DNA of 64,000 nucleotides from Neckera pumila (Eukaryota; Streptophyta; Bryopsida; Hypnales; Neckeraceae): contig OZ018409.1 of the NCBI GenBank assembly GCA_963969595.1, forward strand, positions 16,090,975 to 16,154,974, given 5' to 3'. Both the position numbers and the translations under genes were made by a program. The stretch's first letter is position 1; the number at the start of each line of letters is the position of its first letter. Shown piece after piece: positions 1 to 64,000 of this stretch. The notes under the pieces are model-generated. The model was not told the DNA's origin and ran no database searches. It saw nothing but the letters and a program-made list of their open reading frames with translations.

Positions 1-1606
1 TTGGTTTTTTTGTCATAACTTTTTCATTTTGGATCCAAATGACTCAAGATTTCTAGGTAATGTATTCATGACTCTTATACACATTGTCCTTTTTTTTCCA
101 TTTTTAAAAATTTTTTACTATTTAAAAATAGACCCTGATTTTTTGTCAAAAATTCCAATTTGGGATTTTTTTGTACTACTTAGTATCCAAAAAAACGAAT
201 TTGGAACTGAAATTTGGAGGAGATGGTCTTCTAGTAGACTTATAGCTATGGTCCAAAAAATTCTAAAAATACTTAATTTTATGTGGTGTAGAAGTCCACA
301 AAGTGAGCTTCATTCAGCTTGCATTTTGAAATATATAGAACATATTTTTGGTGGTATCTTTAGTAATGACCATCTCTATAGAATAGTTACAAATGTCCAA
401 TTTTCTTTTTAATTTAAATATTTTTCTTATTTTTAAATAATTAAAACATCAAAATATCTATTTTCTTGAGTTTTGGTACTTTTCTAGTTCTCCTACTCAG
501 AGAATTTTCTTAAACTTTTCCTTTGGTGGTTACCTTCATCTTAAAGGTGTATACATTTGCCATATTGTTTAAATTTTTTAAAAATTAATTTTCTAATTTC
601 AACCCCTAAAGGCCCATTGTCCCTTCGGGGGACAAAATGGATTTTGGGTAGGCTCCTATGGTCTCAATATTTGTTGCAACTTTCTGAATTTTTTTATGAA
701 GATAAAGAATCACATTAGCTTTCCAAAAATGTAATTTTTATTTCACTCGGTGCTTGGTAGCAAAAGTTATGGCAGAAAAACTCCAAATTTTAGTTCGGCG
801 GGCAGAAAAAAACACTCACAAAAGCTTTAAATTTAAATTTTTAAATTTTTTTCTCATATAGATTTTATTTTCATCTACACGGGAAGCTTTTATTCATTCC
901 ATTTGGATTTGTTATGCAAAAGTTATGGACAATCTTATTTTTTGGGCAATCAGAGCATCTTCTTGAAAAAAAAAATAGTAGGATTCATTTCTGAACTCAA
1001 TTCTGACAATTTAAAAAAAAAAAAAGTTGCACAAGGTTAAGATTTCTTGCAAGAACAATCTCACCATTGAGATTAGTATATTTCAACCCTATCTTAGAGC
1101 TATTAATGATTTCATTTTTCCTTCAATCTTAAACCTATTTCTACTTAACAAATTTTTAATGAGTGAAAACTAAGTGTTTCTTTTTTGAACTTTTTTTCCT
1201 AGATTCTCAACTCAATTCTTCATCATATAAAATTAGAAATTCAAAATCATTAGAGCAAAAAATTTAAGTTAAAAAGGTTCAAAGCCAAAAAATGTAGTTG
1301 AACAAGGTGCAAATAAACTTGATTCCTTCACTTTGAATGCAAACATCTTGCAATCTATACCGTCAAAGTATCTAAATTTTCTTCCACACATTCTTACACT
1401 AGTGTAGTACAAGATCCTATGGTTAAATATGCAAAAAACACATTTAAAATTTTCTTTTGCTCTTTGCTATAGAAATGGCAGTTTTGAGTGGTTTTTGGCA
1501 GAAAAATGGCCTTGGGCCTTTAGGGGTTAAAGTACTTTAGAAAAAATCATGAGTACTGTCACAAAACGCAACAAATAGTATAAATGTTTCTTGCAAGCAC
1601 CCAAAC
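1..1606 (-). repeat. MITE with TTGCAA-type terminus, left end outside window
   Basis: Non-coding repeat whose right terminus reads GTTTCTTGCAAGCACCC at about 1590-1606. It is an inverted copy of the element at 2288-3020; for example, the text around 1-110 is the reverse complement of the text around 2890-2960. Positions 599-1530 are a separate TTAA-flanked insertion inside it. The open frame at 29-412 lies in this repeat and I do not consider it a gene. Confidence 0.7.
599..1530. mobile_element. TTAA-flanked MITE, family alpha (piggyBac-like)
   Basis: Non-coding element of about 925 bp with inverted ends AACCCCTAAAGGCCCA and GGGCCTTTAGGGGTT. It is flanked by TCAA (599-602, presumed mutated TTAA) and TTAA (1527-1530). 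A hairpin-like GTCCC..GGGGAC motif lies next to the left end. It is homologous along its length to 61008-61940 in opposite orientation. It sits inside the TTGCAA-type repeat. The uninterrupted counterpart at about 2354-2370 has a single TTAA at this point, so insertion at TTAA is directly supported. Assignment to piggyBac is inferred from the target and the CCC ends; no transposase is present. Confidence 0.8.
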
Positions 1607-1642
1607 ACTCAAAAAAATTCAAGTGTAAAGAGATGTTCTTAC

Positions 1643-1871
1643 AAGCCAACAATCCAAGTGTTCCATAATGTGTCATTGAAAGGGTATCGCAGGCATATGA
1701 CCCCTCGCCAGTTTCTTACGCCATTATAGCAAGGCCAAGGTTCATCATTTGGCCCAGTTGGAGTATACCAGTTTAACAGGTTTGAACTGGGGGATGGCGT
1801 ACTTGTGTTCCATGCTCCCCACAGGCTCTGCAATCCATTGACTAGTCCCACATCCAAGATTAGGTTGTAGC
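1643..1871 (-). pseudogene. LRR receptor kinase fragment, LRR N-terminal exon (duplicate)
   Basis: Exon 2 of a duplicated receptor-kinase 5' end, paralogous to the exon at 41459-41684. It encodes an LRR N-terminal cap with the W-x4-C..NWRGV-x-C pattern and keeps a TTTTAG acceptor and a GTAAGA donor. It is 229 nt against 226 nt in the better copy, so the frame is kept. No LRR, transmembrane or kinase exons follow. The homology stops near 1620, beside the repeat end at 1606. I therefore read 1643-3309 as a truncated copy of the gene. Confidence 0.75.
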
Positions 1872-1901
1872 CTAAAATGAGGCAGCGTTCCAAAAACATA
1901 A

Positions 1902-2118
1902 CCAGTTGTTGAGTTTTCAACACTCACGTGGCACCGCCCCATTGGCAACCCATCACCATTGCCATTACAAGTTGCAACTCATAACCTTCTCTCCTCTCAA
2001 CTTGCTTCCTCCACCCTTGGATCACGGAGATCAAAGGTTGTGATTGAAAAGTGAACAACCGGTTATGTCCGATAACCTACTCGCCGCTACCGCGGCTCGC
2101 CGATTATCTAAGACATAA
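1902..2118. repeat. 217-bp insertion in the duplicated kinase intron
   Basis: Comparison with 41690-41730 shows extra sequence here. The paralogue runs straight from AAAACATAA to TATTGATTCACAAGG. In this copy ACATAA occurs at both 1896-1901 and 2113-2118, consistent with a 6-bp target duplication around about 211 bp of insert. The insert contains a GC-rich CGCCGCTACCGCGGCTCG stretch. I could not assign it to a family. Confidence 0.5.
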
Positions 2119-2287
2119 TATTGATTCACAAGGACATTACAGCTAGATCGACCAAATGGTCAAGTTTCAGAGATCTAAAGTTGGAAGACAACATGAGGCT
2201 TTTGTTGGCCTTTCAACCCATCTTATGATCCAATAATGATTTACAATCTAGTATTTCTATCACTTTGCAACAGCTTGAGCCATTCTA

Positions 2288-3020
2288 GGGTGATTGCAAA
2301 AAAATAACGCCAATTTTGTTGCGTTTTCACAGTACTCATGCTTTCTTTTTTGGAGTACTTTTAAAATTAGAAAATCATTTTCAAATATTTTTAAAAATAT
2401 GGCCAAAATATGTACCTTTAAGATGAAGTTATCCAGGAAAGGAAAAGTATAGAAAAATTCTCTAAATGGGAGAACTAGAAAAGTGACAAACCTCAAGAAA
2501 ATAGACAGTTTGATGCTTTAATTCGTTAAAAATAGGAAAATAAATAAATAAAATAAAATAAAAAATGGCCATTTGCAATAACTCTATGGAGATTGTCATT
2601 CACCAAGATAACCACCAAAATAACATTATATGTATTGTGAAATGTAAGAAGAAAGAAGCTCTCTTTGTGGACTTCCACACAATACAAAATTAGTTATTTT
2701 GATAATTCCTTCCCTGCATAGCTACAAATCTACTAGAAGACCATTCCCTCCAAATTTCAGCTCCAAATCCATTTTTTGGGATGTTAAATAGTATTAAAAA
2801 ATCTCAAAATGGCAAGTGTGACATGAAATTGGGGGCTCTTTTTGGACAATAAAACATTTTTGAAAATTGCCAAAAAATTAGAAAAAGTGTATAATGGTCA
2901 TGAGCACCTTCCCTATCAATCTTAAATCATTTGGATCCAAAATGCAAAAGTTATGCCCAAAAAACAAATCAACATGCAGGGTGTGACGCAAAATAGTACA
3001 AGTGTTTCTTGCAATCACCC
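2288..3020. mobile_element. MITE with GGGTGATTGCAA ends and TCTA target duplication
   Basis: A 733-bp non-coding element with inverted ends GGGTGATTGCAA and TTGCAATCACCC. It is flanked on both sides by TCTA (2284-2287 and 3021-3024). The paralogous segment near 41890-41905 has one TCTA and no insert, which fixes the borders. An inverted relative occupies 1-598 plus 1531-1606. I do not recognise the superfamily; the 4-bp duplication and G-rich ends give no firm assignment. Confidence 0.75.
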
Positions 3021-3245
3021 TCTAACAAGATGGGACACTTATTGTTGAGCTCCTCTTGTCATTGCTAGTACGTTAAATAGAATGAAACAAAAAGCCTTGC
3101 AATCCCTGGGCTCCTCTGTTGCCCATACCTGGATGCTGGCTTAATACGATAAACTGAAAACAAATGATAGCATGGCAAAAATAAAAAAGGGTGCGCTTGG
3201 AAAACGTACTATCATCGGTGGGGATTATATACCATACTGTCTGAC

Positions 3246-3309
3246 CAAGGCAGGCTGGATGCCAGAGCAGCAAGATAAGCAGAACCCCTACAATCTTGAA
3301 GACACCCAT
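3246..3309 (-). pseudogene. LRR receptor kinase fragment, signal-peptide exon (duplicate)
   Basis: First coding exon of the duplicated receptor-kinase fragment. It starts at ATG 3309-3307 and encodes a 21-residue signal peptide beginning [16 protein letters not shown]. It ends in phase 1 at a GT donor (3245-3244), exactly as the exon at 42117-42180 does. Together with 1643-1871 it forms a two-exon remnant. Nothing is frameshifted, but everything downstream is missing. Confidence 0.7.
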
Positions 3310-4660
3310 GGCGACTCCTCTGCAAGATGAATCAACGTACAACAATCGGATCACAGCACTTCTTTTATTCGGGTGGGAGACTAATCGAAATCACAAGCTA
3401 GCACCACCGGCAATAATTCCCATTCTTCAAGATAGTCTCAGCTCCCAGATAATATATCAGCGACATACTCCTAGTGGAATTCTATGAAAACAGAAAGCAA
3501 GACCCGAGAGTTTGGTAGAGTAAAGCCAGACAAGAAATAAAGTCTGTTGATAGACCTAAACTTAACTCTCAGGAACACGTATTCCACTAGCCGTTCAATT
3601 CCCTAACCTCTTCATTCGTGCATGCAAGCCGTCACTCAATTCTAAGTTTGCTATTGCAACTTTGTCATAGTTACCAAACACTCTTGCTTTCGAACTCAGC
3701 GTTCATTTGCAAACCATTTCTCAATTGATCAATGCAGAAACGAAGTCCACAAAACAAAAATCTGTAAAATAGTGAACCTCATTAGGCGGAACGCAGGAAT
3801 TCAAACGTGGAGCTAGTCTACAAAACATCGAAATGCAGCGCCGTGATCGGAAATGCTAGAATTAAAGACAGCCAACGGACATGATTTCGAGTTTAGGGGA
3901 TTCGCTGTGTGCGCCAGCGTTAATGCGAAATATTTTGGGCACGAGAGTTTGTAGGTTGGGACACTCTTGCAGACCTCGTACTTAAGTCGAGCTTGATTTG
4001 AACAAGCCTTGTGAAGTTTCAGGGACTGTTTCTGATCTCTTCACGTGTCGTTGTTGACCCTTTCGTCCACGTGAGGTCGATGTGCCCAAGTTTTCAACAC
4101 TGTTTCGAAATTCGGACTTCAGTTCTCACGGACTCACGGCAGAGCTTTCGCCGGTATTGCAGACAGCTCAAACATCGAAGAGCCGTGTTTTAAGGGAGGC
4201 AACCCATTTCTGCTCACTTAAGCAATTCGACTGTGTTGCAGCGTGGAAAAGTTAATTGCAGAATTTTTCGAAGCTGCGGAAATAGGATTCCAGAAGGTTG
4301 CAAATTTTTCAGAATTTTTCTTTGCAAAATGTAATTATTATAAATTTTTTGGCTGAAGATTCCTTCTGTCCCACTCTGGTCCTATAGGGTGTCTTGTTTC
4401 CAATCAAAGAGGAGTTGTAAAATTGTTCAGCAATAGCAACCAATCACGATGCGCCACAACTCTATCATATGTGATCATTTTTTCTTCCCTCCCTGCATGG
4501 AAAGAGAACATCCTACTTGCACACAAATGATAGGGTGATCGGAAATGGGACCTCCGACCTTATTTCGAAGGCGGTGTGCAAATGCCCTTTGACATTGCAC
4601 ACCACCTCTCAGTAGAGTTAAGTTAACCCTTAAATGAAAGGGAATTTCCTGTGTAGGACA
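3310..4660. repeat. Duplicated 5' flank of the receptor kinase
   Basis: Upstream flank of the kinase fragment. It matches 42181-43560 in the same orientation, with large indels. The 42792 Harbinger insertion and about 43320-43560 interrupt or diverge from the match. The portion at about 4213-4560 also matches 25983-26330. No gene is recognised; short open frames here (for example 4011-4193) do not resemble known proteins. Confidence 0.65.
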
Positions 4661-4929
4661 AAAGTGCAACTATTCATCCTTGGAATTTTGTTGTGAAAAA
4701 GGGAGGTTTCATCTACAGTAATTTGACTTCCTCTGAGTGCTTTTACTATTTCTTAAGTCAATGATTTACATGGTAATGAAAAGGGATGATTTCCATAATC
4801 ACACCTTCATAATTTAAGGGGATACTTGTTATTGTCCCTTTCTTGACTGCCTTTTGTATATACACCTCTTTCCGCAAAATATCCAAAGAAACACTTAAAT
4901 ATTGTTAACCAAATAACCATATAAAATTC

Positions 4930-6560
4930 TTGTCCTACATTCTATTTAATAAGCAAAGACTAGAAAAAAATCAACCTCCCCCAACTATAACTCCCCTTCA
5001 ACTCATCTTCATGCTTTTCATATGAATTTTCATTCCCAATATAATTTGTTGTATGGATTTTATCCTATTATACAACCTCTTCTTCCATACTCCATCCTTG
5101 ACATACCATTCCATTCTACATAAAATAATGTAATTATCACTAAAAATAATATTTCTATACCATATAGTCTCTGTCTTAATTGAGGTCTTTAGTTTTAGGG
5201 TCATTCCACAAGTAAGAACATGGGCCATGTAGACTAAAGAAAAAAACCGTGTATAAAGACCCATATGACCAACTTGACTAATTGTGGATCAGCTGGGATA
5301 TGTTTCTCAAGTCTATATAGGTTATGTTTCTATTAGTTCTCACACAATCTATAATTGCATGTGAGAATCTAAAATAAACAAGTCCTTAAGTTACACTTGT
5401 TAATTACTAGTTGGAGTTATTTCTCTCTTTGCACCTATAGCCTATGACTAATTTGTAGATAGAGATGTTGGGCATTTGTTGATAGGGAACCCAATTGAAA
5501 AAAGGGCGACAATGGATATGAGTTTTTTATTGAAAGGCAAAATCGAAGGACAAAAAAAATTGACACTTCCATTGCAAAGACAAAAAAAAATAAAACGTGA
5601 CTTAGAATTGAAGGACTCGTATATAAATTGAACTGTTCATGAAAGGTTATCTATAATGTCTATTATCAAGTTAGGGGATGTGTGGGTGGCTATGAAACCA
5701 ATGGAATGTAAACTATCAAAAGAAGGGCTTCAAGGCAAGCTTGGATTATAGTCATTTGTATTTGATAAAAGATGATAATAATTTCCATTTGAGTGCACCT
5801 TTTCAAAATAAAATTGAATGAACTCAAGACTTGAAAAGTGAACGGAGGAATATAACGAAGCTTAAAATTTTGAATGCACCTACAAGCTTCTTTGTATACA
5901 AGAATTCTAGTAAGATCTATAAATTGATCTTGCATCTTTTAAACTTAGAGTTTGTAGCATGAAACACCTTGGAATAGTTGGGCTAGACATAGACATAGAT
6001 TGATCCTAATAGATTTACAAGTCTAAAGTCACATACATCATACATAATTGAGTATTAGATTTGCATTACAAAAAAAATTAAGCCCTCAACAAAGCCGCTA
6101 GTCTTGCACCCCTGTGGTGCAATTATGGGAAGAAAAAAACTTTTGAAAATTTGAATTTGATGTGGCCGTAGTGCAACCATGTCAGCGCTATTGGTGCCAA
6201 GTCAGTGCCATGTCAGATTAGAAAATTTTAGATATATTTTTTCAAAATAAATAATTAATTAATTAAAAAAAAAAGTCATTTTTTTTTCATTTTTTCATTT
6301 TTTTTTTGTAATTGCACCCTACGGGTGCCAAAAATCACGTCGTTGGCAGTCTTGTTGAGGGCGGAATTTTTTTGAAATGCTCTCCTTTGAAGTTCTTAAT
6401 AAAATTTTGTTGGTTAACCACTAAAGGATAGAGCCTATAACCATTTAGTCAACTTTAAAAGTCCCTCACTATGTATCCTCCATTTTTTTGATATTTATGA
6501 GTGAATTTTTTGTTTCTATTTTTCAAAGATGAAATGACATGTCTAATATTTATTATAAAT
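4930..6560. repeat. Duplicated non-coding block, matches 44100-46280
   Basis: Long AT-rich block paralogous to 44100-46280 in the same orientation. A further partial copy lies at about 13150-13330, sharing the stretch around GACATAGATTGATCCTAATA. The copies differ by insertions: 44262-45200 is absent here, and 6082-6362 is absent there. No coding potential is apparent. Confidence 0.65.
6082..6362. mobile_element. MITE with GCCCTCAACAA inverted ends
   Basis: A 281-bp element with outer inverted repeats GCCCTCAACAA / TTGTTGAGGGC. A second inner inverted pair, around CACCC..GGTGCAATTA, lies just inside. It is missing from the paralogous position near 46115, which supports a discrete insertion. 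The flanks are A/T-rich and I could not read a clean target duplication. Superfamily unknown. Confidence 0.6.
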
Positions 6561-7956
6561 TAATGAAAATTTTCTATACTGGTAGTTAGACTTTCATGGC
6601 CTAAATCATGGATGTTTTGAGGAGTACCATTAAAGGTCACGTGCCCCAAATGAAGAATGTCATGAATAACAAACATAGGTGCATTCCAATAAGATACTTT
6701 TTATTTGTTTTCAAGTAACTAAAAAAGATTTGTGCATTTTCTCTAGCGACTAATTCCAAATATTTTGGCATGCTCTGGTCGGTCTTTTCTTCATTAGACA
6801 ATCAAGTATACAAAGATATATGAGGAATCAACTAAAGACTAAGTAAATTTTTGTTGTTGCAGTGGTGTTAGTTGTTTTTGACACTAAACCTATGGAATTT
6901 CATTTCTTGTCATATATTTGTACATAGAATTTTTTGGCCCAAGCTTTGGACTCAAGGTAAGTCAATCCATTTTTGGCAGCTTGCCATTTCCGTCATCCTA
7001 CTTTTGGCCCTAATTTTGTCCAAAAACTCATCCGAATTTGTTCATTTTCTGACAAAATCATTGCATTAATGCTAACTTGTCAATTCTTAAATGGTGAATA
7101 CTTAAGTGCCATTGGGTACATAGAAGAGCGGTTATGGGTTGTTTTAGGATGTTCATGAAATCATGACTCCATTCTAGAGCGGTTTTGTAATTTCCGGGCA
7201 AACCAATTTAGAAATTTATAGGAGTTATTATTTTAATTCAAAAATTATAATCCCACTTGAATTTGCTTTATGAAACAAGCATACACCTTTGAAAAATATG
7301 TGTCCCTCTTGGAATTGACTCCAAGATATTCAGAATGCTAATCAAGGTGATAATAGGCATCTTAGTAGCCATCATGGGATGTGTTGTTGAATAGTGAGTG
7401 TGCTTGTTTGCTTAGGAACCCAGTGTTGGTGCGGCATATGAAAACCCCACCAAGAAATGTCCTATTCATTTTGTGGGAGGATTATTTCCCATAATCCCTT
7501 CTTGGTGTGTGAAATCTACGTAATCAATGATTAAGAATTTTCATTCATCGATCACATATTTCATCCACTTCTAGACATGCTTTTACGTTGGGCAATCTCT
7601 TTGTTATCGGAAATTTTGAAAATAAACAAATACTCCTTGTCGGGCTTTACCCTCCTGGTCAGCCATGTATTTTCAGAATCCCCTCTTCCTCGGTGATTGC
7701 CCTATACCAAATGCTGTTGGGATTTGGATAAAAGAAAATTGCATCACTTATGTAATGTCCAAAGTTGCTTGCATATGGTCTTTTTTTCTAAACCTCACAA
7801 TGGAAATTAATTTTTGGAAGTATGATGATTGACCACGCCCAAATACTCTAAAACTTTGTGGACATGTAGCCAACCCAGTGCAATTTACATGAAAATCAAG
7901 TTGCACCACCCATACAAGCAATGCCATTATAATTGCTGAATGAGACTAGAACTCAC
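6561..7956. other. No recognised gene (6.6-7.9 kb)
   Basis: AT-rich sequence without a recognisable gene. A TTAACCACTAAAGG motif at 6414-6428, just left of this stretch, resembles the left end of the TTAA-flanked elements, but I found no matching right end. Short overlapping frames at 6872-7158 have no recognisable product. Confidence 0.5.
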
Positions 7957-8234
7957 CATTAGAGGAGATTTTGGGGTGTTGGAAGACTGCGAGTTCCCTT
8001 TTGTTTCCAGACAACACAATTGCAGGAGCTGGCTGACGTGACACGGCAATTGCCACGTCATTTTTTGAAAAAAATAAAATAAAATTGCTTGAAATGATAT
8101 TTTGGTATAAATTTTTTTTTTTTTTTTTTTGAGAAAAAAAAATCTGACACGCCCATACCGTCGTTCACTGAATCTGGGCAAACTAGGGAATGGGCCTGGA
8201 ACAATCTTCCAAGGCCCTTGAAACCCCTCTAATG
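7957..8234. mobile_element. MITE, CATTAGAKGA family, copy 1
   Basis: A 278-bp non-coding element with inverted ends CATTAGAGGAGATTTTGGGG and CCCCTCTAATG. It shares an internal motif around GGCTGACGTG..CAATTGCCACGTCA with the copies at 46441-46734 and 47278-47530. No clear target duplication could be read, so the superfamily is open. Confidence 0.65.
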
Positions 8235-8356
8235 TGAATTGCCCACAATTTGAAGGCTGGTTTAGTGAAACTTAAAAAAATGTATTTTCAAAGTTCTGAT
8301 TCATACAATGTATAATGAATCTACATCTGAACTTTGGTGAGTGTACACATATCTAT

Positions 8357-10040
8357 TTAACTCCTAATGACCCAAGCGACCATTTTTTGGTTGCTGCCCC
8401 TGTTTTTTGAGTTGTCCGTTCTCAGATTTTGAATTTTTTGAAAATTAAAACTCGTTTCTAGAAAATAGACTACAATACAAATCCAATGGTGGTGGTTTCA
8501 TCAAATTTCAAGTTGAAATCCGTCTTTTGGAAATTTTCAAAGTTAAGTGGTGTAGTATAGAGTAGTTTACAGCTTGTTTTTTTGTATTCAGTTTGGACAT
8601 GGACTAAAAAGTCAACCAACCAATGTGCTTCTTGCCCACCTCATAAAGGTTAAATTCACCTGGAAAAGAGCAGATCCAAGGAGTTCAAAGAGAAGACAAG
8701 TGTCCCATTTTTTTTTCTCTTGCAAACACTATCCAAATTTCAGTGACCATCGTGCATTGCAAGCTTGACCATGAATTGTGAAATTCCTGGAATGTTATGA
8801 AATTTTACATGTACATTTTCAACCCTCTTATCTATCACTGAGCACAAAAAGGCATCATTTTAAAACATTCACAAAGATATGCTCCTTCGAAGTGCATTGC
8901 CTTGTATTTCCATTGACCCAAGAAAAACTTCAAAATTAAATATAGCCTAAATCATGCAGCCAAATAATCTGAAATTTTTTGAGGTGCTCAATTTCAATGT
9001 CAAATTCAAGATCCTATGGTTACATTCTATCCAATCTCAAGAAAAAGTGAGCAAAAAAAAATTGGAAAAGTTTAAAGGGCTCCATATTGGCTTGCAAAAG
9101 TTATAGTACAAAATAGTACTATAGTAAGGTAGGAGTCCATAAAGCGTCTATTTAACCCTTTAGTGACTGGTCGACTACTTTTTGGTTGATTTTTGGACTC
9201 TCGGTCTAATATTGTTCAAAATACATTTGGTCACAAAAATCTCAAAGAGGAACGCAATTAGAATGTCTTTGTGGGCTTCAAACAAAATCAATTTAAAAAA
9301 AACTAGAGCATTGATGAATTAGCTATGAGGTTGTAAACTCAAATGGCATAGACCTTCAAATGGGAAGTGTTCAACAAAAATACAAAAAAATATCAACTAG
9401 ATTGTGAGATTTTTTGGTAGCTTGCTGTCTTGACAAGGCATAAGTGTTGCTTTGTAATATCATGAATGCCCAAAGTAAAATTATGCATTAGTAATTATGT
9501 AGCTCAAATTCTAAAGGGTCATTCAAGTCATTGATTTTTGAGAATTAAGGAGAGCAATTCAAACTTCAACAAGGCTCTAGAAGCAAACAGGATTTAGAGG
9601 TACATTTCACTTTCTTCAATGTACCAAATCTGCGCATTTTAGAAAGGTATTTGTTTTGATGACCACAGATGACCATTTTTTGTGAACTTCAAAAATTTGT
9701 AACTAATTTCACAAAGCTTGAAAAAATATGAAACGACTTGGATTAGATGCCTATCCTATTTGACTTTTGAAGAAAATTTACTAAAAAAATATTTAAAAAT
9801 TTTTCACCTTCAAAAAATTCAACTTTAGCCCTGAAAAGGTTAATTTATGGACCTCCTACTTTATTTATAGCAATTTGTTCCGTTGGATGAGTTTGATTTT
9901 TTGTTAGGTTGAAGAATCTCCTTTATGGAAACACCTTGTACGGTTTGATCTAGGACTACATCTTTAGAATGGCTACAAAATTCATTTTCTTGGAAAATTG
10001 CGCCCATCCCCCAAATCAACCACGGTCACTTAAGGGTTAA
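8357..10040. mobile_element. TTAA-flanked element, family gamma
   Basis: Element with ends TTAACTCCTAATGACCC (8357) and GGTCACTTAAGGGTTAA (ending 10040). A second TTAA-flanked stretch, 9152-9843, lies inside it. The left 400 bp match 34328-34744. The first inner bases (C-C-T-A-A-x-T-G-A-C-C) differ from families alpha and beta, but the TTAA flanks and the C-rich start are the same. Non-coding. Confidence 0.65.
9152..9843. mobile_element. TTAA-flanked stretch nested in 8357-10040
   Basis: Begins TTAACCCTTTAGTGACTGG and ends CTGAAAAGGTTAA. The host sequence on its two sides (around GTAGGAGTCCATAAA at 9129-9143 and its near complement at 9844-9862) is itself an imperfect inverted repeat. The exact outer border is therefore less certain than for the other elements. 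Confidence 0.45.
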
Positions 10041-10198
10041 GAGCATTGCCATTGTTTTGCAAGAAATCTAACTTGGCATGGGAGCTTTGCAGTGTTGACT
10101 TTGTTGTTGGTTTTTGACACAAATGAAATGGAATAATAAGGTACAAAGCCACTAGCCATAAGTGGCTTGGTGGGAAATACAAAGAATAGCAAGGACCA

Positions 10199-11767
10199 TT
10201 TACCTCTAAAAGCTCTAAGTCCCCTCGAGGGACATTTGGGATTTCGGGCAGATTCGTGTGATCTGAAATTTTGGCCTAATTTTTTGAAATTTTTTTGGAA
10301 GATAGGAAAGCACATTAGCTTTCTAAAAATATAATTTTTTTCAATAGGTGCCTGGGAGCAAAAGTTATGCCACCCAAACTCAAAAAAGCAACTCGCCAGG
10401 CAAAAAAAACAACTGTAAAAAGTTTTTTCTTTTTTTCTTCTCAATGATCATGTTTTTGTCTATATTTGAAGCTTTGATTCATTTATTTGGACTCAAAATG
10501 AGAAAGTTATACACAATCTTCTTTTGGGGGGCAATCTGTCATCTTCTTCAAAACACAACTTATAGAGTTCATTTTTTAATGCAATTTTCAAATATTTTCA
10601 ATTTTTTTTTAAAAGGTTAAGTTTGTTTGCAAGAACAAACCCAACATTGAAATTATGGTGTTTTCATTCCACCAAAGAGCTATTAACCCCAAAATGACCC
10701 TAAAATTTCCTGAGCTTCTAGGAATGTGCTTTAAATTGAACCAAAAACCAAAAATAAAAAAATTTATAAATTGTATCAATTCTTTCTAAATTGTAATTGT
10801 ATAAAATGAAACTAGATATGTTAGAGATCACATTAAAAATTGAAATACAACAACATATCGTAGAGATTTAAAAATTATAATGTTTGATCATGAGGGTGTT
10901 AAAACTATGAAAATGATTTGAAGTCTTTTAACCCTCTTTTCACATGTCAAATCTAAAAACTTGGTCACCAAAGAAATACAAGGTTAAAGGGCCTAACATG
11001 CATAATTCCAATCAATTTATAACTTCTCAAAATTTATTCTACAATTCTTTTAAATAAATTTCTAATGTGACTTTTTCTCAAGATCTAGTATATTTGAGGC
11101 TCATTTTCAAGAGCCCTCAACACTACAAAAAGTCAAGATTGCAATGGACACCTGTGCACAAAATTTTGAATAGAAAATTCATAATCAATCATTTTCAAAA
11201 TCAGATTTTTGAAGCTAAAACTAAACTTCAAAAATAATTTTTCGGAAATATAAATTATTAAAAATAATAATTTGGTAAGGTTTTATTTTAACTTCAAAAA
11301 TTGGTCAAGGACACATTCTGTCCTCAAGGTCATTCTAGGGTTAATGATTTAGTATTTCATTCAACTTTGGACCTAATTCTACTTAACAATTTTTTTATAT
11401 GTGAAAATCAAGTTTTGACATTCTAAAATTTTTTCCTCCAACTCTCAACTCAAATGTTCAACATTAAAAAATTTACCCCAATGGTGTGAAGTGCAAAAAA
11501 AATCTACAAATGGCTGTCAAAGTCATCTGAAATTGCAGGCCCCAATTCAAAAAAACTTCTTTTTCCAACTTCAAATGCTAATATCTTCCAGTCTGTTCGG
11601 TCAAAGTTCATGAAATTCTTATCGCATAATCTAAGACAAGTGAAGTACAAGTGTCTACGGTTAGATTCTAAAAAACAAGTGTTTTTTGGTTTCTTAAATG
11701 CTTGCAGAAGAAATGGCAGTTTTTAGTGATTTTGGAGCCAGAAAATGCCTTGGCCTTTAGGGATTAA
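10199..11767. mobile_element. TTAA-flanked MITE, family alpha, interrupted
   Basis: Family alpha element running from TTAC (10199-10202, probably mutated TTAA) and CTCTAAAAGCTC to GCCTTTAGGGATTAA. After removing the nested family beta element at 10683-11344 it is about 910 bp, close to the 925 bp of the other alpha copies, and it is collinear with 599-1530. Non-coding. Confidence 0.7.
10683..11344. mobile_element. TTAA-flanked MITE, family beta, nested
   Basis: A 662-bp element with ends TTAACCCCAAAATGACC and GGTCATTCTAGGGTTAA, inserted in family alpha element 10199-11767. The uninterrupted alpha copy has AGAGCTATTAATGATTT at about 1096-1112. Here the text reads AGAGCTA-TTAA-[insert]-TTAA-TGATTT, so the empty site is a single TTAA. 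It is homologous to 29416-30051 in inverse orientation. Confidence 0.8.
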
Positions 11768-11913
11768 CAAAGAACAATAAAAGAATGGACATACCAACAT
11801 GACACAAGAGCCACCACAAAGGCGCAATGTTGAGAAAGGCCATAAAGCCTCTTACAGTCGGTTGAGAGAGGTAACGACACTGCATTGTTGCTATGTCGGT
11901 AGAGACAGTCAAC

Positions 11914-12788
11914 CATTACAAAAAATCGCAAGCTTCAAGTGGGCCACTCCAGAGTAGCTGAAAAGACCCCACAATAATACTTAAATTGGATAAAGGAATG
12001 TTTTTTCCCCTATGGTTGTTGACCTTGCACCCGCGACGTCGGATGTGTTAGTGGTTCAATATCCAAGTACAAGGCATTAAATAATCAGGGTTCAGATATT
12101 GTAATGCACCTCAACCTTGATTATTGCATACCTTGTACACTAATCAAGTTTTGGAAAAAAAAAAATACCGAAATTAGTCCAGTGACATCTATTATCAAGA
12201 TCTTTCTTAATGGCAATGTGATAGTCATAATTCTTTGACAATTGGTAAAAATGAAGGGTGAAGAGGTTGTTTATATAGAAGAATTAATTGTCCATGGTGA
12301 AACCCCAAAGAATATGGGATATTTTGAAAAAAATTATTCAACTATGCCTAAATGAAGTCTAAAATTTGACTTTTAACACAATTTCTATTTTTTACTTAAC
12401 TATGAGTGATTGTGCTCTTATTAATTCTAATTTACATATCCCATATGGATTGTTGTACCTACTATTATCCCACTTATATAAATATCTTCCCTTCTCAACT
12501 TCAAATTCACTAAACTATTTGGCTTACAAAGCTAGTTCGAAATCACTAGTGTTTCTAATTTTTTTGACAATTAGCATCGAAATCCACTTCATTTTGGTTA
12601 ACTTGATTGAATTTGATTAATTATCCGATTAATTAGACTTGTATTATAGTCACGTTAGTGAATCTTGACATCCTTCCCGAAATTCACACATTCCGACTAT
12701 TTACTATGGCTACATGCCTACTTTCAAGTAATAGATTGGTCGGGTCACTTTGGAGCGGCCCTCCAGAGGCTTGCAATTTTCTCTAATG
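11914..12788. mobile_element. Non-coding element, CATTAG/CTAATG ends, long variant
   Basis: An 875-bp element from CATTACAAAAAATCGCAAGC to TTGCAATTTTCTCTAATG. It is an inverted, shorter relative of 32654-33912. The two share the GGGCCACTCCAGAG..GACCCCACAATAATAC region and the GGAGCGGCCCTCC motif near one end. No transposase is present. The frame at 12366-12620 is spurious. Confidence 0.6.
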
Positions 12789-13959
12789 AGTTTGTTAATT
12801 TAGACCAAGTGTAATGTTGGTCCCCCACTCTTCTATGCCGTGGCACTTATGGCATGTTAGTATTTGCAGCTATCATGTTCATGCACAAGTCATATTGTTG
12901 GGCTATGTTGGCACTTGGCAGGCTACATTGAAGGTAGCGGGTCACAATGAAAAGCTAACAATTGGACTTCTTGGATATCCTAGAATCACAACTCGGTACA
13001 AAAGAAAAATGATACAAGAAGATGGCATGCAAACTATGTTTTTGGTTGGGCTGGCCTAGGATTTACCATCCTAAAGTACATAGTGGGAGGTGATATCACT
13101 TCCGAGTTTAGTAACCACCTTGCATGGCTTATATATTGATCAATAGTGACAATGCTCTTAGAGATAGATATTAATTTGGGGAGGTTAGACAAGATCTACA
13201 AATAATTGGTCTTGCAACTTTTATACTTCAGTTGGAGTTTGTGTCATCAAAGCACTTTGGAGTAGTTGGGCCAAATATAGACATAGATTGATCCTAATAG
13301 ATTTGCAACATCTAAAGTCACATGCATTATTTATAGATAATTTGCTCTTGTTTGAAATTTTGTTATTTAATTGAATTTTTTCTGAGTTAGTCTTGTTCAA
13401 ATAGAAGTTTTTATTTGTTAATTTGGATTTTTAATTACAAGAATCACTTTTGGGCACATGCAACCGTGAAGGGCTGAAAGTCTGAAACATTTTAATCCGT
13501 AAATGACAGACCCATGACCATAAGTGTATATCACAATGACAAACATCATGGTGTAAATTCAATTTCTGTGTCATTCTATAATTAGAAAATAATAGACATT
13601 GAAAATACATCCAATGTTCAAATTGCAATAAAATTTGCAACATTAAGAATTTTTTCAAAATTCAAATTGGAGTAGAAACTAGAGTAGATGGCCTCCATTT
13701 TGTTAGTTTGACTCAAACTCAAAAAATATCATTTTTGTGGAGAAATTTCAGATTTAAAGCAAGGAGCAACAAGTTCTCAAATATTCTAAAATAGCATATT
13801 TTGTGATCCATGTTTTTTAATAGCTTCTCTTTTCCGTGAAGACAAAAATTGGAAAGAATACAAACTCAATTGGATACTCTTCATAACCCAATGTGAAAGG
13901 TCAACAAGAAAAAGGAGGATGAAAGAATGCTTTTGAACCTTCTTGGCTCAAAAGTATTG

Positions 13960-14008
13960 TAATCGGAACGCCACGGAATGGCGTCCGCGACGTTCCAGGG
14001 TTAAAACT
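13960..14008. repeat. GC-rich inverted repeat
   Basis: A short GC-rich palindromic stretch in otherwise AT-rich sequence. ACGCCA and TGGCGT surround CGGAA, inside a larger GGAACG..CGTTCC pair. It lies immediately upstream of the segment shared with 50.7 kb. Function unknown. Confidence 0.4.
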
Positions 14009-14104
14009 TCCACGCAGTGAAGAGTGGACCCACTGCTCAAAGTACAGCCCTGATTACAAGGTACTGTTAACTGTACAATACATCAAATTTGTTCTTAGTT
14101 TGAT

Positions 14105-14450
14105 TATTACAAACTGATGCCTCCAGTTCCTTTTAGGATAATACCAGCTCCCTCGCCTCTAGTTCGAGACTGCGAGTTTGGATCGACAAAGAGGAAGAGA
14201 TCGATCACATTTAATTTTCCTGGCAGGTTCCGGAAGTCGACTGGGTCAATTAAGTCAAATTGAAGCCGTTGGAATGTGGAAAATCCACCGGAAATGACGA
14301 AGCCAATTGCAAGTAAGTTAACAGGCAGTTCTCGTAGACACTGCGAGGAAAGAGCTAGTCGGTGACTGTCTGTGATGGACGGAAACAGTGAGGACTCCAC
14401 TTTGAAAAGGGAAACCTTGCAATGAAATTCCGTTTCATTTGTTTCCAAAA
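14105..14450 (-). pseudogene. Unrecognised coding-like fragment, duplicated at 50.7 kb
   Basis: On the minus strand an open frame of 133 codons ends at 14107. It has a mixed, protein-like composition over its last 80 residues (for example SGGFSTFQRLQFDLIDPVDF). A degenerate copy lies at about 50690-50930, where the same frame is broken. I do not recognise the family. It may be the 3' end of a dispersed gene or element. The overlapping plus-strand frame at 14422-14871 is equally unrecognised. Confidence 0.3.
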
Positions 14451-14978
14451 AGAAAAAGAAAAAGGGCTTGTACTGTACCCTCAAGTACTCCTTCCTCTTT
14501 GTAACCAATCATCTCAGTACAGTCGATCAATGCAAGAAAAAATCTCATCCATCTTGACCAGAGACTTTGTAGAGGCATACAGTAACCCGGAAGAGGGGAT
14601 TACCGGTCCATTATGGTATCAGAACTCGACAGAAACGCAATGTCGCTTCAGTTGCGATTGGCAACTGAAGCTTGAACTTAACAACAGATACTCACAACAG
14701 AAGGGTCAGCGATTCACTGTACCGTACTGCACAGGAAGAAGAGTGATCGATCAAAACAAGGAGCAGGGAGCTGCTGCTCCAACAACAATCTGGACAAGTT
14801 TGATGTTTGTTTCGAGAATTGTCAAGCAAACTAGTTTTCTCTTGCAAGTTAAGAAACTGACTCGAGTTTGAAGAAGGAATTTGGAAGGGGCTGGCCACTG
14901 TTTTTCTGTATCCTGCAAATGGGGATGCTTGGGTTTTGTTCAAGTCATCCAATTAGGGGCTTCAGAGTCGGTAGATGG

Positions 14979-14996
14979 TGGGGAGGGGGGAGGGGT
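14979..14996 (+). other. G-quadruplex-type G tract
   Basis: Four or more G runs separated by single A bases (GGGGAGGGGGGAGGGG). By sequence this fits the G-quadruplex consensus. No function is implied by context. Confidence 0.5.
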
Positions 14997-15012
14997 TGAA
15001 ATTCAAGTTTGG

Positions 15013-15220
15013 CAATAGAGAAAAATTCAGCCCTTTGGAGGGCCATCCAAAGTTGACATGTCACGCTACTTTTTGCATGGTCTGTCAACTTTGAAAAATG
15101 CTCTTGGTGAACATTCAGAGTCTCTGACTGCTAGCCGGAGCAGTCAAGTTTCACAGATTTTTTCTTTTTAAAAAAAATTAAATTAATTTTTTTGTAAAGA
15201 TTCTTTTAAGATTAAAATAC

Positions 15221-15268
<48 letters not shown>

Positions 15269-15448
15269 TTTTTAATTTTTTTTAATAATTTTTTAATCGG
15301 AATTTTGGGTTCCTGCGCCACTACCGTTGCAATTTCAACAAGGCGGAAATAGGGGGAAAACGAATTTTTGAGCAAAAAAAAAGTAAACTTCAAGATACCT
15401 CGGAGGACTGTAGAGCAGCCCTCCAAAGGCCTGAAATTTTCTCTAATG
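15013..15448. mobile_element. MITE, CATTAGAGAAAATT family
   Basis: A 436-bp element with ends CAATAGAGAAAAATTCAG and CTGAAATTTTCTCTAATG. It is collinear with 30606-30971, sharing for instance GTTGACATG..GCATGG and the GGAG..CTCC subterminal motifs. It contains an (AT)n run at about 15222-15264 that expands its length. The frame at 15265-15459 is spurious. Confidence 0.7.
15222..15264. repeat. (AT)n microsatellite
   Basis: About 21 uninterrupted AT units inside the MITE at 15013-15448. The equivalent place in 30606-30971 has only a short A/T-rich run, so the expansion is specific to this copy. Confidence 0.9.
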
Positions 15449-15464
15449 CAATTCAACATTTTCT

Positions 15465-15603
15465 ACATTTGATTTTCTTTTAATTTGGTCTTCATTTAAC
15501 TTTTGGATCTTTCTAAATTGATATAGTTTTTATTAAAAGCCGTCCTCTAAGCCGTTTTAATGCCAATGATCCTTGCATATAATACATGAGTTACGTACCT
15601 GGG
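15465..15603. repeat. Solo right end of the P-like transposon family
   Basis: This 140-bp stretch matches the last 135 bp of the element at 54299-63137. Both contain the AAAAGCCGTCCTCTAAGC motif and end in G-AGTT-x-CGTACCT-x-GG. No corresponding left end or target duplication was found nearby, so this is a fragment or a solo end. It shows that the family is present in more than one copy. Confidence 0.65.
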
Positions 15604-17465
15604 TGAAATATTACCAATTTAACAAAATTGACATTTTCTACTTCTGACAATGATTACTCAATTACTCAATAAGACAATTATTTGTAGAGTTTAGGTGAAT
15701 GACCACCAATTTCTTATCATTTCAATTCTTTGATCACCACAAGTGGGCACCTCGGGTAGTGGGAATGTGGCATCTGAAGGGTCGGCTTAAGAAGAGTTTG
15801 AGTTCACATTGTTTTCCACTTAGTTCTCTTGTTTACGATGAATGAATCACCACTGGCTGTATTTGAAAACAAGAACATTCAAATACCTTCTAATATCTGA
15901 CCCTCAGTCTGTACAATGGCATTCTGATATATCATATATCCTGCACTCTTACCACACTATGATCGACTGTAGCAGTCTCACAAGCAGTCATATTAATTGA
16001 ATAAGGGGATTAGAGTGTCTTGTAGCCAGGTTGATGATGTCCTGTGCGTACATTTTGTTTGCAATGAATTTTCTTTCATATGTGTCTAAAAATTATTTGA
16101 ATAAAAAATGCCTATATAGCGAATATATACTCGTCGAATTGACTTTAAAAACCGTTGAAGTGTGAAAGTTTCATTTTAATAAAGTCAGCGAGCGTTGGTA
16201 TGAGCAAATTGTGTTATTCGGAGTATATTTTAGTGAATGATGTCGTGATTCATTTACTAGCAAAGCTCGCACGTAAATCAAGGAATACAAGGTGATAACA
16301 GTGAGCATTACCTACTCCCCAACTCACTGCCCGTGATGGCTGACGTGACCATGCAGTACAGACTACTGAGCAATGCACAATCTCATCCTTGCGCAACCCT
16401 TTATATTGAACGACCGCGTGCTCAAATTTGTGACTTTCCTTAATTGATTGTTTGAAAAGGTGAATGTCAATTGAATAGATTTTATTTGACTACGCTTTTA
16501 TTTTCTTGACGTTTGTGTCCAGTAGCAACGTTTCCATCTTCAGAGTCAAAGTTGTCTGCAGTGCAGACCCCAAACTTTTCTTCAAAAAAATCCACCAAAC
16601 AGCTGCCGGCTACCCGTAATGTTCACGTCCGTTTCAAAGGGAGATCATTATCCTTGTTTTTCTTACTGAAATAGTACTATAGAAGTTTCCCAGATGATGT
16701 TGCTCTGTTTAGTAAGGGGGAAACAGGTAAAATCAGTGCACAAATTTTTTTCCTCTTGGCAACACTCTTGGCAAATATACTGTGAACAGGGCATGGCAAT
16801 CCGGATACCGGTGACAATCTCCCATTGCATGCACAAACAGTCAAGGAGAAGATGAAATGTATCTTTTGAAAAGTGAGGAGATAAAGTGTTGTTGCGAGGT
16901 GTTTGCTAGGTCTTAGTCTATATTATCAGTTCCACTAATTTAGTTGCCGCATATCAGGCGCCCAAAAAATTCATTTGGTGATTTGGGTGCACAATGCTCT
17001 CTGTAAACTAGGATAGTTATAGATTTACATTTCACTCTGCGCAATTTGGAAAGGTGCCAAAGCTACTAGTGGAATTCCAAATACATACCACCAATTTAAC
17101 AGAATTGATAATGTGTGTGTTTGGCTTGATTCTCCAGTTTAAACCATCTGTCATTTGTAACAGGCGTTGGTGACGAGATCGAATCATGGTCATGGGCCGC
17201 AGGGTGACTGCCAGTTTGAGAAATTGACTTCAGATGACTCCTATGTGGCTAAGTTGGACCAAAGTTATGTCTACTTTCAGTAAAATCACTAACTTTAATG
17301 ATTAAGTTATGTCTACCAACCTAAAAACGTCTTGAAAGTTTTTGTCTTGCTGAACTTCTCCATTAATAGGTAACAAGCCAGCAAGTACTGACAGACAAAA
17401 TTCCCCCAAGTAACTATCTAGCTGACGTCTAATTTTGGTGGTAATGCTTTCATGGTCATGTATAA
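15604..17465. other. No recognised gene (15.6-17.5 kb)
   Basis: About 1.9 kb with higher sequence complexity than the repeats around it. I found no convincing open frame, RNA gene or terminal repeat. It may be old intergenic sequence. Confidence 0.5.
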
Positions 17466-17779
17466 GGGCCTCTTCACACTATGGCCGTCCAAGTCAAGAG
17501 GTCGTGGGATTGAGAGTCCAAACTTTTGGTGAGAGTCCAAAGAAATGAGCAATAAATGATAGTTTTTGGAGCCTTTGGCCGGCCATAGTGTGAAGCCTTC
17601 AAAGGCCAAGCCCAAAGTCCAAACCCATGGCAATGAACTCCCATGGCCTCTCAACTTGGACGGCCATAGTGTGAAGCCTTCAAAGTCCAAACCCATAGCA
17701 TTTGTATGGCTTGTATCCATCTCTCTTTACATAAATAACCCATGTAATTTCTGAAATTTTAATCTCACCTTCTCTAATC

Positions 17780-19243
17780 ATGGAGTCTAGAAAGGAACGC
17801 ATTCTTGTTTTGCTTTCGGTTTTCTTGGTCATAAAGTATGTCATTGTGGGCATTTTGGCATTGCAAAAAGTTGCAATTTTTGAACAAAATGCCCAAATGA
17901 TGATGATGGCAGTTTTTATTGTCCAAAGACAGAGGGTGAATTCTCAAAGGAAATGTTGGCAATTTCCAAGATATGGAGGTTTTTTGGAGCATACACTTTT
18001 GGGGACATTTTCAGATGGTGATTTTCGGAAGTGGATGAAAGTGAATAAATCTACATTTCAATATCTATATACTCTTTTGGGGCCTGTTTTGCAAAAGAAG
18101 GATACACATTTCAGAGAAAGTATTAGTGTGGAGCGGAGGATTGCAATAACTCTTTCTCGATTAGCAATAGGTAGTTCTTTGCAAATGATTGGTGATTTAT
18201 TTGGTGTGGGATTGAGTACAACATCTATTATTGTGAGGGATTGTTGTGAAGCTATTAGGCTTCATTTGAGACCATTAGTTTTTTAAAAACCAACTCTTGC
18301 TTCAATGAAACAAATAGCAAAGGGTTTTGAGGCACTACATGGTATTCCGCTTATTCTAGGGGCAATAGATGGTAGCCACATCCCTATTACAGCAGCATCT
18401 CATGACCCTGTAGCATACTATTGCCGAAAGGGATATTATTCATGTTTACTACAAGGGGTTGTTGATGCCGATTGCAAATTTTGGGACTATGATTTTGGAT
18501 GGGCTAGACGAATTCATGATTGGGCCTTATTTCAGAAATCTGAAATTGGGAAGAAGACTATAAGAGGTGCATTTTTACATTACAAATTCATTGGTGATGT
18601 TGCAAATCCTATGAGGCCGTGGTTTTACTCACCATTCAAGGGAGAAAGAGAAGGATTGTCTAGAAGAAAAGCACATTGGAATTTTATCCAATCGAGCACT
18701 TGTATGGCTATGGAAAGAGCCTTTGGAATTCTAAAAGGAAGATGGCGCATATTACTGAGAAGAATTGACATGCCACTCCAAAATGTGCTTGATATTATTA
18801 CAGCATCTCTATGTCTGCACAATTTGTGCATTCTAGAGAATGATGAATTCTCCATGGATTGGGTTAAAGAAGCAGAGAAAGAGCTACAAATTGAAGTCAA
18901 TTCAAAATTCGGAAAAATGCAAAGAACAGATATGTTTCACTCTCTCGAATCATCATTGAGGGAAATGAAGGAATTCCAGAAAAAAAATCCACAAACCAAG
19001 GAAACTCGATTCATAGAATTTGGAGAAGAAGAAGAAATCAAGAATGTGGAAAATCCTGCACGTGAAGAAACAAAGATAGAGCGACAAGAGAAAATGAAGA
19101 AAATGTTGGCTGATTCAAGTCGAGTTCATCTATTACTAGCCGAGACCTTTTACAAAGATCATTTGGCTAGAAATTCAGACATTCAGTTTGAAAATTGTAT
19201 TTCAGATGACGATGATGATGATCGTAGCATAGATGAAGAGTAG
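17780..19243 (+). pseudogene. PIF/Harbinger DDE transposase, one nonsense codon
   Basis: A nearly intact transposase of about 487 codons. An N-terminal helix-turn-helix region lies around ERRIAITLSRLAIGSSLQMI. The RNase-H-like core has the first Asp in AIDGSHI, the second in RRIHDWALF and the catalytic Glu in MERAFGILKGRWR, followed by SLCLHNLC. GDVANPMRPWFYSPFKG is the usual motif between the second and third acidic residues. A single in-frame TAA at 18284-18286 splits it; the frame continues unchanged into KPTLASMKQ on the other side. An acidic tail (DDDDDD) ends the protein. In this family the enzyme cuts the TIRs and inserts at TWA-type 3-bp targets, working with the Myb-like partner. One nonsense base is the only visible lesion. 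Confidence 0.9.
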
Positions 19244-19249
19244 CATACT

Positions 19250-20475
19250 CTAGAGCTTATTGATCAAACGATCAAATTGGTAGTCTACTCTTTCTAGCAG
19301 CTCATTTGTTCTCTCAAAGTTTTTCATCAAACCTGTGCTACTTTCTGCCATTTTCTCAAAGATATGAATGGCTCTGTCATGAAAATTTTGTTTACCTTTT
19401 GATGGTGGTGTAGAAATGGTTGTTGAAGTTGATGCACTCTCCACATCCGGGATTGAATTGGTCTGGCTTTGTACATTATCTGTGGTTGTAGCCAAAACAT
19501 GCTTCATCACTTGCCTAGCTTGGTAATACCACTCGTCCATAGCATCATAGAATTTGCTCTCTTGCCGATTATTGCCAAAAATACCATTGGCCATTTTGTC
19601 TTCTTTGTAAGCATCATAAATGGACTTGAATTTCTTACGGCATGCCACAGCAGTGCGATTGAAATTTGGTAGCATGACAACCATTCTAGCATGAAGCCTC
19701 ATGCACGTGTCAATTCTTGGAAGCAAAAGGTTAAAAAAACATGAAGAAATAGTCAAAAATGGCATTGAAAGAACAGTCACAACACATGCTCTCACTGTGA
19801 AACAAGGACTACAAGGGCTTTGTGAGGTATAAATGAAAGATGAAGGTGGCATTCATCATGGAAAAGAAGTAGGTGGAAGGTTTGGCCACATCATGTAAGA
19901 TCTCTCCATTGTCATGGTGGAGACTAGGTTTCAAACCCCAACGACGGCATTGCATTTGCACACGCAATGGAGGGAAAGGGGGGCCTGGAAGTTGGGCACG
20001 GGCGTGCAGCAAAGGCAAAGGCAAAGGCCTTTAGGCCTTTAAGCCCCTAATTGGCCCCAATCCTCAATCCAAATTCTTTTGTTGAAAAATTAAAATTAGG
20101 GTAGAACGGTAACATACCTTGTTTTTTGTCGTTTCGGATGAATTCAGGCTCCATCTCTCCCTTCAACGCAATCAATTGAAAGACTTGTGAATCCTCCCAC
20201 TTGTGAGCCGCTTCTTCTCCTTCGGCTTCTCTTTCAATTTTTACTACTGCCTTTTTCTTGGCAGTTGCTTTCTTCTTTGGGACAGCCTTTTGCTTAGGAG
20301 CAACTCTCTTTTTGGAAGATCCTATAATCTCACAATCTCCTCCCTCAACAACCCTCTCTTCTACCCTTTCAACATTTGTCTCTTGACTCTCTTCTACTCC
20401 TTTCTCTGTAATTTGAGTTGAGTAGGGTTGAAATGCTCCATAAGAAGTTGGGGTCAAAAAAATTTCGCTCCCCAT
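19250..20475 (-). pseudogene. Harbinger Myb/SANT-like DNA-binding protein
   Basis: Minus-strand partner gene converging on the transposase, with only 6 bp between the two stop codons. Exon 1 runs from ATG 20475 to about 20118. It encodes a Lys/Glu-rich linker (KKKATAKKKAVVK) followed by the first helix of a trihelix/Myb domain (KWEDSQVFQLI). Exon 2, from about 19715 to 19250, supplies the rest (RTAVACRKKFKSIYDAYKED) and a C-terminal region with a leucine-rich end. The intron has a GTATGTT donor at 20117. Joining to the obvious CCAAG acceptor at 19717-19716 leaves the frame off by one, so either another acceptor is used or this copy is broken. In PIF/Harbinger systems this protein binds the element ends. 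Confidence 0.75.
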
Positions 20476-20807
20476 AAAAGTCGGCTGGCTACAAAAGAAG
20501 GGATTTCAAGAAAAACTGTCCATCTTCTTTATTTGCAAAAAAATGAAAGAGACAACAAACAAAAAAGAGCTGCAAAAAAAATTAGAGCGGCTTCTACCAA
20601 GACACACGAGAGAGAAATATACTTTTCTAGTCACCTCTTGACAGAGTACTTTCTAACATTTCAAGTCAAATAAGTCTTACTACAGGTCATACAAAGTAAT
20701 AGTTTCTGCTTATCCGCAAAGAATCTTTAGCGACTATACTTTTGAAGCATCGATGTGATCATACATTACTTATTCAAGCAATACTGTATACTACCAATGC
20801 TGGTCCG

Positions 20808-20822
20808 GGAGGGTGGGTGGGC
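20808..20822 (+). other. G-quadruplex motif, copy 1
   Basis: GGGAGGGTGGGTGGG: four G triplets with single-base loops, followed by CACCC. Nearly the same string recurs at 23840-23852 and 24082-24096 in the same interval of the Harbinger element, and a weaker relative lies near 48703. Confidence 0.7.
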
Positions 20823-21640
20823 ACCCGATCCTTCTCATTCAAGCAATATCAATTCAGATTACCACCGATTCTAACATTACAATACAGCTATAAATATCAT
20901 CCATAATGCATGACTACCATTGTATGGAGTTTATCATTTCCATTTTAGGAAGTGAGCGCTTCAATCAAGGAATAATTCTTGAACTCATTAGTAAGACAAC
21001 TCCTCAGTTTAGAAATTATATTTATGCAGCAGCTTCCCGCTGCAGATGCAAGCGTTGCAAGATTCGTTTTTCATATTCCTGAGATTACATACGTTTCTTC
21101 CAGTGATTAGCAAGTTCATATGGCTCCACGTTAGGAGGACTACCGAGGTCAAATTACAGTACTGATTACGCAACGCAGGATTCTAAGAGTCCAGTAGTAG
21201 AGACGGCTTGTTATGCTACTCCTAGTTATGATTCTCCCCACGGAAGTAATGCTGATATTCTGGAGGGGTCAACCGAAGGATGGGCAACGGAAGTAGCCAC
21301 ACTTTTCGACTCGTTCATGCCTGAACTCGCTCACATATGAACTCGCTCCAGTTCACGAGCAGAAGAATCTCAAACGTCCCGAGTAACTTTATCACATTAC
21401 ATTAGTGCATGTAGTCTCTCACGTTGAATTATACTGATATGAAACCAGCATAAGGCATCCTACGCAGATCATCTTAAATACGTAAAAGACTTGATATCAC
21501 GATTCCAACTCAGTACTACATCTAAGCATTTTGGAACTCTCCATCAATTACAAGCTTAACATAAAAATTGATCCCTAATGCGGAACAATCTTTGAGCTGA
21601 GAAATTCGTTCGGAATGAAATTGATCTTGCACACAATAAG

Positions 21641-22144
21641 ATGTGCTCAAATCTTGAGGAGACACGCCTCACCTGCACCCATGGCAACAAAAACGAACCC
21701 CAAGTTAGTTTCTTGCCGTATGCAAGGTGTCTACAGCGGTCTCCAAGTTGTTATCCTATCCAAGATCTGGTCACATATACAAGTACGCACATGATGAATT
21801 CAGGCAAGAACCCAGCAAGAACAACAAATCAACAAGTCCTCCTACAATTGATCAAATCTCTTTTCAAAAACTCCGAACACAACCTGACTAGTCATCTCGA
21901 TGTCCATGGCAAAGGAATTGTGTCAAGGCACCGCTATATGCGCTTGGACACAGGAACGCTCCAAGAATCAACAAGCAACAGTACCACGCTACTGTACAGA
22001 AAGACTACGTCAGGGACGGACACCCCCACAATGGCCTGCATGCGGTATGATTCCTACAGTGACGAGCTGATAGTAACATGTAGTGCAATGAGAGATGGCC
22101 ATGTGGGTCTCAATCATGTATTGTTGGGATTAATTGATATCTAG
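21641..22144 (+). other. Unrecognised coding-like segment (167 codons)
   Basis: Open frame of 167 codons with no family I recognise. Its first part (ACGCCTCACCTGCACCCATG) is repeated at about 24427-24446 and again, degenerate, at about 49003-49023. It is therefore part of a dispersed repeat that exists outside the Harbinger element. On the minus strand the same stretch contains GCAG-GTGAGG, which looks like a splice donor, so the true coding strand is uncertain. Confidence 0.25.
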
Positions 22145-22399
22145 ATTTACGAAACCAATATGCATACTTACCCGTGTGGGAATCATAACTTATTGGTCGG
22201 GTATGTACTGTAACAGGTTGCACATTTTGCAGCTTGTGATTTAGGGATGTTTTTCTCCAAAAACTCCTTTGCTTAGTTAACTCGTAGCTCAAAAATGGCC
22301 TTGTAACTTTTGCAAAGAAAATTTTATATCCAATGTTGACATGTTTGTAATCCCATAGCTTATGTATTCTGATACCAAGTTATTTTGCATCGCATTACA

Positions 22400-22405
22400 A
22401 AACTT

Positions 22406-22458
<53 letters not shown>

Positions 22459-23602
22459 ATCTGGTGAAACACAATTTGGTGTCGACTTGCCACACGTGTA
22501 GCGTTGCTCAACCAAATGATGAAGGCGGCAAACTTGGAAGCTAGCGTGGGGTACTCGTGATTAAAAAATATGTGAAGGTTATTGACCATAAACCAAATGG
22601 CCTGGTCGAACCACATCACGTCACCCTTGCATCCCTTAGCTGTGTCTGGTTTACAGGTGCATCGGAAGTATGGCCTCTGGCAGTTCCAGAGAGCAGAAGA
22701 ATACTTCTCAATGCGACCGTAATTGCTATTCAACGATTGCTTAGTAAGGATTCTTACTTCGTTGGATGAACACTTCTGGTGGTCAAATAGGCTTAGGGGG
22801 AAAGCACTAGGGATTGGTTGGCCTTCACGCAGCAGACTAGTACCGTGGATAGCGTTGGACTTCAGCGTTTCCATTTCAGCACTTGACATATTCGTCCAGG
22901 TTTTCCACATCGGAATAGAAATAGGAGCCATAAAGTTGATGTTGGAAAGACCCCAACATCTGTGCACCTTGCCCACAACCTGGGCTTCCACCGATCATGA
23001 AGGAATAAACGGGACGATAGGCCCTTTACCCGATGCCAGAAGCATCGCGATGTCCTTTTCAGTCTGAGAAGTCTGTATGGTTTCAGCGAGACCCTCGAGG
23101 ATTGCCTTCTGGGATGGCTTGACGTTGAGACCGCTCAGAAAAGGGTGGTTGGCTGTTGATGTTGCTCCAGTAACCGAAATGCTGCTCTTAGAGGCTTCAT
23201 GCGGATTAGCACTTTTTAAAGCAGCTTCAACAATAACTGCATCCTTTTCTGCTTGAACCAGTTCGTCTACCTCCCAATCCAAAATATCAGCAAGTTGCGA
23301 ATGACCAACGCGTAGTTGTGCTAATGCTTTTTCTACTGATTCTCTAATGGTGTAGTTGAGAATCAACGTCCATTGTGAGAGGTCAAGGATAGAAATGAGA
23401 AGAGGGGCGTGGTCACCTTCTTCATCACAGTCAAGAATAGCGGCTTAATCTTGTTCTTGTATGTACTGGTGGATCTCGGGCCCCTTGAGGGAAGCAAGCG
23501 TGGCTTGGACAGCCAATGATGGAGCAGGTAGAGGATCGGTGTACCCCAAAGCAACAAGGTCCTGAGCCCACTGACCGTGAGCGGTAGCTGTTGTGTTAAC
23601 CT
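22400..23602 (-). pseudogene. Unidentified degenerate protein gene on the minus strand
   Basis: One minus-strand frame stays protein-like for about 390 codons and is broken by only two in-frame stops, TAA at 23447-23445 and TGA at 22994-22992. It begins after a good splice acceptor (CTATTCTCCACAG, AG at 23604-23603). It reads in turn through GQWAQDLVALGYTDPLP, ESVEKALAQLRVGHSQL, EVDELVQAEKDAVIVEAALK and WFDQAIWFMVNNLHIFF. The 3' end runs into a (GA)n microsatellite. I do not recognise the family and name no function. It lies wholly inside the Harbinger element, so it is a candidate captured gene. Confidence 0.45.
22409..22456. repeat. (GA)n microsatellite
   Basis: About 24 perfect GA units. 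The Ser/Leu and Arg/Glu runs predicted across it are artefacts of the repeat. Confidence 0.95.
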
Positions 23603-23839
23603 GTGGAGAATAGCAATTATCAAGAAATGTGAGAAAGCATTGGAAATTCACCACTTCCAAGCGGATAGAATGCAGAGAGATACAATTTGTCAAGTCACCC
23701 CAAGACTGGGTACTTTCTATCATTTTGAGAGAAAAGCATTTTCTCAACATGTTAAATTTTTCCAATCTGTTACAAGATAAATCCAACCAATTTTTTCCGT
23801 TATTCTTCTCATCAGTCCTTACAAAGGTAAGGCTTGATT

Positions 23840-24096
23840 GGGAGGGTGGGTGGTCACTAATACTGTATTGGCATTGTAACATAACCCTAGTGCAGCGCAT
23901 AACTGTGCTTGCTATCCAATTTTTTTCAAAAAACTGCATAAGTCATAGCGTAGCAAGACCGACAATACTTGTTCGGGAAGGAGGGAAGGCATCAAGATCG
24001 ACATCGCAGTATCAAGATCGACATAGCAGTATCACCTAGATAGATCTCGTCGTATCAAGATTGACAGAACGAATATTGTTTGGGAGGGTGGGAGGG
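23840..24096 (+). repeat. Degenerate tandem repeat with G-quadruplex motifs
   Basis: Three spaced repeats of a G-rich core: GGGAGGGTGGGTGG at 23840-23853, a weaker GGGAAGGAGGGAAGG near 23975, and GGGAGGGTGGGAGGG at 24082-24096. Each is followed by a C-A-rich segment and ATCGACAT-type text. A 20-bp unit around ATCAAGATCGACAT repeats at about 23993-24028. The last copy is a perfect four-triplet G-quadruplex motif. Confidence 0.6.
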
Positions 24097-24577
24097 CACC
24101 TACATCGACATTGCAGTGCAGCAACATCTAGGTAGCATACACGTATATACATCCTGTTGAACTATGACGTAATGTTTTCATTACTTAGTAGATATGTGGT
24201 AGAATCATGCCACACTTTGTAAACGCAGCTACTCCCTCACCATGAATCAGAACAAAATACATACCAATGGAATGTATAGAGCATGCTGGCGTTACCGTAA
24301 GAATTTTATTTCTCATACTTACTGTACTTACTACAGAATCCAGATGGAATGTAACAAACAATTGAGCAAAAAAATCAAATAGATGTACGAGAGCTTGCAC
24401 ACAGAAATGTGTGATCATTTCTTGAGGAGGCACGCCTCACCTGCACCCATATCCCACAACGAACATAAAGTTAGTCACGGGACGCATGCGAGGTGTCAAC
24501 AGCGAGTCTCCAAGTTGTTATCCAGGCCAAAGAATTGGTCACACAAGCATTAAGCAAGCAGTGAATCAAAAGAAAGA

Positions 24578-24913
24578 TTGCAAATGATGACATATACACA
24601 AACTACACATCCAACTACATCTGCACCAAACTCTCTAAGCACACTCGAAACCTGTGGGGTCATATCAATATCCATGGTATCGACTGAGGAAAACTTGTAT
24701 GCCACACTCATCACGCCTCAATCCTCAGGACGCAGCAAGTACTCCGGAGCTCCACGGTGCAAGTGGTACTCAGATGCTAGACTTCAGTGCTCAGTGGTGC
24801 TTGCCAGAGAAGCTGCAAAGTACAGCATTGTGGAGCTGGCAGGCGATAGGGACCTGCTGAATCAGCTTCGAGAAGCTGGACAGTCATGGTTTCAAGAAAC
24901 CATACACGGGTAG
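24578..24913 (+). other. Unrecognised coding-like segment ending at 24913
   Basis: Open frame of 111 codons with ordinary, protein-like composition in its second half (ARLQCSVVLAREAAKYSIVE then DRDLLNQLREAG). It ends in TAG. It could be the last exon of the gene region captured in the Harbinger element. No family recognised. Confidence 0.25.
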
Positions 24914-25121
24914 GATTGAGGTCCAGGTAGCCACTAAAATTTTTTGAACCAGACCTGAGTAGATGGTAAGTGGACTTATACGGGCAAGTGTTTGGGGTAT
25001 AGAGATACCCTGATATTGCCGATACTAGTATATAGCATATTAGTTTTTAATTGTGTCAATAGGGTCAATTACTTCGTGTGGCTTACTCCGTATATATTCT
25101 AAAGTATCACTTTATTTAGTC

Positions 25122-25132
25122 GGAGAGAGAGA

Positions 25133-25188
<56 letters not shown>
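25122..25188. repeat. (GA)n microsatellite
   Basis: About 33 GA units with one interruption, followed by GAAGAAGAAG. It lies close to the right end of the Harbinger element. Confidence 0.95.
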
Positions 25189-25190
<2 letters not shown>

Positions 25191-25300
25191 GAAGAAGCCG
25201 CATCTTGCTTTTTGTCTTGCGAAAAACAGTCCGCTAAGATCTAGTGGCTGAGATCTTGTCAGTTTTTGATTTTTTTGATTTATTTTTTTTTTGAAATTCG

Positions 25301-25363
25301 ACGGACTCTCAAGGAGAGTTTGGGTCCTGCAAAATGTAGGACCCAAACTCTCCTCGAGTCCGT
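25301..25363. repeat. Long hairpin in the Harbinger right end
   Basis: Near-perfect inverted repeat. The left arm (25301-25328) and right arm (25338-25363) are almost fully complementary around a 9-base loop, with only a TCAA/TC mismatch patch in the stem. The GGACTCTC motif of the arms recurs near 25482, close to the terminal repeat. By sequence it would fold into a stem of more than 24 pairs. Confidence 0.85.
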
Positions 25364-25933
25364 TGGAATTTTTTGCCATGTAGGCAGTTTTGAAAGCAAC
25401 GGACTTTAGATTGTGGCGGATAGTGTGAAGGCTCGAGAGGCCAAACTTCAGGGTTTCTGAAATCTGATTGGTGGAAACCAACGGACTCTCGACCGACGGC
25501 CGTAGTGTGAAGTGGCCCTAAATTACCCACGCCGAATGTTACCTATGGCGTCAATGCACATAACATTATTCACCAACATTGGGGGTTCCCTTTTGCTCCC
25601 CGCAGAAGCAATTACTTGTACCACCAACCTAAGAAACCAATCCTCAGTCGCCAAGCTCTTCTGACAATTGCATCACTATACCTACCAATTGAGCAAACCA
25701 ATCTGGAATCACCAAACTCTGAGTCACCAGCCAATGGTTTCCTTTTATATTATAACTAAAGTCTTGGGCAAGCATATTGGGGGGAATTATCTCTATTGTC
25801 AGAGGGAAGGCATCAGACCACTTAACAATGTTATGCATTGATCACTACGATTTTGGTTTCACATAACTGTCTCCGGACTGCACATCTCCACGAGCCTGCA
25901 AAAAAAAAATTTAAAAGTCACAACAAGCTATTA

Positions 25934-25987
25934 TTAACTTACTGCCAAAGTACTAGGCACTTTGAAACATGGTCCTTTAGGGGTTAA
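25934..25987. repeat. Solo end of a TTAA-type MITE
   Basis: Ends ATGGTCCTTTAGGGG-TTAA (TTAA at 25984-25987), then continues as GCAATTCGAC. The paralogous text at 4218-4230 reads TTAA-GCAATTCGAC without the MITE end. No convincing left terminus remains, so this is a truncated insertion. Confidence 0.55.
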
Positions 25988-26330
25988 GCAATTCGACAGT
26001 GTTGCAGCGTGGAGAAGTTGATTGCAGAATTTTTTGAAGCTGCAGAAATAGGATTCCAGAAGGTTGCAAATTTTCCAAAATTTTCTTTGCAAAATGTAAT
26101 TATTACAAATTTTTTGGCTGAAGATTCCTTCTGTCCCACACTGGTCGTATAGGCTGTCATGTTTCCGATCAAAGAGGAGTAGCAAAATTGTTCAGCGTTG
26201 TAACCAATCACGATGCACCATGGCTATATCAGATGTGATCATTTTTTCTTCCCTCCCTGCACGGAAAGTGAACACCCTACTTGCACGCAAATGGAAGGGT
26301 GAACGGAAATGGGACCTCCGACCTTAAATA
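25983..26330. repeat. Third copy of the 4.2-4.56 kb segment
   Basis: Matches 4213-4560 closely in the same orientation, including the TTTTTTCTTCCCTCCCTGCA motif. It ends where both copies read GGGACCTCCGACCTTA. Non-coding. Confidence 0.75.
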
Positions 26331-26407
26331 GCTGCAGTAGGCGTCCGTCACATGCAGTGAAGTAGCTAAGTAAACAGGATTTCTGTGCCGCATGCATGCA
26401 CAGCAGC

Positions 26408-26473
26408 ATGGCCGAAGCTTTGAATCCTTTCCTTGGTGGCATTGGACCAGACAACCGATATGCAAGCTTTGAG
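26408..26473 (+). other. Possible isolated first exon
   Basis: ATG at 26408 opens a 22-codon stretch (MAEALNPFLGGIGPDNRYAS and two more residues) that ends in phase 0 at a consensus donor, GAG-GTAAGT. No second exon is recognisable before the LINE at 26.67 kb. It could be the 5' exon of a gene broken by that insertion, or chance. Confidence 0.2.
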
Positions 26474-26670
26474 GTAAGTTATCATGCGTTTGGAGAGACA
26501 ATTGGTCCAATGAGGACTGAGTCTGGCTTCACTACGAGCTAGTTTGCCTTGATTCCTAGCTAAACACTGAATATTTAAAACTAGCTATGACGTGAAATTA
26601 AACGTAAAAGCAGCTTCTTGCCATCTTCTAATCAGAGCCCCATAGAGTTTCGATCAAAAAAACTTTTGCA

Positions 26671-27363
26671 TAGTCGCATATGAGACTGTGCTTCATTGTT
26701 TCTGGGAATGCACTTTGGCACAATGTGCTTGGCAATGGGACATCCATATCATGAGTGCCCTCATTCATGCACAAGAAGGCCAAGGGACCATGGTGACCAC
26801 TCACGTGGAAGCAGGGCATCTTTTCTGATCATATTCCTAGGAAGTTTGCCGCCGTCAGTAGCATATGGTCCATCCTTTGCACAGTAATCCTTTGGACCTT
26901 ATGGATTGAGCATAATGATGCAATCTTCAATGATATTCGTTGGCACTCGGCTAAACTTCAACAACGCATTTGGTTAGAGCTGATTGATTATGGTAGAGTT
27001 GAATGGGAGGCGGCTTGCAACTTGAGTTGCAAACTTCCAGAGAAGGGTGTTGCCGCTAAACTGAGGTTTGAGGTTAGATGGGCATGTAACGAGATGTTCA
27101 CCACAATGGTGGATGGTTTGCCGAGATGGGCCCTTTTGGGGGCTTGGGCTGGCTTTGTCTTCCAACCTCCGAGACGCTCCGCGCCTTGGCGGGGTGGAAA
27201 CTGCCCCGCCTCTGATGCTTTGTTGTATTTTATTGTCATTGTCATCTTAGTCGTGTCTCTTGCTTGCCCCTCCCAGGCCGCATGCGGCTAGGTTCTTGTT
27301 CTTATTTTTTTCTTGCAGTAAAGGTTCCCTTTATTTGTGTCAAAAAAAAAAAAAAAAAAAAAA
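26671..27363 (+). mobile_element. 5'-truncated LINE (non-LTR retrotransposon)
   Basis: Carries the 3' part of a plant L1-type ORF2. The zinc-binding reverse-transcriptase C-terminus reads TVLHCFWECTLAQCAWQW, then TLWIEHNDAIFNDIRWHSAK and IWLELIDYGRVEWEAA. One frameshift lies between about 26826 and 26845. A 22-base poly-A tail occupies 27342-27363. A target duplication of about 16 bp (AAAAAAACTTTTGCAT) is present at 26656-26671 and again across the tail end to 27372. The enzymatic endonuclease and core RT domains are absent: this is a dead-on-arrival copy. Confidence 0.85.
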
Positions 27364-27537
27364 CTTTTGCATTTGAGAGCCTCATGAGAGTCTGTGCGAT
27401 TTGTCACGTCTGCGGCGGGAAGCTTTCACAGTCGGCCGCGTCTTGTCGATTTGCAGGAGCGGAGTGTTCGTTGCCAGCGTTTCGAGTTTGAAAAGAGGAC
27501 TCCGTTTGCTTTTCGGAGGTTGGCGTGAAATAACCCA

Positions 27538-28653
27538 TCATACTACTGAAATCATAACTCCCTCTGTAATATCACACATGCTACCATTAATAATAGGGGC
27601 TCATGCTTGCTATGCTACGCATTCATTGTATCATATATTAGTAAAATTTTGATATATTTGAATAGAATGCATGATAATGATTTCAATAAATCTTTGAAAT
27701 AACTAATTTTAATATTTCGTAAAAATATTTTCAATCATGCATACATAAAAATAATATTTTCACACAATGTTATATTACAGTAATAGAGTAGTAGTTTGCA
27801 ATCACCTTTGTAATATTACTTTTACAGCATTTATAATTTCAAAATGCTACTAGTGTAGCCCTGTGATGTTGCCACAGCCAAAGCCAAAGTAATTTTCTAA
27901 TTATTAAAGCTGTAATAAAAACTTTGAAATTCAATAACTTTTGCACCGTATGCCCAAACGCCACAAAATAAAGCCCGTCCATCCTTCCTTGCCGAGAGCT
28001 TTTCAATGGTACCAAGAACCCAACCAAAATCTAATTAAAAGTAATTTTCTAATTTTTTGATCCATAAATACTTCAAATTTCAATAACTTCCTCATTGTGG
28101 GTCCTAACACTACAAAACAGAGCCCATGCACCCCTCCTTGCCGAGAACTTTCCGATGGTACCAAGCACGCAACCGGGGGATGCACGGTCCGGGAGATCTC
28201 AATGTAACAAAACAAACAAACAAACAGCCAAACTTAAGGTACGGATTGTTACTACCAAACGATTTGAGAAATTTAGTCAATTGAAGCGATTTTGGATTTC
28301 GCAACAATTAAATTATTCATGAAGTTTTTGAAATTTACAAGTTTTTCTTTTCAATTCACCAAGTTTTTGGGTTGCCATTGTTTGTTACAATTGAGCCAAA
28401 TTTTGAATCCATTACAATAAATGTGTATCTTTTACAGTATTCACCATTGCATATATTTCATTCATCATTCAATAAGTGAAGTTTCTATTGTACATTTCAA
28501 TAGATGCTTATTTATAAACAAAATTATACAAAGATTTTAGTAATTTTTATTTGAAGGTTTACTAGAATTTTTGTTCTGCATTTTATCTAATACATAAAAT
28601 CTCTAATAAAACTCTAATGATGAATGCCTAGCATAGCAAGCGCCAACCGCTAG
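27538..28653 (+). mobile_element. Helitron (non-autonomous), first of a tandem pair
   Basis: Starts TCATACTACTGAAATC after an A and ends AGCGCCAACCGCTAG, with a short AGCG..CGCT hairpin just before the CTAG terminus. These are the hallmarks of Helitrons (5' TC, 3' hairpin plus CTRR, insertion between A and T). An internal direct duplication of about 180 bp is visible around CTTGCCGAGAGCTTTTC (27990) and CTTGCCGAGAACTTTCC (28137). No RepHel protein is present. Confidence 0.8.
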
Positions 28654-29203
28654 TCATACTACTAAAATCACAACGACCTCTATAATATCACAATTCAATT
28701 TTGAATAATATTATAGAAATTCAATTGCTTTTGTAATAGCCATAGGATACTTTCTACTATATATTATGTATTCTTTTTGTAAAATTTTTGAAAATCAAAT
28801 GGATACTTCTAAAAAAATTTCAAAGAAACTTTTCAAACAACAAAACTATAGATAAATTCCATGTCTTTTTAAAATTTGATATTAAAGAATAAAGAAGCAC
28901 TAATCACTAGCGTTGCTCTACATATTCAAATGTGAAGATTCTACTTACATTGTTCACTTGATTAATTTGTTCTTATTGCAATGTTTTCATCTTTGCAAAG
29001 GTTATTTTGTAAAAATTATGACATAAAGATTTTCTTTAATTACTTTATATTACACTATATAAATATTTTCAAAGAACATTGTATGAGGATGTCAATATTT
29101 TCATTTAAAGATTATACATACTTTATTTATCTACATTCTATCACATGAAAAATTGATGAAAGTAATATATTCAATGCGTAGCAAAGCAAGCGCCAATCGC
29201 TAG
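28654..29203 (+). mobile_element. Helitron (non-autonomous), second of a tandem pair
   Basis: Begins TCATACTACTAAAATC at the base immediately after the CTAG end of the previous copy. It ends AGCGCCAATCGCTAG, followed by T. At 550 bp it is shorter than its neighbour but shares both ends. Non-coding. Confidence 0.8.
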
Positions 29204-29415
29204 TATGTGCTAAAAAGATAGTAATTTTTGAAGTTTATAAGAAACTAGAAAAGATTCATTAGGCTCCTAAAAGGTTTCATCAACTACATGCAGAGTTTCA
29301 TTGAGGAGTTGTGGGGATGTTGTTAGGGTTTAAAAGAACAATAAATGGATTATAAAATGTATAGATGAAAAGGTGACAAAAATTGTGATAGATATAATTG
29401 TGACATGGTTTGTAT

Positions 29416-30051
29416 TTGACCCATAAATGCCCAAGGCACCACATTTTGGTATCGACAAAACTTTGAAGTAAAATAAGACCTAATTAAATTTCTATTTTTA
29501 GTATTTTATATTTTTAACAAATTCTTCTTGAAGTCTAGTTTTAGCATCAAAAATACGAATTTGAAAATGAATGATTATGATTCTTTTTGTTTGAGATTTT
29601 GTACAAGGATATCCATTGCAATCTTGACTTTCCGTGGTGTTGAGGCTATTGGAAATGAGCCTCAAATACACTAGATCTTGGAGAAAAAACCACACTAGAA
29701 ATTCATTTAAAAAAATTGTAGAGTAGATTTTGAGAAGCCATAAATTAATTGGGATTATGCATGGGAGACCCTTCAATCTCATATTTTTTTGGTGACCAAT
29801 TTTTTAGATTTGACATGCAAAAAAAGAGAAAGATTTTCATAATTTTAACACCCTTTTGATCAAACATTATAATCTTTCAGTTCTTAAATGATATTGTTGT
29901 ATTTTCCTATATGATCTCTAGCATGTCTACTTTGGATTTGTACAATTACAATACAAAGAAAATAATTCAATTTATCAAAATGTTGGCTTTTTGTTCAATT
30001 TAGAGCAAATTCCAAGAAGCTCAAAACAGACCTTGGGCATTTAGAGGTTAA
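29416..30051. mobile_element. TTAA-flanked MITE, family beta
   Basis: A 636-bp element between TTGA (29416-29419, presumed mutated TTAA) and TTAA (30048-30051). Its inner ends are CCCATAAATGCCCAAGG and CCTTGGGCATTTAGAGG. It is an inverted relative of 10683-11344. The frame at 29498-29782 is inside it and is not a gene. Confidence 0.7.
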
Positions 30052-30605
30052 TACAAATAGAAAAGTCCCTCTCTTTTGCAATGCAATAGCTTGAAAAAGT
30101 TTTCTTCAATCTACATTATAGAATATGATTAATTAGAATTAGTCTACTAGGACTCATCGAAAAGTTGCGGACATGTCATTAGATTTTAGTAAGAATTAAA
30201 CAAATGAATAATGGTATGGATGAAAACATGACAAAATCATGATGAATAAAAACTGTAATACTCTATAATATAGTAGATAGTTGTAATCTCTAGACTAACA
30301 TATCTATACTATTGATTTATGTAAAGCATTTTTTCTTATTTCTATTGATATATTACTAACATTAATTTTTCTTTAATCTTAATCAATAAATCTTAATTGG
30401 ATAAAGTGTATTATTTACAACATTGGTCATCTATCCATTAGATAGTTGAACATTTAATATTTAAAGATTTGTTCATCTTAAGTCGCAGAGTGATGGGACT
30501 TCATCTTCAAATGTTCAAAGCATCACAAAGTAGCACTTGAATAATTTTAAGTTAACAATATTAGATGGATGGCCAATTTCATTAAAATAGCGATATTTTG
30601 TTACT
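30052..30605. other. No recognised gene (30.0-30.6 kb)
   Basis: AT-rich intergenic or old repeat sequence. I see no reading frame or terminal repeat to report. Confidence 0.5.
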
Positions 30606-30971
30606 CATTAGAGAAAATTTCAGCCCATAGGAGGACCGTTCCAAGTTGACATGCCATGCTTTTTCATGCATGGCCTGTCAACTTGGAAAAGTACCCTTGG
30701 TGAGTAGTCAGAGTGTATGACTGCTCGTTGGAGCAATTAGATTTCACAGGATTTTTTTAAAATTCTTTTCTTAAGATTAAAATAAAATAAAATAATAATT
30801 ATTATTATTATTTTTTTACTCGCAAATTTCGGTTTTTGCGCCAATGTCATAGTAGAAATTGTTGCGCGGAATTAGGAAAATAACTATTTTTTCAACCCCT
30901 TAAAACTAAATTTCAGGGTTCTAAAGGGATTCGTGGAGTAGCCTTTTGGGAGGCTGGATTTTTCTCTAATG
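30606..30971. mobile_element. MITE, CATTAGAGAAAATT family
   Basis: A 366-bp element with ends CATTAGAGAAAATTTCAG and TTTTTCTCTAATG, collinear with 15013-15448. An inverted partial copy follows at 31083. Target duplication not readable. Confidence 0.7.
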
Positions 30972-31082
30972 TTTGGCACTTGTCATAGTTCAAATCATGC
31001 AATCTGAACTGTTAAACCTGTACCTGAAATCTATATTTGTTCTAGAATTTTGAAATCCATAAAAATCCTAGATATATGAAAT

Positions 31083-31300
31083 CATTAGAGAAAATTTCAG
31101 GCCTCCGAAGGGCTGCTCCTCAGCCCTTGGAAATAGCCTGAAATTTGGTTTTTTGAGGTTGAAAAATTCATTTCCCCCCTATTTCCATGCAGCTAAAATT
31201 GCAATGACAATGGTGTAGGAACCCAGTTTTACGAGTTAAAAATTTATTACAAAAAAAAAACAAAAAAAACCCTGCAAAGTCTGACTATTTTTGGCGGGAC
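31083..31300. repeat. Partial inverted copy of the CATTAGAGAAAATT MITE
   Basis: Starts CATTAGAGAAAATTTCAGGC and matches the reverse complement of the right half of 30606-30971 until about 31300, where homology ends without a second terminus. Confidence 0.55.
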
Positions 31301-31689
31301 CATATGCGGGACTATGTGGTTTGAAAATGGCACATAGAATATCGCCATTTTAATGAAATTCACCATATGAATGATTATGATTCTCAATTCATTTTCTTCT
31401 TAATGATTTTGAGTTTTTTTTATGTTAGAATTTTAATACATTTATTACATTTGTATAAGACTATAAGCAACTACAATTGGATTCTAAAATATTAATTTGA
31501 AACCCTATAGTTGGGTGTCTAAGCATTATTCAATTGACCTTTTAAAAAAATGAACAAGCATTTCCTAATAAAAAGTTCTTAGTATTCCAAATTTCAACCA
31601 AAATTGACAAAATTTGCAAAAGTTAGGATTTGAAAGTTTCTAGACAACAACCATAATTTTAATCTTGGCTAAAATTCGAAACCTGTAAA

Positions 31690-32650
31690 ATTTAAAGCAA
31701 AGTTTTAACCTTTGAGATTGAACAAGCTTATGCTATAGAGTATTGAATTTTCTTTCTAGATTGGTAAGACACTTTGTATTTGAACCTTTTTAGCAAAAAT
31801 TATAGGTAGATGAAGTTTCAACTCCAATTCACCTCAAAAAAATTCATCCACTTATTTCTACTAATTAGTGTATCCGTGATGGGTTGGAATGGTGATTAGA
31901 GTTTGAAATTCTCTTTTTACTTTAATTGGATGAATTTTGTCTCTTTTCATCCAAAGGTAGTCTTTTGATGTCCAAACTTCATCTTTCTCTATCTTTATTT
32001 TTTTTATCTACTTTCAAAGTATGAGATAAGTCTAAAAAACTCTAAAGATTTTTTTGGTAATTTAAATTTAAAATTTAAAATTTTGTGAATTTAATGGATG
32101 TGATTTGGATATCTACCTTAATGATTTAAGATTTGCATTCTTGATTTGAAGTTGCTACTTTCAAATTTTTAGGTATTCTATACTATGGAGTACTAAGTCA
32201 CCTTTCTAGAATGGTAAGGCAATTTGTATTTGAACCTTCCTAGCAAAAGTTGTAGGCAGATATAGTTTCAACTTTAATTTATTCTAAAAAATTTCATTGA
32301 TCAATTTCTACTAGCTTGTGAGTCCAAATTGACTTTTCTTTTTTGATTTTAGTTTTAAATCATACCTAAATTTTCAGGTTCTTTTTTTACTCTAAATGGA
32401 TGAAGTTTGGCACTTTCATCTAAAATTAGCCCTTTTGATGACCAAACTTCTTCCTGCTTTATCTTCTTCATTTTTTTTAATCTATTGGGGTAGTTCTGAG
32501 AACCCCAATGGTAATTTGAATTCAGATTTTAATAAACTTCAAATTTAATAAACTTGAAGGATTTGACTTGAATACCTAACTAATGGCCTCTATTATGAAT
32601 TTCTAGCTCTAAGTTGCTGCTTTCAAATTTTTAGATACTCTATGTTATAG
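31690..32650. repeat. Tandem duplication, period about 455 bp
   Basis: Two diverged copies of a non-coding unit. CTATAGAGTATTGAATTTTC near 31733 corresponds to CTATGGAGTACTAAGTCACC near 32183. TCCAAACTTCATCTTTCTC near 31970 corresponds to ACCAAACTTCTTCCTGCTT near 32440. A third start appears at about 32641, just before the next element. Confidence 0.6.
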
Positions 32651-32653
32651 AAT

Positions 32654-33912
32654 CATTAGAAAAATTCTCAGCCCTCCGAAGGGCCGCTCTATAATGACCA
32701 ATCCAGTCTATTAGTCACCTGAGAATTAGTAGGGGCATATAGCCACAAAGCATTGTCAGAGTGTGTGAATTTTGTGAAAGATATCAGGACTCCAATAATG
32801 AGGTGTAGAAGAAGTCTGTTTAATATTCAACCATGTAAGCATATAGGATGATTAATTGGGAATTTAATCAAATTTAATGAAACTAATCAAAATCAAGTGG
32901 ATTTTCAAGCTAGTTGCTAAAAAATTAGATAAACTCTTACATTTCCAACTAGCTTCTAAAGCCACTTAGTTTAAGGTGTTTGAAGATGAGAAGAGAAGCT
33001 CCTTATGTACACATGGGGTGGTAGGAGGTAGAACAATCCATGTGGGATATGTAATTTAGAATTTGTAGTTTCTCAACCGTTCATAGTTAAATTTAAAGTA
33101 ATTATTGTGTTAAAACTAGAATTTTAGACTTCATTTAGGCATAATAGAATGAATTTTTTTGAAAAATTTTGAACCAAAGAAAGTTGGATTATCAAGATAG
33201 TTTTTGTCTACAAAAATCCGTTTGAGGTTTAGAGCCTTCAATAAAAAGTTTTGGATAAAATTAGGAGAAGGTATTTAAAAATGTCAAAGAAAATCTCCTT
33301 TTCAACCTCTTTAAGAATTTTGTTTATGAATCATTACTGGATGCTCAAAAATTCAAACGGATTTTTGTAGATGAAAATTAGCTTGATTTCCCAACTTTCT
33401 CTAGTTCAAAGTTTTTTGAAAAATTCATTCTACTATGCCTAAATGAGGTCTGAAATTCTAGTTCTAACTCAATTCTTGCATTTGACAATGAGTGATCTCT
33501 CTTCTAAATAACCCATACCCTTTGAAGATTCACCATGGACAATTGATTTCTCTATAAAAACAATCTCTTCACCCTTCTTTCTCACCAATTATTAATGAAT
33601 TAAGTCTATTATGATGCCACTAAAAAATCCCTTGATGTTCTTTGGACTATTTTTGACATTTGCTTTTTTATTCATAACTTGATTAGAAAACAAGGTATGC
33701 AATAATGAAGGTTAAGGTGCATTACAATACTTGAACCTTGATTAATTAACTATTGGTACTTGGATTTCAAGCCACTGACAGTCATCGGACATTGTGACTT
33801 TAGGTGATTGACTATAGGAGAAAAATAAATCATTAAGCAAAGTTAAATGTAATTGTGGGGTGCTTTCAGCTGCTCTGGAGCGGCCCTCCAAAGGGCCGAG
33901 AATTTCTCTAAT
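32654..33912. mobile_element. Non-coding element, CATTAG/CTAATA ends, long variant
   Basis: About 1.26 kb from CATTAGAAAAATTCTCAGCC to GGGCCGAGAATTTCTCTAAT. Subterminal GGGCCGCTC / GAGCGGCCC motifs face each other. It is an inverted relative of 11914-12788. No transposase is present. Confidence 0.6.
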
Positions 33913-34327
33913 AGGTTGCTTTTAAAAAAAAAAAACTCAAGTCACAAGAATCTTATTTTCTATTGTCCAGATTTTGTCCAAAACCAATTGGCTAAGGCTA
34001 GATTTTGAGAGTCTTTGGAAGATCGAGAATCAAATATTATAAGCAATTTAATTGAACTGGCGATATTTTTTTCAAATGGCATGAAAACAATTCAGAACGG
34101 CCATTCTAAATCTATACCTGTTCTAGATGGTTTAGAACGGCTGTTCTGGAATCTATACATATCCTAGATGGTGAAAATGGCGCACCTTCAAAGTGGCACT
34201 TGGAATACCGCCATTTTATTGAAATAGCCCTTATATTGTGATGTATAGGGTCTCCTTGAAAGTAGGCAAAACGTGGATTTTGCCCTCATTCCACCACAAT
34301 CAACCAACTTTGACGCACATTAATGGC

Positions 34328-34744
34328 TTAACCCCTAATGACCCAAGTGACCAATTTGTTGCCATGGCCCCTCTTTCTTGAGTTGCCCGTTCTCAAATTT
34401 TGAGGTTTTTTTATAATAAAAATTATTTCTAGAAGATAGACTGTGTTATGAATTGAATCTTGGCGATAGTTTCATCAAATTCCAAGCTAAATTCTGCCTT
34501 TTGGAATTTTTAAAGTTCAGTGGTAGAGTGTAGTTCACTGTTCATTTTTCGGGGTTTTGTTTAAGCACAGACTCAAAATTCAGCCAACCAATGTAATTGT
34601 TGCCCACCTAAAAAAGGGCAGATATAAGGAGCTCAAAGAGAAAAGAAGTGTGTCCATTCTTATTTGTCTTTCAAACTCTACTCTCATTTTAGTGGCCACC
34701 GTGCTTTGCAAGCTCCACTTTGAAAATTGCAAAATGACTAAAAT
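34328..34744. repeat. Left end of a TTAA-type family gamma element
   Basis: Starts TTAACCCCTAATGACCC and matches 8357-8770 for about 400 bp. It then stops at the CACTA element that begins at 34745. Its right half is not found on the far side of that element, so it is truncated. Confidence 0.65.
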
Positions 34745-35514
34745 CACTATAAGAAACTAACCTTTTTCATGATGTCTGAAAAAACGTCGTCTGATGTCCG
34801 AAAAACATGTTTGAGAGTCAACGTAGATGTCACCTAAAATCGCGTCACGAAAAACAAACAAAAACGTCTGCTATTTTAAAAAAACATGCCCAATTTGGCT
34901 TTATTTTTTTTTAACATCACACATGACATGCTTTTTCAAGGTCCCAAAAGTGTGCCATTTGGCGGACAACTTAGCTCCACGTAAGCGCCACGTAGGTGGA
35001 CAATGCCATGTAGGAAAAAAATTTCATCCGGTTTATTGCTGACATGGACCAAGGGAAAAGTAACATGGATCTGCCAATATCTGACGTGGCATGCCTTGTC
35101 AGCATACTTTTATGTTGTTTAAAAAATTTTAATGTTGTTTTTTTAAATGTCAATTTAGACATCTACTTAGACGTTTTTTGAGACATCAATTGCTGCATAT
35201 TGTACCCATAGGACAAGGTCAGTAGAAAAAAATTATTTAAATAAATAAATAAATAAACAATCAAAATGACAAGAATTCAACAAGAATTCAATAAAACTTA
35301 CCATCTACCATCAAGAGAATTTTTGATGGCAAAATGAAGGAATTCATTCATTAAAAGTTAGTGAAAATGAAGGATTAAGAGGTCCTATTTATTTTCATTG
35401 TCCATCCATGGTGAGAAAAGATATGGGAGAATTAAAATATGGGAACTTAACCATTGTAAATTTTGACATTGTTTTAGACGTCTAGACGTTGTTTCAGAGG
35501 GAAACTTAGTAGTG
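34745..35514. mobile_element. CACTA-type MITE
   Basis: A 770-bp non-coding element beginning CACTATAAGAAACTA and ending CTTAGTAGTG (reverse complement CACTACTAAG). Subterminal repeats of ACGTC/GACGT occur in both ends, for example AACGTCGTCTGATGTCC on the left and TAGACGTCTAGACGTTG on the right, as expected for CACTA (En/Spm) elements. A 3-bp target duplication is not obvious. It lies just downstream of the truncated receptor kinase. Confidence 0.65.
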
Positions 35515-35772
35515 TGAGCAGAGAGCAGAGAGCAGAGTTTGGAAAGCAGAGAATCAAATTTTTGTAATCAATTTTGACAAAAAGAGTGCCTATTACCGTG
35601 GAATCTAGAATTATTTTAAGCCACGTAGTGCAAGCTTTTGCGCTATCTGCGTTTGATACCTACGAAGTGTTTGTTCCATATGAATTTTTAGCACCCGTAA
35701 TTACACATGGGTCTCAAAAAAGAATTTGGAAAGATGACAGCAACACATGTGATGCAAAAGAGAATTCTCACC

Positions 35773-38700
35773 CGTTCGGGCAGGTAAACATCATCTTCCG
35801 ATTGACTGGGGTCTTTATTCCTTGTCCCACTCACAATCTCCAGGAGCAGAACGCCAAAGCTGAAAACATCGGCCTTTTCGCTCAATTGACCATAGAGGAT
35901 GTACTCTGGTGCTATATAACCACTGCATAACAAACAAAAGAAGTGCAATCAGGTCTTTCAGCATAAGAATTGTAAAATTGATGACTAAGCTTCTCAGTAT
36001 CCACCTCGAAGACCGAAGCTGAGTTTCAACAATCAACAATTCAACGGATTTCTCCTTCAGTATCCAATATTGCCCAACAAAATATCCTACTGAGAGACCA
36101 AGAAAGCTTGAAATAATCCCCATGCCAATGCGACGTTGGGTCAGACTACTCACAGTGTACCAGCACGATGCTGGGTTACAATTTCAGATTTTTTATCTTC
36201 TATTGGCCTGGCCAAGCCAAAATCAGAAATCTTGGCATTCAGATCCTTATCCAACAAAATATTGCTCGCTTTGATATCTCGATGGATAATTCTCGTCTGA
36301 GATGATGCGTGCAGATAATATAAACCTTGCGCAATTCCCAGACAAATACGCTTTCTCGCTGGCCAGCCCACCACTTGCCATACATTTACACTAGATGAAC
36401 CTGCCAAATAGATTAAGCAGCCATTAGTCAATAGTTAAGGGACCACGACAGACCACCAGAACCATAGATTTGTGGATGTGTTGCTCTTGTTGTAATCTGA
36501 TTTGACCATAAAGTACCTCTGACTGCCGCATTTTCAGTCACATGAAGGTTCAAATCACCAGATTGGTAACAAGTAGAGACCTCAATCCAAAAAATATCAG
36601 ACCAAACTTCCCACTGGAAACATCTATGATGAAGATTAAATACCCACCTTGGAACAGAAGCTTGTCCAAATCACAGAAGTCAACAAGCTCATACACGAGG
36701 AGCATCTCTTTCCCATGGAGGCAATACCCTAGAAGAGCTACAAGGTTGCGATGCTGAAGATTATTAATCAGAAGAACTTCATTCAGAAAGTCCTCGCCGG
36801 CTTGTTCAGTCTTCAATTTTAATTGCTTCACAGCCACCTGTGTGTTGTTCGTGAGTACTCCCTGCACAATTCCCAAAGATCCCATTCACTCTATCACTTC
36901 CATCCATTCAGAACTGCAAGCTTAAGGGCAGGTTTGTTCTTCTCCGAACAACCCTTGAGGACAAGAAAGAAGTCGAGGTCAAGACATGGCTATTTCGAGC
37001 CCATGGGCTGAGATGAAAAGACATTAAAAAACTGGACTGGTAAAATCGTGCTTCCATATGTAGATATGTCCATATTATCAAGTTACCATCAATTATAAAA
37101 TTTCTTGGCCCATAGCCAAAAGGAGAAAATATAATGCTTCAGAACAACCTTCCAATTTTGAACCGACAATCACATTGCCAAATTTCTCAACATATAAATA
37201 GAATGTCTTATCCTCAACCTGGATTTCCTGAATCTGGGAGTCAAACACTCCCGCGGAGGGATTACTAAAAGCAACATGTTGTGCCATAGGTAAAAGTGCT
37301 CCGAACCAGTGAATGAATAAGTGGATTTGAAGTAAAATTTAGGTTACCAAGATTGTTCCTCAAAGCATCCAATCTTCAACGAGTGTATAATGGGTGTAAC
37401 AGATTGCAGATTGATTTCGTACCTTGTAAACAGTACCATATCCACCTTGACCCAGTTTCCTCCCTTCAGAAAAATTCATCGTGGCAGCGCGAAGTTCATG
37501 GTAATTGTATCTCTTCGCTCTCACGTCCGACTCTTCAAACCCTACACATTGTCAAACCAGCATTAAAGATCACACTGAATATTCTAAAAAGTAGATTTAG
37601 CACTTGAAATCATGAAAGTTTAGAGTAATCAAGAAAAGTTAGAATAGTCGGATGTTCTTATGCTTAGAACTCATTGAGGAACATTTTTTAAAAACAAGAC
37701 AATCGATAATGGACGATGAGAAGGGCGTAACAAAGTTTAGTACTTTTCACGAGAGTGCCCATATGCTTGTTTTTTCGGTGAATGAAGATAGCTAAGCATA
37801 AGATCACGCCTAGCAGTCCGACACCACAAATGACAGTTGGAATGATGATGGCCTTGTAGTTAATCTTCTTTGGAGGCTCTGCAATGAGTCGCAAAATTGG
37901 AGATACGTTAATACATCATTGGAAAAAAGAGGAAGTCACACCACCAACTAACCTCTGGACCCAAAACGAGTCTGACCAGATCTTTCACAGCCAAATAGTA
38001 TGGTTAAAACATTACTAGTACTAGGATGAGAATACGATAATCCATACATGCCAATGTTGCAAAATGAATCTAAATCATCTAAACTCTAAAGAATCAGAGA
38101 AGGCGAGTTCTCAATTCTCCAAAACTTCTGTAATCACCTGAGATGGCACAATACTGCTCGCAGAAACACCTTCTTCCATCGTCAGCTGATGCTGCCGAAC
38201 AGTACGGATTACCTCCCAAACTGTACAAGAAAGCAATGGTCCATGAGGTAGTGCAAACATACAAGGTAAGAAAAAAACATTATTTACCACTAACTTTAAC
38301 TGCATACAAGATTCAAGAACTGAATTCAACACATCTTTTGCATAAAGTTAGAGGCGCTATGTGTAGAATTGAAAAGAAGACTCACTAGAATTTGATGTTC
38401 CCACTAGAATTCAAAAACTGCTGCTCAAAAATCACATCTGTGATGCTGTTGTTCATCAAGCTTAGCACATTCAAAGTTCTTGAATTCGCACTTCTATTGG
38501 TTGGCAAATTCTGAATGCCAGATAGTATGCTCTTGATGTTCAAAACTCCACTTACGTTGATCTCATTAAGATACCTGTACACCATGGAAGGAACCAATCA
38601 AGGTTTACTACACATGAAGCCTGTCAAACTTAAACAGCAAGGGAGACTTGGTGCTCAATGAAAATGTGGGACTTAATAGAGCGATACTTACCTACATCTC

Positions 38701-41700
38701 CATCACTTACGTTGATGAATGATAAGCCCTTCACTGCTTGCTACTATTATTTCAAAGTTATCCTTTATATCTGCAATTTAATTTGTCCATGCTGTATTGT
38801 TTTTCAACGCCAAAAGGACATGACGTCATTATCTGCTTCAATTTCACTGATATAATTGCAGACTGGGATTCTATTTTATGAGGATCCATGCGCTTGTTCC
38901 TTAAATAATGTACCCTACCTCACCAGAGACCACACATTCCAAGGAGCTGTATTGTCTAAAATACTAATATGGAATCTTTAACTCTTGTCTCTCAAAAAGT
39001 AATGTGCCTTTCCATTGAGATGTTTACTGTGACTGATCGAAACAACATAGATAACTCGCACTTCACTTACAGTTCCGCTCGTGATAAGAGATCGGGATGT
39101 GCGTTCCAGTCTGCTGGAAGAGCGCCACCAATGTTTAGACCTGATAGATCTAGAACTCCCACGTTTGGAGGAAGCCAGCTTGTGAAAAGTTGTGAGAGCC
39201 CCGGCAACTCTGAGAAGCCATTACGACTGAGGTTTCTGCAGCACGAAATTAAAACCAATTGAATAAGTAATATGATGCAGAGTTTCAACTTGCTTGGCAG
39301 GCAAGTCAAAGTAATTACCCGGCACGATTATTGATCGACTGATTCATAGTAACAGCAAATCATTTCAGAAGCTTCAATCACGTGTGAATTTGAACGAACA
39401 ATCTTACATTCGCATATTTGTTATGCAAATAAAGAGTAACGTAACTAATTTCAAAGCCTAGGGGACGTTGAAATCTGCAGGTCATATGAAACTCACAGAT
39501 TGTACAGTGTGGAGTTGGCGAATGTATAATTCAACTTTGGAGGTGGTCCGGTAAATTTATTTCCGGACAGGTCCCTGCATCAAAGGTTGTCCTCGGGAAT
39601 GAGAAAGTTAACATGTATATTGTGGTCCACATTACATGCAACGGGGTGAAGTCACAAAGCAATCCTGGATTTGCTTCATAATCGTGCCACGTCTTCTATC
39701 CTCCAATTTCAATATCGAAATTGAATATAATCAAGGAAGGAAGGACACATGCACATCTGTGAAGCTTAACCAGATGGGTTCTGACTAGTTGTAATGCACG
39801 ATACAGACTTGAGTCGAGAATTTATACAGATTATGAAAGTGAGGGCTTACAGTGTGAGAAGCTGTGTCATGTTCTCAAAAGCGTTGGATGGGATGGTTCC
39901 AATAAATGAGTTCCGTCCAATGTTAAGCACTTGTATTGTAAGCGTCTGAGCAAAATTCTCAAATGGAAAGTCGCCTGAAAGTTGGTTTCCGCTCAAGTCC
40001 CTATTTTATACCCAGAGCAGGACGTACAGATGCACTGAGTAATAACGATCCGAGAATTTGTGTTCATTTTGTATGTTTGCATGGTCCGGAGCAAATTTGC
40101 ATTTCAAGGGCAGCTCTTGTGCTTTGGAGTGTTTTCCGTGTATATATTTTAGGAACAATCAACTGTTGCAACAAATGGCGACTGTTACTAAAGCAGCAAC
40201 TCACAAACAAACCAGTCAGTAATCAATCTGACAGTTCAATAGTCACTTACAGCTCAAGAAGATTGCGCATATTCGAAATTTCTACAGGAATAACTCCACT
40301 GAATCCATTATCGTGAAGGTCGCTACAAAATAATCCAGTGGAGGACGGACAAGAAGCAGTTAGAGGACGTATTAATAGCAGATTCAGAAACGTCTGTCAT
40401 TGAAAACACTAAGGCACCAAAAATCTAGATTTCAATTAAAAAGTTCGACAAAAAGCCTAGCAATTTCTCCACCGTCTTCGGTCTGAATAAGTTCAGTGGA
40501 GTTAAAAAATTTCTATTGCAACACATTTCACTTTCATTTGATTAATGAACAGAGAAGAAGAAAAGAAAAAATACTAGCATTTCATCTCGAATGCAGCTAC
40601 TTTAGAGTTGGTCAAATTCCACTTGCCAACTCATACATGCATGCTCGAATAGTGGGTGGATCGATCGATAATTTGGAGCTTACAGGATGTTCAGAGGGAT
40701 ATCGGCAAGCTCTTTCGGCAGATTGCCACTCAAATTAGGGTTCCTAGTCAATTTTCTGCACACAAATGGGAGTTATTTCAATTACAATACCCAGAATTCA
40801 TACTTCGTATCTAAAGAAACTAATTCCACAATGAAGCTTTAATTGTACTCCCATACTATGAATTAATCTGGTACTTACAAAGAGACAAGTTTGCTGAGCT
40901 GGTTGATTTCAGACGGTAGAGTGCCTGATATTGATGCAGCGTCAAACTCCCTGCAAATAACATTGTAACCTTAGCACTCCTACGCTTTTCAGTCTCCAAT
41001 CCCACTCTCTGCTGCAAAAACTTGAAAATTTAAAACTTATAACACTGAACTCAAAACATTTCTGCTAAGCTCCGGGATTCTTAAGTACTATTATCACAAC
41101 TAGCATACTGTTGATGTCCATATCATCTCCGAAATTAACTCTACAGTCGAGAATGGACCCGCTCAACAAATACTCTCCCATTCCTAAATGAAATGCTTCA
41201 GGAAAAGAAGTGAGCATCCCGTAAGTCCCCGTGATGGCGATTGTGAGCGGTAATGAAAGATCGTGAAACATGTATTCAAAGCTCTATGTCCTGCTTTTAT
41301 GTACTGGTCAGGATATTCTAATGTGTCATTTAATCAAGCCTTGAGTTCTGATAGTAGTATCTAATTGTGACATCCCTTTCAATCAAGGGATCAGCATAAC
41401 ATCACACATTCCATTAAATAAAAAACTCAAAGATTTACGGGTGAAGAAAGGTTCTTACAAGCCAACAACCCAAGTGTTCCATATTGTGCCATTGAAGTGG
41501 TATCGCAGGCATGTGACCCCTCGCCAGTTTCTGTCGGCATCATAGCAAGGCCAAGCTGTATCATTCCCAGTTGGAGTAAACCAGTTTAACAGGTTTGAAC
41601 TGGGGAATGGCGTACTTGTGTTCCATGCTCCCCACAGGCTCTGCAATCCATTCACTAGTCCCGCATCCAAGATTAGGTTGTAGCCTAAAATGAGGCAGCG

Positions 41701-42180
41701 TTCCAAAAACATAATATTGATTCACAAGGACATTAAAACTCAGACGGACCAAATGGTTAAGTTTCAGAGATCTAAAGCTGGAAGTGGGGCTGGAAGAGAA
41801 CCTAAGGCTTTTGTTGGCTTTTCAACCCATCTAATGATCCAATAATGATCTACAACCTAGTATTTCTATCACTTTGCAATAGGTTGAGGCACTCTAACAA
41901 GACGGGAAACTGATTGTTGAGCTCCTCTTGTCATTGCCGGTGCGTTAAATAGAATGAAAAGAAGAGCCTTGCAATCCCTGCCAGGCTCCTCTATTGCCCA
42001 TACCTGGATGCTGGAATAATAAGATAAATTGGGAACATATGATCGCATGGCAAAAATAAAAAAGTTGCGCTTCTGAGGAAACGTACGATCTTCGGTGAGG
42101 TATATATGTTGGCCACGAAGACAGGCAGGATGCCAGAGCAGCAAGATAAGCATAACCCCTACAATCTTGAAGACACCCAT
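35773..42180 (-). CDS. LRR receptor-like kinase, lacks last kinase exon
   Basis: Minus-strand gene reconstructed as 15 exons: 42180-42117, 41684-41459, 40950-40879, 40755-40684, 40322-40251, 40000-39851, 39574-39497, 39235-39071, 38574-38386, 38220-38138, 37878-37744, 37541-37423, 36861-36648, 36400-36154 and 35922-35773. All use GT-AG introns and the phases match. Product, in order: a signal peptide; an LRR cap (NWRGVTC); LRRs, several in 72-nt exons ([20 protein letters not shown]); a Cys cluster (GGNPYC..CFCEQYC); one transmembrane helix ([20 protein letters not shown]); and a kinase with [32 protein letters not shown] and APEY. Kinase subdomains X-XI are missing: after the donor at 35772 no further exon is seen before the CACTA element. 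It would be a plasma-membrane receptor if the 3' end exists elsewhere; here it looks truncated. The exon 11/12 junction is the least certain. Confidence 0.8.
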
Positions 42181-42791
42181 GGCAATTCCTCCGCAAAATG
42201 AATCAACGTACAACAATTCGGATCACGGCAATTCTTTAGGGATGGAGACATGGCACTAATCGAAATTGCAAGCACCACCTGCATTAACTCCAATCTTCAA
42301 GATCATAAAACTCCCAAATAATCTCAGCTCCCAGATAATATATCAGCGACCCCTAGTGGAATTCTATGAAAAAGAAAGCAAGACCCGAGAGTTTGGTCCT
42401 TGCCATAGAGTAAAGCCAGACAAGAAATGAAGGCTGTTGATAGACCTAGCCCTAAATTTACTCTCAGGAACACGTATTCAACTAGCCGTTCAATTCTCTC
42501 TTCATTCGTGCATGCAAGCCATCACTCAATTCTAAGTTTGCTATTGCAACGTTCATTTGCAAACCATTTCTCAAATGCGCGCATCTTAAGAGGTTGCATC
42601 TCAAGAAAGAGGATGTTGCAAAAAAATTGAGCAAAGACAAAATATCGATGCAGAAACGAATCCACAAAACTAAAATCTATGTATGAGCCTCATTAGCAAA
42701 AAGTTTAACGCTGGAATTCGAACCTGGAGCTAGTTGCCGACAGTCTGCAAAGCCCCGAAATGCAGCGCCGTGAACGGAAATGCTTAGCTTA

Positions 42792-43290
42792 GGGCCTCTT
42801 CACACTATGGCCGTCCAAGTCGAGAGGCCTTGGGATTGAGAGTCCAAACTTTTGGTGAGAGTCCAAAGAAATGAGCAATAAATGATAGGTTTTGGAGCCT
42901 TTGGCCGGCCATAGTGTGAAGCCTCCAAAGCCAAGCCCAAAGTCCAAACTTATACCATATGTGTGACTTCTATCCTTCTCTCTCTCCATTTGTCCATCCA
43001 ATTTCTGAAATTCCCTATGAAGCCTCACTCATATGGCAAATTTTTCAAGCAAAAGCTAAAAAAACATGAGAAAGGGGTCATAAATGGCCTTGGAAAAAAA
43101 ATCACAGCACGTGCTCTCATCATCAAACTAGGAATGTAAAGGATATAAATGGAATAAGAGAATGGCATTGGAACAAGAAGGGGGCATCCTATGCCAAAGG
43201 GAATGCAAAGTGAAGTAGATTCATTGAATGCAAAGACTCCTCATTGTCATGGTGGAGACTAAGTTTCAAACCCCAATGGCGACACAAATA
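42792..43290. mobile_element. Deletion derivative of the Harbinger element
   Basis: Starts GGGCCTCTTCACACTATGGC after TTA, like the left end of 17466-25518, and keeps the internal GGCCGGCCATAGTGTGAAGC repeat. It then jumps to sequence matching about 19730-19950 (the Myb gene intron region) and ends near an 8-bp tandem repeat. The right terminal repeat is not present. Confidence 0.7.
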
Positions 43291-43324
43291 ACAAAATAAC
43301 AAAATAACAAAATAACAAAATAAA
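43291..43324. repeat. AACAAAAT tandem repeat
   Basis: About four copies of the 8-bp unit AACAAAAT at the broken right edge of the Harbinger derivative. Confidence 0.85.
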
Positions 43325-43564
43325 TTTAGCCACTAGCCAGTTGTTTCTTCCATACTCATGTGATACTTGGTGATATCTATATCAAAACTAGGTGATACCT
43401 AGTTCACGTGTCGTCGTTGACACTTGCATAAGGTTGTGCACTTTCAACGTTTCAGTTCTCAGAGATTTTGTCAGTACTGCAGACAGCTCAAACATCAAAA
43501 AACCGTGTTTTTCTTCAAAGGTGGCAATGCCCTTTCACATTGCACAACACCTCTAAAGTAGAAA

Positions 43565-43987
43565 TTAATACCCGTTCCTGATTGTTCGTATACGGACCAC
43601 CTTTTGGAGTCTTTCAAAACCATACCTACCCACAAACTTAAAATCCTCATAACTTTTGACTCATAGATCCAAATTGAATGATTCAAAGCTTCACACTCCT
43701 AGATAAATCTAAAGAACCAATTTCAGATTTTTAATTTTTTTTAAAGTCATTTTTAAAGAAGTTTTTTGAGCTGCCCGGGCTGCCCGCCGACCACTGAAAA
43801 TCACATATCATGCAATAACTTTTTAAACGTATAGTCAAAAGCTATGAAAGTTGCTGGGCCTTAAAGCTACTCCTTGGACACATGTTGTGTAAAATTTTCA
43901 AAGGAAAAAAATAAAAACTCCATTTGTAGTGAGCTGCCCAAAATTGCTATGTTGCCAAAAAACTGTGTTTGGTCCTTTAGGGGTTAA
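43565..43987. mobile_element. TTAA-type MITE fragment
   Basis: The right end is clear: GGTCCTTTAGGGG-TTAA (43984-43987), preceded by GAGCTGCCC..TTGCCAAAAAACTG, the inverted counterpart of the left end of 44262-45200. The left side begins at TTAATACCCG (43565), which is not a matching terminus, so this copy is probably truncated. Confidence 0.55.
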
Positions 43988-44261
43988 TACTGAAAAAATA
44001 TCTTTTCTAGAAAAAGATGCCTTTAACTGTGCTGAATTGCTTAAATCAATGGTTATGGATGTTGCTACCTTAGCTACAAAATTTTGTCATATACTTCTTT
44101 GAAGACTAGAAAACAATCAACCTCTCCCCTAGTCTTAACTCTCCTTAAATTCATCCACACGCTTCACATATGATTTTCCATTTCCAACACATTATATAAT
44201 ATGAATATTGTCCTCCTAAACAAGCTCTTCTTCCATCCTCCACATATTATTCTATTATGCA

Positions 44262-45200
44262 TTAACTCCTAAAAGTCCAAACACTACTTTTTGACAATAT
44301 AGCATTTTTAGGCAGCTCACTACAAACAAAGTTTTTATTTTTTGCTTTGAAATTTTCATGCAAGATGTGTCCAAGGAGAAACTTTAAGGCCCAACAATTT
44401 TCATATCTTTTGACTACATGGTTAAAAAGTTATTGCATGATATGTAATTTTCATTGGTTGGCGGGCAACTCGAGCAGCTCAAAAATTTCTTTAAAAATCA
44501 CTTTTAAAAAAAATAAAAATTTGAAATTGGTTCTTAGATTCATATATACGCAAAAAAAAAGCTTTAAATCATTCCATTTTTATTTATTAGAAGAAAGTTA
44601 TGTGGATTCTAATCTGAGGACAGTTATAGAATCTCTATTCTAAAACAAACTTTGAAGACCTTTATTTAACTCAATTTTCAATATTTTTGAAAAAAAATAA
44701 AAACTTTTTGTGTAGATTTTTTATTACAACATTACAAACATTAGAATTGGCATTTTCAATTTGATATCTAAATTCTCAACAATTTTGTATTTTGAATCAT
44801 TCTCTACTTCTTTCTACTTACTATTTGTTTCCTATATGTTGTGCAATTCCAAATGATCTGAAATTTTTCAAGCATGTAGCCAATTTGTCATAAAGAATGA
44901 ATCTAGAGAGTAATCACCATTTTGGAAAAAATTTCATACAAATTTGGCCTTATAAAGTGCAGCTGCCCAGATTTTTGCAGGAACAAAAAAAGGATTTTTG
45001 TGAATTCAAATGCTATTATCTTGCAATCCACACGGTGAAAATTTCTGAAATTTTTTCCACAACTCAAACTAGTGTATTCCAGTATCATGCGGTCACATTT
45101 GTCCAAAAATGTTTTTTTTCTAAAATTTGGTCCTTGTATTAGAAATGGCAGTTTTAGAGCAGTTTTGGTGAAAACATAGTCTTTGACCTTTAGGGATTAA
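44262..45200. mobile_element. TTAA-flanked MITE, hybrid ends
   Basis: A 939-bp element: TTAACTCCTAAAAGTCC at the left, GACCTTTAGGGATTAA at the right. The right 200 bp match the end of family alpha (as in 61008), while the left end matches 43921-43987. Different family members therefore share one end and differ at the other. It is absent from the paralogous block near 5118. Open frames at 44347-45142 are spurious. Confidence 0.75.
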
Positions 45201-46440
45201 ATAATATCATTATCACTAAAATATCTCTATATGATAGAGCCTCAATATTAATTTGAGGTATAGTATATAGTTTTGGGGTTGCTACGCTATTAGAAATGTG
45301 GGCCATGTAGACTAAAAAAAGACCACTATAAAGACCCACATGATCGATTTGACTAGTTGTGGGTCTTTGGGACATATTTTTCTATTGCAGAGTTTATATT
45401 TCTACTATTGCTTGTACAATCTATAATTTAACATAGGAACCCAATGAAAATGAACAAGTCCTTAAGTTATAATTGCCAATTACTTGTTGGAATTATTTCT
45501 CTCTTTGCAACTCTTGTCCATGACCAATTTGTGGAGAGAGATGTTGCGAATGTATTGATAGGAATCCAAATGAGAAAAGGACAACAATGGATATGGATAT
45601 CTTTCTGAAGGGCAAAAAAATATACACTTCCATTGTAAAAAGAAGGAGAAAATGCAACATGACTTAGAATTGAAGGACTAGTGTATAAATCAAATAGTTC
45701 ACAAAGGGCTACCAACTATCAAGTTAAGAGATGTTGATGGGAATATGAAGCCAATGGGATGTAAACTGCTAAAAGGAAGGCAGCCTATACTCGTTAGCAT
45801 CTTAAAATAGATAATAATAATTCTTATGTGAATGTAGCTTCTCAAAATTATATTTGATGAAGATTGGAGAGTGAACAAAGGAGTATAATGAAGCTTAGAA
45901 CTTTGAATGCACATACAAGCCTCTTTGTATATGGATCTAAACAAGATCTACATATTCATTTAATCTTGCATCTTTTAAATTTGGAATTTGTGTCATGAAA
46001 TAGCATGGAGTAATTGAACTAGATGTAGACAGAGAATGATTCTAATAGATTTGCAACATATAAAGTCACATACATTATACATAAATAAGTGTTAGATTTG
46101 CTACCATTTAAAATCCTTGATAAATTTTGTTAGTTCACCCCTAACGGACAAAGTCTATGACCATGTAGTCAAATTTGAAAGTCCCTCATTTTATATCCTC
46201 CATTTCTTTACTATTTATGAGTGAAGTTTTTGGTTTTATTTTCAAAGATGAAATCACATGTCTAATATTTGTCAAAAAGAATGCAAATTTTTTGGTGGAA
46301 ATTTCAAATTTCCATGAACCTGTGAAGGACTAAAGAAAACTTATATCAAATACAAATCATGTTCAAAAAATCTAAAATTTTCAGAATAGAAATAAATTAT
46401 CTTAGTGCAAAACATTGTAGTATGAAGAAATTTTTTGTAT

Positions 46441-46734
46441 CATTAGATGACATTTTCAGGGGCTAAAGGGTTGTGAGTTCTTCCAACTTCCCAGATTGTG
46501 GGAACTTTGCTGCAACAACTGGCTGATGTGGCACAGCAACTACCATGTTCAATAATAATATTTTTATTAAATTTGGGATTTTTGGGGGGATTTTTTTAAT
46601 ATTCTTTAATATTTTGATATTGATTGGATATTTTTTTTTATTAATTAAATATATTCTGGCGGCATTATTGTTCATTCCAACAAGGAGAACAAGGCTAAAA
46701 TGGCTCTTTACACACCCCGAAATGTCATCTAATG
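46441..46734. mobile_element. MITE, CATTAGAKGA family, copy 2
   Basis: A 294-bp element with ends CATTAGATGACATTTTCAGG and CCGAAATGTCATCTAATG, and an internal GGCTGATGTGGCACAGCAAC motif shared with the other two copies. Confidence 0.7.
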
Positions 46735-47277
46735 CATTCCATATTTTGAAAACATGGTTGTAGATCTTCAAGTTCAAGCTTCACAAAAATATTAATTTTA
46801 AGGATTTTTTCAAAATTTTCAAAATGGAATAGAAACTACACTTTACAAACTTTAATTTTTTTAGTTTTGCTCAAAAATAATAGAAATCTTTGTAAATGTC
46901 AAAATCAAGTTTTAAAGGAAAGAAGTTCATAGTATTGAAACACATTTAATATTGTACTATTTTCTTGATAAACTACCCCATATAAAATCCAAAATCAATA
47001 GCAATGGCTTGAATTTAACTCAATGATGTGGATATAGCATCTGCACACAAAATAGGATGAAAATCATCTATTCTTTATTATACACAAGGTCTGGTTGACT
47101 ATCCAAAAGACACTAAACATCCTTGGTTTCCTATTTAGAGTCAATTAAATTTCATCTAAGTCTTATTCACTAAAAGTTTTATATATTGAATTAAATTTAT
47201 ACAAGAGCCACTTTTTGGCACATGCAACCATGAATGGCTAAAAGTTTAATACTTGTAAAGACAATAAGGCCACTAAA

Positions 47278-47530
47278 CATTAGATGAGATTTGGGGGTCT
47301 TGGAGGGCTCCAAGTTCCCTTGCTGTCTGCTGCATTCCCAGATTGCGGGAATGCAGCTGCAGCAGGTGGCTGACGTGGTCGAGCAACTGCCACATCATTT
47401 TTTGAATTTTGAATTTTTATTTTTTTATTTTTTAAATTTCTGACACACCCGTATCGGCGTTCACTGAATCTGGGCAGATCAGGGAACAGGCCTGAAACGG
47501 CCCTCCAAGACCCCCAAATATCATCTAATG
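47278..47530. mobile_element. MITE, CATTAGAKGA family, copy 3
   Basis: A 253-bp element with long inverted ends: CATTAGATGAGATTTGGGGG pairs with CCCCCAAATATCATCTAATG, extending inward through CTTGGAGGGC / GCCCTCCAAG. This is the best-preserved member of the family. Confidence 0.75.
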
Positions 47531-48153
47531 ACGATCTAATTGACAAATGGAAAGCTTTGCAAGGGACAAAGAACAATTGTTTCTCATTCAACTTTTTTTG
47601 TATTCATTGGGTAGAATGGTATGCAAGTGTAGGCACCAAAACTTAGTGAATGATGATAGCAATATTTTTAGAAAAATGTTGATTTCCAAAATATGGATCA
47701 TCAAGTAGCGCATTTTGGCAATTCGTGTTCCTTTCTTTGGATTTGAATTTAACTCTTAATTGGTTTTTGGATTTATTCAGTACATTTGTACATTGCCCAA
47801 ATACAATATACACAACTTTGCATGTGAATGATTTGCTATCCATTTCTTTTTTTTTGAATTCTGAATGCACGCCATGTACCCAGTCATGACAGATGTAGAC
47901 ACAAGGGATAGACGGATGAGACATGATGGAAGCAATACACATATTTATCTAGAAATACACGCTTGAGCATGTTTGCTAGCCTTTCAATTCAATAGCGAGT
48001 CACAATGTTTTTATAGGAACAACAAAAATTAAAGGTTGTTTTATCTTCAATTTTGTAGTTCAGACATATTTGGCCAATGCTTCAAGGAATTTGGAAAATA
48101 AGGGCCACATATGAATGTAAAGGACACAATGTGGCCCTTGAACCACTTAGGGG

Positions 48154-48157
48154 TTAA
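48154..48157. repeat. Solo right end of a TTAA-type element
   Basis: GAACCACTTAGGGG-TTAA. A possible left partner is TTCACCCCTAACGGAC at about 46138, but the 2-kb interval contains two other MITEs and I cannot confirm that the ends belong together. Confidence 0.4.
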
Positions 48158-48449
48158 ACCATAAAAATGATATTTTTTGAATTTGAGACCAACTATTGAA
48201 ATAAAGTTATCAAATCTAGTATCTAACCTAGTTTTAAAATCCTAAACATTTTATTGAATTTGAACTTTGGACCTATTATCATGGAGTTTTATTTTTCTAA
48301 CTTTAAAATGATATTATAATTTTTTTGCATCATGGTATTTTATACTGTAATTTACAATTATATAGTAATTCCAAGTTTTCACCAAAAAAACTAAAATTCT
48401 CACAACTTATAGAAGATATGGAATCACATCTTTAAAAAATAAATACAAC

Positions 48450-49300
48450 AGATTGCATTCAAACATAGTTGCAAAATGGGTGCATGGGGAGAGAGAAAGT
48501 CAATCTAGTCACCTCATATTCTGGGCTCTTTCTTCACTCCAAAGTCAACACCGTACTAATTCATTGTCAAGAATGGTAAAATCTCACAGGAACAACCATG
48601 CCTGTACATTCTACTATGAGAAATCAATGACTTTCAAGTCACGTATATCTCACAAACACCAGCACTTAGCTTATATTTACAGTTCAAGTTAAATAAGTCA
48701 AGGAGGGAGGACATGATCAATATTGACCATGCGCTCGCTTTGTGTAAATAAAATAAGATTCAACAAGACACGGATGTAAACATCATGTGTATACCAATTT
48801 AGCAATCATATTATCATAGCATCTTTCTTAAAAAACTTTCAACCAAATCTTGACCCCAACGGTACCAAGACACATACAGATTCTTAAACCCTATTGTGTT
48901 ATTCCAAGATAATAAGGAATGTATCACCGGACAATTGGAAACGTGCATGGAGAAGAAAACAGACATCCATAAGCTTGGAGCAGAGCTCCAGTCTTAGGAA
49001 ATCACGCCTCATTTGTGCCCATGCCCATCAAAAAACAAGAAGTGTGTTAGCGGACGTACACGAAGTGTCTTCAGAGTGATAACAGTTGTTATCCAAATCA
49101 AAGACAAAACCATGCAAACAAACTTTAAAGCTATATTGAGCATCATTTTATAAGCAAACGATGCTACTAATGCATTACTACGACAAACCAACTCTCAATC
49201 AAATTTGTACTACAATTGATGGCACCTGATTGAGTTGCCAGTCCAGTATCTATGGTGCGAGGAGGAGTAGCGTTGCTCCAGTCTGTGTATCGACGTAATC
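48450..49300. repeat. Degenerate relative of the Harbinger cargo region
   Basis: Contains text related to 20.7-22.0 and 24.1-24.6 kb, notably ATCACGCCTCATTTGTGCCC and the following ACACGAAGTGTC segment, plus a GGAGGGAGGAC tract. It shows that the unidentified cargo of the Harbinger element also exists elsewhere. No intact frame. Confidence 0.45.
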
Positions 49301-49410
49301 CAAATTATCAAAGCAAATAGGATGCGGTACAAGTAGGAGGGACGTCACAAATACAAGTTTTACCATCCACCTCAAGGCACACAATCTGAGGGTGGCAAAG
49401 CACCCAGATA

Positions 49411-49723
49411 CAGTAGAACCTCCCAAAGTTGATCCTCTCAAAGCCAACAAACCTCTATAAACAAATAGGGCCAGGCGGTCTCAACTTTGGGAATAAAATA
49501 AATGAGAATACTAATGAGAGCCTGCCAAGGAGTTGTGGTGGACCTCGAACTTGTCAAAAAAAGATTAATTGTTCTTTTGAACAAACTCCTTTTCATAAAA
49601 ATGTGGCACTGTCTCCCATGCGGCAACTTCCTGTGTAGTGTAAACCTTCTTTAAAGTAATTAACCTCTCTAAAGCAATCTTGTCAAGCGGTCCCGGACCA
49701 ATTAGTTTATAGAGGTTCTATTG
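49411..49723. mobile_element. pogo/mariner-type MITE
   Basis: A 313-bp element with ends CAGTAGAACCTC and GAGGTTCTATTG, flanked by TA on both sides (49409-49410 and 49724-49725). The CAGTARAACCTCT end and TA target are typical of plant pogo-like elements. Non-coding. Confidence 0.75.
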
Positions 49724-49725
49724 TA

Positions 49726-50590
49726 TCTTGTCATTTTACCGCTCATGGAGCAGGCTTATCCATCGATGTATACCTATTGGTGCATGCTGTCACGCTAGGG
49801 TGTTGACTTGGGCTAGGAGTTTCAAAAAAAACTTGAAGGTTCCGGGCATAAGGATTGGGTTGATACCTCGTCCCTTTTTTGCGTTATTTTTATTAAACTA
49901 GTGCGATTTTGTTAACCGGTTTATGCTTGTAAATTGGTTCATCGTTGTTACTTGGTCAACTTCCCAAGCTGGTTCATCTTTGTTGTTTTATAGTGACATT
50001 TCTTAGCTCTTTGTAAACCCTTAAAGGCCATGTGAGAAACATCCCAACTCCAACGATCATGTAAGTGAAAACCATTATTCAACCATATGTCGATCAAATG
50101 GAATTAGGTTGTGAGTTGACTCTCATATGCAAACAAATTCATTATTTGCCATGTTTTATTTGAAAGAGAGAGGGAGAGAGAGAGGAAGTTTGAAGTTTGA
50201 AATAGTGATTATAAGTTTGTTCTTTCAAGATTTAACTCCATTCTAAACCTTTCACAAGGTGAGTAGACCTATTGCTCAAGATACAACACTAATTAAGGTA
50301 GTCTTGTCTGAAATTGATCATGACCCAAAGGTACCTTTTACTTTCTTCAATATACCAACAATGTACACTTGAGGAGGTGATTGCTTTTAATGGCCTAACT
50401 ACATTTTAACTTCAAAAATTTGTAACTAAATCAATGAAGGTCCCAAAAATATGAAACGACTTAGGATAGAAGTCAATTTTCATTTTTCTTTCGACAAAAA
50501 TTTACTAAAAATTGTTTCAAGGAGTTTAGCTTCCCCTAAAAGGCAAACAACTCTTAAATAGTTGCTTTAAGAGCAGACTACCTCAATTCA
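49726..50590. other. No recognised gene (49.7-50.6 kb)
   Basis: No supported gene. A GA-rich run lies at about 50165-50187. The rest is AT-rich and unassigned. Confidence 0.45.
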
Positions 50591-50689
50591 ATGAAGTTCC
50601 AGAAAGTATCAAACAACTTAGGTTACAAGCCAATTCCATTTTTCTTTCCCGAATTGGCAAATCATTTCAAATTCTTATTCTTAGTTTAT

Positions 50690-50990
50690 TACAAAGTGAT
50701 GCTTCCAGTTCCTTTTAGAATAATACCAGCTCTCTCGACGGCGTTGACGCAAGTGCGAGAGTGCGAGTTTGGATCAACCAAGAGACAAGATTTGATTTTC
50801 CTTTCAGATTCCGAAAGTCGACTGGGTCAAATCGAAGGTTTGAAGGTGGAAAATTCTACGCAAATGAGGAAGCCAAGCAACTGAAGAGGCAGTTGTGGCA
50901 GACACGGCAAGAAAAGAGTGTCTGTCTGTGATGGAAGTTAGGAAAAGGCTCCATTGACGAGGACTGGTACTGTACAGTATAGTACAATCA
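50690..50990. repeat. Degenerate copy of the 14.1-14.4 kb segment
   Basis: Shares GATGCTTCCAGTTCCTTTTA and AGAGTGCGAGTTTGGATC with 14110-14190, with many indels. The reading frame seen there is broken here. Confidence 0.6.
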
Positions 50991-51378
50991 ACCCTCCATA
51001 AGTGGTAGGGGTGCCGTGCGACAATACTGAACAGCGTTCGGGAAGATTTTGGAGCTCTACCAGTAGATATCCTCCTTCTACAATAATGGTCCGGTTTTTT
51101 TTAGAGGGCACCGGTTTCATCCTTTTAACTCTGAATTTTTCCGGTTTTTTGCCCCCCATATCAGTTTGTAACCAGCCTATTTCCTTCCAAGTGAAAACTT
51201 GAAAAGTGAAAATCCTCTAATGTCAAAAAATTGCCGGTTTACAATCTAAAAAAGACATTACATTCTTGGCAAGAATTGAACCTGGCATAGCCTTTCACCA
51301 ACTGAAAGCCAAGAAGCCTTCCAACCCATGCAATATGGAGTTAAGGATGGTCATTGAAAAGGTTGCAGAAATCAAAGT

Positions 51379-52035
51379 TTAGGGTTCAGAATTTTCACCT
51401 TCTTCAAAAGGATCCTCTACTGCCCCTGTTAAATACTTCTCAGGATTAGTAAATAAATATCTAAACTTTCTAGCATTCTTCCATAAGATGATGGCATCCA
51501 TTAAAATGGGCTCAAAGTCTTGGGTTGGTCCTTCCATGTTCACACGCATGACACTATCCAAATGTGTTGTTGTCATGCGATTTCAAAATTTCTGCTTGAT
51601 GCCATTCTGCACAGAAAATGCTCTCTCACACGTCGCTGTACTCACACATTGACATCTTGCAATTTCAACAAGTGTCAAAAGGTTAGGATACTTTAGTTTC
51701 AAAGATGCACTCCAAGCAATAGAAGCCCACAAATCCCCAAAAGTCCTTTCTATCCATTCAGTGGTTCCTTGCAGCTTGAAAGCAAAGAATTCTTGCTTAC
51801 AAGCTGCAGCATTCACCAAGGGAGGGAAAATTGTCCCTCCCTTGCATTTTTCTTCTCCATATTGTCTCAAAAGCAAATCTAACTGTACCACCCCCTAAGA
51901 TGCTAAACCAAGTTGCCTTTGAGGCATATGAATTGGATTCAAAATTTTAAAAGCATCAATAATGTCATTATCAACAAATCTGGCCTCTAAAGCTACACAA
52001 ATAGATTCAGCATACATTTTTTGGAAAGAAAGGGC
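51379..52035 (-). pseudogene. hAT transposase C-terminal fragment
   Basis: Minus-strand fragment of a hAT transposase of the ZNF862-like group. It contains the dimerisation region KYPNLLTLVEIA..VSTATCERAFSVQNGIK followed by SVMRVNMEGP. One in-frame TGA (51585-51583) interrupts it. Upstream, a further conserved stretch (ALEARFVDNDIIDAFKIL) is readable to about 52035 with another stop. The N-terminal zinc finger and catalytic Asp residues are absent. The flanks at 51080-51240 and 52180-52400 are dense in CCGGTT-type motifs, compatible with hAT subterminal repeats. Confidence 0.8.
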
Positions 52036-52399
52036 TGCCTCTTCCTCGGGTGCTCCCCTACGGCCAGCTGGCCCTGTCCTCAGCTGGTCCCACTGACCTC
52101 CTTATGCAATACCCGGCCTCTTTATTTCAATACCCGACCTATCCTAACCCCGGGTATGTGCCACTTACGGTACATGTATAGCAGCTAAAATCCTCCTTTT
52201 TACAAAACAAACCGGTTAAAAGCCACCCTATTATAATTTGAGGCGGGTAAATTATCCCCCAAATTTTTATGTACACCGGTTGATTGCCTATCTTATCAAT
52301 TTTTCCTCCGGTTTTCCATCCTTCACTTTCAAAGCTCAACCGGTTTTTTGACCATTTCAACCAGCTAACTTTGTATTAGCCGCCGGTTCTTCCTGGACA

Positions 52400-53095
52400 T
52401 TGATACTGAAACACATATAAGGTGGAAGCACCCAAAACCGTCAATATTGAGCAATTCAGCACAATTGGGGGCAACTTTTCCTAAAATGAATATTTTAATC
52501 GTACAAGCAAGTGAAAATCATGAATACTCAAAAAAAATAGTTGATTTTTGGATATGGTATGTAATTTCTATGATTTTTCAAAGAGACAATTCCCTGGACC
52601 ACTGAAACTGTTACATAAGTGGATCCAAACTGAAACTAACAAAAATCAGATGTCAACCAATGAGAATTAAATATGTGTCTTTCAAATGCGTCAACAAATT
52701 AGAATTTAATATTTGTAGGACACTTTAATGGATGCTTTTGGACAGATTTTGTAAATATCTAGGGCTCAAGAATGGGGGCAAGGATGAGAATGGGTGTTTC
52801 TACCTTACACAAAATAGTGGAATATCTTGACATTTGACACTATATAGATGTTTATTGTTAACTTACTGCATAATTCCCTTCCAAAAAGAATGAAGTTCCT
52901 CCATAGGCAATAAGTTAATGGGTGAGTGGATGCACTAATATCAAAAGAAGATTCAAAGAGTTGCATGGTGAGTCATGAGATAGCTTTTTTGTATAAGGCA
53001 ACCTAATTTCACTCTTTTGTTTAGGGTGTTATTCCCTTTGTCCCCAAAAATGATCTTCAGGTTGTAAGTTGTGATGTGGAAGGAAGAATGAAGTC
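52400..53095. other. No recognised gene (52.4-53.1 kb)
   Basis: AT-rich, no supported feature. Confidence 0.45.
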
Positions 53096-54283
53096 TTAAC
53101 CCCTAAAGGACCAACATGCATTTTTTGGATATATAAAAATTTTGGACAGGTATGTGTGACTAGAGATTTCCATATTTTTGGCCCAAATTTTAATAGAAGG
53201 TGAGGGCAAGGAATATCTTTTATATGCACTAAATTTCATGACATTTGGAAATATGAGTCAAAAGTTATGACTTAATATGTTACCTTTTTTTGTACCTAGG
53301 CAGTCTGGGCAGATCATAAAAAATCATTCTTTTCAAAACAAAAGTTTGAAATTGGTTTTCTAGAGTTACATATCAGTGAATAGCTTTGAATAATTCCATT
53401 TCAACCAATGAGTCAAAAGTTATGAGGATTTTTTGTTTGCACGCAGTTATAGATTTTCTACTCTAAAATAAACTTTGAAGTCCTTTATCTTACTCAATTT
53501 TCAATATTTTTTGAAAAAAATAAAATCCTAAGATGTAGATTGTTTATTACAACATTGCAGCCATTGGAGGTTGACATTTTTCAATTCCATAATTAAATTC
53601 TTAACAGTTTTGTATTTTGAATCATTTTTTATTACTGTCTACTTACAATTTTTTTAATCAATTGCAAAAGTGATTTGAAGTCTTTCAATCTTCTTTTCAC
53701 ATATCAAATTTAAAAATTTTTTCACCAAAAAAGTATGAGGTTAAAGGGCCTAATATGCATAACCCCAATCAACTTATGGCTTTTCAAAATCTACTCTACA
53801 ATTTTTTTAAATGAGTTTCTAATGTGATTTTTCCTCCAAGAGTGTATTTGAGGCTCATTTTCAAGAGCTCATAACACTACAAAAAGTTAAGATTGCAATG
53901 GGTACCTTTGCACAAAATCTTGAATAGAAAAATCATAATCAATCATTTTCAAAATCAGATTTTTGATGCTACAACTAGACTTCAAAAAGAATTTTACAAA
54001 AATATGAACTTCCAAAAACATCAATTTGGTTAGGATATATTTAACTTCAAAGTATTGTCAACACGAAAATTTGGTGCCTTGGGCATTTAGGGATTAATAG
54101 CTTGATGATCAAACATTATAATCTTTCAATCCATAAGTGTTGCTCTTGTGTTTTCTTTTCATATGTGATCACGTGTGGTTATAATTCAAAAAGAAATTAA
54201 TGTTTATCAAATTTTTGGTTTTTTCTTCAATTAAGAGCAAATTCCGAGAAGTACAAAAAATGCCTTAGGCATTTAGGGGTTAA
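53096..54283. mobile_element. Composite of TTAA-type elements
   Basis: The left end, TTAACCCCTAAAGGACCAA (53096), begins a stretch matching 44262-44830. At about 53655 this switches to family beta sequence ending CATTTAGGGATTAA (54097). A second beta end in the other orientation follows, ATTTAGGGG-TTAA (54280-54283). It is best explained by nested insertion of beta into the first element plus rearrangement. Non-coding. Confidence 0.6.
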
Positions 54284-56616
54284 AAAGCAACAATCCAACC
54301 CGGGTACGCAACTCCCGCATTATATGGCCCTGATTACAATCACTTATAATGCAATTTAGTCCAATCCTAAAGAATATAATTTGTTTTAATTTAAGAAAAT
54401 CTTGTAGCCCTTTCAACAAGGAATCCAAAAATGTAATTTTATGTATAAAATGAGTACTTTTGAAGACAATAATAGCATTAAAAACTTAATTATACGAGTT
54501 TTTTTAATACATGTATCATGGGACAAGCTACCCAACTTTGGGGGCTCTTTAACAAAAATTTAATATAAATAATACATTGCAAATGAATTTTAATTTTAAA
54601 TAGAGGGAACTTTTTGTATAAATTTCTTAAAATTATGCATAGGCAACTTTTAGGTGTGATGGTTGAACTAAAAGATTGATAAAAGAATGACATTGGGATA
54701 CTGCTGAGGTAGGTGTTATTAATGATCAAAATGTCACAACATATCCAATGTATCTTGAGGGTATCAACCCCGGGTATCTCAAGGGTGTTTCAAGGGTATG
54801 GAATATCAGGTATACCCTAAAGTTTAGTACCATTTGGGTCTTTCTCTTCCTCGGGTCTCTTTGTGCTGTGTTTTCCGCCGCATTGTTTCTCACCTCTCTG
54901 CCGGCCGTCATTTTCTCTCAGTTTTCATGTGGACTGTTGTCTTTGATGTGGAAGGTTGTCGCAATCCTTTTTGAGGCAATCGTTGTAGAGGTATGGAGGT
55001 TTACATTTGGAGTATTGTTGTGGAGCATCAGTGTAGAGGATCACGTTTGGAGAACATAGAAACACGCTCCTAATAGGTTCAAAATCTGCATTTCACAGGT
55101 AAATACATGTGTCTCTCTCCTTCTGCCTGCGCTTACAGTTTGTGTTTTGAGTTGTGTGATCAATGTTTGGGCTTATTTGGGCAGTGTATGTTTTAACGAA
55201 GGTGTTGCTTGACTCCTTCGCTCTTTGCTTACAAAGTTGCAATTAGGTGCTTTTAAGTCCGGAGCATTAGTTCGTTGCATGTGGACGTTTGTCTATGGAG
55301 CATTGGTTTGTTGCTTTTGGGGCGTTTGTCTGTGGATTAGGATATGATGAGAATACTACTAGTGCTCAAGAGTGGCAAGAAAGCCTCCAAAACTGTTGAC
55401 AACCATCACTGTCGATCCTCAAAACTTGGAGAACATAGTATGCACGTCGATCCTATGTACATTAGTTTAGATCATAGGTGTATTGTATTTACACATCAAC
55501 ACACGGCATTTCTTGATGATCGGCACCAATGGTTTGACAATGAAGGGAACATTGGTTTCTTGCATGTGTGCGTTTTTAAACATAATCAAGAGCATGATCA
55601 GGAACTTAATTAGTAACGTGATTAGGATGTGAAATATTGCAATTGTTTGTTTCATTGTTCCACTTGTATACAACTGTTGAAATCTAGCAATATTTACTAC
55701 CGAAACAAAATGGGACTAAAAGTTCAACTACCGCCGAAATTACAATCACCAATCATATTACTCGTATCCTGATCAAGTGATACATACCTCTGATATGTAG
55801 TTTGAAACCTCTAGCACTTGAAACTCACACGCACTTGAAACTCACACTTTTGAGGAAGACTTTGTCGTCCTGTCAATCGCGTCCTTCTTGCCAACCCTCA
55901 CCATGCATTATTTTGCTTCTGGAGTGCTTTGCTTAAGGCTTGTTCTGCGATCGTTTGGGCAATCTGGTGTTTGCTTGATTTGATCCATTCCTGTTGTACT
56001 GTTGAGAGTCCTAGATGAGCTTCGATTGACTCTTCTCAGATTTACTCAATTTTGTGATCAATAATATGACCTTCTTTCGATGCTTTTTTTAATTCAACTG
56101 AAATTGATTGTGGTTTTCCATTGTTGTTTCATTCTTGCAGCTTCCTAGGACCTTGGAAGCTGAAAGTTCCTGCTCGGAGAATTTTAACTCTACTTGTTGT
56201 GACGTCTCTACCTATTGCTAGGAATTTGAACAGATAAGAATTTTAAGAACTTAAATTAGTTCAAAGGCCCTTGGGGTCTTTGTATTTAGCCTATAACTCT
56301 TCAATTGTGGTTTAAGATATCAATTGTGATGCATTGTTATTTATATTCTATTATGATCATTAATTTAGTTTGAGGTAAGAACTTGAAGAAATAGGAATTC
56401 AAATCAGCTTGAAAGGTCCTTAAGGTCCTTGTATTTTAGGCCCTTCTAGGATTAAACTAGCTAGGAAATTGAATTTGAATCCTTATTGATTAAATATGAT
56501 GAACTAAATGGTTAATTATGACTAGGTGATTCAGTTTTTATTCAATTTTTATTGATGGATGTGTTCATTTGGTAATTCATTATTGACATTGCTTTTTACT
56601 TTTTCAGAATATACTG

Positions 56617-56905
56617 TTTTTTAAATTTATTTTAAATTTGTTTTAAATTTGTTTTAAATTTGTTTTAAATTGTTCTAAATTTATTTAGAATTTATTTAGA
56701 ATTTGTTTTGAATTTATTTTGAATTTATTTTGGATTTATTTTGAATTTATTTTGAGTTTATTTTGAATTTGTTTTAAATTTATTTTGAATTTATTTGAAT
56801 TCATTTTTAATTCATTTTTAATTCATTTTTAATTCATTTTTAATTCATTTTTAATTCATTTTTAATTCATTTTTAATTCATTTTAATTCATTTTTTAATT
56901 ACTGC
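56617..56905. repeat. Period-11 A/T tandem array
   Basis: About 26 units of 11 bp. The unit drifts along the array from TTTTAAATTTG through TTTTGAATTTA to TTTTTAATTCA, the last being nearly perfect for about eight copies. It lies in the 5' non-coding part of the P-like element. Confidence 0.85.
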
Positions 56906-57390
56906 TTCATCAACAAGTTTCAAAAAATTGTTACATTTGGGTTTTTAAGTTCACCTCAATCTTGTCTTTTTTCAAGAACTTTTTAAAAGTGGTTGTTTTC
57001 TTTTTTGTATTTAGAGCTTCTTGGTTACATGGCAATCCCTACTCTAGATCCTATGTTTTCTTAGCAATTTTATATGACCTATTTTTTTATTTTTTGTTTA
57101 ACTCTATTAGTGTTGGACCAACACATGTAGAATTCTTCATCAAATAATGTTGATGATGTAGAATTTGATTCCATCTGATTATTTTTTACTACAATATAAT
57201 TGATTCAATTAGTCATTTAAAAACTATTAATCCTCGATTCTAACGGGATTGAAGTCTAGCCCATGGCATAAGTGATTAGTAGGATTTAAGATTCTAAAAA
57301 GTCAAATTTTATTATAAAATTTTTTGAAAGAAATTTTAGTAATTTCAAATGGATTTGTATTTATGATGCAAATGTGGTGTTACTATTGGT

Positions 57391-58395
57391 GTGTTACTCT
57401 TTGGATTGGAGCACTTTAGTGATCCTCTTCAACTTGGGCTATATTACAACATATCAATTTGGAACCAAGGATTCCAAGGGTTGAGGATGAATGGTGTTAA
57501 ATTCCTAGAGTGCAAGCGTCTTATAGGTTGCAATGGAGATGGTTGTTTGTTGTTTGACCTTTCAGATGAAGACCCCTTGCTTTGTGATTGTTGCACTTGT
57601 CATAGAAGTTTTCACCATGCAATTTTTGATAGACCTCCAAGTAGTGGTGCTTGTGTAAAGAAACACAATGGTGAGGTTGATGGTTGCCAACTATTTTATC
57701 CTGATGTGGCCAATGTCCGTAAATGTGGTGCATGTGGATGCCACAAGTCATTACATCAGCCTCACCATCAGGTTCACACCAAACTACATGGAACTCTGTT
57801 ATAAATATTGTCCCTTCATCACATGGTGATATTATGTTGATAGATGATGATGATGATTGCCCAATAGAACCTGTACCTAAAAAGCTAAAAGTAAATGATG
57901 ATGTGACTAATGTCAGTGGTACTCACTTGCCTTTTGCCAAGGTGAAATTAGAGTTTCCCATAGGTGACACTAACTCTGAGATTATAGACATGGATGTTAT
58001 TGATAACTTGGAGGTTGATATGGTTGGCATATCCAAGAAGCTGCAAAAGAACTGGGAATTATTAGTGAAAATGTATCCAGAATGTGACTTTGGTAGGTTT
58101 ATTCCCTGCCTTTCCAAGGATGTGAAAAAGGGTTTGTCAACTTGGATCATTTGGTGTGATCCTTGTCAAAAAGAGATGTGTATTAATCCAGGGAAGTCAT
58201 TCAACTTGTCCAACTTTGAGATACATCTTCAACCCAAATTGTCTCTCAAACATGGAGTCCCTAGTGATAAATCAGAGCATGAGATGGCTTTGTTGGAACA
58301 AGGAAGAGTGGCTGAGTTCAAATTGCAAGCTGCTACAACTGCTGAACTTACTGAACTAAAGAGGAGATCTTGGATAGTGAAGCATACTTCAGAAG
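57391..58395 (+). pseudogene. P-like element protein, N-terminus with two ZF-HD-like fingers
   Basis: The first recognisable coding part. Finger 1 (residues about 36-77 from 57391) has VKFLEC..DGCLLF..LLCDCCTCHRSFHH. Finger 2 (about 87-125) has CVKKHNGEVDGCQLF..KCGACGCHKSLH. Both follow the C..DGC..F..CxxCxCHRxFH pattern of plant ZF-HD/mini-zinc-finger proteins. The frame shifts by one near 57790-57820 (an indel or unrecognised intron), then continues through an acidic patch and a conserved block (WELLVKMYPECDF..WIIWCDPCQ). It ends at donor GAAG-GT (58396). The true start is unknown. The likely role is DNA binding or dimerisation of the transposase, by analogy with ZF-HD. Confidence 0.75.
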
Positions 58396-58577
58396 GTAAT
58401 TATGTTATTTTATTAAATTTTGGACAAAGTTTATTTCATTTTATATTGCATGCTTTTAATGAAGGTTTGTGGTTGTATCTGAGGGACTATAATTATCTCA
58501 TTTTTCTTAATTTTGGATAAGTTTTATTTTATTTCATAATTATATGCTTTTAATGAAGGTTTATGGTTGTATTTTAG

Positions 58578-59712
58578 GGACTGTAATGATTGATGAGAAT
58601 CATTGGAGATGCACAATATGTAACTACAAGGGAAAGTTTGGGCAAAGAGACACAATTGGTGTTCACATGAAAGGGGCAATACACCTACAACCAAAGAAAA
58701 ACAAGGACGTCGATGGTGGGGGAGGTAATCAACTTACTATTGCTGCCTCTCTAGCAAAAGGGATCAGATCAGGAGCAGCTAAGTATCCTCCATCTTTTAT
58801 CTCTAATCCTATTGATATTCCACATCATGTGTTATTGAATTACATTGAAAAAAATGTTTTGTCATGGATTCTACACTAAGTCATTAGTCATAATGAATGA
58901 GGTGGTAGATTGTAGCTTGTTACTAAATGATCTTCATGTTGGAACATTGTGGTATCCTGATCCACATTATTCTCAATGTATACAAAAAAATGATGAAACT
59001 CTCTACATTAAAGGGACATTTAGGCATGTTGATTGTTCTATCATGTTTTGTAACATGTGTCCCTTGATTCCAAAAGGAACTAACTTCAAAAAAAGAGCTT
59101 GGCGTTCAAGTCAGTCAGTAGTTCCTAGAGGAGAACGATCCATGCAACGTGGTACTCATTTTGATTATCTTCAACATGAAAAATTGATCACCTCAGCTAG
59201 AGAGTGGGAGAGGAGAACTAATGCATATAGTGGCCAAATTTTTATGTTGAATTCAGCTTTAACTAGAGCAACAATAGCCAATCAATATCTTTAGCATAAA
59301 TTGAAGACTACTTTGATTGAAGGCTCACTTCCTGAAATAGCAGAGGTTTTTAGGTAGGCTGTAGATTGTGGAGCTTTTCAAAAAAGGTCCACTTTGTATA
59401 ATCTTTTGTTTGATACAGCCTCCAGTTTGATCTCAGTTCACATTTCACAAATATGGTGGTGATGGTCATGGAAAGAGGTACCACCTAAGCACTGTGAAAT
59501 TATTTGAAGTAGTGCACAATTTTGGTGGGGCTTCTACTCATAATTTTCTTTCTTCCAATTTGTTAGGGCCAGTTATAAATACAAGCCAAAAGATATATAA
59601 AAGTGAGGGATTCTTGTATACAGTTGGTCTGAATGAGGAAACATTTATTCACTTGTCATCAATACTAACAAAGTGCAAAGAGAAACTTGGAGTTTCAGGT
59701 CCTATTCCTTTT
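58578..59712 (+). pseudogene. P-like element protein, C2H2-like finger and middle region
   Basis: Follows the intron 58396-58577. It begins with a C2H2/BED-like finger (CTICNYKGKFGQRDTIGVHM then H). After a frameshift near the A run at 58853 comes a conserved block, EVVDCSLLLNDLHVGTLWYP, with a Cys cluster (FCNMC). In-frame stops at about 59292 and 59354 and a further frameshift near 59460 follow, then GDGHGKRYHLSTVKLFEVV and the segment ending SGPIPF with TAG at 59713. The region links the DNA-binding part to the catalytic core. It is clearly no longer translatable. Confidence 0.65.
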
Positions 59713-59715
59713 TAG

Positions 59716-61007
59716 TGCTCTAAAGATGAAACCACGTGTATTGCACTAGCAACTCTCAATAGGCGCAATGACTTCATTGATGGATTTTGTGGAACCAAAG
59801 CTTCTTTGGAAACCCTCATAAATGTTCATTTGATCCAAAACCATCAGTTGCTAGCTTTGAGTCAATTACAAATGCTTTTTCAAACTTAAAGGTTGGTACT
59901 ATGTGTCGCGTATTAGTGGCAAATCCCTTCGTAAAAGGAATGCCTAGATTGATCTATAGAATATTAACCACATGTAATAAGTTTGATGCTGCCCAGGTTA
60001 AGTTGCAATGGGCACATATTGCAACTTTGCACAAGAAGCATCTAGAGGTGGCTGTTGGTCCTCTTAGAGGGCATGCAAGTGATGGTGACGCAAGGAGGAG
60101 AAAATTGATGCTAGAGAGCATTTACAGAGTTACATTTGGGCTGAATGAAGATGGCTTTTTGATGAAGTCAGAGGTTGTTGATGGACAGCCATTAATCATG
60201 GTACAAGGTCCAATACATGTGGGTAAGAAACTTCGGAACCCTTTGTTGAGTCCTCAAAGGACTATATTTTGGGGTCATTTTTTGGCTCACAAAAACCATT
60301 TGCAATTGGTAATTGGATTGTTTACTAGAAATGAGCATGGTTTATTGGATGAAGATATAAATGTAAAGGATAAACAAAATTATCCAGCAGTACAACGTAT
60401 TTCATTTCCCCGGGTTAGAGCATGTTTAGAAAAATTACATGCTGGAATAGTTGTAAAAGGGGTCTTCAAGAAGGAATGTGTGTTGGGTACAATAATTCAC
60501 TTAGAAGTCTTATGGGCATTTTTAGAGATTTTCTATGGACGTGGAACAATGTATGAGAAGGTAATGCTTGCTTCATTTGTTAGTCATATGCTTTATTATG
60601 GAGCAGAGTACATTCTTCATCAAAAGCATGGTCATACCATTGGAGGCAATTGGATGAGTAGAGAGACCCGCACTGATTGCCTCATATCTTGTCATGCTTT
60701 TGTTAATTATGTTAGAATGATGAGAAATACTTACCCTCATTTGCCATGTCCATTAAGTAATATTGGTTCAGATTGTTGTGAGGACTTTTTTCCCGTCTTG
60801 GGCTACAAATGAAGAACAAACATACATTTTCTGTTGGAGAAGCTATTGAAAGATGTTCTCACATTGGCAAAACTGAGCAAATTAAGTATTCTGATGATGG
60901 AATATCATTTGCTCAATCTCGACGGAAGAAGAATATATGGTGGTTATCAAATGCCCAAGTGGCAGGTTCTAACTTGTGTGATTATGCCTCAGTGATTGAT
61001 GAGAATT
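59716..61007 (+). pseudogene. P-like transposase catalytic core, decayed
   Basis: Starts with SKDETTCIALATLN (candidate first Asp at 59725-59727). It then shifts frame near 59800 into a 341-codon open stretch (59787-60809). Recognisable motifs there: GHASDGDARRRKLML (Asp at residue 99), GPIHVGKKLRNPLL (141-154), NVKDKQNY, and GSDCCEDFF with Asp 329 and Glu 332. P-element and THAP9 transposases have, in the same order, a DE motif, SDG..NRK, a DP.H.lK.iRN motif and D-x-x-E-N-FF. Another shift at about 60808 leads into SVGEAIERCSHIGKTEQIKY and a basic patch (SRRKKNIWW). The frame is cut at 61008 by the TTAA MITE. Confidence 0.75.
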
Positions 61008-61940
61008 TTAACCCCTAAAGGACCAAGGTGATTTTCCGACCAAAAACCATTCAAAACTGTCATTTCTATTGCAAAGAGAAAAGAGTTTAAAAAATTGTTT
61101 TTTTTTGCATATCCAACCATAAGATCTTATACTTGACTAGTATATGAATATGTGGAAGAAATTTCAGAAACTTTGACCACGTAGATTGCAAGATATATGC
61201 ATTTAAAGTGAAGAAAACAAGTTTTTTTCCACCTTGCTTGACCAGATTTTTTGGCTTTGAATCTTTTTAGTTCAATTTTTTTGCACTACTGATTTTGATT
61301 TTCTACTTATTTATGTTAAGTAGTTGAGTTGAGAATCTACCAAAAAAATTGAAGAAAAAAAGCACTTAATTTTCACTCATTAAAAAATTGTTAAGTAGAG
61401 GTGGGTTTAAGATTGAAGAAAAAACTAAATTGGTAATAGCTTTTAGATGGAATTGAATCACAATAATCCCAATGGTGAGATTGTTCTAGCAAGAAAATCT
61501 AACCCTTTCTAACAATTTTTTTTGAAAAATTCTCAAAATTGCATTCAAAAATGAATTCTACAACTTATTTTTTCAAGAAGATGCTTAGATTGCCCGAAAA
61601 ACTAAGATTGTCCATAACTTTCTCATTATTAGTCCAAATTGAATGAAACAAAGATTCACATGTAGACAAAAATATAATCTTTGAGGAAAAAATTTGAAAA
61701 AAAATTATTTTGACTTTTTGTGATTTTTTTTGTGCTGCCCGCAAAATTCCAATTTTACTTATTGTGCCATAACTTTTGCTCCCGGGCATCAATTAAAATA
61801 AAAATTATATATTCACAAAGATCTCGCAAAAATATACAACCTCAAAAAATCCCGAAAAATATTACTAAAAATTGAGATCGTAGGAACCTGCCCGGACCCA
61901 AATTGTCCCCCGAGGGGACAACCGGTCCTTTAGGGGTTAA
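61008..61940. mobile_element. TTAA-flanked MITE, family alpha, inside the P-like gene
   Basis: Perfect TTAA at both ends (61008-61011 and 61937-61940) and 13-bp perfect inverted ends, CCCCTAAAGGACC / GGTCCTTTAGGGG. The body is 925 bp, the same as the copy at 599-1530, in opposite orientation. Removing the element and one TTAA joins the upstream codons (GAG AAT TTT AA) to G AAG GCT TGG and keeps the transposase frame open for a further 18 codons. Best-preserved member in the window. Confidence 0.88.
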
Positions 61941-62936
61941 GAAGGCTTGGTGTGAAAGCATTGTCATAGCGCAAAATAGGGCTGAGAGGGCTCCATGAAG
62001 GAAGTACTCCAAACATCAGGGAAATGGACTAACCCTAAGCCCCCTTCTTTTAGTCATGAATCATTAGCTCATAATACACATGTTAATTGTATAGAGAAAA
62101 CGAACAATCATTTTGTTGATGATGGACCTCTTAGAGAAGCCAGAGTAGTTTTACAATCAACATTATTACATGCTGAGCAAAGTGATGATGCAAATAATAG
62201 AACTTTGAGTGTAGGCTCAAAAAATACTTTAAAACACTCTTCTACAATTGAAGTACCAGATAAAGGTCAAGTATACAAAATGAGGTTAATTTCTGAATTG
62301 AACATACACTCCCTTGAGAAGTTGCCCTTGGATAGGTTGAGGCGTGTTAGATATAAAAGTACAGATTCAGATGCTTATGTGCATGATGATGATCAAGTGC
62401 ATATTGGATTGTTTGATGATGTAGGACTTTTGTTTGATGAAGGTAAGGGTAAGTTGGGATGGCACATTGGAAGAGTGCAAAAAAGAGTCAAGGCTGTTGG
62501 AGAAAAAGGAGTCCAAGTGGATTATGTACAAAGTGTTTCACTTCTTGATGAGAAAATCAGTATATTGCCCAAGTATTACAAGCACATTGTAGGATTGCAG
62601 TATACATATGGAGGTTATGAAGGAGCTGAATGCAACTTTATTGGCTTGGAGAGTGTTGTATGCATTGTTACAGTTGTCATTGATGCAGATAAGGATGTTT
62701 ATACATTGGCTGTAGAGGATCATGATGCCTTGGACAAATATGTAGATTGTGAGATGAAGCGTAGAGGTTCATGTGGTGGAGTTAGTAATAGGGAGAAGAA
62801 GTGTGCTACATCTGTAATTGCTACAGCTCCTTCCAAAAGAGGGAGACCTCAAAAGGGCCCTATAGTATCACCAAATACTATTCTGGCATCTACTTCTGAC
62901 ACTCCCATTAGACGCTTTACAAGGTTAACAAAATAA
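61941..62936 (+). pseudogene. P-like element protein, C-terminal region with AT-hook
   Basis: Continuation of the interrupted gene. The frame joined across the MITE reads KKAWCESIVIAQNRAERAP and then hits a stop at 61996. A single missing base there would carry it into the long open frame 61995-62936 (KEVLQTSGKWTNPK onward). The rest is intact for 313 codons. It includes HIGRVQKRVKAVGEKGVQVD, a Tyr-rich segment (YYKHIVGLQYTYGGYEGAEC) and a basic tail, SKRGRPQKGP, with an RGRP AT-hook core. It ends at TAA 62934-62936, about 200 bp before the element end. A DNA-binding tail is a plausible role. Confidence 0.65.
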
Positions 62937-63145
62937 GTGTTTCAATTCTTCATATATATATTGTGAAGTTTTTTTAATAAATATGCAACCCAACATTTTC
63001 TAGATCTATTTTATTTAATTTGGTCTTCACCTAACTTTTTGGTCATTTTAATTCCATATAATTTTTACAAAAGCCGTCCTCTAAGCTGTTTTAATGCCGA
63101 TGACCCCCATGTATAATATAGGAGTTGCGTACCTAGGCAATCCAA

Positions 63146-63804
63146 AATCAATATAGAAGACCTATCCAAAAATGATATAGATACTAGGTTTTTTTCAGTT
63201 AGTGAAGAATGAAGATCTCACATTGCGTAAACAAGTAGCCACAAGTGCTCCTTGAAAATGCCTCCAAAATCTCACTTTTGAATAATCCAAAACTAAACTT
63301 TGAAAAGGGCTTTGAAATTCAAAGTTCTAGAATGAGAAGAATACACCAAATTCTACTTACACTTCAAAATGAATTGAAATAATGTTATTTTCAATATTAT
63401 AATTGTGAACATTTTGTCCAACACAAAGATCATTTTAGGATGAAGAAAGTAACATTTAACACTTACAAAAATTGATTTCAAAATCATGTCACATTTACAA
63501 AAATAAAGTTTATAAGCCTTCCAAAAGTAAATCTATAAATTTTATAAAAATAAAGGATGAAATTACAAAAAAAAATGGAATCATCATTAATCTAAGTTGG
63601 TTGAAAGGAAGAATTTGTAGTAGTTTGACAAGATTCTTCTATACACCAAGATTGTACTTGCTTTTGAAGTACTTGAATCATTTTTGACAAATCACATGAT
63701 GTCATTAGGTCTTTGTTGCAAAAGTTTCTTCAGAGTTTCAAGTGCATTCTCAACATCTTTGAATTCCACAACTTTTTCTAATTTTTTTCTAATTTTATCA
63801 CAAA
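63146..63804. other. No recognised gene (63.1-63.8 kb)
   Basis: AT-rich sequence between the P-like element and the Helitron end. Nothing supported. Confidence 0.5.
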
Positions 63805-64000
63805 CTAGCGGTTGGCGCTTGCTATGCTACGCATTCATCATTAGAATTTTATTAGAATTTTTATGTATTAGATAAAATGCAAAACAAAAATTTCAATAGA
63901 TCTTCAAATAAAAATTACAAAAATCTTTGTATAATTTTGTTTATAAGTAAGCTTATATTGAAATGCACAATAGAAATTTATTGAATGATGAATGAAATAT
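63805..64000 (-). mobile_element. Helitron 3' end, runs off the window
   Basis: Reverse complement of the Helitron terminus seen at 28653 and 29203: CTAGCGGTTGGCGCTTGCTA, preceded by A as expected. The following text matches the reverse complement of 28480-28650. The 5' end lies beyond 64000. Confidence 0.75.

Follow-up and report, generated by a model that had tools for sequence, protein, structure and literature searches.

A decayed moss DNA transposon with a predicted P-like transposase core and tandem ZF-HD-type zinc fingers

The closest described systems for the locus reported here are the P element and THAP9 on the transposase side and the plant ZHD and MIF proteins on the side of the zinc fingers. 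ZHD and MIF proteins were described in 2017, with reference to a 2008 study, as specific to land plants, absent from algae and of unclear origin, and the same paper counts 17 ZHDs in Arabidopsis, 15 in rice and 7 in Selaginella (PMC5585987). According to another report, red algae and chlorophytes lack zf-HD (PMC3880041). The table of a 2022 land-plant review gives six TIR superfamilies, namely Tc1-Mariner, hAT, Sola, MULE, PIF-Harbinger and CACTA, and P is absent from that table (PMC9033089). Literature searches found no paper on a P-like transposon with ZF-HD fingers.

Within the window, i.e., the whole 64-kb stretch of Neckera pumila DNA that was analysed, we identified an element which shares with P and THAP9 a predicted RNase H fold with a helical insertion, the D/D/E residues, an 8-bp target-site duplication (TSD) and short terminal inverted repeats (TIRs). 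It differs from them in that no THAP finger was found and two ZF-HD-type fingers and C2H2-like motifs are present instead, in a possible extra C-terminal barrel, in that sequence profiles showed no similarity, and in its hosts, which are streptophytes where named. With ZHD and MIF proteins it has in common the PF04770 finger and the pattern C...DGC...C..C.CH..H, whereas the fingers of the element are arranged in tandem and fused to a transposase, and Pfam listed no homeodomain for exon 1 or the pieces that follow it. We consider it about 90% probable that the locus is an autonomous cut-and-paste DNA transposon, now decayed, belonging to a P-like lineage, a reading carried by the ends, the 8-bp duplications, the many copies, the exon order, the conserved D/D/E, the predicted P fold and the fingers lying inside the element. 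As fold, triad and TSD agree with P, but neither a THAP finger nor a match to a curated P profile was found, the element is judged to operate in the manner of P without being filed as P. Its features, and a second right end in the window, are:

15446 to 15603, plus strand: right end of a second copy (80% identical), with similarity up to the outer TIR base and not beyond
54291 to 54298: left TSD, CAATCCAA
54299 to 63137, plus strand: whole transposon, 8,839 bp, with TIRs and 8-bp TSD; homologous copies with both ends are present elsewhere in the genome
54299 to 54324, plus strand: left TIR; inverted pair of 22 nt at 86%, 21 of 26 bases matching the right end
57487 to 58395, plus strand: first coding exon (two ZF-HD-type fingers, linker, C..C..H block), with one frame change inside and a GT donor at 58396
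57508 to 57627, plus strand: ZF-HD-type finger 1 (Pfam PF04770)
57646 to 57759, plus strand: ZF-HD-type finger 2 (Pfam PF04770), matching the Klebsormidium nitens finger
58155 to 58253, plus strand: C-x2-C...H block, aligning with a C2H2-like motif of K. nitens
58396 to 58577, plus strand: predicted GT-AG intron, including a 94-bp tandem duplication
58610 to 58684, plus strand: C2H2-like finger of exon 2, by motif reading
58842 to 59429, plus strand: C-x5-C-x2-C region upstream of the RNase H domain (tblastn to P0001)
59431 to 60800, plus strand: P-like RNase H core, including the helical insertion domain, in broken frames
59725 to 59727, plus strand: first candidate catalytic Asp (SKDET; D379 of P0001)
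60081 to 60083, plus strand: second candidate catalytic Asp (ASDGD; D499 of P0001)
60780 to 60782, plus strand: candidate catalytic Glu (DCCED; E732 of P0001)
60812 to 61007, plus strand: post-RNase H segment, broken by the nested insertion
61012 to 61936: nested repeat of 925 bp, foreign to the transposon, with TTAA duplications at 61008-61011 and 61937-61940
61995 to 62933, plus strand: C-terminal part of the transposase
62391 to 62744, plus strand: possible BAH/chromo-barrel-like domain, by fold prediction
62835 to 62861, plus strand: AT-hook-like RGRP motif of the window copy
63112 to 63137, minus strand: right TIR, matched to the left end
63138 to 63145: right TSD, CAATCCAA

The transposon starts at 54299 with CCCGGGTACGCAACTCC and ends at 63137 with an imperfect inverse, in which 15 of the 17 outer bases match. 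When the window was scanned for inverted repeats with at most two mismatches, 200 to 15,000 bp apart, a 17-bp inverted repeat bordered by an exact 8-bp repeat occurred in a single place, the element at 54299-63137, and the same scan found none in 20 block-shuffled windows. Together with other genomic copies of the same ends, this bore out the ends and the perfect duplication of the original prediction. The 5' part of the element contains an 11-bp tandem array of 25 copies (56619-56894). The identity of the second right end covers its last 155 bp, and a left end belonging to it was not found. Elsewhere in the window, remains of a PIF/Harbinger-type transposase were recognized at 17735-19243 (DDE_Tnp_4, E 3.3e-22), and a nearby ORF on the opposite strand gave a weak Myb/SANT match below the cut-off.

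The transposase core includes an ORF of 343 codons (59781-60809). In a Foldseek search of the predicted structure against the PDB, only two matches had E≤0.001, both of them P-element transposase structures (6pe2 and 6p5a; TM by query only 0.28, mean model pLDDT 66), and no other superfamily appeared at this level. The VIA alignment to P transposase covered 411 of 442 residues, including the insertion domain, and placed P 9 Z units over the next fold; the model shows helices in the stretch from the second D to the E. The D, D and E residues are invariant wherever aligned, and their match to D230, D303 and E531 of P was judged by order and spacing, not by coordinates, with 120 residues between the two Asp compared to 73 in P, and 233 compared to 228 between the second Asp and the Glu (P numbering from PMC7776569). 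At the sequence level, PDB searches with the core and with the further queries A1 and A4 gave no P match and returned unrelated, largely helical or acidic matches. Pfam scans of 40 family members gave no significant match to curated P-type transposase profiles, the only one listed being TNP-like_GBD in one member (E 0.13, 13.1 bits; cut-off 24.8); no THAP match was listed for these members, many of which are N-terminally incomplete, and no KDZ match. The predicted P-like core holds with respect to the modelled fold, but not to sequence or profile, and it is a relationship to P by predicted fold only that is supported.

The alternative that survives best, which we regard as unlikely and which overlaps with the preferred reading in that the latter claims P-like and not P, is a separate superfamily with 8-bp TSDs, akin to P in fold only and possibly by convergence. 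The Z score difference, an aligned range that covers the insertion domain, the similar spacing of second Asp and Glu and the 8-bp TSD as in P argue against it. A TSD of 8 bp is also found in hAT transposons, and no hAT Pfam match was listed for the 40 family members; Hermes and other hAT structures are not in the VIA rows shown, which does not exclude hAT.

The two ZF-HD-type fingers proposed for the N-terminus were recovered by Pfam, as the window ORF matched PF04770 with 30.5 bits in two stretches (cut-off 27); scores above the cut-off were also obtained for P0047 (39.9 bits) and the genomic loci L020 (40.2) and L032 (37.7). The fingers had been taken as DNA-binding; they are present, but Pfam calls the domain a dimerisation region and does not give DNA binding. 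The C2H2-like finger is readable as a motif and has a weak match in Pfam, under the cut-off (E 0.088). No THAP match was obtained for exon 1 of the window or of P0047-P0049 (Pfam). A protein search with exon 1 yielded five proteins (P0047-P0051) from 303 candidates, three of which (P0047-P0049) contain PF04770, at 75% identity, with P0049 retaining finger 2 only. PF04770 is absent from P0050 and P0051, the latter having other sequence at this position. P0047 spans the predicted intron junction in register, unlike P0048 and P0049, which read into the intron. The dN/dS values of the finger region (0.33-1.56 on 7-24 changes; 10 pairs, window excluded) are uninformative.

In the genome (339.5 Mb, 18 contigs), the left 402 bp of the element had at least 55 matches, with 40 of 477 candidates scored, and left-end matches about 272 bp long numbered at least 40. 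The exon-1 protein P0047 had 31 matches (40 of 40 candidates scored). Among 15 stretches compared by blastn, five coding copies besides the window have both ends (L019, L020, L021, L025 and L028); in L022 and L023 taken together the left end is present and the right end partial, L024 has a left end only, and the remaining stretches have neither. Four of these five copies (L019, L020, L021 and L025) carry both fingers within the ends and on the transposase strand, so a position of the fingers outside the ends, which the original prediction had named as grounds for abandoning it, was not encountered. In the fifth, L028, the half of exon 1 that holds the fingers is missing, and residues 158-312 of this exon are kept. 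By eye, TSDs are perfect in L020 and L021, 7/8 in L019 and 6/8 in L025, and none was recognised in L028; in ten loci, L025 and L028 included, a scan for 14-bp inverted repeats accompanied by exact 8-bp repeats was negative.

Finger pairs also occur in divergent lineages of the same genome, namely L032 (finger 1 37.7 bits, finger 2 13.9) and L027 and L031 (17.2 and 17.5 bits, below the PF04770 cut-off of 27). In the streptophyte alga K. nitens (Klebsormidiophyceae), one finger, scoring 20-22.5 bits and therefore under the cut-off, and C2H2-like motifs precede the shared core with their order kept. This protein, P0006, was the only one of 40 scanned family members with a ZF-HD match, many being N-terminally incomplete, and the liverwort relative P0012 (Calypogeia) had none (Pfam). 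More widely, P0011-P0046 form a large eukaryotic transposase-like family, some members of which are located on contigs of more than 1 Mb; the Pfam scans yielded no transposase model for them, and they have the motifs AEDET, ASDGD, QDxxHxxKK and GxDCCEDxFS in common with the element. A pattern search for related loci in viral contigs and genome contigs gave 50 and 47 matches, none of which was confirmed.

As the finger exon recurs in database relatives, in divergent genome lineages and in K. nitens, it appears to be an old part of the transposase rather than something captured by chance. Most simply, the fingers would have joined the transposase before the lineages of the window and of Klebsormidium split, unless horizontal transfer occurred. 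A recent capture of a host ZF-HD gene fragment, with the fingers as passengers, would be compatible with the presence of host ZF-HD genes (see below) and with P0051 and L028 being without the finger part; we nevertheless hold it to be very improbable, as several copies and divergent lineages have the fingers in one exon and frame together with sequence specific to the transposon, and as the finger order is the same in K. nitens, a colinear conservation over distant lineages.

A non-autonomous family of about 517 bp was identified in eight copies (L006, L007 and L043-L048), each 516-519 bp in length and each with perfect 8-bp duplications that differ mutually; in a ninth locus read, L008, there was no right end within the flank. 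That the element is a domesticated host gene and no transposon has a negligible probability, since despite long open relatives in the databases (P0001, 1154 aa; P0002, 1111 aa) it is refuted for this element by TSDs and copies, together with the TIRs, the numerous left-end matches and the non-autonomous derivatives.

The window copy itself is dead and decayed. By manual piecing, its reading frame changes at least five times and is further broken by three in-frame stops and the 925-bp nested insertion, and the copy has G at the position of D541, where 45 of 46 aligned rows have D. Repeats with CCCCTAAAGG ends beside TTAA or a near match were found in the window at 61012-61936, 603-1526 and 53100-54280. 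The repeat at 603-1526 shares 77% identity with the nested one at 61012-61936; that at 53100-54280, which stops just before the left TSD, has little besides the ends in common with it.

At the C-terminus, the proposed AT-hook can be seen as RGRP in the window copy, but the motif [KR]GRP was present in none of 51 fetched relatives, some of which fall short of that region. The modelled C-terminus is suggestive of a BAH/chromo-barrel (chromatin-reader) domain, which is probably the better supported feature of this part.

The decayed P-like transposon suggests the following mode of action. The transposase would bind its ends by means of the N-terminal zinc-binding modules, with the ZF-HD pair mainly serving self-association, in keeping with the Pfam dimerisation region, where P has THAP and a leucine zipper, and with the C2H2-like fingers and a helical domain contacting DNA. 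Cutting and joining, with an 8-bp stagger, would be the task of the RNase H triad and the helical insertion, a domain that binds GTP in P. The BAH/chromo-barrel-like domain might steer insertion via chromatin, and the copies of about 517 bp would have been moved by the same protein.

A genome-wide PF04770 search gave nine places (34 of 34 candidates scored), three of which are host ZHD domains; the L032 lineage and L030 are also listed. The window and L019-L025 are not among them, so the window type fits the Pfam family only weakly. The canonical host domains (L034, L035 and L036) each score above 100 bits, and L037, L039 and L040 are partial ZF-HD domains that may be intron-split. L030 (4160-9114 of G000:C4:30520000-30529900) is a TIR-NB-LRR-like gene, similar to the element in its ZF-HD-type N-terminal fingers and different in its immune-receptor architecture. 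Its first ORF matches PF04770 with 32.3 bits, with a second finger recognized by eye, followed by a TIR domain (E 4.8e-11), an NB-ARC-like stretch below the cut-off and LRR segments. Certain transposase fingers give the L030 fingers higher scores than the host ZHD domains do, and no P0001 match lies within the 9.9-kb stretch of L030. A tree of 12 hand-cut fingers was too short to root and did not separate transposon-first from host-first. Descent of the ZF-HD/MIF finger from the P-like transposase lineage, with a second recruitment into a TIR-NB-LRR receptor, is a tentative and rather doubtful scenario. An analogous precedent is the Paired domain, which is thought to derive from a Tc1-type transposase (PMC4901127).

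The element represents a plant transposon lineage, P-like by predicted fold, with built-in ZF-HD-type fingers. It adds to the P-like transposases a large eukaryotic family for which Pfam yielded no transposase model and which has a different N-terminal module. With tandem ZF-HD-type fingers on a mobile element and a relative in a streptophyte alga, the origin of ZF-HD becomes directly testable, and the finger pair may help to explain where the ZF-HD regulators came from.
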